DNA of 49,928 nt from the NCBI GenBank assembly GCA_026706635.1, contig JAPOYJ010000043.1:1-49928 (forward strand), written 5' to 3'. Made by a program: the position numbers and the translations under genes. This DNA is from Gemmatimonadota bacterium (lineage in GTDB: Bacteria; Gemmatimonadota; Gemmatimonadetes; Longimicrobiales; Gaopeijiaceae). Shown here one piece after another: positions 1-49,928 of this stretch; position 1 is the stretch's first letter, and each line of letters begins with the position of its first letter. The notes beneath the pieces are model-generated. The model saw nothing but the letters and a program-made list of their open reading frames with translations. It was not told where the DNA came from and did not search any database.

Positions 1-67
1 AACTCCCTCAGCCTCCCACCTTGCCCTCGACCCGGAGGTTCATGAATAAGGCAGGTTAGATATCTAT

Positions 68-616
68 GTGATGGACGCGGACGGGGGCAACGAGGAGCGC
101 CTGACGGACTCAGGTGGCGATTTCCCAGCGTGGTCCCCGGACGGGGAGAAGGTCGCCTTCATGTCCGACCGCGACGGCGACGGCGACTACGATATTTTTG
201 TGATGGACGCAGACGGAGAGAACGAGGAACGCCTGACGGATTCAAGTGGCGTGGAGCCAGTGTGGTCCCCGGACGGGGAGAAGATCGCCTTCCAGTCCGA
301 CCGCGACGGCACCTGGGAGATCTACGTGATGGACGCGGACGGGGACAACAAGGAGCGCCTGACGGATGCAGGAGGCCTCTTGCCATGGTGGCCCCCGGAC
401 GGCGTGTGGTCCCCGGACGGGGAGAGGATTGTCTTCATGGCCTACCGCGACGGCGACCACGATATCTATGTGGTGGACGTGGACGGAGACAACGAGGAGC
501 GCCTGACGGAGGAGGGTGGTTGGTATCCAGTGTGGTCCCCAGACGGGGAGAAGATCGCTTTCATGTCCGGCCGCGGCGGCGGCGGATTCGATATCTACGT
601 GATTCAGATCAGGTAG
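68..616 (+). CDS. TolB/PD40-like beta-propeller protein, 5'-truncated
   Basis: The frame encodes about four PD40/TolB-like propeller repeats. Each has a WSPDGEKIAF-type strand pair, an SDRDGD turn, a DIYVMDADG strand and an NEERLTD linker. Such blades are found in TolB, DPP6-like N-terminal domains and secreted propeller proteins. An in-frame TAA lies at 47-49, and the repeat pattern begins abruptly at about position 59 in mid-blade. There is no signal peptide and no earlier blade, so the 5' part is lost or frameshifted. The GTG at 68 is simply the first possible start. In the third repeat a short local duplication gives WPPDG followed by WSPDG. Four blades are fewer than a closed propeller needs, so this is probably a remnant. 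Confidence 0.6.
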   Translation: MMDADGGNEERLTDSGGDFPAWSPDGEKVAFMSDRDGDGDYDIFVMDADGENEERLTDSSGVEPVWSPDGEKIAFQSDRDGTWEIYVMDADGDNKERLTDAGGLLPWWPPDGVWSPDGERIVFMAYRDGDHDIYVVDVDGDNEERLTEEGGWYPVWSPDGEKIAFMSGRGGGGFDIYVIQIR

Positions 617-672
617 ACTGGGTTCTTCCCCTCTTCTGGCGGGTGGCAGCTCGCGAGCGTAGGCCATCGGGG

Positions 673-783
673 TAGACAATGCTGGCGCACCTCCTCATCT
701 ATCATGGGTGCCGGGTCGGCAGCGCCCGCAAGCCGCGCTGCAACCGGTGCGCGATTTCGCGCCTCTACCCATCGAGCGCGGTC
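673..783 (+). pseudogene. nth 3'-end fragment (endonuclease III FeS-loop region)
   Basis: Translation from 676 gives TMLAHLLIYHG, then RKPRCNRCAISRLYPSSAV. This matches the last ~37 residues of the intact endonuclease III that ends at 2065 (TMLAHLLIWHG, then CPVSHLCPSSSV). The Trp codon that should precede it is TAG at 673-675. Two of the four iron-sulfur cysteines are replaced (by Gly and Tyr). It is a decayed duplicate of the end of nth and lies just upstream of the HD gene that precedes the intact nth. Confidence 0.75.
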
Positions 784-812
784 CGAACCATCCCCCAAGG
801 AGACCTCACCCC

Positions 813-1415
813 ATGCCAACCCGATCCGACGCCGTCGCCTTGCTCGAGGAGTGGGTCGAGAGCGAAGCCCTCCGCAGGCACATGCACGCAGTCGAGGCGG
901 CGGTGCGCCACTACGCCCGCCTCATGGGGGGCGACGAGGAGCTCTGGGGGCTGGCCGGGCTCCTGCACGATCTGGACTGGGAGCGCCACCCCGACCAGCA
1001 TCCGCACGTCGGCGTCGCGCGGCTGCGGGAGCTGGGCTACCCGGACGAAGTGGTCCGCGCCGTCCTCTCCCACGGCTACCCCCAGTGCACCGATGTCCGC
1101 CCCGAGACGCCGCTGGAGCGCGTCCTCTACGCCTGTGACGAGCTCTCCGGCCTCGTCTACGCCTGCTGCCTGGTGCGTCCCAACGGGATCGACGACCTGA
1201 AGCCCAAGTCGGTGGTCAGGAAGATGAAGGACAAGGCCTTTGCGCGGGGAGTGCACCGCGAGGCAGTCCACCTCGGCGTCGAGCTGATCGGCCTGCCGCG
1301 CGCCGAGCACATCCAGAACGTGATCGACGGGCTGCGCACGGTGGCCGACGTCCTGGAGGTTAGAGGGGTGGACCAGGCGAGGCGGCGTGAAGGGCGGCCG
1401 GACGCTCCCTCATGA
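813..1415 (+). CDS. HD-domain phosphohydrolase-like protein
   Basis: A 200-residue HD-superfamily protein. The metal-binding HD pair is at residues 52-53 (GLLHDLDWERHP), with supporting histidines at His23, around 60-65, and in a later VLSHGY motif. It resembles the predicted HD hydrolases of the COG2316 type; the substrate is unknown. ATG at 813 is chosen because AAGGAGA lies at 796-802; the open frame extends upstream only into a degraded nth fragment. The stop overlaps the nth start (ATGA), so the two genes are translationally coupled. A second copy of the 3' end of this gene occurs at 7275-7342. Confidence 0.8.
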   Translation: MPTRSDAVALLEEWVESEALRRHMHAVEAAVRHYARLMGGDEELWGLAGLLHDLDWERHPDQHPHVGVARLRELGYPDEVVRAVLSHGYPQCTDVRPETPLERVLYACDELSGLVYACCLVRPNGIDDLKPKSVVRKMKDKAFARGVHREAVHLGVELIGLPRAEHIQNVIDGLRTVADVLEVRGVDQARRREGRPDAPS

Positions 1416-2065
1416 GTCCACGCGAGTCCAGGAAAAGGCGGAACGCCCGCGCCGCGGAGATCTACGAGCTGCTCATTGCCGAGCATCCGGACGCCAAGTG
1501 CGCCCTGGTGCACTCGTCACCCTTCGAGCTGGCCGTGGCGACGATCCTCTCGGCCCAGTGCACCGACGCGCGGGTGAACAAGGTCACCCCGGAGCTCTTC
1601 CGCCGCTACCCGGGCCCCGCCGAGATGGCCGCCGCCCGCCCGGAGGAGCTGGAGGAGGCGATCCGCTCGACCGGATTCTTCCGCAACAAGGCGCGGAGCC
1701 TGCTCCAGATGTCGGCCGCCCTGGTTGCCGACCACGGAGGAGAGGTGCCGCGCACAATGGAGGAGCTCACGGCGCTGCCGGGGATCGGTCGGAAGACCGC
1801 GAACGTCATCCTGGGCAACGCCTTCGGGATCGACCTCGGAGTAGTCGTGGACACGCATGTCAAGCGCCTGTCGCGGCGGATGGGGCTCACGAGCGCGAGC
1901 ACACCGGTCAAGATCGAGCGCGAACTGATGGAGATCTTCCCTAGGCGGCAGTGGACGATGCTCGCACACCTTCTGATCTGGCACGGGCGGCGCCACTGCA
2001 AGGCGCGCACCCCGCTCTGCCACCAGTGCCCGGTGTCGCACCTCTGCCCGTCCAGCAGCGTCTGA
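1412..2065 (+). CDS. nth: Endonuclease III (DNA glycosylase/AP lyase)
   Basis: A 217-residue base-excision-repair glycosylase that removes oxidised pyrimidines and nicks the abasic site. The helix-hairpin-helix is LPGIGRKTA, with the catalytic Lys at residue 128. The catalytic Asp is 147 in VVVDTHV. The C-terminal [4Fe-4S] loop has Cys196, 203, 206 and 212 in the canonical C-X6-C-X2-C-X5-C spacing. Length is normal for the family. The start overlaps the HD gene stop by 4 bp. Two decayed copies of its 3' end occur nearby, at 673-783 and 7118-7272. Confidence 0.97.
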   Translation: MSPRESRKRRNARAAEIYELLIAEHPDAKCALVHSSPFELAVATILSAQCTDARVNKVTPELFRRYPGPAEMAAARPEELEEAIRSTGFFRNKARSLLQMSAALVADHGGEVPRTMEELTALPGIGRKTANVILGNAFGIDLGVVVDTHVKRLSRRMGLTSASTPVKIERELMEIFPRRQWTMLAHLLIWHGRRHCKARTPLCHQCPVSHLCPSSSV

Positions 2066-2070
2066 GCCCG

Positions 2071-2157
2071 GCAGTCCGTGGGCATGGGGATTGTAAGCTA
2101 TGGATTACACATTGTAAAGCATACATTACAGCTCGGACAGACGAGCGAAGTGGCGCG
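2071..2157. mobile_element. CTAG-type MITE-like element, copy 1 (with twin-palindrome core)
   Basis: It begins with the terminal motif GCAGTCCGTGG at 2071, six bases after the nth stop. The twin-palindrome core is at 2092-2130, followed by a GGACAGACGAGCGAAG segment that matches the flank of other copies. The far end is lost at the stop codon of the minus-strand TonB receptor. It fills the whole gap between the two convergent genes. Confidence 0.65.
2092..2130. repeat. 39-bp twin-palindrome core, copy 1
   Basis: Unit 1 (2092-2109) and unit 2 (2113-2130) each have the form TGTAA-N8-TTACA and are separated by CAT. Orientation is the reverse of the copies at 24726, 34319, 35472, 43948 and 48172. 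Confidence 0.85.
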
Positions 2158-5100
2158 TCACCGAATCGACCTTAGCCTCAGCCCGATCTGCGCCCGCCAC
2201 TGCGACGACGGCGCCTCGGGAGCCAGGGGTCTTGCCGCCGCAACTCGGCCCGTCGCGGGGTCGCGCCGAGTTCCGCCCATGTACAGGATCCGCAGGTCCC
2301 GGACCTCCTCCGACCCGGGCGGGGGCAGCACTGTCAGTCCGGCCCTGTACGCCCGGAAGAGCTGCACCACCGGATTGGTGGTCTGCACGAGCCCCCACGA
2401 CGAGTTGACGAGGTTCAGGACGTTGAGGAGATCGAGGGAGAGCTCTCCCGCGATCCCCTTCGCGTGGATCGTCTGGGCGATGCGCAGGTCCAGCCGGTTC
2501 GACCATGGGGCGCGGCAGGCGTTCCTGGCCATGATGCGCCCCGCGAGGAAGGTTACGTCCTCCTCCCCCCCCTCGCCCTCCTCGGTCACCTCGGTCACCT
2601 GCTCCTGAAGGCACTCCTCCACTTCGAAGAGCCCGTCCCAGAGTATCTGGGTGGCGATAGAGCCCGGGATCACCGTATTGGCAGGGGGTACGAAGATGAG
2701 ATCGTTCGAGAGGTTGGCGGCCCGGGGCCCGGGGAAGCCGTCTCCATTGACATCGCCGCTGTACACGTACGAGTACGGTGCGCCGGACTGGCCGGAGTAG
2801 AGCACGCCTATCTCGGTGCCCCCGCGCTGGGGCAGGATCCTGGCGCGTGCGCTCGCCACGACCTTGTGCGGCCGGTCGAAGCGCGACGGCTGATGCGGTG
2901 GGTTGTTGGGGTCGAGGTTCACCGGGGTGGTCGCGTAGTTCGAGGTCACGTCCAGCGACAGCAGGTCCTGCATGTCGGCGGACCTGGTCAGCGAGTAGCC
3001 CGCCCTGATCGTCGCGGCGTCCCCGAAGTCCTTCCTCAGCTCGGCGGTCGCGGCATAGGCAAAGTTGGCCGTGGGCCTGAAGCCGATGTCGCCGTGGTGG
3101 TTTCCGACTCTGAGCGCCGGTCCGAAGATGTCGCTGACAGTGCCACCAACCCATAGCTGTTCGCCCGCATCGAATGTTGCCCTGCCCCAGAAGTGTCGGC
3201 CATCCCAGCCGAAGCCCGGCGTGTTGCCAAGGGCGGCACTTCCTCCCGTCGTGTCCGGTTCGGCCAGGTTCTCGTTCGTGATGTGGATCTGCCTGAGCGC
3301 CCGGTTCTCCATCCAGCTTATCGACAGGACCACGCCCCCCGGCAACCGCTGATCCAGGACCGCCAGCGAGCGCAGATCCTGCGGGAAGCGGAACTCGGGG
3401 TCGAAGTAGTTGATGATCGGCGGCGACTGGTCGCCCTGCCCGTTGGCGCACTCGGAGGGTGCTGGCCGCGACGGATCGAGCGGTGGTGCCTCGTCGCCCC
3501 TGCAGATGATCGTGGCCAACGCCAGACCGTTGTTCTGAAAGGCGTTGGCCAGCCAGGAGTAGGCAGGCCTCCCCGTGAAGATCCCGGCCCCGGCCCTGAG
3601 CTGGGTGCCATCGCGGGGGCGCCAGTTGAAGCCCGCGCGGATCGAGTAGGACGACCGTTTGTCAGGCAGCTGGACCACGTCGATCCCCAGCTCCTCTTCG
3701 AGCGCTGGGTTGGGCTCGGGGCAGCCAACGAAGAAGGGCATGTCGAGGCGCGCCCCGAGGCGGAGAGTAAGCCGGTCGTGCGCCTCCCACTCGTCCTGCC
3801 CGTAGACCGATGCCTCGAAGACGCCGAATTCCGGGGCCGCTCCCCGGTCCCTGACGGGAATCGTGATCTCGTACCGGTTCGGCGTGTTGAGCGCGAGCGC
3901 CTCGAGGCTCTCGAACTCGTAGCTGCCAAGCGCCCCCGGCACAAAGCGCCGGTCGAAGGAGAACCAGGTTCCCGACGCCCCGGCGAGCAGCTGGTGTTCG
4001 GCTAGGTCGCGGCTGAGATTGTTCGTGAGCTGGACGATGCGCTGCTTGAGCCCGTTCTCCTGGGCGAAGAAGTCGGCGCCGGCGCGCACGTCGCGCGTGA
4101 CCCAGTGATCGCCGACCGTGCTGTAGACGGTGACGTCCACCTGCGGGAAGTCGCTCGCGGCCGTCTCGTCGTCGGTCATGATCTGGAGGTTGGCCGAGAG
4201 CTCGTTCGAGAACCTGTTGCCGAGCGACGAGACGAGCCGCAGGACCGTCGAGTGGTTGCGCGACCTGATCGAGGTCCCGTTCGAGGAAAGTTCGTAGGCA
4301 TCGCCAGGGAGCCGGTTCGGGTCGGCGTCGTCGTCGGCCGCCGCGAAGCTGTAGCGGAACATCGCGTCGTGCTGCGGAGCCAGCTTCCAGTCAAGACGAG
4401 CGAATAGGTTGACGATCCGGTTGTCCAGCCCGAAGGACCTGGCCGTGCCCGCCTCCGCCCCGAAGCTCTCGAGGAGCGAGACCAGCCGCTCGGCCGAGTC
4501 GGCGGCCAGCGCGAGGCGGAATGGGTCGGACTCGCCGATGTGGTAGCCGATCGGAGGCTGGCGCGTCTGCTCCCACTCGCCCGCCACGAAGAAGTGCGCC
4601 TCGTCTCGGCGAATCGGCCCACCGACGGTGAACCCCCCGTGGGCGGCCGAGAGCTCGGGGCGCGTAGGCACATCGTCGATGACGAGTTCGCCCACCAGCG
4701 CGCCGCCGCGGTAGTACCCGAAGCCCGAGGTCTCGAACTCGTTGGTTCCGGACTTGGTAACGGCGTTCAGCGCCCCTCCGGTGAAGCCGGACTGACGGAT
4801 GTCGAAGGGGGCGACCTCGAGCCTGAACTGCTCGACCGCGTCAAGCGGTATGACGCGCCCGCCAGCGCGCCCCCCGGCGACGTTGTTCGTCGAGAGCCCG
4901 AAGACGTCCTGGTTAAGGGCCCCGTCCACGCTGAGCGTGTTGAAGCGGAAGCTGGCGCCCGCCACCGAGACGCCCTCCTGCGTAACTCTGGCGACGGGCG
5001 ACAGAGCCGCGAAGTCGATGAAGTTGCGCGAGAGGGTCGGCAGCTCCCGCAGCGTCTCGGAGGTCACGAGCGTGGAGATTCCTATTCGCCCGGGATTGAA

Positions 5101-5577
5101 GTCGGGATCGGCTTCGGCTCGGACCACCAGCTCGGGGAGGCCGATCGCCTCGGTGACGAGCACGATCCCCAGGTCGACGAAGCGCCCGAGCCGCAGCACG
5201 ATGCCCTCCCGGGAGAAGCCCTGGAACCCGATGTGCGAGACGGTCAGGCTGTAGGGTCCCCCCGGGCGCTGGCCGCGGATTGCGTACCGGCCGTCCGCAT
5301 CGCTCTGCGTGGTCGCGGCGGTTCCGGTTCGGGTATCCACGAGCGTCAACGCGGCGGCGGCGACCGGAGCGCCCCTTCCATCCACCACCCGCCCGCGGAT
5401 GCCGGCCGTGGAGGTGCTCTGGGCCGCAAGCTGCGACGCTGGCGCTAGCACCGACGCGCTCGCCGCCACAGCCACGATCGCCCGGGCGAGCCGGGGCTGA
5501 AGCGCCGCCGCCCGAAGACCGCCGGAAGTCCTTCCAGGGGTTGCCGGTTCATGAGCTGTGGGGCGTCGTGAGGTCAT
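2158..5577 (-). CDS. Oar-like TonB-dependent receptor with carboxypeptidase-regulatory domain
   Basis: A 1139-residue outer-membrane receptor. The signal peptide (roughly residues 28-53) ends in QLAAQ. A carboxypeptidase-regulatory-like beta-sandwich (about 57-140) starts GIRGRVVDGRGAPV and ends near SHIGFQGF. A plug domain follows, with LPTLSRNFIDFAAL and the NAVTKSGTNEFE segment typical of Oar/SusC-like plugs, and then a long beta-barrel. The Met at 5577 is chosen because it precedes a proper signal peptide; an upstream start at 5622 adds 15 unconvincing residues. The ligand cannot be inferred. The gene is transcribed alone, divergent from the DUF1232 gene with about 73 bp between them. Confidence 0.9.
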   Translation of the reverse strand: MTSRRPTAHEPATPGRTSGGLRAAALQPRLARAIVAVAASASVLAPASQLAAQSTSTAGIRGRVVDGRGAPVAAAALTLVDTRTGTAATTQSDADGRYAIRGQRPGGPYSLTVSHIGFQGFSREGIVLRLGRFVDLGIVLVTEAIGLPELVVRAEADPDFNPGRIGISTLVTSETLRELPTLSRNFIDFAALSPVARVTQEGVSVAGASFRFNTLSVDGALNQDVFGLSTNNVAGGRAGGRVIPLDAVEQFRLEVAPFDIRQSGFTGGALNAVTKSGTNEFETSGFGYYRGGALVGELVIDDVPTRPELSAAHGGFTVGGPIRRDEAHFFVAGEWEQTRQPPIGYHIGESDPFRLALAADSAERLVSLLESFGAEAGTARSFGLDNRIVNLFARLDWKLAPQHDAMFRYSFAAADDDADPNRLPGDAYELSSNGTSIRSRNHSTVLRLVSSLGNRFSNELSANLQIMTDDETAASDFPQVDVTVYSTVGDHWVTRDVRAGADFFAQENGLKQRIVQLTNNLSRDLAEHQLLAGASGTWFSFDRRFVPGALGSYEFESLEALALNTPNRYEITIPVRDRGAAPEFGVFEASVYGQDEWEAHDRLTLRLGARLDMPFFVGCPEPNPALEEELGIDVVQLPDKRSSYSIRAGFNWRPRDGTQLRAGAGIFTGRPAYSWLANAFQNNGLALATIICRGDEAPPLDPSRPAPSECANGQGDQSPPIINYFDPEFRFPQDLRSLAVLDQRLPGGVVLSISWMENRALRQIHITNENLAEPDTTGGSAALGNTPGFGWDGRHFWGRATFDAGEQLWVGGTVSDIFGPALRVGNHHGDIGFRPTANFAYAATAELRKDFGDAATIRAGYSLTRSADMQDLLSLDVTSNYATTPVNLDPNNPPHQPSRFDRPHKVVASARARILPQRGGTEIGVLYSGQSGAPYSYVYSGDVNGDGFPGPRAANLSNDLIFVPPANTVIPGSIATQILWDGLFEVEECLQEQVTEVTEEGEGGEEDVTFLAGRIMARNACRAPWSNRLDLRIAQTIHAKGIAGELSLDLLNVLNLVNSSWGLVQTTNPVVQLFRAYRAGLTVLPPPGSEEVRDLRILYMGGTRRDPATGRVAAARPLAPEAPSSQWRAQIGLRLRSIR

Positions 5578-5650
5578 CGGGTCGAGCTCTTGGGATTCGG
5601 ATCGTGTGCACGCGGACCGCAAGTTAGACGCTCTGCATCGCTAGCGCCAA

Positions 5651-6271
5651 GTGACCGACGCGCCGCCCCCGCGAGCCTGGCAAGCGGCAGCGCCCGTCAA
5701 CTTCCATGTACCCGAGAGGAGCCTGCCCGTTCCAGACCGTTTCGACGCAGTGCCCGAGCACGACAGACGCGCCCTTCGGAAAAAGCTCGCGGAGTTGCCC
5801 GCCAAAGCCGGAACGGGACTCGCCAAGCTTGGAGCGGGAGCCGCCGTGCCCCCTCGCAAGGTGTGCCGGGTGCTGCGGCGAGGTATCGGCCACCACAGCG
5901 GCACGTCCTTTCGGAAGAAGCTCGCGGAGTTGGCCGCCAAGGTCGGCCCAGGAGCCGTCAAGCTAGGAGCGGGAGCTGCCAAAGCCGGAAAGGGGATCGT
6001 GCGCCGCGCCCTGGTGCTGTACCACTGTCTCCAGGACCCCGACACACCCGCTTGGGCGCGCAAGATCATCATGGGTGCGTTGGCCTACTTGGTCCTTCCG
6101 GTCGATGCGGTGCCGGATTTCCTGCCGGTGGTGGGGCAAGTGGACGACCTCGCGGTGCTGGCAGCGGCGTTCGCGATAGTGCTCGTGCACATCAAGCCGG
6201 AGCACAGGCGCGCGGCAGAGGAGAAGATGGAGGAGTGGTTCGGAGCGGAAGAGAGTGTGTCCGACGAGTGA
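5651..6271 (+). CDS. DUF1232 (YkvA-type) membrane protein with N-terminal repeats
   Basis: A 206-residue protein. The C-terminal half is a DUF1232/YkvA domain: a WARKIIMGALAYL helix, the signature PVDAVPDFLPVVGQVDD and a following hydrophobic helix. The N-terminal half holds two copies of a ~35-residue Ala/Gly/Lys-rich repeat (RKKLAELPAKAG and RKKLAELAAKVG, each followed by KLGAGAA). No function is established for DUF1232; it is generally a small membrane-associated module. The GTG at 5651 is uncertain, because no ATG exists before the domain core and no strong ribosome site is seen. A closely similar second copy is at 7343-7743. Confidence 0.7.
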   Translation: MTDAPPPRAWQAAAPVNFHVPERSLPVPDRFDAVPEHDRRALRKKLAELPAKAGTGLAKLGAGAAVPPRKVCRVLRRGIGHHSGTSFRKKLAELAAKVGPGAVKLGAGAAKAGKGIVRRALVLYHCLQDPDTPAWARKIIMGALAYLVLPVDAVPDFLPVVGQVDDLAVLAAAFAIVLVHIKPEHRRAAEEKMEEWFGAEESVSDE

Positions 6272-6305
6272 TGACGTCCCTCGCCCCCCCCTGGCCGGGT
6301 CCCCG

Positions 6306-6457
6306 GCAGTCCGTGGATAATCTCCGGTCCCACGCTTTCCCGCCCGGCACCATCGGCACCAGCACATCCGCCGCACGGTCTCCTCCCCGGCCAGCGCCTT
6401 TCCGGCGGGCCCCTCGTCGCGCTCGGTGCCCGGGGGGCGCTATCCGCTGACCGCTAG
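6306..6457. mobile_element. CTAG-type MITE-like element, coreless and diverged
   Basis: The left end is GCAGTCCGTGGATAATCTC at 6306. The right end is TATCCGCTGACCGCTAG, finishing at CTAG 6454-6457. The interior keeps the GCTCGGTGCC segment of the right arm but has no twin palindrome. The CTAG supplies the TAG stop of the minus-strand lipoprotein gene. Confidence 0.6.
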
Positions 6458-6894
6458 CGCCGGCCTCTCTCCTCGCGCTCCTCGCGTTTCCGTTCGCGCA
6501 ATGCCCTGAACAGTTTCTCGATCTCCCGTCGGAAAATCTCGCACGCCTCCTCCATCGTGATGCGTCCGGATTCGACCGCGGCAAGAAGACGCGCCTTGGT
6601 TCCGGCGATCGCTGCACTCACGCGCCGGGCCTCTTCCCGGGTGATGGTTCCGCGCCGTACCCCTTCGCGGAGGCGCCTGTTGGCCGCGGCTTGGATGTCG
6701 TCCAGCGGGTTGTGGTCGATGGCGTCGTGGGCCTCCTGGAGGGCGAGCTGCAACGCCTCGACGTCCACCAGTTCCTCCTCGCGTTCGGGTTCGGCCGGGT
6801 CCGAATTGCAGGACGCGACACCAAGAGACAGAATGGCCAGGGCCCCGCAGGACAGGACGGTCCGGAACCGGCGCGGGATGGTGGAAGTGGTCAT
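6454..6894 (-). CDS. Predicted lipoprotein with GxIT-EEA helical motifs
   Basis: A 146-residue protein with a lipoprotein signal peptide (basic RRFR, hydrophobic core, lipobox VASC) and then an acidic segment (EPEREEELVDVE). The rest is charged and helical. It contains two related motifs, RRGTITREEARR and ESGRITMEEACEIFRR, and ends in an Arg/Glu-rich tail. ATG at 6894 is supported by AAGGAGAT just upstream on the coding strand. The function is unknown; it should be anchored on the periplasmic side. The second motif resembles one in the export adaptor at 20334-21914. Its stop lies in the CTAG at the end of a MITE-like element. Confidence 0.7.
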   Translation of the reverse strand: MTTSTIPRRFRTVLSCGALAILSLGVASCNSDPAEPEREEELVDVEALQLALQEAHDAIDHNPLDDIQAAANRRLREGVRRGTITREEARRVSAAIAGTKARLLAAVESGRITMEEACEIFRREIEKLFRALRERKREEREERGRR

Positions 6895-7117
6895 CGGCGG
6901 ATCTCCTTTCGGAACTGGCGCGCAGCGCCGTGCGGTCGCGGGCGAAGTGCTCATGGCCTGGGCAGGCCTACTGCGGGGAGTTGGGCTGCCCACCTAAGAC
7001 GAGCCCCTCACCCGCCTGTGCGCAAGGTCATGGGGAGAAACGGTTCTGGGGACGAGATGTCATTTCGCCCGAATACGGACGCAGATCGTGAGCGTCCAGC
7101 CCGGACGCGCCCCCCGG

Positions 7118-7272
7118 ACAGATCGAAAAGGACCTCATGGCGCTCTTCTGCGGCGCGCGTGGACAATGCTCTCGTCCATGCTGATCTTTCACGGCTGACA
7201 GGTTTGCAAAGCCCGGGGCCCGCGCTGCAACCGATGCGCGGTCTTCCACCTGTGCCGCTCGCGCACCCTCTG
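7118..7272 (+). pseudogene. Second nth 3'-end fragment, frameshifted with internal stop
   Basis: One frame reads QIEKDLMALF, matching KIERELMEIF of intact Nth. After a frame change it continues WTMLSSMLIFHG, a TGA stop, then QVCKARGPRCNRCAVFHLC, which matches the iron-sulfur loop with its C-X6-C-X2-C-X5-C spacing kept. It is a dead copy of the last ~55 codons of nth. It is followed within a few bases by an HD-gene fragment, the same neighbour order as at 673-1415. Confidence 0.75.
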
Positions 7273-7274
7273 AG

Positions 7275-7342
7275 GGCATGCGGGCGGTGGCGGATGTGCT
7301 GGAGGTCAGTGGGGAGGATCAGGCGAGACGGCGGGGCGAGAA
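7275..7342 (+). pseudogene. HD-hydrolase gene 3' fragment
   Basis: The translation MRAVADVLEVSGEDQARRRGEK matches the C-terminal end of the HD protein that stops at 1415 (LRTVADVLEVRGVDQARRREGR). The frame then runs directly into the N-terminal repeat of a DUF1232 gene. The piece is therefore a recombination scar joining two genes found separately elsewhere in the window. Confidence 0.7.
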
Positions 7343-7743
7343 GCCGGTCGCCGGAAAGCTCGAGGAGTTGGCCGCCAAGGCACGAACGAAACTCGGCAGG
7401 GTTGTAGCGGGGGCCGCCGTGCCGCTTGGCAAGTTGCAAGAGGGTCTTGTGCATGGCCCTCGTGCTGTACTACTGCCTCAAGGACCCCGACACTCCCCTT
7501 TGGGCGCGCAGGATCATCATGGGTGCGTTGGGCTACCTGATCCTTCCGGTCGATGCGGTGCCGGATTTTCTGCCGCTGGTGGGGCTCACGGACGACCTCG
7601 CGGTGCTGGCAGCGGCGGTTGCAATAGTCCTCGTGCACATCAATCCGGAACACAAGCGTGCGGCAAAGGAGAAGATGGAGGAACTCGGAGTTGGATCGGA
7701 CGTGTGCGGCAAAGTGATTCTACCGCATGCCGATGAACCGTGA
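7343..7743 (+). pseudogene. Second DUF1232 copy, frameshifted near its N-terminus
   Basis: The first part (KLEELAAKARTKLG then VVAGAAVPLGKL) is the same repeat found at the N-terminus of the 5651-6271 protein. Between about 7435 and 7455 the frame changes, and from 7426 a second frame gives an intact 105-residue reading containing the DUF1232 signature PVDAVPDFLPLVGLTDD. DNA identity to the first copy is visibly high over about 230 bases. The 7426-7743 frame (ATG at 7426) could still make a minimal DUF1232 protein. The longer form seen in the first copy is broken. Confidence 0.6.
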
Positions 7744-8046
7744 TGGAGGATGTCGCTATGACCCGGTGTGGGTGCTACCCTTGGCCTTCGCGGCGGCGGC
7801 GCTCCTCGTGCCCACGCAATCCCTTTGGAGAGGCGCACGATCTCTGCGGGGAAGCGGGCGAGAGCCTCCTCCCCCCGCCTTGCCCCTCCGCTCCCGTTTC
7901 AGCACCTTAGCGCGGCCACGGCAGCCGACGCCGATAGGGGGTCCCGGACGCCGGGCCAGTCGCCCCCGACCCGGTTCTCGCGACCGAGCCCCCTCGTCCG
8001 CAGCGCCGCCTGGACACCCACCGCCCAAACGGAACGGAGCCGCCCC
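7744..8046. other. 303-bp gap with no recognised feature
   Basis: GC-rich sequence between the DUF1232 copy and a short membrane-peptide frame. Frames exist, but their translations are Arg/Pro/Ser-rich with no domain. No terminator or element end is clear. Confidence 0.4.
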
Positions 8047-8160
8047 GTGACCACCGCAACCTGGATCACCATGATCGCTGTCATGGCCTTCGTGTGGGGA
8101 GGCCTCGCGACGGCGCTGCGCGCCGCGATCCGGAAGGAATCCGCCAAGGGCGCCAGCTAG
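8047..8160 (+). CDS. Possible 37-residue single-pass membrane peptide (MetS-like)
   Basis: GTG at 8047, with a weak AACGGAG upstream, opens a 37-residue frame. It has one hydrophobic helix (ITMIAVMAFVWGGLATALRA) and a basic tail (RKESAKG). The WGG within the helix resembles the small subunits that accompany methionine/alanine sodium symporters. No transporter large subunit is nearby, so the assignment is tentative and the frame could be fortuitous. Confidence 0.35.
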   Translation: MTTATWITMIAVMAFVWGGLATALRAAIRKESAKGAS

Positions 8161-8234
8161 CACGTGGAGAGAGTCCCCACGGCAGTCGAGCGAGGTGCCA
8201 TCCGCGCCGCGCCGCTCTGCTCAGTTGGCTACAA

Positions 8235-8273
8235 TGTAAACTTTGATTTACGTAATGTAAAGTGCAGTTTACA
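8235..8273. promoter_or_regulatory. Twin-palindrome site immediately upstream of carB
   Basis: Unit 1 (8235-8252) is TGTAA-N8-TTACG and unit 2 (8256-8273) is TGTAA-N8-TTACA, separated by TAA. The geometry is the same as in the mobile cores, but the N8 segments differ and no element ends are recognisable. A -10-like TACAAT lies at 8230-8235, and the carB start codon is 11 bases downstream of the site. A protein bound here would cover the transcription start and ribosome-binding region. Confidence 0.65.
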
Positions 8274-8284
8274 TCAGACTTGCC

Positions 8285-11200
8285 TTGCCTAGACGCGAAG
8301 ACATCGAGTCAATCCTGATTCCCGGATCGGGTCCTATCGTGATCGGGCAGGCCTGCGAGTTCGACTATTCCGGCACCCAGGCCGTGCGCGCGCTCAAGGA
8401 GGAGGGCTACCGGGTCGTCCTCGTCAACTCCAACCCAGCGACGATCATGACGGATCCAGACGTCGCCGATCGCACCTACGTCGAGCCGCTCGCGCCCGAG
8501 TGGATCGAGAGGGTGATCGAGCGGGAGGAGCCGGACGCCCTGCTCCCGACCATGGGGGGGCAGACGGCGCTCAACATCGCGATGGAGCTCGACCGGACGG
8601 GGGTGCTGGAAAGGCACGGAGTCGAACTGATTGGTGCCGACCAGCGGTCGATCCAGATGGCCGAAAACCGAGAGCGCTTCGCGGCCGCCATGGACCGGAT
8701 CGGGCTTGCGGTTCCGCACGGGGGCTTCGCCCGCACGCTGGACGACGCGCTTGCGATCATCGATGACACCGGCTACCCGGCGATCATTCGGCCCTCCTAC
8801 ACCCTCGGGGGAACCGGGGGCGGCACGGCGTACAACCTGGCCGAGTTCGAGCGCCAGGTGCGCAAGGGCCTGGAGGCGAGCCCGATAGGCGAGGTGCTCG
8901 TCGACCGATCGGTGATCGGGTGGAAGGAGTACGAGCTCGAGGTGGTGCGCGACGGCATCGACAACGTGATCGTGGTCTGTTCGATCGAGAACTTCGACCC
9001 CATGGGGGTCCACACCGGCGACTCGATCACGGTGGCGCCGGCGCAGACGCTCTCGGACGTGGAGTACCAGCGCATGCGCGACGCCGCGATCGCGATCATC
9101 CGCGAGATCGGAGTCGAGGCGGGGGGCTGCAATATCCAATTTGCCGTCAACCCCGCCGACGGCGAGATGCTCGTCGTCGAGATGAACCCGCGCGTCTCGC
9201 GCTCGTCGGCGCTGGCCTCCAAGGCGACCGGCTTCCCGATTGCTCGCGTAGGGGCCAAGCTCGCGGTCGGCTACAGGCTGCATGAGCTCCCCAACGACAT
9301 CACGCGTACGACTCCGGCCTCCTTCGAACCCGCGCTCGACTACGTGGTGGTCAAGTTCCCGCGCTTCGCCTTCGAGAAGTTCCCGGCCGCCGACGACACC
9401 CTCGGCGTGCAGATGAAGGCGGTGGGCGAGACGATGGCGATCGGCCGCACCTTCCGCTCGGCGTGGCAGAAGGGCCTGCGCGGCCTTGAGGTGGGTCGGC
9501 CAGGTTGGTTGAGCGCGGCCAGTCCCGCTGAAGACGGTCTACCACAGGACATCCTCGAGGGCGGCGACGAGGAGGCGATTCTCGCAGCGGTGCGGCGTCC
9601 CACCACGACGCGCAAGTACCAGCTGAAGCGTGCGCTCGAGGCCGGTATATCGATAGACCGCCTGCACGCGGCGACCGGTATCGACCCGTGGTTCCTCGAC
9701 CAGCTGCTGCAGATCATCGAGAACGAACGCTGGTTTGCGGAGCTGCCGTCGATCGATGCCGACTCGCTGCGTCAGATGAAGCGCGAGGGCTTCAGCGACG
9801 CCCAGCTTGGCCTCCTCCGTGGAGTTGACGAAGCCGCCATCCGGTTGCGGCGCTGGGAGCTCGGAGTGCGGCCCACCTTCAACGTCGTGGACACCTGTGC
9901 CGGGGAGTTTCCGGCCGAGACGCCCTACTACTACTCGTCGTACGAGTCGGAGGACGAGGTCCGCCCGTCGGAGGGACGGAAGGTGGTCATCCTGGGTAGC
10001 GGCCCCAATCGAATCGGGCAGGGGATCGAGTTCGACTACTGCTGCGTGCAGGCCGTCATGGCGCTCCGCGAGGCGGGCTACGAGACGGTGATGATCAACT
10101 CGAACCCGGAAACGGTGTCGACCGACTTCGACGTGAGCGACCAGCTCTACTTCGAGCCACTCACCCTGGAGGACGTGGCCGAGGTCGTCGGGCGCACTCG
10201 CCCGGAGGGGGTGATCGTGCAGCTCGGCGGGCAGACGCCCCTCAACCTGGCACGGGGACTCGACGAGCTGGGCATTCCGATCCTGGGCACCTCGGTGGAC
10301 GCGATCGATCAGGCCGAGGACAGGAGGCGCTTCGAGGCGGTCTGCCGGCGGGTCGGGGCCCTGGCTCCGGAGAGCGGGACCGCCACGAGCGAGGACGAGG
10401 CGCTCGCGATCGCGCGCTCCATCGGCTTCCCGGTGCTGGTGCGGCCATCGTACGTACTGGGTGGACGCGCCATGGAGATCGTCTACGACGAGGCGTCGCT
10501 CAAGAGCTACTTCGCCCGCGCGGTCAGGGCGTCGCCGGACCACCCGGTCCTGGTCGACCGCTTCCTGGAGGACGCCTTCGAGGCGGATGTGGACGCCCTC
10601 TCCGATGGCGAGGAGGTCCTGATCGGAGGGATCATGCAGCATATCGAGGACGCGGGTGTGCACTCGGGCGACTCGGCGTGCGTCCTGCCCCCCTACCTGC
10701 TCGGGCGCGAGGAGCTGGACGAGATGAGGAGCCTCACGCGACGTTTCGCTCTGGAGCTGGGCGTGGTGGGCCTGCTGAACGTCCAGTTCGCCGTGAAGGA
10801 CGGACAGGTCTACGTCCTCGAGGTGAACCCGCGGGCGTCGCGCACGGTCCCCTTCGTGAGCAAGGCGACCGGCGTGCCGCTCGCCCGCATCGCCGCCCGG
10901 GTGATGGTCGGAGAGCGCCTCGCCGAGCTCGTCGAGCGCGAGATCGGCCCCACGGCGCTGGAGGCGGGAGAGCCCGAGGTGCAGGGTGTGGCCGTCAAGG
11001 AGGCGGTCTTCCCCTTCAACCGCTTCGACGTGGACACCTTGCTGGGTCCCGAGATGCGCTCCACCGGCGAGGCGATGGGCGTGGACGACTCCCTCGGAAT
11101 GGCCTTCGCGAAGGCGCAGGTCTCGGCTGGCAATCGGCTGCCCGAGGGCGAGGACGGCCTCTCGGTTATCGTGACCGTCAACGACCGCGACAAGCCGACG

Positions 11201-11566
11201 GTGACCCCCCTGGTGCGGCGTCTGGTCGATCTGGGCTTTGCGGTCCACGCCACGGGAGGCACCCGCAGACACTTCGAGCAGCTGGGGATACCGTGCCGGT
11301 CCATCTACAAGGTCGGCCAGGGGAGGCCGCACATCGTGGACCGGATCGTGAGCGGACAGGTGTCGCTCCTGATCAACACACCGCTCGGCAAGAAGTCGCA
11401 GTACGACGACTACGCGATGCGCCGGGCCGCGATCGCCCACGGGGTGCCCTACCTGACGACCATGTCGGCGACCCGCGCCGCGGTCGACGCCCTCACCGCC
11501 ATGCGCACGCGCCGTCCCGAGGTCCTGTCGATCCAGGAGCGGCTGGCCCGGTCGCGCCGGCCGTAG
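8285..11566 (+). CDS. carB: Carbamoyl-phosphate synthase large subunit
   Basis: A 1093-residue protein that makes carbamoyl phosphate from bicarbonate, ammonia (delivered by CarA) and two ATP, for arginine and pyrimidine synthesis. It contains two homologous synthetase halves: [15 protein letters not shown] near the start and [15 protein letters not shown] near residue 575. Each has an ATP-grasp domain. A C-terminal MGS-like regulatory domain ends in [18 protein letters not shown] at 8285 is chosen because the protein then begins [12 protein letters not shown], the normal family N-terminus. No Shine-Dalgarno is visible, and a twin-palindrome site sits just upstream. carA is not in the window. 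The HDAC-like gene starts 2 bp after its stop. Confidence 0.96.
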
Positions 11567-11568
11567 CG

Positions 11569-12612
11569 ATGGCTGGCGAGGATACCCCGGAGGCTCGTGG
11601 CGGCGGTGGCGGCCGCGAGCCGAAGACGGCCTTCATGATGCATCCGGCGGCCGTTCTGCACGACACGGGATGGGGGCACCCCGAGCACCAGGGGCGCCTG
11701 CGCGCGCTAGCCTCGGCGCTGAGGGACGACATGGTGGCGCTCGGCGGCCGGGTGGAGCAGGCGCCGGTCAGGGGTGGGGCCGGGGACGCAGGCGTCCTTG
11801 CGGCGATTGGGCGCGTTCACGACCAGGAGCTTGTCGACCGGGTCCGAGCAACATCGCGCGAGGCCGAGCAGCGCCTCACAGTGATGTCCCTGGACTCCGA
11901 CACCCGCGTCTCGGGAGCTTCGTGGGAGGCCGCGCTCGGGAGCGTGGCGGCGGGATTGGAGGCCGTTTGCGAGGTGGCCGCGGGACGCTACCGGAACGCC
12001 TTCGTGGCCACGCGCCCCCCCGGGCACCACGCCACGCCGGGCCGTGCGATGGGATTCTGCCTCTTCAATAACGTCGCAGTCGCGGCCGCGAGTCTCCGGG
12101 CCCGGGGCGAGGCCGATCGCGTCCTGATCGTGGACTGGGACGTCCACCACGGCAACGGCACCCAGGACGCCTTCTACGACGATCCCACAGTCTTCGTGCT
12201 GTCGCTGCATCAACACCCGCACTATCCCGGCACGGGCGCGGCGAGAGAGACTGGCCGGGGAAGTGGCGTGGGCTTCACCCGCAACGTGCCGCTCCCGCCG
12301 GGAACCCCCCGCGCCGACTACCTGGAGGCGTTCGCGGGGTCGGTCGCGATGGCCGCCGACACCATCGCGCCGGACTTCGTGCTGGTGTCGGCGGGCTTTG
12401 ACTCGCTCGCCTGCGATCCGCTGGGAGACCAGCTCCTCGAGCCCGAGGACATGCACGCGATGACGCGCCGGTTGGTCCGCATCGCGGACGATTTCTGCGC
12501 CGGGCGCGTGGTGGTATTCTTGGAGGGCGGCTACGACCCAAGGCGCACCGCGCTGGGCGCTGTGGCCGTCGTCCGTGCGCTGGCGGGTCTTGACATGCCC
12601 GCCGCCGACTAA
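11569..12612 (+). CDS. Histone-deacetylase-family (acetylpolyamine/AcuC-like) hydrolase
   Basis: A 347-residue zinc amidohydrolase of the arginase/HDAC fold. The active-site pair is His153-His154 in RPPGHHATPG. The zinc ligands are Asp191 and His193 in DWDVHHGNGTQ, and Asp278 in SAGFDS. Bacterial members deacetylate acetylpolyamines or acetylated proteins; the substrate here is not determinable. ATG at 11569 lies 2 bp after carB, suggesting co-transcription. An internal ATG near 11635 would remove a 22-residue Gly-rich lead. A MITE-like element begins 15 bp after the stop. Confidence 0.85.
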   Translation: MAGEDTPEARGGGGGREPKTAFMMHPAAVLHDTGWGHPEHQGRLRALASALRDDMVALGGRVEQAPVRGGAGDAGVLAAIGRVHDQELVDRVRATSREAEQRLTVMSLDSDTRVSGASWEAALGSVAAGLEAVCEVAAGRYRNAFVATRPPGHHATPGRAMGFCLFNNVAVAAASLRARGEADRVLIVDWDVHHGNGTQDAFYDDPTVFVLSLHQHPHYPGTGAARETGRGSGVGFTRNVPLPPGTPRADYLEAFAGSVAMAADTIAPDFVLVSAGFDSLACDPLGDQLLEPEDMHAMTRRLVRIADDFCAGRVVVFLEGGYDPRRTALGAVAVVRALAGLDMPAAD

Positions 12613-12626
12613 CGCCGACCGTCCTG

Positions 12627-12800
12627 GCAGTCCGTGGATGTTCTCGTGCGAGCACCGGGAGCCGCGAAGCGAGGGACGCTGGCATTGTAATCCATGGATT
12701 ACATATTGTAAGGCGTAGATTACATTATGGACAAGCGAACAAAGCGGTCCAGCGGAGATGCAGCGCCGCTCCTGCCGTGGGAGGCTTATCCGAGGGCTGC
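12627..12800. mobile_element. CTAG-type MITE-like element with core, copy 3
   Basis: It runs from GCAGTCCGTGGATG at 12627 to TTATCCGAGGGCTGC at 12800, 174 bp. It encloses the twin-palindrome core 12686-12724. The segment after the core (GGTCCAGCGGAGATGCAGCG) is nearly identical to that in the copy at 40973-41145. Confidence 0.8.
12686..12724. repeat. 39-bp twin-palindrome core, copy 3
   Basis: Unit 1, TGTAATCCATGGATTACA, is a perfect 18-bp palindrome (12686-12703). Unit 2 (12707-12724) is TGTAA-N8-TTACA. The spacer is TAT. It is in reverse orientation relative to the majority. Confidence 0.9.
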
Positions 12801-12821
12801 TGAACCGGGGAGACCCCCCCG

Positions 12822-13352
12822 ATGAAGCCATCCAACCGCCGTTGGCCGACCGTGCCGCGATGGGCTGTCGCCGGTGCCGTCGCCGCGGGGGCGGCGGCGT
12901 GCGGTCCAGGCGCCCCCGCCGAGCGCTCGGAGCTCGCGGCGCGCGACGCCGGTGCGGCCGCGGTGGAGCTTCACCCCGAGGCGCTCGAGGCGATCGGGAA
13001 GCTGCGCTCGCCCTTCTGCCCCGGCCTGATGCTCGAGGTCTGCCCCTCCTTCGAGGCGGTTGCGCTCCGCGACAGCATCCAGAGCGCGGCCGAGGCCGGT
13101 TGGGGCGCCGACAGCCTCGTGGAGTGGATGATCGCCCGCCACGGAGAGGAGTATCGGGCCTTGCCGCCCGCTCGGGGTACCGGGCTGCTGGCTTGGGCTA
13201 TTCCTCCCACTATGCTCCTCCTGGGGGCGGGGGTCGTCGTCCTCGTGCTCAGGCGGCTTAGGGGCGAGCCCGAGGTGTCGGCTCCCGCGCTGAGCGAGTT
13301 GGAGAGCGAACGGATCGCCGCCGCGCTTGCCGAGCTGGAGAGGGCGGAGTGA
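12822..13352 (+). CDS. CcmH-like cytochrome c maturation protein, atypical Cys motif
   Basis: A 176-residue protein with an N-terminal lipoprotein-like signal (AVAAGAAAC). A CcmH/CycL-like domain follows: LRSPFCPGLMLEVCPS, then DSIQSAAEAG and the WMIARHGEEYRALPPA segment. A transmembrane helix (about residues 123-142) and a charged tail complete it. CcmH normally uses LRCxxCQ to reduce apocytochrome c. Here the two cysteines are spaced C-X7-C, a form that from memory also occurs in Gemmatimonadota. ATG at 12822 follows GGGGAGA. No other ccm gene is present, and it is coupled (GTGA overlap) to an M24 peptidase. Confidence 0.65.
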   Translation: MKPSNRRWPTVPRWAVAGAVAAGAAACGPGAPAERSELAARDAGAAAVELHPEALEAIGKLRSPFCPGLMLEVCPSFEAVALRDSIQSAAEAGWGADSLVEWMIARHGEEYRALPPARGTGLLAWAIPPTMLLLGAGVVVLVLRRLRGEPEVSAPALSELESERIAAALAELERAE

Positions 13353-14560
13353 AGGGGAAGGGGGGGACTGGCGCGGACGCGCTCCTCGCCAGCGAGGAGG
13401 GTGTGACGCGCGTCCAGGGTGCGCTCGGCGAGCTGGGCTTCGACGCGTGGCTGATCTACGACTTCAAGGATCGCAACCCGATAGGCCGGTCGCTCCTCGG
13501 GCTGGAGTGGACCACCCGGCGCGGATTCGCGCTGGTGCCCGCGAACGGACCGCCACGCCTGCTGATCCACGCGATCGAGCGCTCGTCCTGGCGGCATCTC
13601 GATGGCTGGAAGCAAGACGTCTACGCAAGTCGCCAGGAGATGGAGCGGGGACTACACGCCCTCCTCGCCGGGTGTAGGCGAGTGGCCGCCGAGACCTCGC
13701 CGGGGGGAGCCGTTCCGTATCTTGACCTCGTCCCCGCGGGCATCTACGAGATGATCGCGGCCACCGGGGTGAGGCTGCTCGGCTCCGGCGACCTCGTTTC
13801 GAAGTACTACGCCGTGTGGACGCCCCGGCAACGCGAGGAGCACGGCCTTGCGTCCGAGGTGGTGCGCAAGCTAGCCCGTGACGCCTTCGACCGCGCCGCC
13901 GAGCGCATCCGCAGTGGCCAGAGGGTCACCGAGGGCGAGCTGGCCGCCTGGATCCGCACCGAGCTGGTGGCGCGCGGCGTCCCCGACCAGGCGGACTGCA
14001 TAGTGGCGATCGGTCCCGCCGCGGCCGATCCGCACTACGACCCGGGTGCCGTCGGTCACCTCATCTCGCGAGGCGACGTGCTCCTCATCGACCTCTGGGG
14101 TGCCGCCCACCCCGGCTCGGCCCCCGCCGATCAGACGTGGATGGGGTACTTGGGTGGGGAGCTGCCGCCCCGGGTGGCGGAGATCTGGGGTGTGATCCGG
14201 TCCGCCAGGGATGGAGTGGTCGCCGCGCTCGAGGAGTGCCACGCGGCTGGCGAGGTGATGCGGGGCTTCGAGGCCGACGATGTGGCCCGGAGCGCTATCT
14301 CGGAAGCTGGGTATGGGGAGTACTTCATCCACCGGACCGGTCACTCGATCGACCGTGATCTCCACGGCCGCGGACCCAACCTGGACAACCTGGAGACGCA
14401 CGACGACCGGCTCCTCCTGGCCGGAGTGGGCTTCTCGGTCGAGCCAGGGATATACATCCCCGGCGAGGTGGGGATGCGCACCGAGATCAATGTCTTCATG
14501 GGCGCCGACGGGCCGGAGGTGACGGTCTCCAAGCCGCAGGAAGAGGTCTTTCGCCTCTAG
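13349..14560 (+). CDS. M24-family metallopeptidase (Xaa-Pro aminopeptidase-like)
   Basis: A 403-residue protein with a creatinase-like N-terminal domain (about 1-165) and a C-terminal pita-bread M24 domain. Metal ligands are visible as Asp in LLIDLWG (near 248), Asp in SAPADQTW (near 262), His in RTGHSID (near 333), Glu in VEPGIY (near 366) and Glu in RTEINVF (near 380). It should remove N-terminal residues from proline-containing peptides; the exact specificity is unknown. GTG at 13349 overlaps the stop of the CcmH-like gene. Its TAG stop is part of the CTAG at the left edge of a MITE-like element that separates it from priA. Confidence 0.88.
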   Translation: MKGKGGTGADALLASEEGVTRVQGALGELGFDAWLIYDFKDRNPIGRSLLGLEWTTRRGFALVPANGPPRLLIHAIERSSWRHLDGWKQDVYASRQEMERGLHALLAGCRRVAAETSPGGAVPYLDLVPAGIYEMIAATGVRLLGSGDLVSKYYAVWTPRQREEHGLASEVVRKLARDAFDRAAERIRSGQRVTEGELAAWIRTELVARGVPDQADCIVAIGPAAADPHYDPGAVGHLISRGDVLLIDLWGAAHPGSAPADQTWMGYLGGELPPRVAEIWGVIRSARDGVVAALEECHAAGEVMRGFEADDVARSAISEAGYGEYFIHRTGHSIDRDLHGRGPNLDNLETHDDRLLLAGVGFSVEPGIYIPGEVGMRTEINVFMGADGPEVTVSKPQEEVFRL

Positions 14561-14731
14561 CAGCCCGTGGACAAACCTCCCCCGGCATTCGAGGCGCGCT
14601 GCATCCGCGCTGGACCGCTTCGCTCTGCGTTGCTTCTTGCACGAATAGCGCTGCTATTCGCGCTGCGAAGCGCCTTGCCAGCCCGGCGCAGCGCCCCTCT
14701 CGGTGCTCGGGCGAGATTAGCCACGGACTGC
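14560..14731. mobile_element. CTAG-flanked MITE-like element between M24 gene and priA
   Basis: A 172-bp element from GCAGCCCGTGGACAAACC (14560) to GATTAGCCACGGACTGC (14731), with CTAG on both sides (14557-14560 and 14731-14734). It has no twin palindrome. The interior has an imperfect hairpin GAATAGC...GCTATTC and the GCTCTCGGTGCTCG-type right arm. The left CTAG forms the stop of the peptidase gene, and the right CTAG contributes the G of the priA start. Confidence 0.85.
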
Positions 14732-14733
14732 TA

Positions 14734-17049
14734 GTGAGCGCGGGTTCGCGCCCCCGCGAGGGATCCCCGGCTCCATCGGGCGGCGCATCTCTGGTCGAGG
14801 TCGCCCTGCCGATACCGCTCCGGCGCACCTTCAACTACCGGCTGCAGGGGTCGGTGCCGCCACCGGGGTGCCGCCTCCGGGTGCCCTTCAGAGGCCGCAC
14901 GATGGTGGGGTGGAGCGTTGGAGCTGGCCGGGAGGTTCGGGGACTCAGGGAGGTGATCGAGCTCCTCGATCCCGAGCCGCTCCTCGGGGCCGAACTGTGG
15001 GATCTGGCCAGGTGGGTTGCGAAGTACTATGTGGCACCCCTTGGCATGGTGCTAAGGGCGGTATTCCCCGGGGCCCTGACCCGCCCGTCGGGAGCGCGCG
15101 GGGGTGCACCCGGACGCTCGCTGGTTCGCATCCGAAGAGAGATCGGTACCCTCGAGGAGCTGGAAGAGGTGTTCGGGAGGGCCGTGCGACAACGCGAGGC
15201 CTATGAGATGCTTGTCGCGGCCGGCGGGCAGATGCCGCTGGCGGCGCTCCTCGAGGCGGGGTTCAGCCGCTCGGTGATTGGTGGGCTGGAGGGTAGGGGG
15301 GCCGCCGAGATCGTCCCCGACGCTATCGGCCCCGACCCGCTCCTCGGGCACTTTGCCGCGACGGAGGAGGCGCACGAGCCGACGCTGGCGCAGCGGCGCG
15401 TTCTCGGCCGCCTGACCGAGGCCCGCGCCGGCACGTATCTCCTGCATGGCGTGACCGGATCCGGCAAGACGCTCGTCTACATCGAGCTCGTCCGGCGCGT
15501 GCTCGAGGGCGGAGGCGGAGCGGTCGTGCTCGTACCCGAGATCTCGCTGACTCCGCAGACGGTCGGACGCTTCCGCCAGGCCCTCGGAGAGACGGTCGCG
15601 GTGCTTCACTCGGGCCTCTCGCCGATCGAGCGCGCCCAGGCGTGGCAGCAGCTTGGCGCCGGTGCCAAGCGCGTCGCCATCGGGGCCCGCTCGGCCGTCT
15701 TCGCGCCGCTCCGGGAGATCGGTGCCGTCGTTGTGGACGAGGAGCACGACGGGAGCTACAAGCAGGGCGACACTCCGAGGTACAATGCTCGCGATGTGGC
15801 CGTGGTTCGCGCCAAGCAGGCGGGCGCCCTCTGCCTCCTCGGGTCGGCTACCCCCTCGCTCGAGAGCTGGGCCAACGCCAGTAGCGGCAAGTACGAGATG
15901 CTAACGCTCCCCGATCGGGTAGGGGGAGGGTCGCTGCCGAGGGTTCGGGTCGTGGACCTCCGGAGTGCGGTGCCCCGTCGCCGGTCGCCCGGCTCCGGCG
16001 GGCGGGGCGCCCCGGAGCGCGGGCGCGAGCGAGAGGGCCTGAGTCGCACTCGGGCACCCGCGCACATCCTCTCGCCGCCTCTCGTCCAGGCCATGGAGAT
16101 GCGGCTGGAGCGTGGCGAGCAGACGATCCTCCTCCTGAACCGTCGCGGCTACTCCACCTTCGCCCTCTGCGAGAGCTGCGGCGGGGTCGGCGAGTGTGCC
16201 GACTGCTCGGTCGCAATGACCCTCCACCGGGCCAGGCGCAGACTGGTCTGCCACCACTGCGGTTGCTCCGAGGACCCGCCGGAGCGGTGTCCGCACTGCG
16301 GTGCGCCCGAGATCTCCTACGGGGGGCTGGGCACCGAGCAGGTCGAGCGCGTTGTCGTCGAGACCTTTCCGGGTGCCCGCGTCGTCCGGATGGACGTCGA
16401 CACCACTAGGGGACGCTGGTCGCACGGAGAGATGCTGGAGCGCGTGCGCAGGCATCGAGTCGATGTGCTCCTCGGAACGCAGATGATCGCCAAGGGGCTC
16501 GACTTCCCGAGGGTGACTCTGGTCGGGGTGGTGAACGCCGACATTGGCCTCCACCTCCCAGACTTCCGGAGCTGCGAACGCACCTTCCAGCTCCTATCGC
16601 AGGTCGCGGGCCGGGCGGGGCGGAGTTCGCTCCCCGGCGAGGTCCTGATTCAGAGCTACATGCCGGACCACTACGTCGTCAGGGCAACCGTGGCCCACGA
16701 CTACCTAGGCTTCGCAGAGCGCGAGCTGGGCGCACGGAGAGAGCCTCCCTACCCGCCCCATCGGCGCATGGCGCGAGTGCTGCTGAGTAGCCCGGTTAGG
16801 GGCGACGCGCTGGGCGCCGCCGAGTCGCTGCACGAGTGGCTTGCCCCCCGGCGGCCGAACGACCTGCAGGTGATTGGGCCCGCTCCGGCGCCGATCGAGC
16901 GCCTCAAGTCGCGCTTCCGCTGGCATCTCCTCCTGCGTGGAGGTGCCCCAGAGATCGGGCGTGCACTGGAAGCCGTCGCCACCGACTTCCGCCCGCCAGG
17001 GGGAGACGTTCGGATCTCGCTCGACCGGGACCCGATGCACCTGATGTAG
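14734..17049 (+). CDS. priA: Primosomal protein N' (replication-restart helicase)
   Basis: A 771-residue superfamily 2 helicase that recognises stalled forks and reloads the replisome. It has a 3'-DNA-binding domain at the N-terminus (VALPIPLRRTFNYR), Walker A GVTGSGKT (about 239-246), DEEH at 335-338, and a zinc-binding insert with Cys479, 482, 488, 491, 506, 509, 519 and 522. The helicase C lobe has GTQMIAKGLDFP and QVAGRAGR. A ~35-residue Arg/Gly-rich stretch (about 410-445) precedes the zinc region. GTG at 14734 directly abuts a MITE-like element, so no native ribosome site remains upstream. Coupling to the preceding peptidase gene was probably broken by that insertion. Confidence 0.96.
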   Translation: MSAGSRPREGSPAPSGGASLVEVALPIPLRRTFNYRLQGSVPPPGCRLRVPFRGRTMVGWSVGAGREVRGLREVIELLDPEPLLGAELWDLARWVAKYYVAPLGMVLRAVFPGALTRPSGARGGAPGRSLVRIRREIGTLEELEEVFGRAVRQREAYEMLVAAGGQMPLAALLEAGFSRSVIGGLEGRGAAEIVPDAIGPDPLLGHFAATEEAHEPTLAQRRVLGRLTEARAGTYLLHGVTGSGKTLVYIELVRRVLEGGGGAVVLVPEISLTPQTVGRFRQALGETVAVLHSGLSPIERAQAWQQLGAGAKRVAIGARSAVFAPLREIGAVVVDEEHDGSYKQGDTPRYNARDVAVVRAKQAGALCLLGSATPSLESWANASSGKYEMLTLPDRVGGGSLPRVRVVDLRSAVPRRRSPGSGGRGAPERGREREGLSRTRAPAHILSPPLVQAMEMRLERGEQTILLLNRRGYSTFALCESCGGVGECADCSVAMTLHRARRRLVCHHCGCSEDPPERCPHCGAPEISYGGLGTEQVERVVVETFPGARVVRMDVDTTRGRWSHGEMLERVRRHRVDVLLGTQMIAKGLDFPRVTLVGVVNADIGLHLPDFRSCERTFQLLSQVAGRAGRSSLPGEVLIQSYMPDHYVVRATVAHDYLGFAERELGARREPPYPPHRRMARVLLSSPVRGDALGAAESLHEWLAPRRPNDLQVIGPAPAPIERLKSRFRWHLLLRGGAPEIGRALEAVATDFRPPGGDVRISLDRDPMHLM

Positions 17050-17086
17050 CAGCCGGTGGACAAGCCTCCCACGGCATTCGAGGTGT
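17049..17086. mobile_element. MITE-like element, left-end fragment
   Basis: GCAGCCGGTGGACAAGCC followed by CCACGGCATTCGAGG, directly after (and overlapping) the priA stop. The remainder of the element is absent. Confidence 0.6.
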
Positions 17087-17197
17087 TGCCGCAGCCGGGC
17101 GATGCGCACGCGCCGCCCTTCCGGGTTACATTTGTTTTCGGTAGGGTAGCGTTGCGTTGGCAAGGGTAGCGGGGACTTCCCGGGAGGAGGGAACAAG

Positions 17198-17770
17198 GTG
17201 AGCTGTCTGGCGCTGAACGCCTCCTACGAGCCGCTCGTGATCGTCCCTCCGAGACGGGCGGTCCGGCTTGTGCTGGACCGCAAGGCCGAGCTGCTCGAGG
17301 CCGAGGCCGACCGCTTCTTCCGCACGGTGAGCGTCCACCATCCGTCGCCCGAGGTGATCCGCCTGGTACGGTACGTTCACGTCCCGCGCCGCTACCGTCG
17401 TCAGGTCACGAACACCTTCCTCTTCGCCCGCGACGGCTATGCCTGCCAGTACTGCCGTCGCGACCGGGGCGAGCTCGGTGCGCGCGAGTTCCTGACGCGC
17501 GACCACGTAATGCCCGTATCGCGCGGGGGCGAGACCTCGTGGAGCAACGTCGTCACCGCCTGCTCGACCTGCAATCACCGTAAGGGCGACCGCCTGCCGC
17601 GGGAGGCTGGCATGGTCGTCCCCGTGCAGCCGACCGAGCCTAACCATGTGCAGTTGGTCTGGGCTGTGCGCAGGGTCACACCGACTCAGGCCAAGTACAT
17701 CCGCATCTTCTTCGGCGACGACGCGGTGCCGCTCGCAGCGCGTGCGCCCAGCCCAGCGCCGCGTGGATAG
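17198..17770 (+). CDS. HNH endonuclease-domain protein
   Basis: A 190-residue protein of the widespread bacterial HNH family that begins LALNASYEPL. A treble-clef HNH module spans about 80-130: CQYCRR, then TRDHVMPVSRGG, then CSTCNHRKGDRLP. It has both zinc-binding CxxC pairs and the DH catalytic pair. The length is typical. The biological role of this stand-alone family is not settled. GTG at 17198 follows a GGAGGAGGG-like ribosome site. Its 3' end overlaps the next small gene by 8 bp. It is not next to restriction or phage genes. Confidence 0.85.
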   Translation: MSCLALNASYEPLVIVPPRRAVRLVLDRKAELLEAEADRFFRTVSVHHPSPEVIRLVRYVHVPRRYRRQVTNTFLFARDGYACQYCRRDRGELGAREFLTRDHVMPVSRGGETSWSNVVTACSTCNHRKGDRLPREAGMVVPVQPTEPNHVQLVWAVRRVTPTQAKYIRIFFGDDAVPLAARAPSPAPRG

Positions 17771-18272
17771 TCGCGCAGGTCGGGCATCCGGGCCCCCCTC
17801 CCGAGCGGGCGAGCTGGAAGAGGGGCGAGAGGCCCGGACGGGGTTGCTCTCCGCGCCCGCCTCGGTGCGCGATGTGGCCGTCAGCCGTCGGAGGTACGCG
17901 CCCGGAGTCCAGCGCCTCCCCACTCCCAGACGGCGTGCGCCGCGCCGCCCCTCGCCGGCGACGCCGCCATCGGTTCGCGATCTCAACCCGGCGCCAGCCG
18001 AGACAAGGGTGGCCCGGGAGCTGGAGTTCGAGGGCGAGGTGTGGAGCGTAGTGCTACTGGGGGCCGCCACGGTGGGACGCGGGATGGGTACGGGGGCCCA
18101 GGTGCTGCACCTCGGCTTCGAGGCGCCGGTCGGCGCGGCCGACCCCGGGCGCACGGCATACGTTGCTGCAGGCAGATTCGAGGATGTGCACGACGACGTG
18201 CTGCGGAAACTGCTATCCGAGGCTACGGGCACCGATGAGGCCGAGCGCAGATCGGCGGCGGGGCAGAGTTGA
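17763..18272 (+). CDS. Conserved hypothetical protein, basic N-terminus
   Basis: A 169-residue frame from GTG at 17763, which overlaps the HNH gene. Residues 1-80 are Arg/Pro-rich, low in complexity and probably disordered. Residues 85-160 look like a folded alpha/beta domain (ELEFEGEVWSVVLLG, then TGAQVLHLGFEAP and GRTAYVAAGRFEDV). No family is recognised. The true start could be nearer the domain. The overlaps with HNH upstream and tolC downstream suggest one transcript. Confidence 0.55.
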   Translation: MDSRAGRASGPPSRAGELEEGREARTGLLSAPASVRDVAVSRRRYAPGVQRLPTPRRRAPRRPSPATPPSVRDLNPAPAETRVARELEFEGEVWSVVLLGAATVGRGMGTGAQVLHLGFEAPVGAADPGRTAYVAAGRFEDVHDDVLRKLLSEATGTDEAERRSAAGQS

Positions 18273-19590
18273 CTTGAGCAGGGGAGTCGCGCCGCTGGGA
18301 TTGTTGATCGCGCTCGCGCCGGTCGGGCTGGCCGCACAGGGCGAGGCGCATCCCCCCGTGCCGGGGAAGATCGATACGGTCACCCTGGAGGAGGCCGTTC
18401 AGCGCGCCATGCTGCACAGCGCCCAGCTGGCGCAGACTCTCGCCTCGGTGGCGAATGCCGGCAGTGCGCGGCTTAGGGCCAAGGGCTCGCTACTGCCCAC
18501 GGTGAGCCTTAGCTCCGGGGCCTCGGTGAATAGCGCGGAGCGCTTCGACCCCAATACGCAGCGGGTGGTGAGCGGTAGCAGCGATTCCTACAGCGCCGGG
18601 GTCAACGCCAACTACCAGTTGTTCGCGGGTGGCCGCAAGTACTTCGAGCTGAACCGCGCCCGCGCCGCCGAAGTCGAGGCCGAGGCCCGCCTGCTCACGC
18701 AGCGCTACGCTGTCATCTTTCAGACCAACACGCTCTTCGTGAATGCGCTCCGGCAGTCCGACCTCGCCGCTGTGGCCGAGGCCAGCGTCGAACGCGCAGA
18801 GCAGAGCCTTCAGATTACCCGTGCGAGGCTCCAGGTGGGGAGCGCCACCCGGTCGGACACGCTCCGCACACGCCTGGAGCTGGCGAACGCCCGCCAGACG
18901 CTCCTGCAGGCACGCAACCAGCTCCGTGCGGCCCGTTTCGCTCTGGGTCGCCAGGTGGGGGTGAGCGGCCCCGTCGCCCCCGAGCCGCCCACGGAAATCG
19001 ACCCCGCGCCACTGGCGCTCTCCGAGGCCGAAATCGTCGCGCTCGCCGAGACCGCATCCCCGGCCGTGCAGGCCGCCCGCGCTGCCTCCGAATCGGCCCG
19101 GCACAGCCAGGCGTCGGCTCGCAGCTCCTTCCTGCCCTCGCTCTCCGCCTCCTCGAACTACTCCTGGGCGAATCAGGAGCGCTCCGTCAGGGGAGGGAGC
19201 GCGAGCTGGAGCCTGAGGCTGAGCGGGAGCTTCCAGGTCTTCGACGGCTTCGCCCGCGACCTGGGGCTCGCACAGGCATCCGAGAACCGCAAGGTGGCGC
19301 TCCTGGCCGAGGAGGACGCCAGGCGGGGGGTGCGCCAGGAGGTCGACGCGGCGCTGCGCGCGTTGGAGACGCAGGAGCAGGCGATTGCGATCGCGGAGGA
19401 GGCCCGCCTAGTGGCCCAGGAGGACCTCAGGATCAACCAGGTGCGCTACGAGGCGGACGCAGCGCCGATTCTGGAGGTGGTGACGAGCATGGTGGCGCTC
19501 AGCCAGGCGGAGGCGAATCTGGTGTCCGCAAGGTACGACTACGTGCTGGCCAGGGCAGAACTCGAGTCCATTGTCGGGAGGGAGCTGTAG
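18235..19590 (+). CDS. TolC-family outer-membrane efflux protein
   Basis: About 452 residues. The signal region is RRRGRVDLSRG, then LGLLIALAPVGLAAQ. Two homologous outer-membrane-factor halves follow: long helical segments (TLEEAVQRAMLHS..., SLQITRARLQVGSATRSD) and strands (YSAGVNANYQLFAGG; SWSLRLSGSFQVFDG). It forms the trimeric exit duct for the ATPase/adaptor/permease encoded downstream. Start choice: ATG 18235 gives a basic signal n-region and overlaps the upstream gene by 38 bp. TTG at 18274 is a plausible alternative giving a shorter signal peptide. Confidence 0.88.
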   Translation: MRPSADRRRGRVDLSRGVAPLGLLIALAPVGLAAQGEAHPPVPGKIDTVTLEEAVQRAMLHSAQLAQTLASVANAGSARLRAKGSLLPTVSLSSGASVNSAERFDPNTQRVVSGSSDSYSAGVNANYQLFAGGRKYFELNRARAAEVEAEARLLTQRYAVIFQTNTLFVNALRQSDLAAVAEASVERAEQSLQITRARLQVGSATRSDTLRTRLELANARQTLLQARNQLRAARFALGRQVGVSGPVAPEPPTEIDPAPLALSEAEIVALAETASPAVQAARAASESARHSQASARSSFLPSLSASSNYSWANQERSVRGGSASWSLRLSGSFQVFDGFARDLGLAQASENRKVALLAEEDARRGVRQEVDAALRALETQEQAIAIAEEARLVAQEDLRINQVRYEADAAPILEVVTSMVALSQAEANLVSARYDYVLARAELESIVGREL

Positions 19591-20334
19591 ATGCAAGATG
19601 GGTTGAGGAGTTGGGGGCGCGACGCCGAGGGCGACGACGTCATTATCAAGACCGACAACCTGCGCAAGTACTACGTCCTGGGCGCCGAGACGGTCAGGGC
19701 GGTTCGCGGGGTCGACATGGAGGTCGGGCGGGGCGAGTTCGTCGCCATCATGGGCCCGTCGGGGAGCGGCAAGTCCACCTTCATGAACCTGATCGGCTGC
19801 CTCGACACACCCACGGCCGGACACTACTGGCTGAATGGCAGAGAGGTCTCCGAGCTCTCCGACAACCAGCTCGCCCGCGTCCGGAACCGCGACATCGGCT
19901 TCGTATTCCAGACCTTCAACCTGCTCCCCCGCGCCACAGCGCTTCACAACGTCGAGCTCCCCCTTATCTACGCAGGCGTACGCTCCAAGGAGCGGCGGCG
20001 GCGGGCCGAGGAGAAGCTGGAGCAGGTGGGGCTGGGGGACCGGATGACGCATCGCCCGCCGGAGCTCTCGGGAGGGCAGCGACAGAGGGTGGCGATCGCG
20101 CGGGCGCTGGTGAACGACCCCGCCCTCTTCCTCGCCGACGAGCCCACCGGCAATCTGGACTCCGAGACGACCGCCGAGATCATCGAGGTACTGGGGAGGC
20201 TGAACCGCGCAGGTCAGACGATCCTCCTCGTCACCCACGAGTCCGACATCGCGGCGGCGGCCTACCGCCAGGTGCACCTGAACGACGGTTTGGTCGAGCG
20301 CGACTTCAGGAACGAAGGGATGGAGTGGAATTGA
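19591..20334 (+). CDS. ABC transporter ATP-binding protein (MacB/LolD type)
   Basis: A 247-residue ATPase with Walker [10 protein letters not shown] (about 55-63), a Q-loop in [11 protein letters not shown], signature [15 protein letters not shown] and Walker [13 protein letters not shown], then an H-loop in LLVTHE. The GNLDSET extension is typical of the MacB/LolD/FtsE group. ATG follows the tolC stop directly, with GGGAGGGAG as ribosome site. The stop overlaps the adaptor start (TGATG). It should power the FtsX-like permease at 21925-23139. Confidence 0.95.
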
Positions 20335-21914
20335 TGCGCCTCACGAATGCGGTACGATCTGCCCAGGGGCCGCCGCGGGGCCGGACCGAGTGCTGGCGTT
20401 GGCGCGCTCCCGCACTCCTGCCCTTGGTGGCCACCGCCACTTTGCAGGCGGCGTGCGCGCGCGACGAGACGGGAGTCGCCGACGGCGTGACGGTGCAGCT
20501 CGCCGCCGCCGAAGTGCGTCCGATGCGAATAACCGCCGAGGCCGACGGAGAGCTCGAGCCGGTGCTGCGGGTGGAGGTCAAGTCGAAGGCCTCGGGCGAG
20601 ATCCTGGAGCTCTTCGTCGACTCCGGAGACGAGGTGGAGGAGGGGACGATCCTCGCCAAGGTCGATCCGCGAGATGTGCAGAACGGGCACGATCAGGCTC
20701 GTGCGGACCTGGACGTGGCCGAGGCGCGGATCAAGAACGCGCGCGCCCAGCTGGAGCGCAATCGCCAGCTCCTCGAGCGGGAGGTGATCACCACCCAGGC
20801 CTTCGAGGTCACCGAGCTCGAGTACGCCAACGCCCAGGCCGCGCTGGTGCGAGCGACCACAAACCTCGAGCTCGCCCAGCTCCGCCTCACCGACGTGACG
20901 ATCAGGGCGCCGCTAGACGGCACGATCCTGGAGAAGCACGTCGAGTATGGCCAGGTCATCCAGTCTGCGACGCAGAACGTCTCCGGCGGCACGACCCTCT
21001 TCGTGATGGCCAACCTCGACGACATGCGGGTGCGCATGCTCGTCGACGAGGTGGATGTCGGGAAGCTGGCGGCGGGCCTCGAGGCGACCGTCACCGTGGA
21101 GGCCTTCCGCGACCGGACCTTCTCGGGCGAGATCGAGAAGATCGAGCCGCAGGCGCTGGTGCAGCAGAATGTGACGATGTTCCCGGTGATAGTGCGTCTC
21201 GACAACCGGGCGGGACTCCTCAAGCCCGGGATGAACGCCGGCGTCGAGGTCCTGATCGACGAGCGCGGCGAGACGCTCGCCGTGCCGAGCAATGCGGTGG
21301 TGCAGGCCCAGGAGGTGGCCGCCGCTGCCGAGGTCCTGGGCCTGGACCCCGAGGCCTTCGCAATCGACTACGGCGCATGGGGACCGCTGATGCAGGATGC
21401 AGCCAGGCGCGCCAGGGAGCTGGCGGGGGATGGTGAACCGGACCCGCCGACCAAGGGCGAGGACGGCGGGCAGCGCGAGGGTGCGGACAACGACTCCACC
21501 GAGGCCGGAGGCGCCCAGGACGCCGCCGATGCTCCGAGCGCGCCGTTCGATCGGTCCGAGATTCGCGCCAAGATCCAGTCCGGCGAGATCTCGATGGACT
21601 CCGCTCGTGCGCTCTTCAGGGCGATGGGCGGCCCAGGCGGTCGAGGAGGCGGTCGTCCAGGGAGCCAGGTGGTGGCCGCTACCGGGGCCTCGACCGGAGA
21701 CCCGGCCTACCGGCCAGCGGTGGGGTTCGTCGTGGACTCGGCCGGAACGATAGACGTGCGCCCCCTCGTGATCGGTCTCAGCGACTGGGACTACGTGGAG
21801 ATTCTGGCGGGTGTGCAGGTGGGCGAGGACCTGGCCCTGGTTGGCCCGGCGCAGCTCCAGGCGAGGCAGCAGGAGCGGATCCGAAGAATTCAGCAGCGCA
21901 TGCGACCCTTCTAG
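20334..21914 (+). CDS. Periplasmic adaptor subunit (MacA/HlyD family) with low-complexity insert
   Basis: A 526-residue lipoprotein adaptor (LQAAC lipobox). It has a biotinyl-lipoyl-like domain (ASGEILELFVDSGDEVEEG), an alpha-helical hairpin (about 120-185), the VTIRAPLDGTILEK return strand, and beta-barrel/membrane-proximal domains. An unusual insert of roughly 100 residues (about 345-455) is acidic and Gly/Asp-rich. It includes SGEISMDSARALFRAMGG, then a GGRGGGRPGS stretch. This motif resembles one in the lipoprotein at 6454-6894. ATG at 20334 overlaps the ATPase stop. The protein bridges the permease and TolC. Confidence 0.9.
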   Translation: MRLTNAVRSAQGPPRGRTECWRWRAPALLPLVATATLQAACARDETGVADGVTVQLAAAEVRPMRITAEADGELEPVLRVEVKSKASGEILELFVDSGDEVEEGTILAKVDPRDVQNGHDQARADLDVAEARIKNARAQLERNRQLLEREVITTQAFEVTELEYANAQAALVRATTNLELAQLRLTDVTIRAPLDGTILEKHVEYGQVIQSATQNVSGGTTLFVMANLDDMRVRMLVDEVDVGKLAAGLEATVTVEAFRDRTFSGEIEKIEPQALVQQNVTMFPVIVRLDNRAGLLKPGMNAGVEVLIDERGETLAVPSNAVVQAQEVAAAAEVLGLDPEAFAIDYGAWGPLMQDAARRARELAGDGEPDPPTKGEDGGQREGADNDSTEAGGAQDAADAPSAPFDRSEIRAKIQSGEISMDSARALFRAMGGPGGRGGGRPGSQVVAATGASTGDPAYRPAVGFVVDSAGTIDVRPLVIGLSDWDYVEILAGVQVGEDLALVGPAQLQARQQERIRRIQQRMRPF

Positions 21915-21924
21915 GCCAACACAG

Positions 21925-23139
21925 ATGTTCCTCGTCCGCGAGACCATCGGAGTTGCGCTGGCGTCCATTCGCGCCAATGCGCTCCGCTCCGGGCTGACGA
22001 CGCTCGGAATCGTGATCGGCACCGCCGCCGTCATCACGATGGTGGCGCTCGGCGAGGGGGCGCAGCGGGCTGTCGAGGCGCAGATCCAGCGGATGGGCAC
22101 CAATGTGCTGACTGTGCGGCCCGGCCAGGGGTGGTGGCGCGGGGTGGCGAGCGGGAGCGTGCGGCTGCATGAGAGCGACGCCATGGCGCTTGCCAACAAC
22201 ATGGGCGGCGTCTACCAGATCGCTCCGGAGGCGGCCAACCGCCTGCAGATCTCCTACCTGAGGTGGAACTCCAACAACCAGGTGGTAGGGACCTGGCCGT
22301 CGTACTTCCCGATGCACCAGCGCCCGCTATCGCACGGCCGCCTCTTCACCGAGGGCGAGCTCCAGGGCAGGCAGAGGGTGGCGGTCCTCGGCTCGGCGGT
22401 GCCGGAGGCGCTGGGGACGCCGGCGGCACTCCTGGTGGGGCGGAGCATCCAGATCCGGGGGATTCGCTTCGAGGTGGTGGGGGTGCTCGAGGAGAAGGGC
22501 TCATTCGGGTGGGAGAACCCCGACGAGCAGCTCTACATCCCCCTGACGACGGCGCTCTACCGGGTGATGGGGAACCGAGACTGGCTACGGGCGATCTACG
22601 TCTCGGCACCGTCGCCCGAGCAGCTCGAACCCGCCTGGGCGGAGATCGACCGCATCATCCGCCGGGAGCACCGCATTCGGCCTGCCGAGGACGCCGACTT
22701 CCAGATCCAGCAGGCGTCGGACTTCCTGGAGACCCTTGGCGAGACGGCCGAGACCTTCACGATGCTCCTGGCGGGGATCGCGGGGGTCAGCCTCCTGGTG
22801 GGGGGCATCGGCATTATGAACATCATGCTCGTGAGCGTGACGGAGCGGACCCGCGAGATCGGGGTGCGGAAGGCGCTCGGCGCCACCCGCAGGGCGATCC
22901 TCTTCCAGTTCCTCGTCGAGGCGCTCGTCCTGTGCGCGCTAGGGGGCGTGCTCGGGGTGGCGGCAGGATTCGGGAGCGCCGAGGTCGTCACCCAGCTCTA
23001 CGGACGGGACACGGCGGTCGCCCCGGCGGCGGTAGTCGTCGCCATGGGCTTCTCGGTCGCTATCGGGCTCTTCTTCGGGATCTGGCCCGCCCGGCGTGCC
23101 TCGCTCCTGGACCCGATAGACGCGCTGCGCTACGAGTAG
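21925..23139 (+). CDS. MacB/FtsX-type ABC permease
   Basis: A 404-residue permease with one N-terminal transmembrane helix (LTTLGIVIGTAAVITMVAL), a ~220-residue periplasmic MacB core domain, and three C-terminal helices. It carries the FtsX signature GGIGIMNIMLVSV then TERTREIGVRKALGATRR. With the upstream ATPase, adaptor and TolC genes it makes a complete tripartite export system. The substrate could be a peptide, lipid or antibiotic and cannot be read from sequence. ATG at 21925 lies 10 bp after the adaptor stop. A stable hairpin follows the gene. Confidence 0.94.
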   Translation: MFLVRETIGVALASIRANALRSGLTTLGIVIGTAAVITMVALGEGAQRAVEAQIQRMGTNVLTVRPGQGWWRGVASGSVRLHESDAMALANNMGGVYQIAPEAANRLQISYLRWNSNNQVVGTWPSYFPMHQRPLSHGRLFTEGELQGRQRVAVLGSAVPEALGTPAALLVGRSIQIRGIRFEVVGVLEEKGSFGWENPDEQLYIPLTTALYRVMGNRDWLRAIYVSAPSPEQLEPAWAEIDRIIRREHRIRPAEDADFQIQQASDFLETLGETAETFTMLLAGIAGVSLLVGGIGIMNIMLVSVTERTREIGVRKALGATRRAILFQFLVEALVLCALGGVLGVAAGFGSAEVVTQLYGRDTAVAPAAVVVAMGFSVAIGLFFGIWPARRASLLDPIDALRYE

Positions 23140-23154
23140 AGTCGGCGGTAGAGA

Positions 23155-23186
23155 GAGTGACAGATTCCATCCACTATCTGTCACTC
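23155..23186. terminator. Inverted repeat after the export operon / upstream of prs
   Basis: GAGTGACAGAT, a 10-base loop, then ATCTGTCACTC form an 11-bp perfect stem starting 16 bp after the permease stop. There is no T-run. It could end or stabilise the export transcript, or be an operator 120 bp upstream of prs. Confidence 0.5.
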
Positions 23187-23306
23187 AGGCGCGGCGCGCG
23201 AGAGGAGCTCACCTGAGATCGGCCAGCGCATCGCCTCCGCCGACTCGCTATATTTCGAGGCTGTAGCGCTGTCGGATCTGTAACCGAAACCCCTAGGCGT
23301 CACGGA

Positions 23307-24296
23307 ATGCAAGACTCTCCCGTCCGCGGCCCCCTCCTGCTCCTGGGGGGGCGGGCCAACCGTCCGCTGGCGGCGGAGATCGCGCAGCTCCTCGACACCT
23401 CGGCCGATGGGGCTAGCATCCGCAACTTCTCCGACGGCGAGATATTCGTCCGGATCGACCGCAACGCCCGCGGCCGCGATGTGTTCATCATCCAGCCGAC
23501 CGTCTCGCACGCAGACACGTTGATGGAGCTGCTCCTCCTGATCGACGCGGCCCGCCGTGCCTCGGCCGCGCACGTAACGGCGGTGGTTCCGTACTTCGGA
23601 TACGGACGCCAGGACCGCAAGGACCAGCCCCGGGTCTCGATCGCGGCCAAGCTGGTCGCCAACCTGGTGGTCGCGGCGGGCGCGGACCGGCTGGTGAGCA
23701 TCGACTTCCACCAGCACCAGATACAGGGGTTCTTCGACATTCCGGTCGATCATCTGTACGCCGCGCCGGTCTTCAACGCCTACTTCCGCGATCAGGGTCT
23801 CGAGAACCTCGTCGTCGTGGCGCCCGACGTCGGTGCCGCCAAGATGGCGCGGGGGTTCGCGAACCGGCTGGGGGCCTCCTTCGCGATCATCGACAAGCGG
23901 CGTCCGCAGGCGAACGTCTCGGAGATCCTGACCGTGGTGGGGGATGTGGAGGGGCGCACCGGCCTCCTCGTCGACGACATGGTCGATACCGGAGGCACGA
24001 TCGCCCAGGCGGTCCACGCCCTGAAGGAACGGGGAGCCAGCTCGGTCTACGTAGCCGCCACCCACGCCATCCTCTCGGGCGAGGCGGTTGAGAGGCTCGC
24101 GGCATCTCCGCTCGACGAGCTCGTCGTCACCAACACGATTCACATCCCCGAGTCCAAGCGCTTCGACCGCATGAGAGTGCTCTCGGTCGCCGATCTGCTG
24201 GCTCGCGCAATCTCCTACATCCACGCCAACGCCTCGGTCAGCAAGCTCTTCGAGCACCGCAAACGCAAAGGCCGTTCGCGCGCGGCGCTGGCGTGA
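23307..24296 (+). CDS. prs: Ribose-phosphate pyrophosphokinase (PRPP synthase)
   Basis: A 329-residue class I enzyme that makes PRPP from ribose 5-phosphate and ATP. Features are FSDGEIFVRI, VVPYFGYGRQDRK (flexible ATP loop), SIDFHQHQIQGFFDIP and the PRPP-binding loop VDDMVDTGGTI. Length is normal. The ATG at 23307 has no strong ribosome site. It is followed by rplY and pth, a common bacterial order. A remnant of a MITE-like end lies in the short gap before rplY. Confidence 0.96.
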   Translation: MQDSPVRGPLLLLGGRANRPLAAEIAQLLDTSADGASIRNFSDGEIFVRIDRNARGRDVFIIQPTVSHADTLMELLLLIDAARRASAAHVTAVVPYFGYGRQDRKDQPRVSIAAKLVANLVVAAGADRLVSIDFHQHQIQGFFDIPVDHLYAAPVFNAYFRDQGLENLVVVAPDVGAAKMARGFANRLGASFAIIDKRRPQANVSEILTVVGDVEGRTGLLVDDMVDTGGTIAQAVHALKERGASSVYVAATHAILSGEAVERLAASPLDELVVTNTIHIPESKRFDRMRVLSVADLLARAISYIHANASVSKLFEHRKRKGRSRAALA

Positions 24297-24301
24297 CACC
24301 T

Positions 24302-24316
24302 ATCCACGGACTGGCG
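24302..24316. mobile_element. MITE-like right-end remnant between prs and rplY
   Basis: TATCCACGGACTGG matches the right terminal repeat. No other part of the element is present. Confidence 0.4.
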
Positions 24317-24324
24317 ATTTCAAG

Positions 24325-24627
24325 ATGCAAGCGAAACTGAAGGTCTCCACCCGTAGCGGGTCGGGGAAGGGAGCCGCCCGCAAGCTGCGACGCGACGGTC
24401 GTATTCCCGGCATCGTCTATGGGGGAGGCGGGGGCAGCGACCTGATCTCGATGCGTGCTCGTGAGACGCACCTTCTTCTCCGGTCTGTCGGGGTCGACGA
24501 CACCGTCTTCGAGCTGTCCTTCGACGACGAGCGCACCGAGTACGCCAGGGTGCAGGAGGTGCAGACGCACCCCTACCGCCCCGAGCTGCTTCACATCGAC
24601 TTCATGCGCGTTGATCCCGGCGCCTGA
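24325..24627 (+). CDS. rplY: 50S ribosomal protein L25, short (N-terminal domain only)
   Basis: A 100-residue 5S-rRNA-binding protein. It contains the RKLRRDGRIPGIVYG segment and the VQEVQTHPYRPELLHIDF strand of L25/CTC. The frame stops (DFMRVDPGA) where CTC-type proteins normally continue into a second domain of about 100 residues. MITE-like sequence begins roughly 25 bp downstream. It may be a natural short form as in enterobacteria, or a CTC protein truncated by the insertion. Co-directional with prs and pth. Confidence 0.88.
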   Translation: MQAKLKVSTRSGSGKGAARKLRRDGRIPGIVYGGGGGSDLISMRARETHLLLRSVGVDDTVFELSFDDERTEYARVQEVQTHPYRPELLHIDFMRVDPGA

Positions 24628-24652
24628 GCCGCTCTGCATTCAGGTGCGGGCG

Positions 24653-24820
24653 ACCAGCGGACAAGGCTCCTGCGGCAGGAGTGGCGCTGCGTCCCCTCTG
24701 GACCGCTCTGTTCGCCCGCCCACAGTGTAATGTGTGCTTTACAATATGTAATCCATGGTTTACAATTCCCGTACCCATGGCTTCGCTCTGCGTCTCGCCT
24801 CGCCAGAGGAGCGCTCCTAG
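24653..24820. mobile_element. MITE-like element with core, copy 4, upstream of pth
   Basis: The diverged left end is CCAGCGGACAAGGCTCC. The core is at 24726-24764, then CCGTACCCATGGCTTCGCTC, which matches the copy at 43870. The right terminus is lost; sequence ends at CTAG 24817-24820, three bases before the pth ATG. Confidence 0.65.
24726..24764. repeat. 39-bp twin-palindrome core, copy 4
   Basis: Units at 24726-24743 and 24747-24764, both TGTAA-N8-TTACA, with spacer ATA. Majority orientation. Confidence 0.9.
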
Positions 24821-24823
24821 ATC

Positions 24824-25426
24824 ATGAGCGCGCTCTCCGATTCGACTGCGACGCAAGGCGGGCCGAAGTTCGTCGTGGGCCTGGGAAATCCGGGCCCTCG
24901 CTACGACGACACGCGCCACAATGTCGGCTGGTGGGTCCTTGACCGTGTCGCCTTCGACCACGACTTCGGCCCCTTCGAGCGCTCAGGTCCGCTGCTCGCG
25001 ACAGTCGGAGCAGTTGGTGGCCGGACGATCGCGCTTGTGAAGCCAAGTACCTACATGAACCGGAGCGGACTCGCCGTCGCGGCCCTCGACACCCCGGAGG
25101 GCTTCGAGGCGGCCCGCGACCTCCTGGTCGTGGCCGACGACGCGAATCTGGATGTGGGGCGGGTGCGCCTGCGGGCACGCGGGGGTGCCGGGGGCCACAA
25201 TGGACTCCGCTCGGTTGCCGGCGCGCTGGGCACATCCGAGTACGCCCGCCTGCGGGTCGGAGTGGGGACGGCACCTCCGGGGGCCGATCTCACCGAGTGG
25301 GTCCTATCGTCGATGACCGCCGAGGACGAGGAGGTGATAGTCGATCTCCTGCCGACGCTGGCCGACGCGGTGGTGGCGTGGGCCGAGGAGGGGGTGGAGT
25401 CGGCAATGAATCGCTTCAATAGATGA
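24824..25426 (+). CDS. pth: Peptidyl-tRNA hydrolase
   Basis: A 200-residue enzyme that recycles peptidyl-tRNA released from stalled ribosomes. Motifs are VVGLGNPGPRY, DTRHNVG with the catalytic His at 32, KPSTYMNRSG, and DDANLDVGRVRLRARGGAGG then HNGLRS. Start ATG 24824 gives a 13-residue lead before the conserved core. No ribosome site is visible because a MITE-like element ends three bases upstream. It follows prs and rplY in a typical order. Confidence 0.96.
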   Translation: MSALSDSTATQGGPKFVVGLGNPGPRYDDTRHNVGWWVLDRVAFDHDFGPFERSGPLLATVGAVGGRTIALVKPSTYMNRSGLAVAALDTPEGFEAARDLLVVADDANLDVGRVRLRARGGAGGHNGLRSVAGALGTSEYARLRVGVGTAPPGADLTEWVLSSMTAEDEEVIVDLLPTLADAVVAWAEEGVESAMNRFNR

Positions 25427-25484
25427 CTGCTATCTGTTGTCATTTCATGACTTGAGAACATTCAATCAATAGGGTGCACGAGAC

Positions 25485-27554
25485 GTGATCGAGCTACTTG
25501 AGCTGACCTCCTGGTCGTGGGCGGTGGGAGCTGTGGGGCTGCTGGCGGCGCTCTTCGTCTACCGCTATCTGATCCGCCAGCCGCAGGGAACGACCGCGAT
25601 GGCGGATCTGGCGGAGCAGATTCACGATGGCGCGATGGCCTTTCTGCGACGCGAGTACACCGTGCTGGGCCTCTTCGTGGCCGTCGTCGCGGTCCTTCTC
25701 CTGATCGCGATCGGGCGGGATACGGCGCTCGCCTATGTGGCCGGAGCGACGTCGAGCGTCCTGGCGGGCTTCTTCGGCATGAAGGCCGCCACCCGCGCCA
25801 ATGTGCGCACCTCGGCCGCGGCAAACACGGAGGGGCAGGGGAAGGCGCTCCGCATCGCCTTCTTCGGGGGCGCGGTGATGGGGCTCTCGGTCGCCGCGCT
25901 GGGGCTCCTCGGGATCGGGCTCCTCTACTGGTTCTTCGCGGCGGACGCGATCCCGGGGACCGGCGAGCTCCCGGACTTCGCCGCCGTCATCTCCGGCTTC
26001 GCGATGGGAGCATCCTCGATCGCGCTCTTCGCCCGGGTGGGCGGCGGAATCTTCACCAAGGCGGCCGACGTCGGCGCCGACCTGGTGGGCAAGGTCGAGG
26101 CTGGCATCCCGGAGGACGATCCGCGCAACCCCGCCACCATCGCCGACAATGTGGGAGACAACGTGGGCGACGTCGCCGGGATGGGCGCTGACATCTTCGA
26201 GTCGTACGTGGGGTCGATCGTGGCGACGATCGCGATCGGCGCCACGGCGACGGCGCTCGCCGGAAGCGCCACCGAGGCCGTTGCGCTTCCGATTGTGACC
26301 GTGCTCGTCGGCCTCGTCTGCTCGCTCGTCGGGATCGCCGCGATGAAGTTCCTGGAGCGCATCGAACCGGGGGCCGCGCTCCGCAACGTCACCCTGATCG
26401 CGGCGGGGCTCTTCCTTGTGGCGATGTTCTTTGTGGTGCGAGCCCTCGACATGCAGATCGTGGACCCGATCACCGGGGGTGCGCGCTCGCCGCTGGGCCC
26501 ATTCTGGGCGATCCTGGCGGGTACGGTCGTCGGCGTCGCGATCGGCATGGTGACCGAGTACTACACCGGTGCCCGCCCGGTGCGGAAGATCGCCCGCTCC
26601 TCGGAGACCGGATCGGCGACGAACATCATCACGGGCCTCGCGGTGGGGATGGAGTCCACAGCCCTGCCGCTCCTCCTGATCTGCGGCGCAATCCTGATCT
26701 CGTTTCTGACGTGCGGACTCTACGGGATCGGGATCGCTGCGGTGGGGATGCTCGCGACGGTCGGCGCCACCATGTCGGTCGACGCCTACGGTCCGGTGGC
26801 CGACAACGCGGGCGGGATCACCGAGATGGCCGGGCTCGGCCCCGAGACGCGCGAGGTGACCGACTCGCTGGACGCGATCGGCAACACCACGGCTGCGATC
26901 GGGAAGGGATTCGCGATCGGCTCGGCGGCGCTCACGGCGCTCGCGCTCTTCTCGGCCTACGCCACCAAGGTGGAGAAGATCACCGACACGCCCCTCCTGA
27001 TCGACATCACCAATCCGTACGTGGTGATGGGTCTCTTCATCGGCGGCATGCTCCCCTTCCTGGTCGCCTCCTTCACGATGACGGCCGTAGGGCGGGCCGC
27101 AGCCGGGATGGTCGAGGAGGTGCGGCGCCAGTTCCGCGAGATCCCGGGGCTGATGGAGGGGAGGGCGAAGCCCGACTCGGCCCGCTGCGTCGACATCTCG
27201 ACCCGGGCGGCGCTCCGCGAGATGCTCCTGCCGGGGATCACGGCGATCCTGGCGCCCGTGCTGGTGGGGCAGCTCCTCGGTGTGCAGGCGCTCGGCGGAC
27301 TCCTGGCCGGCGCCACCGTCACCGGCGTCCTGATGGCGCTCTTCATGGCCAACGCCGGGGGCGCGTGGGACAACGCGAAGAAGTACATCGAGGGTGGCGC
27401 GCTTGGCGGGAAAGGCTCGGAGCCGCACAAGGCAGCCGTCGTGGGGGACACTGTGGGAGACCCCTTCAAGGACACCTCGGGCCCCTCGCTCAACATCCTG
27501 ATCAAGCTCATGAGCGTGGTGTCGCTCGTGCTGGCGCCCTGGTTCGTGCGGTGA
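25485..27554 (+). CDS. hppA: Membrane-bound pyrophosphate-driven ion pump
   Basis: A 689-residue integral membrane pyrophosphatase with about 16 helices. It couples PPi hydrolysis to H+ or Na+ transport. The substrate signatures are [20 protein letters not shown] and [20 protein letters not shown]; the C-terminal one is [19 protein letters not shown]. The sequence [10 protein letters not shown] has Ala where K+-independent pumps have Lys, which points to the K+-dependent subfamily (it includes Na+ pumps). The pumped ion is not settled here. GTG at 25485 begins IELLELTSW. The stop overlaps the start of the M20 gene. Confidence 0.95.
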
Positions 27555-28780
27555 GAGGGGCCTCCTTCGACGGCGCGATCGAGTTTGCCCGGGATCTGAT
27601 CCGCATCCCCTCGCTCTCGGGCGAGGAGGGGGATCTCGCCAGGCGCGTGGTGGCCGAGATGGAGGCGCTCGGCTACGACGACGTGCGAACCGACGAGCTG
27701 GGAAGCGTGATTGGCGTGGTAAGGGGGAGCGGTGGGGGCGGCACGGTCATGTTGAGCGCGCACCTGGACATGGTAGCGGCCGGCGACACGGGCGAGTGGG
27801 AATTCCCGCCCTTCGACGGGGTGATCGCCGGGGGGTACCTGCATGGCCGGGGCGCGATGGACATCAAGGGGCCGCTGGCGCTGCAGGTGCATGTGGCGGC
27901 CGCGCTGAAGGGCACGGTGGGGGGCGACATAATCGTGGCGCATCCCGTGTACGAGGAGCGGGGGGGATGGGGGATGGACCATCTGGTGCGACTGGAAGGG
28001 GGGCTCCGCCCCGACGTCGTGATCATCGGCGAATCCACACACGGGGACATCGCGATCGGCCACCGCGGCCGGACCGAGGTCGAGATCGTGGCGCGCGGGC
28101 TCGCGGGTCACGCTTCGGCGCCCGATCTGGCCAGGAACGCCCTGGACCTGCTCCCCGCTATCCTGGCCGGCGTCCGGGACATGGCCAGCCGGCAGGAGAG
28201 CGACGCCGTGCTGGGTCTCTCATCGGTCGTGGCGACCGGGATCGACGCCGTCCCGGCGACGCTGAACGTGATCCCCGACCGGGTCACCGTCACGCTCGAC
28301 TGGCGCACTCTGCCGGGGGACACCGAAGAGTCCCTCGTGGCGCGTACTCGCCAGTCTCTCCAGCCCCATCTGGACCGTGCCGAGAAGACCACATGGCGCG
28401 GCGCCGCGGAGTCCGTCGAGGTCCGCATCGCCGTCGCTACACAGAGGAGCTACACCGGGGTCGAGGTGGCACGGCAACTCTTCAGCCCCGGTTTCCTGAT
28501 GGACCCGGCAGACCCTATCGTCACGGCGGCGGCCCGCGCTGTCGGCAGACGAGGCGGCGGCACCCCGGCCCGGGCGCGCCCCTGGGCCTTCGCCACAGAT
28601 GGCGGATTTACCTGCGGCGTTCGCGGCATCCCCACGATCGGCTTCGCGCCCGGAGAGGAACGCCATGCCCACACCAACACCGAGCGGCTGGAGCTGGAAG
28701 AGGCCCGGTGGGGCTACGGCCGCTATCTGAGACTCGTCCCCGCGGTGCAGGCGGCGGTCAGGGCAGGCCCCGCACGCTGA
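27551..28780 (+). CDS. M20-family metallopeptidase / deacylase
   Basis: A 409-residue protein of the ArgE/DapE/CPG2 group. Metal and catalytic residues are His71 and Asp73 in SAHLDM, bridging Asp104 in GRGAMDIKG, Glu135-Glu136 in VYEERGG, Glu161 in GEST, and a C-terminal His in HAHTNTE. A dimerisation domain lies at about 175-300 ([17 protein letters not shown]). It may cleave N-acyl amino acids or dipeptides; the substrate is not determinable. GTG at 27551 overlaps the hppA stop (GTGA), so the genes are coupled. Confidence 0.88.
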
Positions 28781-28837
28781 CGCCCCCGGCATCCAGGGCA
28801 AATCGGTCGCCCTTCTAGTCCGGCTCCTCGCCCGCCC

Positions 28838-28870
28838 CCGGTGCTCGGGGGGCCTAACCGCGGACTGCTC
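28838..28870. mobile_element. MITE-like right-end remnant
   Basis: GGTGCTCGGGGGGCC then TAACCGCGGACTGCT resembles the right arm and terminus of the element. It lies in the 111-bp gap between the M20 gene and the convergent barrel gene. Confidence 0.4.
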
Positions 28871-28891
28871 GGGGCGCGCCGCGGGAGCTGC

Positions 28892-29608
28892 TCAATCGAT
28901 CCGGTAGACCAACCCGCCCCTGACCGTCACGGTTCGGAGCTCCGTGAAGTAGTCTTCAACCTGATCCAGGTCGCGCATTCCGCGACTGTAGACCGTGCTG
29001 ACGGTGAAACCCAGCCTCCCGGTCACTCCAACCTCCAACCCCACACCCCCGGCGAGACCGAAGTTCAGCTCTTCCAGCTCCAGTACAACGCCCTCGCAGG
29101 ACCTCGAGCCCGATCCATCGGGGGACCTCGAGAGCGATCCATCGGGGAGACGCTGGGAAATTGTGGGGGTCGAGCGACAGGACAACTCCCACGCCACCAT
29201 GGGACCGACCGTCACGAAGGCAAGCGCGCTGTTCCCGGCCAGAGGAAGGTTCACCCTCCCCAGTGTCTTGAGCTCCAGGTATTCCATGGAGACCGACGCT
29301 CCGGCCTGAGGGGGAGTGCCGCACCACCCGAATGCGAGTTCACGGCCCCACTCCGAATAGGCACCGCCCACCTCGAGGGAAAGGCTCCACGGCAGCGGAA
29401 CGATCGCAGACACTCCGAACGAGGGTTGGCGCACCGACCCCTCCCCTACCCTGGAGAAGAACACGGATCTATTGTCGCCGGCGAATCGCTCTTCGGTCGA
29501 CGTCAGGCTGACGCCTCCGGTCAGGGCGATCCTGGTCTGGGCGGAGAGGCTCGCGCTGGCGAGAAACAGGAGCGGCAGAGACGCTGCCGCGATGACGAGA
29601 CGCTTCAT
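28892..29608 (-). CDS. Small outer-membrane beta-barrel protein (paralogue 1)
   Basis: A 238-residue secreted protein with signal MKRLVIAAASLPLLFLASAS then LSAQ. Alternating hydrophobic strands follow that are typical of a PorT/OmpX-like barrel: ALTGGVSLTSTEERF, SLSLEVGGAYSEWG, FVTVGPMVAWE, and a final TVRGGLVYRID. A loop carries a short repeat (PDGSLSRSPDGSGSRS) from a DNA direct repeat around GATCCATCGGGG. The ribosome site is GGGAGCACC. It is related in length, layout and ending to the 43179-43781 protein. The function is unknown. Confidence 0.75.
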   Translation of the reverse strand: MKRLVIAAASLPLLFLASASLSAQTRIALTGGVSLTSTEERFAGDNRSVFFSRVGEGSVRQPSFGVSAIVPLPWSLSLEVGGAYSEWGRELAFGWCGTPPQAGASVSMEYLELKTLGRVNLPLAGNSALAFVTVGPMVAWELSCRSTPTISQRLPDGSLSRSPDGSGSRSCEGVVLELEELNFGLAGGVGLEVGVTGRLGFTVSTVYSRGMRDLDQVEDYFTELRTVTVRGGLVYRID

Positions 29609-29689
29609 CAGGTGCTCCCTTCGGTGACGAGCCGACTGAGCGATGGTCCTACCACCCCACGGCGACTCTACGCTCTTGCGAGGCGGGTG

Positions 29690-29812
29690 TCAATCTTCCC
29701 CTGGGCTGTCGGGGGGTGATCGCCGCGGATTCCGCCGCGAATCAACGGTCAGCCAGGTGCATGCCGTGGCCACTAGGGCGGCGAGTACCAGGTAGAGGGT
29801 CTTGCTGCTCAA
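29690..29812 (-). CDS. Possible 40-residue single-pass membrane peptide
   Basis: From a TTG at 29812 the minus strand encodes about 40 residues: a hydrophobic helix (TLYLVLAALVATACTWLTV), a basic patch (SRRNPRRS) and a short acidic end. The composition is protein-like, but the ribosome site is weak and the start codon is rare. It may be spurious. Confidence 0.25.
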   Translation of the reverse strand: MSSKTLYLVLAALVATACTWLTVDSRRNPRRSPPDSPGED

Positions 29813-29866
29813 GGGTGCATCTCTTCATTGGTGGTGGGCGGGAAGGCGAACACACCGTGCAGCACC

Positions 29867-29896
29867 ATTATGCACGATGAGATTATGCACGATGAG
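29867..29896. repeat. Perfect 15-bp tandem repeat
   Basis: ATTATGCACGATGAG occurs twice in a row. It lies in a 479-bp gap (29609-30087) that otherwise holds only the possible membrane peptide and no identifiable element. Confidence 0.85.
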
Positions 29897-30087
29897 GCAC
29901 ACGCTCCGTCAGAGGGAATTCCCGCTGATTTCGAGAGGAAAATCCCGTGATATCGTGACGGGAAATCCCCGTCAACACGACTCGGGGCGCGTCGGGCACG
30001 CGGCGATATGGCGATATGCCGAAGGGATTCACTCGTCCTTCCTACCGCCCCCCTCCGGCTCCCGTCAGGCCCCGTGTCCCGCCCGTG

Positions 30088-31170
30088 CTACCCCATCGGC
30101 ACGGTGCGGAGGATCTTCCCCTCCACACGGTCGAAGATCTCGTCGAGGCTCTCGCCGGTGATCGTCAGGCCGTGGTTCTTCAGTCCCACGACGCACCTAG
30201 CCGGATCGTCGTCCTCTCTCACGATGTCGGCCACTGCCTGGCCGAGCTCCCGGGTGCCGCAGGGGTAGTTGAAGTCGGTTGAGCGGACCCCCTCCATCCA
30301 GCCGTGCACATGGAGGATCGCCCCGACCGAGGGGTGCTCGCCGTAGATCATCCAGTGCTCGATCGCGTCGACCGAGACGCGCCTCGGCGTCACACCAGCG
30401 GGGTGGCTCACGACCATGCCGTTGCGCTCCGCATCGTAGCCCCTCACCAGGAGGATGTCGTGTCCTATGCGCTCCAGCTTCGCCTTGTCGACCCCGCTGG
30501 CGCTCATCCAGAAGGAATCAGCGTCCAGGCGGGCGGAGAGGTTCCCGTAGGAAAGGCCGCCAATCCCGAATAGCCGCTTGAGGTGGCGAAAGTCCCTGGG
30601 CGAGAGGAGGTCGTCCATCGGAAAGGGGGCTGGGAGGAGATCCACCTCGTCCAGCTTGCGCCCGGCGCGTGCGATCGAGCGGGTGGCCTCGTCACCCTCC
30701 CAGAGCTCCTCGGGCAGGTCGGGTGCGAAGAGGTTGTCGATCACCAGCGTCGAGGACGCCATCGGCCTGATTCGCCGGTACACCTCCTCGAAATAGCACT
30801 CGGCCTCGGTCTCGCCTGGCACGATGTAGTGGCCCTGCTCCGGGGTGATGAAGTGCGCGTCTGGCGATCCGTGGCCGTTCCTGACCAAGCCGACAACCAG
30901 ATTGGCGAGCGAGCGCGGCACCATGTGGTACCCCTGAGCGATATGGTCGGTGAAGGGGTGCGGAAAGTCGGTCACCGAGCAGACGAAGATCGCCTGGGCC
31001 CGGCGTCTGAAGGGACGCGGGCGCTCGCTGGGGAAGAAGTTGAAGATCAGCTTGGCGCCGTCGTCGTCGGCTACGCGACGGTGGCCCTTCCTGATCATCG
31101 CGCCGAGGAGACCGTGCGCGAACCACTCGAAGGTGCCACTGCCAGAGTGCCCTACGAAGGCAAAGTCCAT
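30088..31170 (-). CDS. Class II aldolase/adducin-family protein with extra N-terminal domain
   Basis: A 360-residue protein. The C-terminal half (about 185-355) is a class II aldolase domain: LSYGNLSARLD, SASGVDKAKLERI, the metal pair in ILHVHGW, a further His in LKNHGLTI, and DEIFDRVEGKI. These zinc enzymes act on phosphorylated ketoses or related substrates. The N-terminal ~170 residues (starting DFAFVGHSGSGTFEW) match no domain I recognise. The start at 31170 is preceded by GGGAG on the coding strand. The gene stands alone. Confidence 0.75.
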   Translation of the reverse strand: MDFAFVGHSGSGTFEWFAHGLLGAMIRKGHRRVADDDGAKLIFNFFPSERPRPFRRRAQAIFVCSVTDFPHPFTDHIAQGYHMVPRSLANLVVGLVRNGHGSPDAHFITPEQGHYIVPGETEAECYFEEVYRRIRPMASSTLVIDNLFAPDLPEELWEGDEATRSIARAGRKLDEVDLLPAPFPMDDLLSPRDFRHLKRLFGIGGLSYGNLSARLDADSFWMSASGVDKAKLERIGHDILLVRGYDAERNGMVVSHPAGVTPRRVSVDAIEHWMIYGEHPSVGAILHVHGWMEGVRSTDFNYPCGTRELGQAVADIVREDDDPARCVVGLKNHGLTITGESLDEIFDRVEGKILRTVPMG

Positions 31171-31589
31171 CGCTGCTCCCAGGAAGTTCTCGGTGCACGG
31201 AAAGGCTAACCCTGGCAGGGTGCCGACGCCAGAGCGAATGACTGGAACCGGCCATTCCAGCGGGGTTTGGGACGACCGGCGAAAGGGAGTCTTTTCCAAT
31301 ACGGAGCTGAGCCTGAACCGGGGGAGGTGCGGGAGAGTGGCTCGGTCTGCTGGATGGCCGCGGAGGCGAGGTCCAGCGTCGCCGGAGCAGGCATCCAGCA
31401 CGGACGGTGGTCGGACCGTTTCAGGCTTGGCCGTGAGGAGCCGCAAATGAGTTTGGTCGCCACCGTTCCTCCGGCATGTCCTGAATGGATACGCGAGGAT
31501 CGAGGCCCTCCCTGCCAACGCCGAGCGAGACACGAGAGGAGAGGGAAGAACACATGAGCACCATCCTCCGCCGTGGGCAAACGGCTGAG
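31171..31589. other. ~420-bp gap upstream of the IS110 C-terminal fragment
   Basis: It contains an inverted repeat CTGGAA-N7-TTCCAG at 31242-31260 and otherwise no supported gene. Translations in all frames lack family motifs. It probably includes the promoter of the minus-strand aldolase-like gene and flanking debris from the transposase fragment. Confidence 0.4.
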
Positions 31590-32062
31590 CAGGCAGAGGA
31601 TGAGGCAGATCGATCGTCAGCTGAAGGTCGTCGACGCCGAGATCAGGCGTCGGCTCGGAGAGGAGAAGGCGCCGGAGCGCCGGGCCGAGATCCTGACCTC
31701 CATCCCCGGCATCTCGGACGTCACCGCCGCAGGGCTGATCGTCCTGATGCCCGAGCTGGGTGCGCTCACGGGTGCCCGTGCCGCCAGCCTTGCCGGATTC
31801 GCTCCGATCACCCGGGAGTCCCGGAAAATGGAAGGGCCGCAGCTCCATCCAGGGCGGCAGGCACCGGATCCGCAGGCTCATGTTCATGCCCGCCCTGGCC
31901 GCGGTCCGCCACAATCCCGACCCGAAGCGGAAGTACGAGGCGCTCCGAGCCGCTGGGAAGCCGCCGAAGGTCGCTCTGACGGCCGCGATGAGGAAGCTCC
32001 TCATCCTTGCCAACGCCCTCGTGCGGCAGGACCGCACCTGGACGGAGAGCCCGCCGCGGGGA
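31590..32062 (+). pseudogene. IS110-family transposase, C-terminal half, frameshifted
   Basis: The first frame gives a coiled-coil stretch (RQIDRQLKVVDAEIRRRL), then ILTSIPGISDVTAAGLIVL and LAGFAPITRESRKM, the Transposase_20 region. At about 31815-31830 the frame shifts. A second frame continues SGKWKGRSSIQGGRHRIRR, then LMFMPALAAVRHNP and AMRKLLILANALV. The break falls at the conserved Ser-Gly catalytic motif, so this half is dead. No N-terminal DEDD domain precedes it; an N-terminal half lies 3 kb downstream at 34801. Confidence 0.8.
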
Positions 32063-32337
32063 TGCTCCCGCCCGGCGTTCCCAGAGCTCCCCGCCACAGC
32101 GACGGTCCACGGATGATCTGGACAGACGGAACGGGAACGCGAGGACGTGCCGCGAGGACGCTGCCGGGCGCAAGGGCGCTACCGGGAATGTCGCCTTCGC
32201 GAAACCCCGGGGGCCGGTCGACATGGATACTCATTAGCCGTTGGACAAGACTGCAGAGGGTGGCGTGGTTCTTTCCTTCTGGTTACCTTGGCGATCCGTC
32301 AGGCTACACTTCCCATCCTCCCCCTAGGAGAAACGAC

Positions 32338-32673
32338 GTGACTTCTTTAGCTGGTTCCCGTAGAGGCCTTCTGGCAGCGGCCGCACTCTTCCTGGCAGTT
32401 GCGTGCGGCTCCGATCCGCCGGTCGCGGACAGCGTCACCGTTTCGCCGGGCGAGCGCACCCTGGCCGTGGGCGGGACCGTCCAGCTGTCCGCGAAGGTAG
32501 CCGATGAGAATGGCGATGACATCGCCGATGCGGAGGTGACCTGGTCGTCTTCGGCCGACGCGGTGGCGACCGTGAGCGACTCCGGGCTGGTCACCGCGGT
32601 GGCGAGCGGGATGGCCACTGTGACCGCGACTTCGGGCTCGGCGAAGGGGACAGCCACCATCACGGTTGAGTAG
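32338..32673 (+). CDS. Small lipoprotein with one bacterial Ig-like (Big_2) domain
   Basis: A 111-residue protein with a lipoprotein signal (RRGLLAAAALFLAVAC). A single Big_2 immunoglobulin-like domain follows: SVTVSPGERTLAVGGTVQLS, VTWSSSADAVATVSDSG, then VTAVASGMATVTATSG. Such domains usually serve surface adhesion or spacing. GTG at 32338 follows AGGAGA at 32326-32331. The protein is complete though small. A MITE-like element starts 18 bp after its stop. Confidence 0.85.
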   Translation: MTSLAGSRRGLLAAAALFLAVACGSDPPVADSVTVSPGERTLAVGGTVQLSAKVADENGDDIADAEVTWSSSADAVATVSDSGLVTAVASGMATVTATSGSAKGTATITVE

Positions 32674-32690
32674 GCCGCCATGTTGCTCTA

Positions 32691-32903
32691 GCAGCCCGTC
32701 GAAGAAACCCGACGGCATTCGAGGGGCGCTGCATCCGCGCTGGGCCGCTGCGCTCCGCGTTGCTCCTCGGACCAATGGCGCTACGGCTATAGGTCCTTCG
32801 TCGCGCCTTGCCAGCGGGGCGCTTCGCGCCTCTCGGTGCTCGTCCGGGCCCGTCCACGGACCGCTGGCGCTTCGCCGCTCTCGCGAGATTATCCACGGAC
32901 TGC
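32691..32903. mobile_element. CTAG-flanked MITE-like element, coreless
   Basis: A 213-bp element from GCAGCCCGTCGAAGAAACCC to GATTATCCACGGACTGC, with CTAG at 32688-32691 and 32903-32906. The interior retains GACGGCATTCGAGG, a degenerate hairpin CCAATGGCGCTACGGCTATAGG and two right-arm segments. It has no twin palindrome. Confidence 0.8.
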
Positions 32904-32914
32904 TAGGTAGCTGA

Positions 32915-34228
32915 CTAGGGCGCTACGTGGGCGGTCTCGCGGGGGATTGCCCGCGGACCGCTAGTGGCGCTCCTTCCGCGGGCCACCCACCAGAGCGCTG
33001 CGTGCATCGGGAGCACCAGGGCTATCATATCCCAGCTCCCGGTCCGTTCGGCCAGGAGGCAAAGGAAAACCGCCAGCACACTGGCCCCTAGCGCCGCGTA
33101 GGCCACTCCCTGCCCCCAGCGGCTCGCCCTGCCGCGCCACGCAGAGCGTGCCACAGCGACAGCCACGGCGGCGGCAAGGGGATTGAAGAGGAGCGCGTTT
33201 CGGTTCCAGTACATGAACTCGTGATCGGTCCAGTGAATCGCGATCAGCACCAGGCCGACGACGGTGCAGAGGGTGCCCCATAGGACCGCCACCCCGCTCA
33301 GCGCGATCCGAGCCAGGGTCGATCCGGCGGCGCACGCCCTGCCGAGGAGGACGACTACGAGCCCTCCCGCCGATCCCGCTAGTAGGAAGAACTGCATCCA
33401 CACCGGTGCCGCCTCGGGCTCGGGGGGGCGGTCCGAGTCGACCCACAGCTCCTCCGAGAGCACCAGCGGCACCTCGCTCCCGTCGGATCTGGTCAGGAAC
33501 GTCTCGCCGATCGTCGCGCGCAGCTTCATCGGTACCCACATTTCGTCCCACCGGTTGGTGAGCTCGTCGCCCTTGGGCCCGAGCACCAGGTCGATGCCCA
33601 GGTACCCGAGCGGATGAGTGGAGGTCAGCCGCCGGGTGTGCTCCCTCCAGGTGGCACCGGTGGGTGGGCCGTCAGTTGCGCCACGGAGCGCTCCGTCGAG
33701 AACCTCGTCAATGGCGTCGCGCAGCTTGGTGGAGCAGTTGTTGAGGTAGTACTGGTAGCGGTAGCGGCGGTTCTCGGGTAGCGCAGCGTCGGCGAGCAGG
33801 GCTGCCAAGCGTACTCTATCCTCGGGATCCAGCGCCAGCTCCTGGGCCCAGACCCTCCGATTCTGCCAGCGGTAGAAGGAGAGCATTGAGGAGACCGACT
33901 GCGGCTGCACGCGGTACATCATCGTGCCCATCATGAAGCGGCGATAGAAGTCCGCATCGGAGAAGTCGAAGATGCCGTAGTTGTAGGCAGCCTCGAAGCC
34001 GGTCGCCTCGTCCCGGATCACGATGGCGTTGTGGCCGAAGCGCTCCCAGAGGGCGTCGCCCGGCTCCATGGTCAGAAGAACTGCCGAGATCGTCTCCCCG
34101 GGCGCGGAGATCGCACGAACGTCAGTGCTGTCCTCCTGGGGGACGAAGCCTCGGGCAGGCAATGCGGTAGCCGCCACGAGAAGTGGGCTCGTCGCCCGCG
34201 CCAGCCTTCGGCTCCACCGGGCTACCAT
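32915..34228 (-). CDS. DUF4105 membrane protein (Lnb-like N-terminal periplasmic domain)
   Basis: A 437-residue protein with a signal peptide (about 1-27). A DUF4105/NlpC-P60-like domain has WERFGHNAIVIRD, AYNYGIFDFSD, the VQPQSVSSMLSFYR segment and YYLNNCSTKLRDAID (candidate catalytic His and Cys). Five or so transmembrane helices lie in the C-terminal third. Such proteins are predicted periplasmic cysteine hydrolases; the substrate is unknown. The start at 34228 has no ribosome site because a MITE-like terminus abuts it. The C-terminal tail (SATSGPRAIPRETAHVAP) overlaps another terminus. Confidence 0.8.
   Translation of the reverse strand: MVARWSRRLARATSPLLVAATALPARGFVPQEDSTDVRAISAPGETISAVLLTMEPGDALWERFGHNAIVIRDEATGFEAAYNYGIFDFSDADFYRRFMMGTMMYRVQPQSVSSMLSFYRWQNRRVWAQELALDPEDRVRLAALLADAALPENRRYRYQYYLNNCSTKLRDAIDEVLDGALRGATDGPPTGATWREHTRRLTSTHPLGYLGIDLVLGPKGDELTNRWDEMWVPMKLRATIGETFLTRSDGSEVPLVLSEELWVDSDRPPEPEAAPVWMQFFLLAGSAGGLVVVLLGRACAAGSTLARIALSGVAVLWGTLCTVVGLVLIAIHWTDHEFMYWNRNALLFNPLAAAVAVAVARSAWRGRASRWGQGVAYAALGASVLAVFLCLLAERTGSWDMIALVLPMHAALWWVARGRSATSGPRAIPRETAHVAP
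32918..32964. mobile_element. Extra MITE-like right end inside the DUF4105 gene 3' end
   Basis: GGTCTCGCGGGGGATTGCC then CGCGGACCGCTAG resembles a second right terminus ending at CTAG 32961-32964. The last ~16 codons of the minus-strand DUF4105 gene read through it. Confidence 0.45.
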
Positions 34229-34230
34229 TG

Positions 34231-34370
34231 GCCACGGACTGCGCAGCCGGTGGACAGGCCCCCGCGGCAGGAGCGGCGCTCCATCCCCGCTGGACCCGCC
34301 CCGATCGCCTCCACATACTGTAAAGTGTGCTTTACAATATGTAATCCACGATTTGCAATACCCGTGCCCT
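34231..34370. mobile_element. MITE-like element with core, copy 5, abutting ends
   Basis: GCCACGGACTGC (right terminus) is joined directly to GCAGCCGGTGGACAGG (left terminus) at 34231-34258. The left arm CCGCGGCAGGAGCGGCGCTCC and the core at 34319-34357 follow. The far right arm is missing. Confidence 0.65.
34319..34357. repeat. 39-bp twin-palindrome core, copy 5
   Basis: Units at 34319-34336 (TGTAA-N8-TTACA) and 34340-34357 (TGTAA-N8-TTGCA), spacer ATA. The last box has one substitution. Confidence 0.85.
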
Positions 34371-34711
34371 GGGAGGACCGTCTACGGCGGGTGGCGAAAG
34401 GGTCGGGGTCCGTCATCGTTGGGGAAATTTAGCGCCCGGGGGGTGCATCTAGCAGCCCGTGGACAAACCTCCCGCGGCATTCGAGCAGCGCGGCATCCAT
34501 GCTGGATCGCTTCGCTTCTGCTTTGCTTCTTGGGCGAATAGCTCCGCCATGCGCCCCGCGAAGCGCCTTGCCAGCCCGGCGTAGCGCCCTCTCGGTGCTC
34601 CCCCGGGCGCATCCACGAACCCCTTCGTCGCGCCTCGCCAGCGGGGCGCTTCGCCGCGCCTTGCCAGCGGGGCGCTTCGCCGCTCTCGGTGCTCGCGCGA
34701 GATTATCCACG

Positions 34712-35427
34712 ATGGAGTGGACGCCCCCTCCCGACGGCATCGCGATGTGCCAAGATGGTACTGAAGCGATTAGTCGAACCATCTGAGGGAGGAGACCCAC
34801 ATGGAGGAGGTTAGCATCATCGGGATCGATCTGGCAAAACGGAGCTTTCAGTTGCACGGGGCCGGGGCGGACGGGCCGGTGGCGTACCGCAGGAAGCTGA
34901 GCCGCACGAGGCTGCTGGGCTTCCTGGCCTCGCAGCCGCCGTGCACGGTGGCGATGGAGGCGTGCGCCAGCGCCCACCACTGGGGCCCGGAGGCCCTGGC
35001 GCTCGGCCACGAGGTGAGCCTGATCCCCCCGATCTATGTGAAGCCCCTCGTCAAGCGCCACAAGAACGACGCGGCCGACGCGGAGGCGATCACGGAGGCG
35101 GCGCAGCGACCGACGATGCACCTAGCGGCGGTCAAGACTGCGGGGCAGCAGGCACAGGCCATGCTCTTTCACACCCGTGACCTGCTGGTGCGCCAGCGCA
35201 CGCAGACGATCAACGCGCCTCGGGGCCACCTGGCCGAGTATGGCGTCGTGGCTCCGCAGGGCAGGGCGGGTGCTCATCCGGCTCCTGTTGGATCCGATCT
35301 CACGAACACCATACGGGCCCCGCGGCCAGCAAGCGCCGCATCTGCAGGCCGGACATACGACAGTGCCTGGCCAGACTGCCACCAACCCGCTTCCCGAGTC
35401 ACGCTGGCCCACCCGGGGCGTCCACAT
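34712..35427 (+). mobile_element. IS110-type insertion remnant inside a MITE-like terminus
   Basis: It is bounded by the split MITE terminus, with ACG present on both sides. It holds about 90 bp of leader, then the N-terminal half of a DEDD transposase, then about 170 bp of unrecognised sequence. It lacks the C-terminal transposase domain. Confidence 0.6.
34801..35255 (+). pseudogene. IS110-family transposase, N-terminal DEDD half
   Basis: ATG 34801 follows GAGGGAGGAG. The DEDD (RuvC-like) domain is complete in outline: Asp in IIGIDLAKRSFQLHG, Glu in VAMEAC, and the Asp pair in KRHKNDAADAEAI. After GHLAEYGVVAPQGRAG the similarity stops. The frame runs on to 35439 with unrelated residues. The coiled-coil and Transposase_20 domains with the catalytic Ser are absent; a separate, frameshifted copy of that half lies at 31590-32062. 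Confidence 0.85.
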
Positions 35428-35435
35428 ACGGACTG

Positions 35436-35530
35436 CTAGCAGGCTGGACCGCTTTGCCCGCCTGCGCATACTGTAATCTACGCCTTACAATGTGTAACCC
35501 GTGGTTTACAATGCCAATGTCCCTCGCTTT
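35436..35530. mobile_element. MITE-like element with core, copy 6, left-truncated
   Basis: It starts at the CTAG shared with the preceding element, as CTAGCAGGCTGGACCGC, with most of the left arm deleted. The core 35472-35510 and a short CCCTCGCTTTGCTCGCC right segment follow. Confidence 0.6.
35472..35510. repeat. 39-bp twin-palindrome core, copy 6
   Basis: Units at 35472-35489 and 35493-35510, both TGTAA-N8-TTACA, with spacer ATG. It is about 195 bp upstream of rimP. Confidence 0.9.
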
Positions 35531-35561
35531 GCTCGCCTGCCACCGCGGAGGCGACCGGCGA

Positions 35562-35591
35562 TTGACCACGGGCACCACTTCGGCGTACATT
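35562..35591 (+). promoter_or_regulatory. Predicted sigma-70-type promoter of the rimP-nusA-infB operon
   Basis: TTGACC at 35562-35567, an 18-bp spacer and TACATT at 35586-35591. It is the best promoter match in the gap. Transcription would start near 35598, giving a leader of about 105 nt before rimP. Confidence 0.5.
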
Positions 35592-35647
35592 TCCAGTTGT
35601 TTCCGATGGTCGTGCCTCGCGAGTGCGCGGGGTGGCGGCCCTGTAGA

Positions 35648-35677
35648 GTGGGGGAGTGGGTGTCCCCCGCTTTTTTT
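35648..35677 (+). terminator. Intrinsic terminator in the rimP leader (candidate attenuator)
   Basis: GTGGGGGA, a 7-base loop, then TCCCCCGC form an 8-bp stem (one G-T pair) followed by seven T. It ends 27 bp before the rimP start and downstream of the predicted promoter. An upstream GCGGGG at 35627-35632 can pair with the CCCCGC arm, offering a competing antiterminator. Confidence 0.75.
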
Positions 35678-35704
35678 GTCCACATATAGACCTGGGGCGA
35701 CGCC

Positions 35705-36193
35705 GTGAAATCCACCCGTGCGGAGGTGGAAACCTGGGTGGAGGAGCTGCTCTCCGGAGTGGGCTTCGAGCTCGTGCAGCTGGAGTGGGGCGGCCATCCG
35801 AAGCGCCCCGTCCTCAGAGTGCGGATCGAGCGGTCGGCGCTCGACCGTCCGGTCTCGCTCGGCGACTGCACGGCGGTGAGCCGAGAGATCGAGACACGGC
35901 TTGACGGGGGCGATCTGGTCCCGGACAGCTACGTGCTCGAAGTCTCCTCGCCCGGCCTGGAGCGGCCTCTCACGCGGGGGCGTGACTTCCGGAGATTCAG
36001 AGGCCGCCGGGTGGTGCTCTTCGGCGAGGAGCCGCTGTGGGAGGGTAGCCGTCGGCTGGAGGGAGAGCTGCTCGGATACGCGGCCCACCCCGAGGAGAGC
36101 GTGATCCGCATGCGCCTCCCGCAGGGAGACGAGGTGGAGATCCGACGCGCCGCGCTCGCATCGGCCCGGCTCGTGCACGAGTGGCCGAGCTGA
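35705..36193 (+). CDS. rimP: Ribosome maturation factor RimP
   Basis: A 162-residue protein for 30S subunit maturation. An N-terminal alpha/beta domain has ELVQLEWGGHPKRPVLRVRI and the signature YVLEVSSPGLERPLTRGRDF. A C-terminal SH3-like barrel (about 90-160) follows. GTG at 35705 opens the operon. The stop overlaps the nusA start (TGATG). The leader carries a predicted promoter and terminator/antiterminator. Confidence 0.93.
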   Translation: MKSTRAEVETWVEELLSGVGFELVQLEWGGHPKRPVLRVRIERSALDRPVSLGDCTAVSREIETRLDGGDLVPDSYVLEVSSPGLERPLTRGRDFRRFRGRRVVLFGEEPLWEGSRRLEGELLGYAAHPEESVIRMRLPQGDEVEIRRAALASARLVHEWPS

Positions 36194-37542
36194 TGGAGGT
36201 CGACACCGCCCAGGTCATCAAGGCCTTCAGAGCGATCGCCGCCGAGAAGGATCTCGACCCCGAGGAGGTGAGCGAGCTCATCCGCGACGGGATTCACGCT
36301 GGCTTGGCGCGCATCTACGGGGCGAACGTCGAGACCGAGATAACCGTCGACGATCTGGCCGGCGAGATCGAGATGATTGTCCTAAAGCGCGTCGTGGAGG
36401 TGGTCGAGGACCCCGATCGGGAGATCTCGCTCGAGGAGGCCCGCTGGGACGACCCCACCTACGAGGTCGACGACATAATGGAGATCGAGGTGGACTTCGG
36501 CCGCTTCGGCCGCAACGCCGTAATGGCCGCCAAGCACCGTATCGTGCAGCTCGTGCGTGAGGGGGAGCGGCAGCGAATCCGCGACGAGTACTCCGGCCGC
36601 GTTGGCGAGCTGCTCTCGGGCGAGGTGCAGCAGATCGAGCGGGGCAAGCTGGTCCTCCTCCTGAATCGCACCCGCGACGCCGACGCGATCATCCCGTGGA
36701 AGGAGCAGAACCCCCGCGAGCGCTTCCGCCAGGGCGAGTCGATTCGCGCCGTTCTCAAGCTGGTCGACGAGACGCCTAAGGGACCTAGGCTGATCTTCTC
36801 CCGTGCGGACCCGCTCTTCGTGGCGGCGCTCTTCAGACTCGAGGTGCCCGAGATCTACCAGGGCATCGTCGAGATCAAGGAGCTGACCCGCGAGGTGGGG
36901 GGACGCACGAAGATCGCGGTGCGCAGCCGCGACGAGTCCATCGATCCGGTGGGTGCGTGCGTAGGCCTGAAGGGCTCTCGTGTGCAGGCGGTGGTCTCGG
37001 AGCTGGGGGGTGAGCGGATCGACATCGTGCCCTGGCACCCGGATCCCGAGATCTTCGCCCGTCGAGCGCTGGCACCGGCCCGGGTCTCGAAGGTCATTCC
37101 AGATCCGGCCCGGCAGGTGATCACCGCGATCGTCGACGAGGACCAGCTCTCGCTCGCGATCGGCAGGAACGGCCAGAACGTCCGGCTGGCCTCGCAGCTG
37201 ATCGGCTGGCAGATCGACCTCTACGGCTCGCGCGAGTGGCTCGAGCGGGGAGCTGACTCGTCATTCGCGCTGGGCGGTCAGACGGACTCCTACGAGACGG
37301 CCGACTTTCCGCTTAGCGAGCTCTCCATCGACGACGCCACGCTGGCGGCGCTCGGCGAGGCCGGGTACAGCAGCTTCCTAGACATCATCGACCTGGACAG
37401 GGCGGATCTGCTCTCCGTGGATGGCCTGACCGAGGATGCCGCTGCGCATCTGCTCCAGCTGATCGAAGAGCTGACCGTCGCCGACTCCGACCCCGGTCGG
37501 GCCGAAGCAGCTTCCCCCGCTCCCGCGCCGACGGCTGGCTGA
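36193..37542 (+). CDS. nusA: Transcription termination/antitermination factor NusA
   Basis: A 449-residue protein. It has an N-terminal RNA-polymerase-binding domain (about 1-125), an S1 domain (GELLSGEVQQIERGKLVLLL), and KH1/KH2 (DPVGACVGLKGSRVQAV; LSLAIGRNGQNVRLAS). One C-terminal helix-hairpin-helix-like repeat (LAALGEAGYSSFLDIIDL, then DLLSVDGLTEDAAAHLL) ends the protein. ATG at 36193 is preferred over GTG 36181 because it overlaps the rimP stop (TGATG). Its product acts on terminators, which makes the leader terminator of this operon a candidate target for feedback. No ylxR-like gene separates it from infB. Confidence 0.95.
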   Translation: MEVDTAQVIKAFRAIAAEKDLDPEEVSELIRDGIHAGLARIYGANVETEITVDDLAGEIEMIVLKRVVEVVEDPDREISLEEARWDDPTYEVDDIMEIEVDFGRFGRNAVMAAKHRIVQLVREGERQRIRDEYSGRVGELLSGEVQQIERGKLVLLLNRTRDADAIIPWKEQNPRERFRQGESIRAVLKLVDETPKGPRLIFSRADPLFVAALFRLEVPEIYQGIVEIKELTREVGGRTKIAVRSRDESIDPVGACVGLKGSRVQAVVSELGGERIDIVPWHPDPEIFARRALAPARVSKVIPDPARQVITAIVDEDQLSLAIGRNGQNVRLASQLIGWQIDLYGSREWLERGADSSFALGGQTDSYETADFPLSELSIDDATLAALGEAGYSSFLDIIDLDRADLLSVDGLTEDAAAHLLQLIEELTVADSDPGRAEAASPAPAPTAG

Positions 37543-40244
37543 TGCTGGTCAAGGAGCTCGCCGTTGACCTGAGAGTCAACGTGGATGTCCTCCTCGGCTT
37601 TCTGAGGGAATCGGGAGTGCGGGTGGGGCACGCCGACGCGCGCATCGACGACATGGACGTCGCGCGCATCCGCACTCGTCTGGAGCGCGAGCGGCGGGCA
37701 GGGCGGGGGGAGGCCGCCGATGTCATGGCCGAGGCCGCCAAGGGAAGGAAACCTGCTAGCCGTCGCCGTCGCCGCCGCCGTGGAGTGGCACCGCCTCCGC
37801 CCGCCCCCGAGTCGGAATCGGCGGAGGAGGTCCGGGCGACCGAGGAGCCGGAGGTGGCGGAAGCGGCACCCGAAGCGGCCGACGCGGCGCTGGCACCCCC
37901 TCAGGCCGCCGAGGTCGAGGAGGCCAGCACGACTTCTCCCCCGGTAGAGGCCGAAACCACGGTGCCGACTGTGGAGGAGGCCGAGGCGGCCACGAGCGAG
38001 GGTGCGGAGCTCCATCCCGATGAGGAGTCTCAGGCCGCTGCCGAGCAGTCGGCTGCGATACCCGCGCCTGACGCCAAACCCGACGCGGAGCTACCCCCCG
38101 CAGAGCCGATCCCGCCCCCGCCGCAACCCGACCCGGCGACGAGGCCAAGATCGGTGCGCGACGGCGCACCGAGCGGCCTCGTTCCCGGAATCGGCCCTGT
38201 GATCCCCCCACTCGAGCCCGCCGCCAGCGCCGGACCCGGCGGAAGGGTGCGCGTCCAGGCCCAGGGGTACACCTCCGACGGGCGCCGCAAGAGCGATCGC
38301 AGGCGGGGCCGACGGCGGCGCTCGACCGACCGCTCCAAGGCCAAGGAGAACATCCAGCGGGTCATGGCGGAGCTGAAGGGCGGCCGCAAGCGGCGCCGGA
38401 AGGGCAAGGCGACCGTGGCGGCGGCCAAGGAGGAGCGGGCCGCAGCGGAGGAGAGGGCAGCCGAGATGGTCGCCGCCGAGGCCCGGACGGTGCGCGTCAA
38501 CGAGTTCCTGACCGTCTCCGAGCTCGCCGAGCTGATCGACACCGCGCCCGCCGACATAATCGGGTCAGCCTTTCGGAATATCGGGCTGCCAGTCACCATC
38601 AACCAGCGTCTGGACTTCGACCAGATCGAGCTCCTCCTCGAGGAATTCGGCTTCAAGGCGGTGCGCGAGACCGACTACCTGCCTGCAGAGGAAGAGACCG
38701 TCGAGGACGATCCCGCCGATCTTAGGCCGAGGCCCCCGGTCGTCACCGTCATGGGCCACGTTGACCATGGGAAGACGCGGCTGCTCGACTGGGTCCGAGA
38801 CACGAACGTGGTGGCAGGCGAGGCGGGCGGCATTACCCAGCACATCGGGGCCTACCACGTCGTGCTCGAAGACGGCCGGAGCATCTCCTTCCTCGACACC
38901 CCCGGGCACGCTGCCTTCACGGCGATGCGGGCGAGGGGTGCCGAGGTCACCGACATAGTCGTGCTCGTGGTCGCCGCCGACGACTCGGTGATGCCTCAGA
39001 CGATCGAGGCGATCAGCCACGCTCGCAACGCTGGCGCCCCGATGGTCGTCGCGGTGAACAAGATCGACCTCGCCACCGCCGACCCGGAGCGGGTTAAGCG
39101 GGAACTTCTCCAGCACGGCGTCACGGTCGAGGACTTCGGTGGCGACACCCTGGTTGCCGAGGTGTCGGCCGCGACGGGGCAGGGGATGGGCGACCTTCTC
39201 GACAAGATCCTGCTGCAGGCCGAGATCCTCGAGCTACAGGCGAATCCAGGGCGCACGGCGAAGGGTGCCGTCGTGGAGGCGGAGCTCGATGTGGGCAAGG
39301 GCCCGGTCACCACCATCCTGGTGCAGAACGGGACGCTGCGGGTGGGCGACAGCTTCGTGGTCGGCCTATTCGACGGTCGGGCCCGAGCGCTCCTGGACGA
39401 ACGCGGTCGCAATGTGGACGAGGCAGGCCCGGGGGTACCGGTGCAGATTCTGGGCACCGCGGGCGTGCCGCAGGCGGGGGACATCTTCCAGGTCGTGGAC
39501 GCGGTCACGGCAGCATCGATATCGACTAGCCGACAGCGCCTGGACCGCGAGAAGCAGCTCCGCATTCGGGAGCGGGGAGTCAAGCTCGGCGACTTCCAGG
39601 AGCTCCTCGCCGCTGGGGACGTGGGGACGCTCCGCCTCGTCGTCAAGGGCGACGTGGACGGCTCGGTACAGGCCCTCTGCGACTCCCTCGGGCAGCTCTC
39701 GGGGGAAGAGGTTCAGGTCGAGATCATCCACCGGGGCGTCGGCGCCGTGAACGAGAGCGACGTGACCCTGGCGCTCACCGCCGACGCGGTGATCGTCGGC
39801 TTCAGAGTTCGCCCAGATGCGGGCGCGCGGCAGACGGCGGCGCGTACGGGTGTAGACATCCAGACCTACGATGTCATCTACGAGGCCGTCGACGACGTAC
39901 GCGCGGCGCTCGAGGGGCTGCTGGCACCGGAGCGGCGCGAGAGCGTGCTGGGATCGGCCGAAGCGCGGGTCATCTTCAGGATCCGCGGCGTCGGAACGAT
40001 CGCCGGGAGCTACGTCGTGGAGGGTGCGATTCAACGGGGTGCGGCGGCTCATGTGGTCCGCGACGGCGTTGTGATATACGACGGAGAGGTCGGATCGCTC
40101 AGGCGCTTCAAGGAAGATGTGCGGGAGGTCAAGGAAGGCTTCGAGTGCGGGATCGGGATAGCCGACTTCAACGACCTCAAGGTCGGGGACATCATCGAAG
40201 CGTACCAGGTGCAGGAATTCGCCCGTACCCTGGACACCGCATAG
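37542..40244 (+). CDS. infB: Translation initiation factor IF-2
   Basis: A 900-residue GTPase that delivers initiator tRNA to the 30S subunit. An N-terminal IF2_N segment ([19 protein letters not shown]) is followed by a long Ala/Glu/Pro-rich disordered linker (about 75-240), an Arg/Lys-rich stretch, and a second IF2_N-like domain ([20 protein letters not shown]). G1 is GHVDHGKT near residue 405, G3 is DTPGHAAF and G4 is NKIDL. Domains II-IV follow, with [17 protein letters not shown] overlaps the nusA stop. Length is normal for the long form. Confidence 0.96.
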
Positions 40245-40296
40245 GCGGCGGCGAGGGCGCTTGGAACGGCGGGGAGGCGAGTGGCGGGAGCCCGTC

Positions 40297-40572
40297 GTGA
40301 CGCTCTGTAGCTGGGAGCTGGCAATACCGGGGGCCAGATCGCTGAAGGAGAAGCGCTCGGTGCTCCGCTCGCTTCGGGACCGGCTCGCCAGGATGAACGT
40401 ATCGTTCGCGGAGTCGGGGCTGCAGGAGCTACGGGACAGAGCCCTCATCTCGGTTGCCTTCCTCGCCGCGCACGCCGCCCACTCCGACAGTGTGCGCGAG
40501 GCGGTGGACCGGGTTGTCGCCGGCGCCCGCGACGCCTACGTGGTTTCGGACTCCACCCGGCGCCTCGGATGA
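40297..40572 (+). CDS. DUF503 (YlxP-like) protein
   Basis: A 91-residue protein of the DUF503 family often found between infB and rbfA. It contains ELAIPGARSLKEKRSVLRSL and RMNVSFAESGLQELRDRALI. GTG at 40297 is chosen because GGGAG lies 6 bp upstream and the length matches the family; TTG 40261 would add 12 residues. The role is poorly known. The stop overlaps the rbfA start (ATGA). Confidence 0.82.
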   Translation: MTLCSWELAIPGARSLKEKRSVLRSLRDRLARMNVSFAESGLQELRDRALISVAFLAAHAAHSDSVREAVDRVVAGARDAYVVSDSTRRLG

Positions 40573-40964
40573 CCTCGCGGCGCACTTCGCGTCTCGGCCA
40601 GCAGCTCCTCCGCGAGATATCGCTCAAGATCCGATACTCGGTGCGCGATCCCGACGTCGGCGGCCTCTCGGTGACCGGCGTCGACGTGGGTGCCGATCTG
40701 TGGCTGGCACGGGTGTACGTTGTCCCGTCCGGGTCGCCCGAGGAGCAGGAGAGGACGATGGCCGCGCTCGCCCGCGCCGCTCCCTTCCTGCGCTCTTCAC
40801 TGGGCAGGGAGCTGCACATCCGGCGGATGCCGGAGCTGCGCTTCGAGCGGGACGACTCGATCGAGGCGGCTCGACGGATCGACGACATCCTGCGCGAGGT
40901 GCTGCCGGGCGATTCGCAGGGCAAGGCACCGCGCGGCGGCCAGGCGGAGTCCACCGAGAGCTGA
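40569..40964 (+). CDS. rbfA: 30S ribosome-binding factor A
   Basis: A 131-residue KH-type protein for late 16S rRNA/30S maturation. Features are RLGQQLLREISLKIR, VTGVDVGADLWLARVYVV, and the terminal RRMPELRFERDDSIEAARRI. ATG overlaps the DUF503 stop. A MITE-like element begins 9 bp after its stop and separates it from truB. Confidence 0.92.
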   Translation: MTSRRTSRLGQQLLREISLKIRYSVRDPDVGGLSVTGVDVGADLWLARVYVVPSGSPEEQERTMAALARAAPFLRSSLGRELHIRRMPELRFERDDSIEAARRIDDILREVLPGDSQGKAPRGGQAESTES

Positions 40965-40972
40965 GCCAGCCA

Positions 40973-41145
40973 GCAGTCCGTGGATAATCTCGCGCGAGCA
41001 CCGAGAGCGGAGCTAGGGACATTCGCATTGTAAACCATGGATTACATATAGTAAAGCGTAGATTACAGTATGGACAAGCGAGCGAAGCGGTCCAGCGGAG
41101 ATGCAGCGCCGCTCGAATGCCGTGGGAGGTTTGTCCACGGGCTGC
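40973..41145. mobile_element. MITE-like element with core, copy 7, between rbfA and truB
   Basis: A 173-bp element from GCAGTCCGTGGATAATCTC to GGTTTGTCCACGGGCTGC, with CTAG at 41145-41148 on the right and CCAG on the left. The two ends are inverted repeats of about 20 bp. The interior includes the core 41029-41067 and the GGTCCAGCGGAGATGCAGCG segment shared with copy 3. Confidence 0.9.
41029..41067. repeat. 39-bp twin-palindrome core, copy 7
   Basis: Unit 1 (41029-41046) is TGTAA-N8-TTACA. Unit 2 (41050-41067) is AGTAA-N8-TTACA. The spacer is TAT. It is in reverse orientation relative to the majority. Confidence 0.9.
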
Positions 41146-41171
41146 TAGAGGTGCCAGACGCAGCGGCGGCG

Positions 41172-42053
41172 ATGGAGATGCTCCTGGTGGACAAGCCGAC
41201 CGGCTGCACCTCGCACGATGTTGTGGCGCTCGCCCGCCGCTCGCTGGGAGTGCGGAAGGCTGGCCACGCCGGGACCTTAGACCCGATCGCGACTGGCCTC
41301 CTGGTGCTCGGGCTCGGCCGTGCGACCCGGCTGCTCGGGTATCTCACCGGCCTGGACAAGGAGTACGAGGCGGTCGCCCGCCTCGGCGTCGCTACCGACA
41401 CCCTCGACCGCGAGGGCGAAGTGGTGGTGGAGGACTCCGCGTGGGTCGGGTTGGCCGAGGCGGAGATTCGCCGTGCGGCGTCGGTAATCTTCGGGACCCT
41501 TGAACAGACGCCGCCGAGCTATTCGGCCGTGAAGGTCGGCGGAGTTGCTGCGCACCGGCGCGCCCGGCGCGGCGAGAAGGTGGGGCTGCCGCCCCGTCGC
41601 GTGGTCGTGCGGGAGCTCGAGGTCGTCGGCGTCGAGCTGCCGGAGGTGCGCTTTCGGGTGCTCTGCTCCAGCGGCACGTACATACGCTCCCTGGCCGCCG
41701 AACTCGGTCGCCGACTGGGCACCAGTGCGCACATCGCCGAGCTCCGTCGCACTCGGGTCGGGTCGTTCTCGGTGGCCGACGCGGCCTCGCTCGCGGAGCT
41801 TCGGGGCGGCACCGTGCCTCGGCAGGCGAGAATGGGACCGGTCGCCGCATTGTCGCACCTACCGTCAGTCACGGTGGACGAGCGCGATGCGGCCCGGCTG
41901 GCGAACGGGGCCAGGGTGCCCACGAGTGCGGCGGACTCCGCTCAGGCCACCTTCATCGCCGATGAAGGTGGCCGGCTCGTGGCGGTCGGCGAGGTGCGAG
42001 GCGGCGTGCTCCACCCGCGCACGGTCTTTCGGCGCGAGGTGGGCGGGCGGTGA
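41172..42053 (+). CDS. truB: tRNA pseudouridine-55 synthase
   Basis: A 293-residue enzyme that converts U55 to pseudouridine in the tRNA T-loop. The N-terminus LLVDKPTGCTSHDVV, the catalytic Asp37 in GHAGTLDPIATG, and RVLCSSGTYIRSLAAELG are diagnostic. The frame stays open upstream through the MITE-like element to 41070. Conservation begins at LLVDKP, so ATG 41172 (or 41178) is chosen. No strong ribosome site is seen. The stop overlaps the ribF start (GTGA). Confidence 0.95.
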   Translation: MEMLLVDKPTGCTSHDVVALARRSLGVRKAGHAGTLDPIATGLLVLGLGRATRLLGYLTGLDKEYEAVARLGVATDTLDREGEVVVEDSAWVGLAEAEIRRAASVIFGTLEQTPPSYSAVKVGGVAAHRRARRGEKVGLPPRRVVVRELEVVGVELPEVRFRVLCSSGTYIRSLAAELGRRLGTSAHIAELRRTRVGSFSVADAASLAELRGGTVPRQARMGPVAALSHLPSVTVDERDAARLANGARVPTSAADSAQATFIADEGGRLVAVGEVRGGVLHPRTVFRREVGGR

Positions 42054-42994
42054 CGTCGCGAGCGCCCGAAGAACCCGCGCCGGTCGGGAAATCGGCCCCC
42101 GTGGTGGCCACGGTCGGCACCTTCGACGGCCTCCACACCGGACACTGGAGCGTGATCGGCGCGGTCGCGGACCGTGCCGAAGCCACGGGCGGGAAGAGCG
42201 TCCTCGTAACCTTCGAGCCCCATCCGCTCGCGATAGTCCGCCCGGAAGCCGCGCCGAAGCGGCTCACGACGGCGGCGGAGAGGAAGGAGCTGCTCGAGGG
42301 CAGCCGGCTAGACGATGTGGTGGTCCTGGCGTTCACGCCCGAGCTGCGTGCGCACTCCCCGCGGCGCTTCGTGACCGAGCTGCTGGTCGGCAGGCTGGGG
42401 GTGGAGGAGCTGGTGGTGGGTCACGACCACGGCTTCGGACACGGGCGGGCTGGCGATACGGACACCCTCGCGAGACTCGGCGCCGAGCTGGGCTTCTCGG
42501 TCACGGTCAGGGGACCGGTCCGCGAGGGCACCGATATCGTGTCGTCCTCCCGCATTCGACAGGCGCTCGCGGGCGGCGACCTCGCCGACGCCAATCGCGC
42601 CTTGGGGCGTCCCTACTCGATCTCCGGGACGGTGGTGAGAGGCGACGGCCGCGGCCGCGCGCTGGGCGTCCCAACGGCGAACATCATCGTCTCCGACCCC
42701 GACAAGCTCGTCCCCGCGGAGGGTGTCTACGCCTGTCGCGCGACCGTTGCCGGCGGCGACTTCGCGGGCGCGCTGCACATTGGACCCCGACCCACCTTCC
42801 CCGGTGCGGGAACCGCAATCGAGGTCCACCTGCTGGACTTCGAGGGCGACCTCTATGGGAGCGCCCTGCGTCTGCGTCTGGTGGAGCGGCTCCGCGCGGT
42901 CGTGGCGTTCGAGACGGCCGAGGCGCTGGTCGAGCAGATGCGGGAGGACGTCGAGCGCTCGCGCGAGGCGCTGGGACGGGCGGACCTTGTCTGA
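42050..42994 (+). CDS. ribF: Bifunctional riboflavin kinase / FAD synthetase
   Basis: A 314-residue protein making FMN and FAD from riboflavin. The N-terminal nucleotidyltransferase has GTFDGLHTGH, VTFEPHPLAIV and SSSRIRQALAGGDL. The C-terminal flavokinase has RGRALGVPTANI, GVYACRATV and HLLDFEGDLYG. GTG at 42050 overlaps the truB stop. The truB-ribF-rpsO-pnp order is common, but here MITE-like debris and a minus-strand barrel gene separate ribF from rpsO. Confidence 0.95.
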   Translation: MTSRAPEEPAPVGKSAPVVATVGTFDGLHTGHWSVIGAVADRAEATGGKSVLVTFEPHPLAIVRPEAAPKRLTTAAERKELLEGSRLDDVVVLAFTPELRAHSPRRFVTELLVGRLGVEELVVGHDHGFGHGRAGDTDTLARLGAELGFSVTVRGPVREGTDIVSSSRIRQALAGGDLADANRALGRPYSISGTVVRGDGRGRALGVPTANIIVSDPDKLVPAEGVYACRATVAGGDFAGALHIGPRPTFPGAGTAIEVHLLDFEGDLYGSALRLRLVERLRAVVAFETAEALVEQMREDVERSREALGRADLV

Positions 42995-43039
42995 GGCCCG
43001 GCTTCCTGAGGCCCAGCTTCGTCGCGCCTGGCCAGTGGG

Positions 43040-43182
43040 GCGGCCCGCGAACAGGCCCCTACGGCATTCGCCCGGCGCAGCGCCCCTCTCGGTGCCCGGG
43101 CGAGATCATCCACGGACTGCCAGGGAAGCGACCGTCGAGACTGTCCCCTAGGGGCTGCGGGGTTGTCCGTGCCCCCTGCTAG
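43040..43182. mobile_element. Rearranged MITE-like element cluster after ribF
   Basis: A diverged left end (GGCCCGCGAACAGGCCCC, then ACGGCATTCG) leads to a right end GAGATCATCCACGGACTGC at 43120. A second right terminus, GGTTGTCCGTGCCCCCTGCTAG in outline, ends at CTAG 43179-43182. That CTAG supplies the stop codon of the minus-strand barrel gene. Confidence 0.55.
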
Positions 43183-43781
43183 CCGATCAGTCGGGAGACG
43201 CCGATGCGGAGAGTCAGGGTTCGGGTCTTCTGGTACGGCGCATAGGGGCCAACGCGGATGGGTCCGGTGTTCACGAGCCCATGGGCATACAACGCCCCGG
43301 CCAGGAAGCCCCAGGTGCCGCTAGGCCCCACCTCGACCTGCGACCCAAGCGCGACACCGTGATCGAAGGCCTTTGTGTTTTCGCGAGAATCCTGATATCC
43401 CGCAAAGTGCCCCGCCCGGAGGTGCAGCCGGACGGGACCGGCCAAGTCGATCCGCCTGTCCGCCAGTGCCATGAACTCGAGATAGATCAGGGAAACCCCG
43501 CCGCCCAACGCGCACGGATATGGGCCAGGAGGACATTCGCCATCGTACTCCTCCCAGTAGCCCTTCCCCGACAGATTGCTTGCCAACTCGAGGCTCCACC
43601 TGTCGGAAACGGGCAGTCCGAAGGCGACTCCGAGTGCCCCCCCATGCCAGGTCCACGGGTTGTCGAAGTCCAGCGTGGAGAGGTTGATCCCGGCCGATAG
43701 AGCCATCCTGACCTGGCCTTGCGCGGGCGCTCCGGGAAGAAGCAGGAGCAGAGCGAGGGCGCAGATCGCGAAACGCCTCAT
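43179..43781 (-). CDS. Small outer-membrane beta-barrel protein (paralogue 2)
   Basis: A 200-residue secreted protein with signal MRRFAICALALLLLLPGAPA then QGQ. Amphipathic strands follow: RMALSAGINLSTLDF, SLELASNLSGKGYW, GGVSLIYLEFMALAD, and a final LTLRIGVSRLIG. It is related to the 28892-29608 protein, with the same shape and the shared xxALTGG/SAGxxLST-like first strand and EYLELK/IYLEFM strand. The ribosome site is AAGGGGA. The function is unknown. It interrupts the usual ribF-rpsO neighbourhood. Confidence 0.72.
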   Translation of the reverse strand: MRRFAICALALLLLLPGAPAQGQVRMALSAGINLSTLDFDNPWTWHGGALGVAFGLPVSDRWSLELASNLSGKGYWEEYDGECPPGPYPCALGGGVSLIYLEFMALADRRIDLAGPVRLHLRAGHFAGYQDSRENTKAFDHGVALGSQVEVGPSGTWGFLAGALYAHGLVNTGPIRVGPYAPYQKTRTLTLRIGVSRLIG

Positions 43782-43869
43782 GACGGTCCCCTTTCGGATA
43801 GGTTATGGACCCCGCCGGTGCACCGCTGGCGAGCACGGGAGAGGCCGATGCCGGATCTCCGGTCGGCTC

Positions 43870-44119
43870 GCAGCCCGTGGACAAACCTCCCACGGCATTC
43901 GAGCGGCGCTGCATCTCCGCTGGGCCGCTTCGCTCGCTTATCCATACTGTAATCTATGCTTTACAATGTGTAATCCATGGTTTACAATGCCCGTACCCGG
44001 GGCTTCGCTCTGCGTTGCTCCTCGGACCAATAGCGCTGTGGCTATTGGCCCTTCGTCGCGCCTTGCCAGCGGAGCGCTTCGCCGCTCTCGGTGCTCGCGC
44101 GAGATTATCCACGGACTGC
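43870..44119. mobile_element. Longest MITE-like element, copy 8, upstream of rpsO
   Basis: A 250-bp element from GCAGCCCGTGGACAAACC to GATTATCCACGGACTGC. It contains every segment of the family: left arm (CCACGGCATTCGAGCGGCGC), core 43948-43986, GGCTTCGCTCTGCGTTGCTC, an 8-bp hairpin CCAATAGC/GCTATTGG at 44027-44048, and the right arm GCTCTCGGTGCTCGCGCGAG. It is the best reference copy in the window. Confidence 0.9.
43948..43986. repeat. 39-bp twin-palindrome core, copy 8
   Basis: Units at 43948-43965 and 43969-43986, both TGTAA-N8-TTACA, with spacer ATG. On the plus strand TTATCC, an 18-bp gap and TACAAT would also pass as a weak promoter reading toward rpsO. Confidence 0.9.
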
Positions 44120-44281
44120 CAAGCGTCACCGGACCACCCACGGTGCTCTGGAAGCTTGCCATTCGCCTTGTTCCGGTCAAGCTCATCCCGCCGAGCCGTC
44201 TTCCGGGGATTCCGGGAATGCCCTACCTTCCTTGAGCGTCAAAGACCGACGCAGACCGAACTGACGAACAGAGCCACACCC

Positions 44282-44542
44282 ATGACCATCGACAAACGCG
44301 AGGTCGTCGCCAGGTACGAGCACGACGGCACCGGCACCGGGAGCACGCAGGTGCAGGTTGCGCTTCTGACGGCTAGGATCAACCACCTGCGCGGCCATTT
44401 CGACAAACACAGGCACGATCACCACAGTCGCCGCGGCCTGCTCAAGATGGTGGGCCGCAGGCGTCGGCTCCTCGAGTACCTGGAGCGCACCGACATGGCT
44501 CGCTACCGCGCCCTGATCAAGGACCTTGGGCTGCGCCATTGA
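44282..44542 (+). CDS. rpsO: 30S ribosomal protein S15
   Basis: An 86-residue primary 16S-rRNA-binding protein. It contains [20 protein letters not shown] then [20 protein letters not shown] and RRRLLEYL, the standard S15 core. ATG at 44282 gives the normal N-terminus ([15 protein letters not shown]). The ribosome site is weak. It is followed by pnp 200 bp downstream, the classical arrangement. Confidence 0.96.
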
Positions 44543-44595
44543 TCCGCGCTGACCTCGGAGCGGCATCGCAGTAGTGCTCCCTCCAACCCGCAGCA

Positions 44596-44619
44596 CCTGG
44601 GGCGCGTCGTCGCCCCGGG
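44596..44619 (+). promoter_or_regulatory. Hairpin in the rpsO-pnp intergenic region
   Basis: CCTGGGGCG, a 6-base loop and CGCCCCGGG form a 9-bp stem (one T-G pair) with no T-run. In enterobacteria a hairpin in this position is cut by RNase III and mediates pnp autoregulation. A similar role here is inference from position. Confidence 0.45.
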
Positions 44620-44743
44620 CTACGCTCCCCGCCCCTTCGCCCGGCTTGCTGCTGGCGAGATCCCGTAATTTTCCAGCCGCTGGCGTACGCTGCGGCGCAA
44701 CTATCCGGCTGTACGCAACACTCGGAAGACGAAGACGAGAGAA

Positions 44744-46855
44744 ATGACAGAGAGAATCGAACGCCGCTTCGCCGGCAGACCGCTCGTACTGGAGGTGGGT
44801 CGCATGGCTCGCCTCGCGCACGGATCCTGCCTCGTGCGTTTCGGCGACACGGTGGTGCTGGTGGCGGCGACGGTGCAGGACAAGCCGACACACCTTCCCT
44901 TCTTCCCCCTCACCGTCGAGTACCGCGAGAAGACCTACGCGGCCGGCAAGATCCCGGGCGGCTTCTTCAAGCGCGAAGGGGCGCCGCAGGAGAAGGAGGT
45001 GCTGTCGTCGAGGCTGACCGACCGCACGCTCCGACCGCTCTTCCCGGACGGCTTCTTTCACGAGACGCAGATCCACGCCCAGGTGCTGAGCGCCGATCAG
45101 GAGAACGACGCCGATGTCCTGACGCTGATCGGGGCCTCGGTGGCGCTGAACACATCGGTCATTCCCTTCAGGACACCGGTGGCGTCGGTGCGCATCGGGC
45201 GCATTCAGAACAACTGGGTGGTGAATCCGACCTTCAGGCAGCTGGAATACGCTGACCTGGACATCGTGGTGGCCGGTTCGGAGAATGCGATCGTGATGGT
45301 GGAAGGTGGGGCCATCGAGGTCCCCGAATCGCAGATCCTGGAGGGGCTCAGGCGGGCCCACGAGGCGATCCGCGAGCTGATCGCCATTCAGGAGGAGCTG
45401 ATTGCGCCGCGCCGCGTGCCGGCGATGGAGTGGGTGCCCAAGGAGGTGGACCCGAGGCTGCGAGAGTTGGTCGAGAGGGCCGCCGAGGGCCGGGTAGCCA
45501 CTGCGGTCCGGATTCCCGGCAAGGTGGAGCGCCTGGCCGCGCTCTCGAAGATCGCCAAGGACGTCACCAAGCAGCTCGAGGCGAACGAACCCGACCTGCC
45601 GCTTGGCGACGGCGGCGTGGGGGAGGTGATCCGCTCCCTCGAGAAGCGGAGTGTGCGGGCCCGGGTTCTCGACGAGGGCGTCCGGGCCGACGGTCGGGGC
45701 CTCGAGGATGTGCGCGCGATCGGTTGCGATGTGGGGCTGCTCCCCCGCACCCACGGGTCGGCGCTCTTCACGCGGGGCGAGACGCAGTCGCTCGGCGTCG
45801 TGACGCTCGGCACCTCGAAGGACGAGCAGCGCATCGACTCGATTGACTCGCCGGAGCAGGTCACCAAGTCCTTCATGCTGCACTACAACTTCCCCCCGTT
45901 CTCGGTGGGGGAGGCGAGGCCGATCCGGGCCACCTCGCGCCGCGAGAAGGGACACGGAGCGCTCGCCGAGCGGGCGATCCGGCCCCTGCTGCCGGAGTAC
46001 GACGACTTCCCCTACACGATCAGGGTCGTCTCGGAGATCCTGGAGTCGAATGGTTCCTCCTCGATGGCCTCCGTCTGCTCCGCGTCGCTCTCGCTCATGG
46101 ACGCCGGAGTCCCGATCAAGGCACCGTGCGCAGGAGTCGCGATGGGGCTCGTGGCCGAGGGCGACCGGGTCGCGGTCCTGACCGATATCCTGGGCCTGGA
46201 GGATGCGCTGGGCGACATGGACTTCAAGGTGGCCGGCACGAAGCAGGGCGTGACATCGATTCAGATGGACATCAAGATCGACGGGCTCTCCTTCGATCTC
46301 CTGGAGCGGGCCCTAGCCCAGGCCCGGAGCGCCCGCATGCACATACTGGGCGAGATGGAGGCAGTGATTGGAGCGCCTCGGGACGACCTCTCGGCCTACG
46401 CGCCGCGTATCTCCTCGCTTCGCATCAATCCTGAGAAGATAGGTGATATAATCGGACCTAAGGGAAAGACTATCAGGGCTATACAGGACGAGTCCGGAGC
46501 CACGATTGAGGTCGATGACGACGGGATCGTGAAGATCGCAGCGGTATCGGGCGAGGCCGCTCGCCGTGCCCAGGAGATGATCGAGGCGATCGCGAAGGAG
46601 CCCGAGGTCGGGGTCATCTACGAGGGTCCGGTCAAGAACACGACCACCTTCGGGGCCTTCGTCGAGATCCTGCCGGGGATCGAGGGGCTCTGCCACATCT
46701 CCGAGCTGGCAGACCACAGGGTGGGCAAGACCGAGGATGTGGTGAGGCGGGGCGACGTGGTGCGGGTCAAGCTCCTCTCGATAGACGAGAAGGGGAGGAT
46801 GCGCCTCTCCAGGAAGGCCGCGGCGGCGGACGACGCGGCGGCTTCGGGGAAGTAG
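44744..46855 (+). CDS. pnp: Polyribonucleotide nucleotidyltransferase (PNPase)
   Basis: A 703-residue phosphorolytic 3'-5' exoribonuclease. It has two RNase PH domains (SSRLTDRTLRPLFPDGF; RTHGSALFTRGETQ and the catalytic acid region TDILGLEDALGDMDFKVAGT). A KH domain (INPEKIGDIIGPKGKTIRAI) and an S1 domain (YEGPVKNTTTFGAFVEILPG) follow. Length is normal. ATG at 44744 follows GAGAGAA. It normally works with RNase E or alone in mRNA decay. Confidence 0.97.
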   Translation: MTERIERRFAGRPLVLEVGRMARLAHGSCLVRFGDTVVLVAATVQDKPTHLPFFPLTVEYREKTYAAGKIPGGFFKREGAPQEKEVLSSRLTDRTLRPLFPDGFFHETQIHAQVLSADQENDADVLTLIGASVALNTSVIPFRTPVASVRIGRIQNNWVVNPTFRQLEYADLDIVVAGSENAIVMVEGGAIEVPESQILEGLRRAHEAIRELIAIQEELIAPRRVPAMEWVPKEVDPRLRELVERAAEGRVATAVRIPGKVERLAALSKIAKDVTKQLEANEPDLPLGDGGVGEVIRSLEKRSVRARVLDEGVRADGRGLEDVRAIGCDVGLLPRTHGSALFTRGETQSLGVVTLGTSKDEQRIDSIDSPEQVTKSFMLHYNFPPFSVGEARPIRATSRREKGHGALAERAIRPLLPEYDDFPYTIRVVSEILESNGSSSMASVCSASLSLMDAGVPIKAPCAGVAMGLVAEGDRVAVLTDILGLEDALGDMDFKVAGTKQGVTSIQMDIKIDGLSFDLLERALAQARSARMHILGEMEAVIGAPRDDLSAYAPRISSLRINPEKIGDIIGPKGKTIRAIQDESGATIEVDDDGIVKIAAVSGEAARRAQEMIEAIAKEPEVGVIYEGPVKNTTTFGAFVEILPGIEGLCHISELADHRVGKTEDVVRRGDVVRVKLLSIDEKGRMRLSRKAAAADDAAASGK

Positions 46856-46898
46856 ACGCAGACTGGCTGGCGGCCACTCGGGCAGGACAGGGCGACCG

Positions 46899-48152
46899 AT
46901 GCCGACGCGCTCCTCCCGAGCGGGCGAGTCGCACCGGGTCACGCACCTCGACAACGGTATCGTCGTCCTGACCGAGTCGGTGCCAGGGGCGCGGAGCGCG
47001 GCCGCAGGGGCATGGATACGTCAGGGCTCCGCCCTCGAGCCAGCCGATATGACGGGTGCCAGCCACCTACTGGAGCACATGGTCTTTCGCGGCACCGCCA
47101 ATCGCTCCCGGCGCGCGATCGCCCTTTCGCTCGAGAGTGTCGGGGGGTCTCTCAACGCCTACACCTCGCGGGAGCACACCGGCTACGAGGCGCGCGTGCT
47201 CCCGGACCACATCCCACTGGCCACAGAGGTGATATCGGATCTGGTCCGGAGTCCGCGCCTCGACGAGGACGACCTGGACCGGGAGCGCGAGGTCGTGACG
47301 GAGGAGATCGCCATGGTCGAGGACACTCCCGACGACCTCGTCTTCGAGTTGCACGGCGCCCGAATGTGGGGCGACCACCCCTACGGCGCCCCGATCCTGG
47401 GGAGCCGCGAGAGCGTGGCCTCGATTCCACGCGATGGCCTGGCCGAGCTGCACCGAAGACGCTACGTGGGGGCCAACCTGATCGTCGCGGCGGCGGGGGC
47501 GGTCGAGCACGACGCCTTCTCGGATCTGGCCTCAAGGTGGTTCGGTCCGGTGGAGGCGGGCGAGCGAACGGAGGCGGTGTCGGAGCCGGCAGGGGCGTGC
47601 GCGGGGACCCACCGGGTGGAGCGCGGCCTCGCCCAGGTGCATATCGTGATCGGGGCGCCCACCCCGGGGCACTCGCACCCAGACCGCTACGCCCTAGCGC
47701 TGCTCTCCGCGGCGCTGGGCGGCGGGATGAGCTCGCGCCTCTTCCAGCGCATTCGCGAGGAGCTGGCGCTGGCCTATGCCGTCCACTCGTACCAGGCCTT
47801 CCATGTGCGGGCGGGAGCCGCGGGCGTCTATCTGGCGACGCGTCCGTCGGAGTGTGCGGCGGCGCTCGACGCTGTGGCGGAGATCTGTCGCGAGGTGGTC
47901 GCCGACGGCCTGTCCGACGAGGAGCTGGAGCGAGTTCGGGAGCAGGTCAAGGGACAGCTGGTCCTCTCGCTGGAGTCCACCGGCGCGCGCCTTCACCGAT
48001 TGGCGAGCGCCGCGCTGTACGACGAGAGGATCATGGGGCTGGACGAGGTGCTGAAGCTGGTCGACGGCGTCTCGCACGGCGACATCGCGAGGGTGGCGGC
48101 CCAGGTGCTCGACCCCGGGCGAAGCTGCACGCTGACTCTGGGCCCCACCTAG
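46899..48152 (+). CDS. M16-family zinc peptidase (processing-peptidase-like)
   Basis: A 417-residue M16B peptidase with the inverted zinc motif HLLEH (His56, Glu59, His60) and the distal Glu136 in VVTEEIAM, spaced as expected. The C-terminal homologous half has GGGMSSRLFQRIREELALAY. Such bacterial proteins resemble mitochondrial processing peptidase beta subunits. No signal peptide is seen. It follows pnp by 43 bp, a common order. Its TAG stop lies in the CTAG at the left edge of a MITE-like element. Confidence 0.92.
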   Translation: MPTRSSRAGESHRVTHLDNGIVVLTESVPGARSAAAGAWIRQGSALEPADMTGASHLLEHMVFRGTANRSRRAIALSLESVGGSLNAYTSREHTGYEARVLPDHIPLATEVISDLVRSPRLDEDDLDREREVVTEEIAMVEDTPDDLVFELHGARMWGDHPYGAPILGSRESVASIPRDGLAELHRRRYVGANLIVAAAGAVEHDAFSDLASRWFGPVEAGERTEAVSEPAGACAGTHRVERGLAQVHIVIGAPTPGHSHPDRYALALLSAALGGGMSSRLFQRIREELALAYAVHSYQAFHVRAGAAGVYLATRPSECAAALDAVAEICREVVADGLSDEELERVREQVKGQLVLSLESTGARLHRLASAALYDERIMGLDEVLKLVDGVSHGDIARVAAQVLDPGRSCTLTLGPT

Positions 48153-48221
48153 CAGCCCCGCCTATCCGTAATGTAATGTATGCTTTACATTATGTAATCC
48201 GTGGTTTACAATCCATAGTTC
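48152..48221. mobile_element. Compact CTAG-flanked MITE-like element, copy 9
   Basis: A reduced element between CTAG 48149-48152 and CTAG 48221-48224, little more than GCAGCCCC, the core 48172-48210 and a short tail. It lies about 55 bp upstream of the ald-dut start. Confidence 0.65.
48172..48210. repeat. 39-bp twin-palindrome core, copy 9
   Basis: Units at 48172-48189 and 48193-48210, both TGTAA-N8-TTACA, with spacer TTA. Majority orientation, upstream of ald-dut. Confidence 0.9.
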
Positions 48222-48278
48222 TAGCTGGACGAAACAGAAGCCTGGAAGACCTGGGCAGCGACCGGAGGAGGGCCGGAG

Positions 48279-49838
48279 ATGCTCATCGGCGTCCCTACCG
48301 AGGTGAAGCAGAACGAGTACCGGGTGGCGCTCACCCCCGCCGGTGCCGAGGCGCTGGCAGAGGCCGGGCACGGCGTGGTGGTGCAGGCGGGCGCGGGGAA
48401 CGACAGCGGCTTCACCGACGACTTCTACGAGCGGGCAGGGGCCGAGGTCGTGGCTGGTGCCAGCGAGCTCTGGGAGCAGGCGGCGATGATCATGAAGGTC
48501 AAGGACCCGGTCGCGTCCGAGTGGCCCCTGATGCGCGAGGGCCAGATCGTCTTCACCTACTTCCACTTCGCCGCCTCGGAGGAGCTGACCCGCGCCGTCA
48601 TCGAGAGCGGGTGCGTGGCGATAGCGTACGAGACGGTCGGCCCCGAGCGCGGCGAGCTCCCCCTCCTGACCCCGATGAGCGAGGTGGCCGGGCGGATGGC
48701 GGTCCAGGAGGGGGCAAGGTATCTGGAGCGTCCCTATGGCGGCTCGGGGATCCTGCTCGGAGGGGTGCCGGGCGTGCTTCCGGCCAAGGTCCTGGTACTT
48801 GGCGGGGGTGTTGTGGGAACCGAGGCCGCGAGGATGGCGGCGGGGCTTGGCGCCAGAGTGGCGGTGATGGACGTCTCGCTACCGCGCCTGCGCGAGCTCG
48901 CGGAGATCATGCCCGCCAACGTGAATGTGCTCTACTCCACCGGCTACGCGGTGCGCAAGCAGCTGCGGGACTCGGACCTCGTGGTGGGCGCGGTGCTGGT
49001 GCCCGGCAACAAGGCACCGAAGCTGGTGGCGCGCGACGACCTCGCAACGATGAGACCGGGATCGGTGATAGTGGACGTGGCGGTCGACCAGGGCGGGTGC
49101 GTGGAGACGATACGCCCGACGACCCACGAAGACCCGGTCTACGAGGTGGACGGCGTGATTCACTACGGGGTCACAAACATGCCGGGAGCGGTACCCAGGA
49201 CATCCACTCTGGCGCTGACCAACGCCACGCTGCCGTACGCCCTGAAGCTGGCCGATGCCGGGTGGAGAGAGGCGTGCGCCGACGATCCCGATCTAGGCCG
49301 CGGAGTCAACATCTGCGAGGGCCGGGTGGTGCACCCCGGAGTGGCCGAGGCCTTCGGGCTCACATGCGACCCGGTGGGGATCGAGCCGTCCCCACCTGCC
49401 GAGACCGTCCGCTTCCGGCGCCTGAGCTCCAATCCCGACCTGGCCCTCCCCGCGCGGGAGACCGCCGGTGCGGCAGGATTCGACGTCCGGAGCTCGGAGT
49501 CGTTCCAGATGGCGCCGGGCGAGATTCGCGCCGCATGCACCGGCTTGGCCATCGAGATGCCGCCTGGGATGGAGTGCCAGGTCAGGCCGCGCTCGGGGCT
49601 GGCGGCGAGGCACGGCCTGACGATGCCGAACAGTCCCGGGACGATCGACTCGGACTACCGTGGCGAGCTGAAGGTGCTGCTCCAGAATCTGGGTCCCCAG
49701 CCGGTCCAGATCCTGCGGGGCGACCGGATCGCGCAGCTCGTCTTCGGCCGCTGCCTCGCGCCTACGATCGCAGAGGGAGCGTCGCCCTCCGAGACCGATC
49801 GCGGCGAGGGAGGCTTCGGGAGCACCGGCGTGGGGTAG
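48279..49838 (+). CDS. Alanine dehydrogenase-dUTPase fusion protein
   Basis: One open frame of 519 residues. Residues 1-365 are a complete alanine dehydrogenase (NAD-dependent alanine/pyruvate interconversion): substrate residues Arg15, Lys75 and His96, the NAD motif GGGVVGTEA (175-183), and Asp270 all fall at the canonical numbers. Residues 376-519 are a complete trimeric dUTPase (dUTP to dUMP): AGFDVRS (399), PRSGLA (437), GTIDSDYRGE (454), GDRIAQLVF (481), and the P-loop-like RGEGGFGSTG (508). The join is a ~10-residue Pro-rich linker with no stop. A GTG at 49374 could allow internal initiation of Dut. GGAGGAGGG precedes ATG 48279. Confidence 0.93.
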   Translation: MLIGVPTEVKQNEYRVALTPAGAEALAEAGHGVVVQAGAGNDSGFTDDFYERAGAEVVAGASELWEQAAMIMKVKDPVASEWPLMREGQIVFTYFHFAASEELTRAVIESGCVAIAYETVGPERGELPLLTPMSEVAGRMAVQEGARYLERPYGGSGILLGGVPGVLPAKVLVLGGGVVGTEAARMAAGLGARVAVMDVSLPRLRELAEIMPANVNVLYSTGYAVRKQLRDSDLVVGAVLVPGNKAPKLVARDDLATMRPGSVIVDVAVDQGGCVETIRPTTHEDPVYEVDGVIHYGVTNMPGAVPRTSTLALTNATLPYALKLADAGWREACADDPDLGRGVNICEGRVVHPGVAEAFGLTCDPVGIEPSPPAETVRFRRLSSNPDLALPARETAGAAGFDVRSSESFQMAPGEIRAACTGLAIEMPPGMECQVRPRSGLAARHGLTMPNSPGTIDSDYRGELKVLLQNLGPQPVQILRGDRIAQLVFGRCLAPTIAEGASPSETDRGEGGFGSTGVG

Positions 49839-49848
49839 GCTGCTCCTT

Positions 49849-49928
49849 GCAGCCCGTGGACAGGCCTCCCACGGCATTCGAGCAGCGCTGCATCTCCGCT
49901 GGACCGCGGTGCTCTGCGTTGCTCCTCG
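49849..49928. mobile_element. MITE-like element, left part, cut by window end
   Basis: GCAGCCCGTGGACAGGCC, then CCCACGGCATTCGAGCAGCG and GCTCTGCGTTGCTCCTCG. It begins 10 bp after the ald-dut stop and continues beyond the window. No core is present in the visible part. Confidence 0.8.

Follow-up and report, generated by a model that had tools for sequence, protein, structure and literature searches.

The REP/BIME sequences of enterobacteria are short, dispersed and paired palindromes that lie mostly behind genes or between convergent genes and are bound by host proteins. The Correia elements of Neisseria are MITEs that carry regulatory sites, among them IHF sites and promoters. ArgR is the classic repressor of carAB, and paired ARG boxes are found at carAB of Escherichia coli. 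In addition, the operators of the BlaI/MecI/CopY repressor family are known to have the form TACANNTGTA (PMC7253601), and a literature search for MITE-borne operators or for BlaI in Gemmatimonadota gave nothing relevant among the matches listed.

We analysed a window of 49,928 nucleotides, meaning the whole stretch of DNA under study, in which the sequence TGTAAACTTTGATTTACGTAATGTAAAGTGCAGTTTACA occupies positions 8235-8273 before carB (Table 1). It follows the pattern TGTAA-N8-TTACG-N3-TGTAA-N8-TTACA and consists of two 18-bp palindromes, which together we call a twin. Direct reading of these positions agreed with the earlier note on this DNA in that three boxes are perfect and one carries a single change (TTACG, 1 change in 20 box bases) and that the spacers are 8, 3 and 8 bp long, and its statements that the N8 sequences are unlike those of the mobile cores, that the twin ends 11 bp before the TTG codon of carB and that no Shine-Dalgarno sequence is visible there also held. 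Like the twins collected genus-wide (TGTMA half-sites), the site has four half-sites with 8/3/8 spacing, and its one change is of a tolerated type. The window contains nine twins at three or fewer mismatches, compared with 0.00 expected from shuffles, and every palindrome TGTAA-N8-TTACA in it (at most one mismatch) is half of a twin. The small gene directly 5' of carB is a conserved arrangement in the genus, and the leader between twin and carB also measures 11 bp at the three orthologous sites described below, its sequence not being conserved.

Table 1. Coordinates in the window of the twin palindrome before carB, its neighbouring genes and the remnant of the element.
Feature	Position	Strand	Basis or remark
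Small gene upstream of carB, 39 aa, weak MetS-like PF16951 match	8041..8160	+	Pfam
Decayed left arm of mobile element, reference CTAGCAGCCCGTGGACAAACCTCCCACGGCATTCGAGCGGCGCTGCATC...GGACCGCTTCGCTCGCTTGTCCATAC	8154..8234	+	Alignment, arm profile
First palindrome TGTAA-ACTTTGAT-TTACG, one box change	8235..8252	.	Sequence
Inter-palindrome spacer TAA, 3 bp; palindrome centres 21 bp apart	8253..8255	.	Sequence
Second palindrome TGTAA-AGTGCAGT-TTACA, boxes perfect	8256..8273	.	Sequence
11-bp leader, twin to carB start	8274..8284	+	No element right arm, no Shine-Dalgarno
carB, carbamoyl-phosphate synthase large chain, TTG start at 8285	8285..11566	+	Pfam CPSase domains, aligned starts

When we compared the twin with the described systems, it resembled the ARG-box pair of E. 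coli carAB in that both place two 18-bp palindromes, separated by 3 bp, ahead of a gene for carbamoyl-phosphate synthase, but its half-site is TGTMA-N8, whereas that of the ARG box is TGAAT-N4. It shares its half-sites with the BlaI/MecI/CopY operators but differs from them by the inner spacing of 3 and the outer N8 palindromes, and it does not show the arrangement TACA-N2-TGTA at a repressor's own promoter. As with REP/BIME sequences, the twins are dispersed, paired and palindromic and lie mostly behind genes and between convergent genes. Unlike REP/BIME sequences, they are A+T-rich in a genome of 68% G+C, have 8/3/8 spacing with free spacers, are also carried inside a MITE and do not behave as hairpin-forming palindromes, the spacers showing no hairpin covariation. 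The likeness to Correia elements lies in a non-coding element with terminal inverted repeats that would spread a protein-binding site or promoter, and the differences lie in the putative twin dimer site with its genus-restricted motif, in the arm-free copies found genus-wide, and in cores that differ between the bursts of two genomes with their boxes unchanged.

According to the earlier note, no element arms are present at carB. Our alignments revealed a decayed left arm, and the right arm alone is missing. First, the local alignment of 8154-8234 with the element arm scored 55, compared with a maximum of 34 in 2000 shuffles, and 56 of 79 aligned bases (~71%) were identical. Second, an arm profile made from 27 other copies scored 18.8 bits, and the highest null score was 4.4. 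Third, the arm begins at the TAG stop of the small gene, which coincides with the left end of the element, matches the element end CTAGCAG and reaches the first box. Thus the left arm beginning with CTAGCAGCCCGTGGACA is present in decayed form, and the twin core stands directly 3' of it as in full copies, while no right arm ending with TCCACGGACTGCTAG was found 3' of this core, where carB starts 11 bp on. The carB site is an element copy missing its right end and not a complete member of the family. Because of the decayed arm, it is to be taken as an old element copy rather than an arm-free native operator. The proposal that a native operator at carB was the source of the mobile core is not supported on the same ground, and also because 17 of 21 genus members lack the site and two lineages have core-bearing copies of this element family. 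A left arm and core with a weak or absent right arm is a common form among the copies in the genome of the window (G000), and such a form is therefore not special to carB. A site in G012 (L035), between co-directional rpsB-like and tsf-like genes named by eye, also has a left arm and core and no right arm.

Full copies of the element are non-coding and MITE-like, measure ~180 bp without the core and ~253-256 bp with it, and have the ends CTAGCAGCCCGTGGACA and TCCACGGACTGCTAG. The core module is flanked by two copies of GCTTCGCTC, as if it had entered the element by an insertion of its own with a 9-bp duplication. Core-bearing and core-less copies differ by ~75 bp (G000 copies L230-L259, e.g., window 43867-44127). 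The G000 assembly (2.81 Mb, 86 contigs) contains ~140 exact twins and 256 at up to three mismatches, and at first look it held at least 350 left-arm candidates. Among young G000 copies found via their arms, there was no extra box conservation over arm decay. A separate burst of the same element family was found in a second genus member, G014, where the core occupies the corresponding internal position but has a different sequence, TGTAAAGTATACATTACACTATGTAATGTCTGCTATACA (copies L312-L329). Many of these G014 copies lie at contig ends, indicating that the assembly breaks on element copies.

We then read the carB leader across the genus, using 23 Gemmatimonadota/Longimicrobiales MAGs, in 21 of which the leader was readable. 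A twin at exactly -50 was present in four of these 21 (the window, G007, G018 and G021) and absent in 17, where we mostly found a left-end stub of the element, a core-less element or nothing. In G007, G018 and G021 the left arm is present and the right arm absent, as in the window. The site is absent even in close relatives of the carriers (G012 and G014), and its absence in 17 of 21 members indicates that the twin is not needed by carB. The check proposed in the earlier note, conservation of the boxes upstream of carB in close relatives, gave a mixed result, as three relatives keep the boxes at the identical place and the rest lack them. The TTG start of carB was seen in all genus members read, and its place is taken by GTG or ATG in other genera. 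G007, G018 and G021 fall within one supported clade of five, and G000 stands on a long branch. A single origin of the four carB sites, with G000 grouped with that clade, was not rejected (p-AU 0.239), and the sequence GCTCAGTTGGC just 5' of the core, common to the window and G018, points to one shared insertion.

The four carB sites were picked by their place and not by box quality, and among them 17 of 20 box columns are invariant compared with 6 of 19 spacer columns (Fisher p=0.001), with pairwise identities of 0.91 for the boxes and 0.58 for the spacers. Each site keeps 19 of 20 box bases, and the single changes (T1>C, T1>A, A4>C and A5>T) are all of types tolerated genus-wide; T1>C, the change in the window, was seen in 10 of 432 half-sites. 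Within single genomes, box survival over arm decay was modest (P 0.009, 0.014, 0.059 and 0.13) and weak in G018 and G021. We then examined mismatches in 108 distinct twins from 12 relatives, allowing them at any box position. Among the 432 half-sites, the changes per box base were 0 at G2, 11 at T3, 22 at A5, 37 at T1 and 45 at A4, and 38 of the 45 changes at A4 were A>C, a pattern that departs from even decay (p=5e-12). The half-site consensus, TGT[A/c]A[T/A][G/C][T/C], is alike at all four positions. Since plain decay is expected to strike G often and G2 was never changed, recognition of a protein type is suggested, and the invariance of G2 together with the preference for A4>C is, as judged from sequence, the signature of a DNA-reading protein and not of an RNA hairpin. 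Selection for binding rather than recent copying, as proposed in the earlier note, is supported both by this genus-wide pattern and by the boxes being kept at the four carB sites while spacers and arm decay.

A comparison of seven orthologous arm-free pairs gave box changes at 1 of 140 positions and spacer changes at 21 of 133, the box conservation here being partly built in because the pairs were found by box search. Changes were three times as frequent in the spacers as in the flanks of 60 bp (21/133 compared with 44/834, p=5e-5). In the orthologous twins of G002 and G006, 13 of 19 spacer bases differ and all 20 box bases are equal. In the pairs L029/L054, L028/L038 and L033/L042 the in-twin spacers diverge faster than the surrounding DNA, and the boxes stay. 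Flanks that are partly coding may explain some of this fast divergence, and exchange between copies is a possibility.

Twins elsewhere in the genus are mostly found without the element. In the relatives, 36 of 40 sites fetched have no detectable arms, and the twins lie mostly within ~100 bp behind a stop codon. Sites between convergent genes made up 20 of the 42 classified, compared with 16 convergent gaps among 72 (binomial p=2.5e-4); the gene calls come from a codon-usage model of our own, and the sites include orthologous ones, which are not independent. The 30 neighbour genes of twins encode enzymes, transporters and repeat proteins that are unrelated to one another, and none of them is a DNA-binding regulator; a common function of the flanking genes was rejected. 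Such convergent placement and unrelated neighbours are odd for operators. No exact twin was found in 17 genomes from other genera of this order, and a search of 84,980 genomes with a stricter form of the twin matched this genus and, in scattered single matches, unrelated genomes, mostly Bacteroidota.

Based on these observations, we suggest that the carB twin is, on balance, the core of an old element copy, a putative protein-binding site whose boxes have been kept before carB. The four boxes look like a putative binding site that recurs at dozens to hundreds of loci in the genus, mostly behind genes. A short MITE-like element would have inserted at the CTAG that contains the stop codon of the upstream gene and later have lost its right arm. 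Its core would be a predicted twin site made of four half-sites of the above consensus in two 18-bp palindromes, and since the palindrome centres are 21 bp, or two helical turns, apart, two dimers would be placed next to each other on the same face of the helix. In four species the boxes remain at exactly -50 to -12 relative to the TTG codon, while the spacers and the arm decayed. Occupancy of the site, which we infer together with an action on carB and the sign of its effect, would cover the region where carB transcription or translation begins, most likely hampering or insulating carB. As for the earlier suggestion of an old domesticated copy, the origin as an old copy was borne out, whereas domestication, in the sense of control of carB, can only be presumed, the sites genus-wide being mostly not at promoters.

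It is rather speculative that the twins form a genus-wide system, in which one abundant putative protein would occupy tens to hundreds of MITE-spread twins and the carB copy would be a point of control or insulation. In such a system, the sites behind genes or between convergent genes could serve as insulators, transcription roadblocks or chromosome organisers. The mobile element spreads a well-formed predicted protein-binding site by hundreds in one genome, and in one old copy, which stands before an essential gene of biosynthesis, the boxes have been kept while the rest of the element decays. With the cognate protein in hand, this genus of sponge-associated Gemmatimonadota could show directly how dispersed sites arise, move and persist, and also why so many of them sit behind genes.

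A real but clearly smaller chance is that the carB copy is a neutral fossil, left over passively from the element, in which the boxes survive by chance and do not affect carB. The absence of the site in 17 of 21 genus members, the weak box survival in G018 and G021, and the well over a hundred twin copies in G000, most of them presumably without a role, would suit such a remnant. However, the four genomes each retain 19 of 20 box bases with diverged spacers, at the Fisher probability given above, and all four box changes fall at positions tolerated genus-wide.

We consider it improbable that the core acts as a carB-proximal promoter, with TTTACA at box 2 as the -35, a gap of 17 bp and TACA(T/G)T at box 4 as the -10, which would give a nearly leaderless transcript and by which the element would have restored transcription after parting carB from the upstream gene. 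This geometry (TTTACR-N17-TACAnT) is present in G007, G018 and G021 (TACATT/TACAGT) and in the mobile cores (TTTACA-17-TACAAT), and in relatives that lack the insertion carB comes straight after the small gene. However, the + strand hexamers in the window, TTTACG and TACATC, are below threshold as a promoter, and the promoter-like match at this site is on the minus strand only (8261 to 8233). A leaderless TTG start would be unusual and counts against the promoter, and most arm-free twins are found behind genes, where a promoter would serve no purpose. The TACAAT at 8230-8235, described in the earlier note as -10-like, was rejected as a -10, since the orthologous sites read CACAAT, CACGAT and CGCGAT, no partner -35 accompanies it and no + strand promoter was found.

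The possibility that a BlaI/MecI-family repressor, together with an M56 (BlaR1-like) partner, uses the twin as its operator looked strong at first, and we now regard it as very unlikely. In one BlaI clade, 16 of 38 genes have a twin no more than 700 bp upstream, compared with 0 of 32 other BlaI genes (p=2e-5), one further match, L223, being the carB site of G018 itself; the BlaI genes associated with twins overlap M56 peptidase genes, and the TTACA/TGTAA half-sites of the known operators are those of the twin. This candidate fell when the blaI promoters were found to bear an inverted repeat of their own (e.g., CAAAAAACTAGTTGACAT...TTCAACTAGAGTTTTG), which is present even where there is no twin. 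The twin is located further upstream than this promoter repeat and often overlaps the stop codon at the end of the gene before it (right over the stop in one orthologous set), its inner spacing is 3 and that of BlaI operators 2, and BlaI genes of the same clade in other genera have no twin. In the BlaI clade with M56-TonB partners (L170, L166, L217, L174 and others), the conserved promoter repeat is ACTAGTTGACA...TCAACTAG or similar and distinct from the twin, and twins are far commoner upstream of these operons than upstream of other BlaI genes.

There is even less to be said for an RNA element, in which twin hairpins would act as a terminator or mRNA stabiliser at gene ends, as the placement of the palindromes behind genes and between convergent genes might suggest. 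This reading was rejected on the lack of covariation in the spacers, as 98 of 240 positions within the palindromes were paired compared with 106 expected, and a model of one long hairpin gave 127 paired compared with 118 (p 0.08) and no covariation. Moreover, the RNA stems would have only five A/U-rich pairs, and the carB site showed no T-run terminator.

Finally, despite the equal 18+3+18 geometry and carB being a classic target gene, the twin can hardly be a pair of ARG boxes bound by ArgR, which we rejected since ArgR (PF01316) had no match in G000 and was present in 22 of 22 relatives, the ArgR loci of these relatives have ordinary TGMAT-type ARG boxes and no twin, and the carB site lacks TGAAT-type boxes.

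No ArgR was found in G000 and only two BlaI genes, compared with one ArgR and 2-15 BlaI genes in its relatives; the genome is also smaller than theirs (2.8 Mb compared with 3.3-4.9 Mb), and its carB branch is long. The window contains other repeats as well. Four copies of a direct repeat of 126-144 bp run across an open frame at 42-580 and are 65-82% identical to the reference copy. Two open frames at 5590-7743 without a Pfam match share a stretch of 245 bp (5990-6234 and 7438-7682) that is 87% identical, together with shorter repeats.
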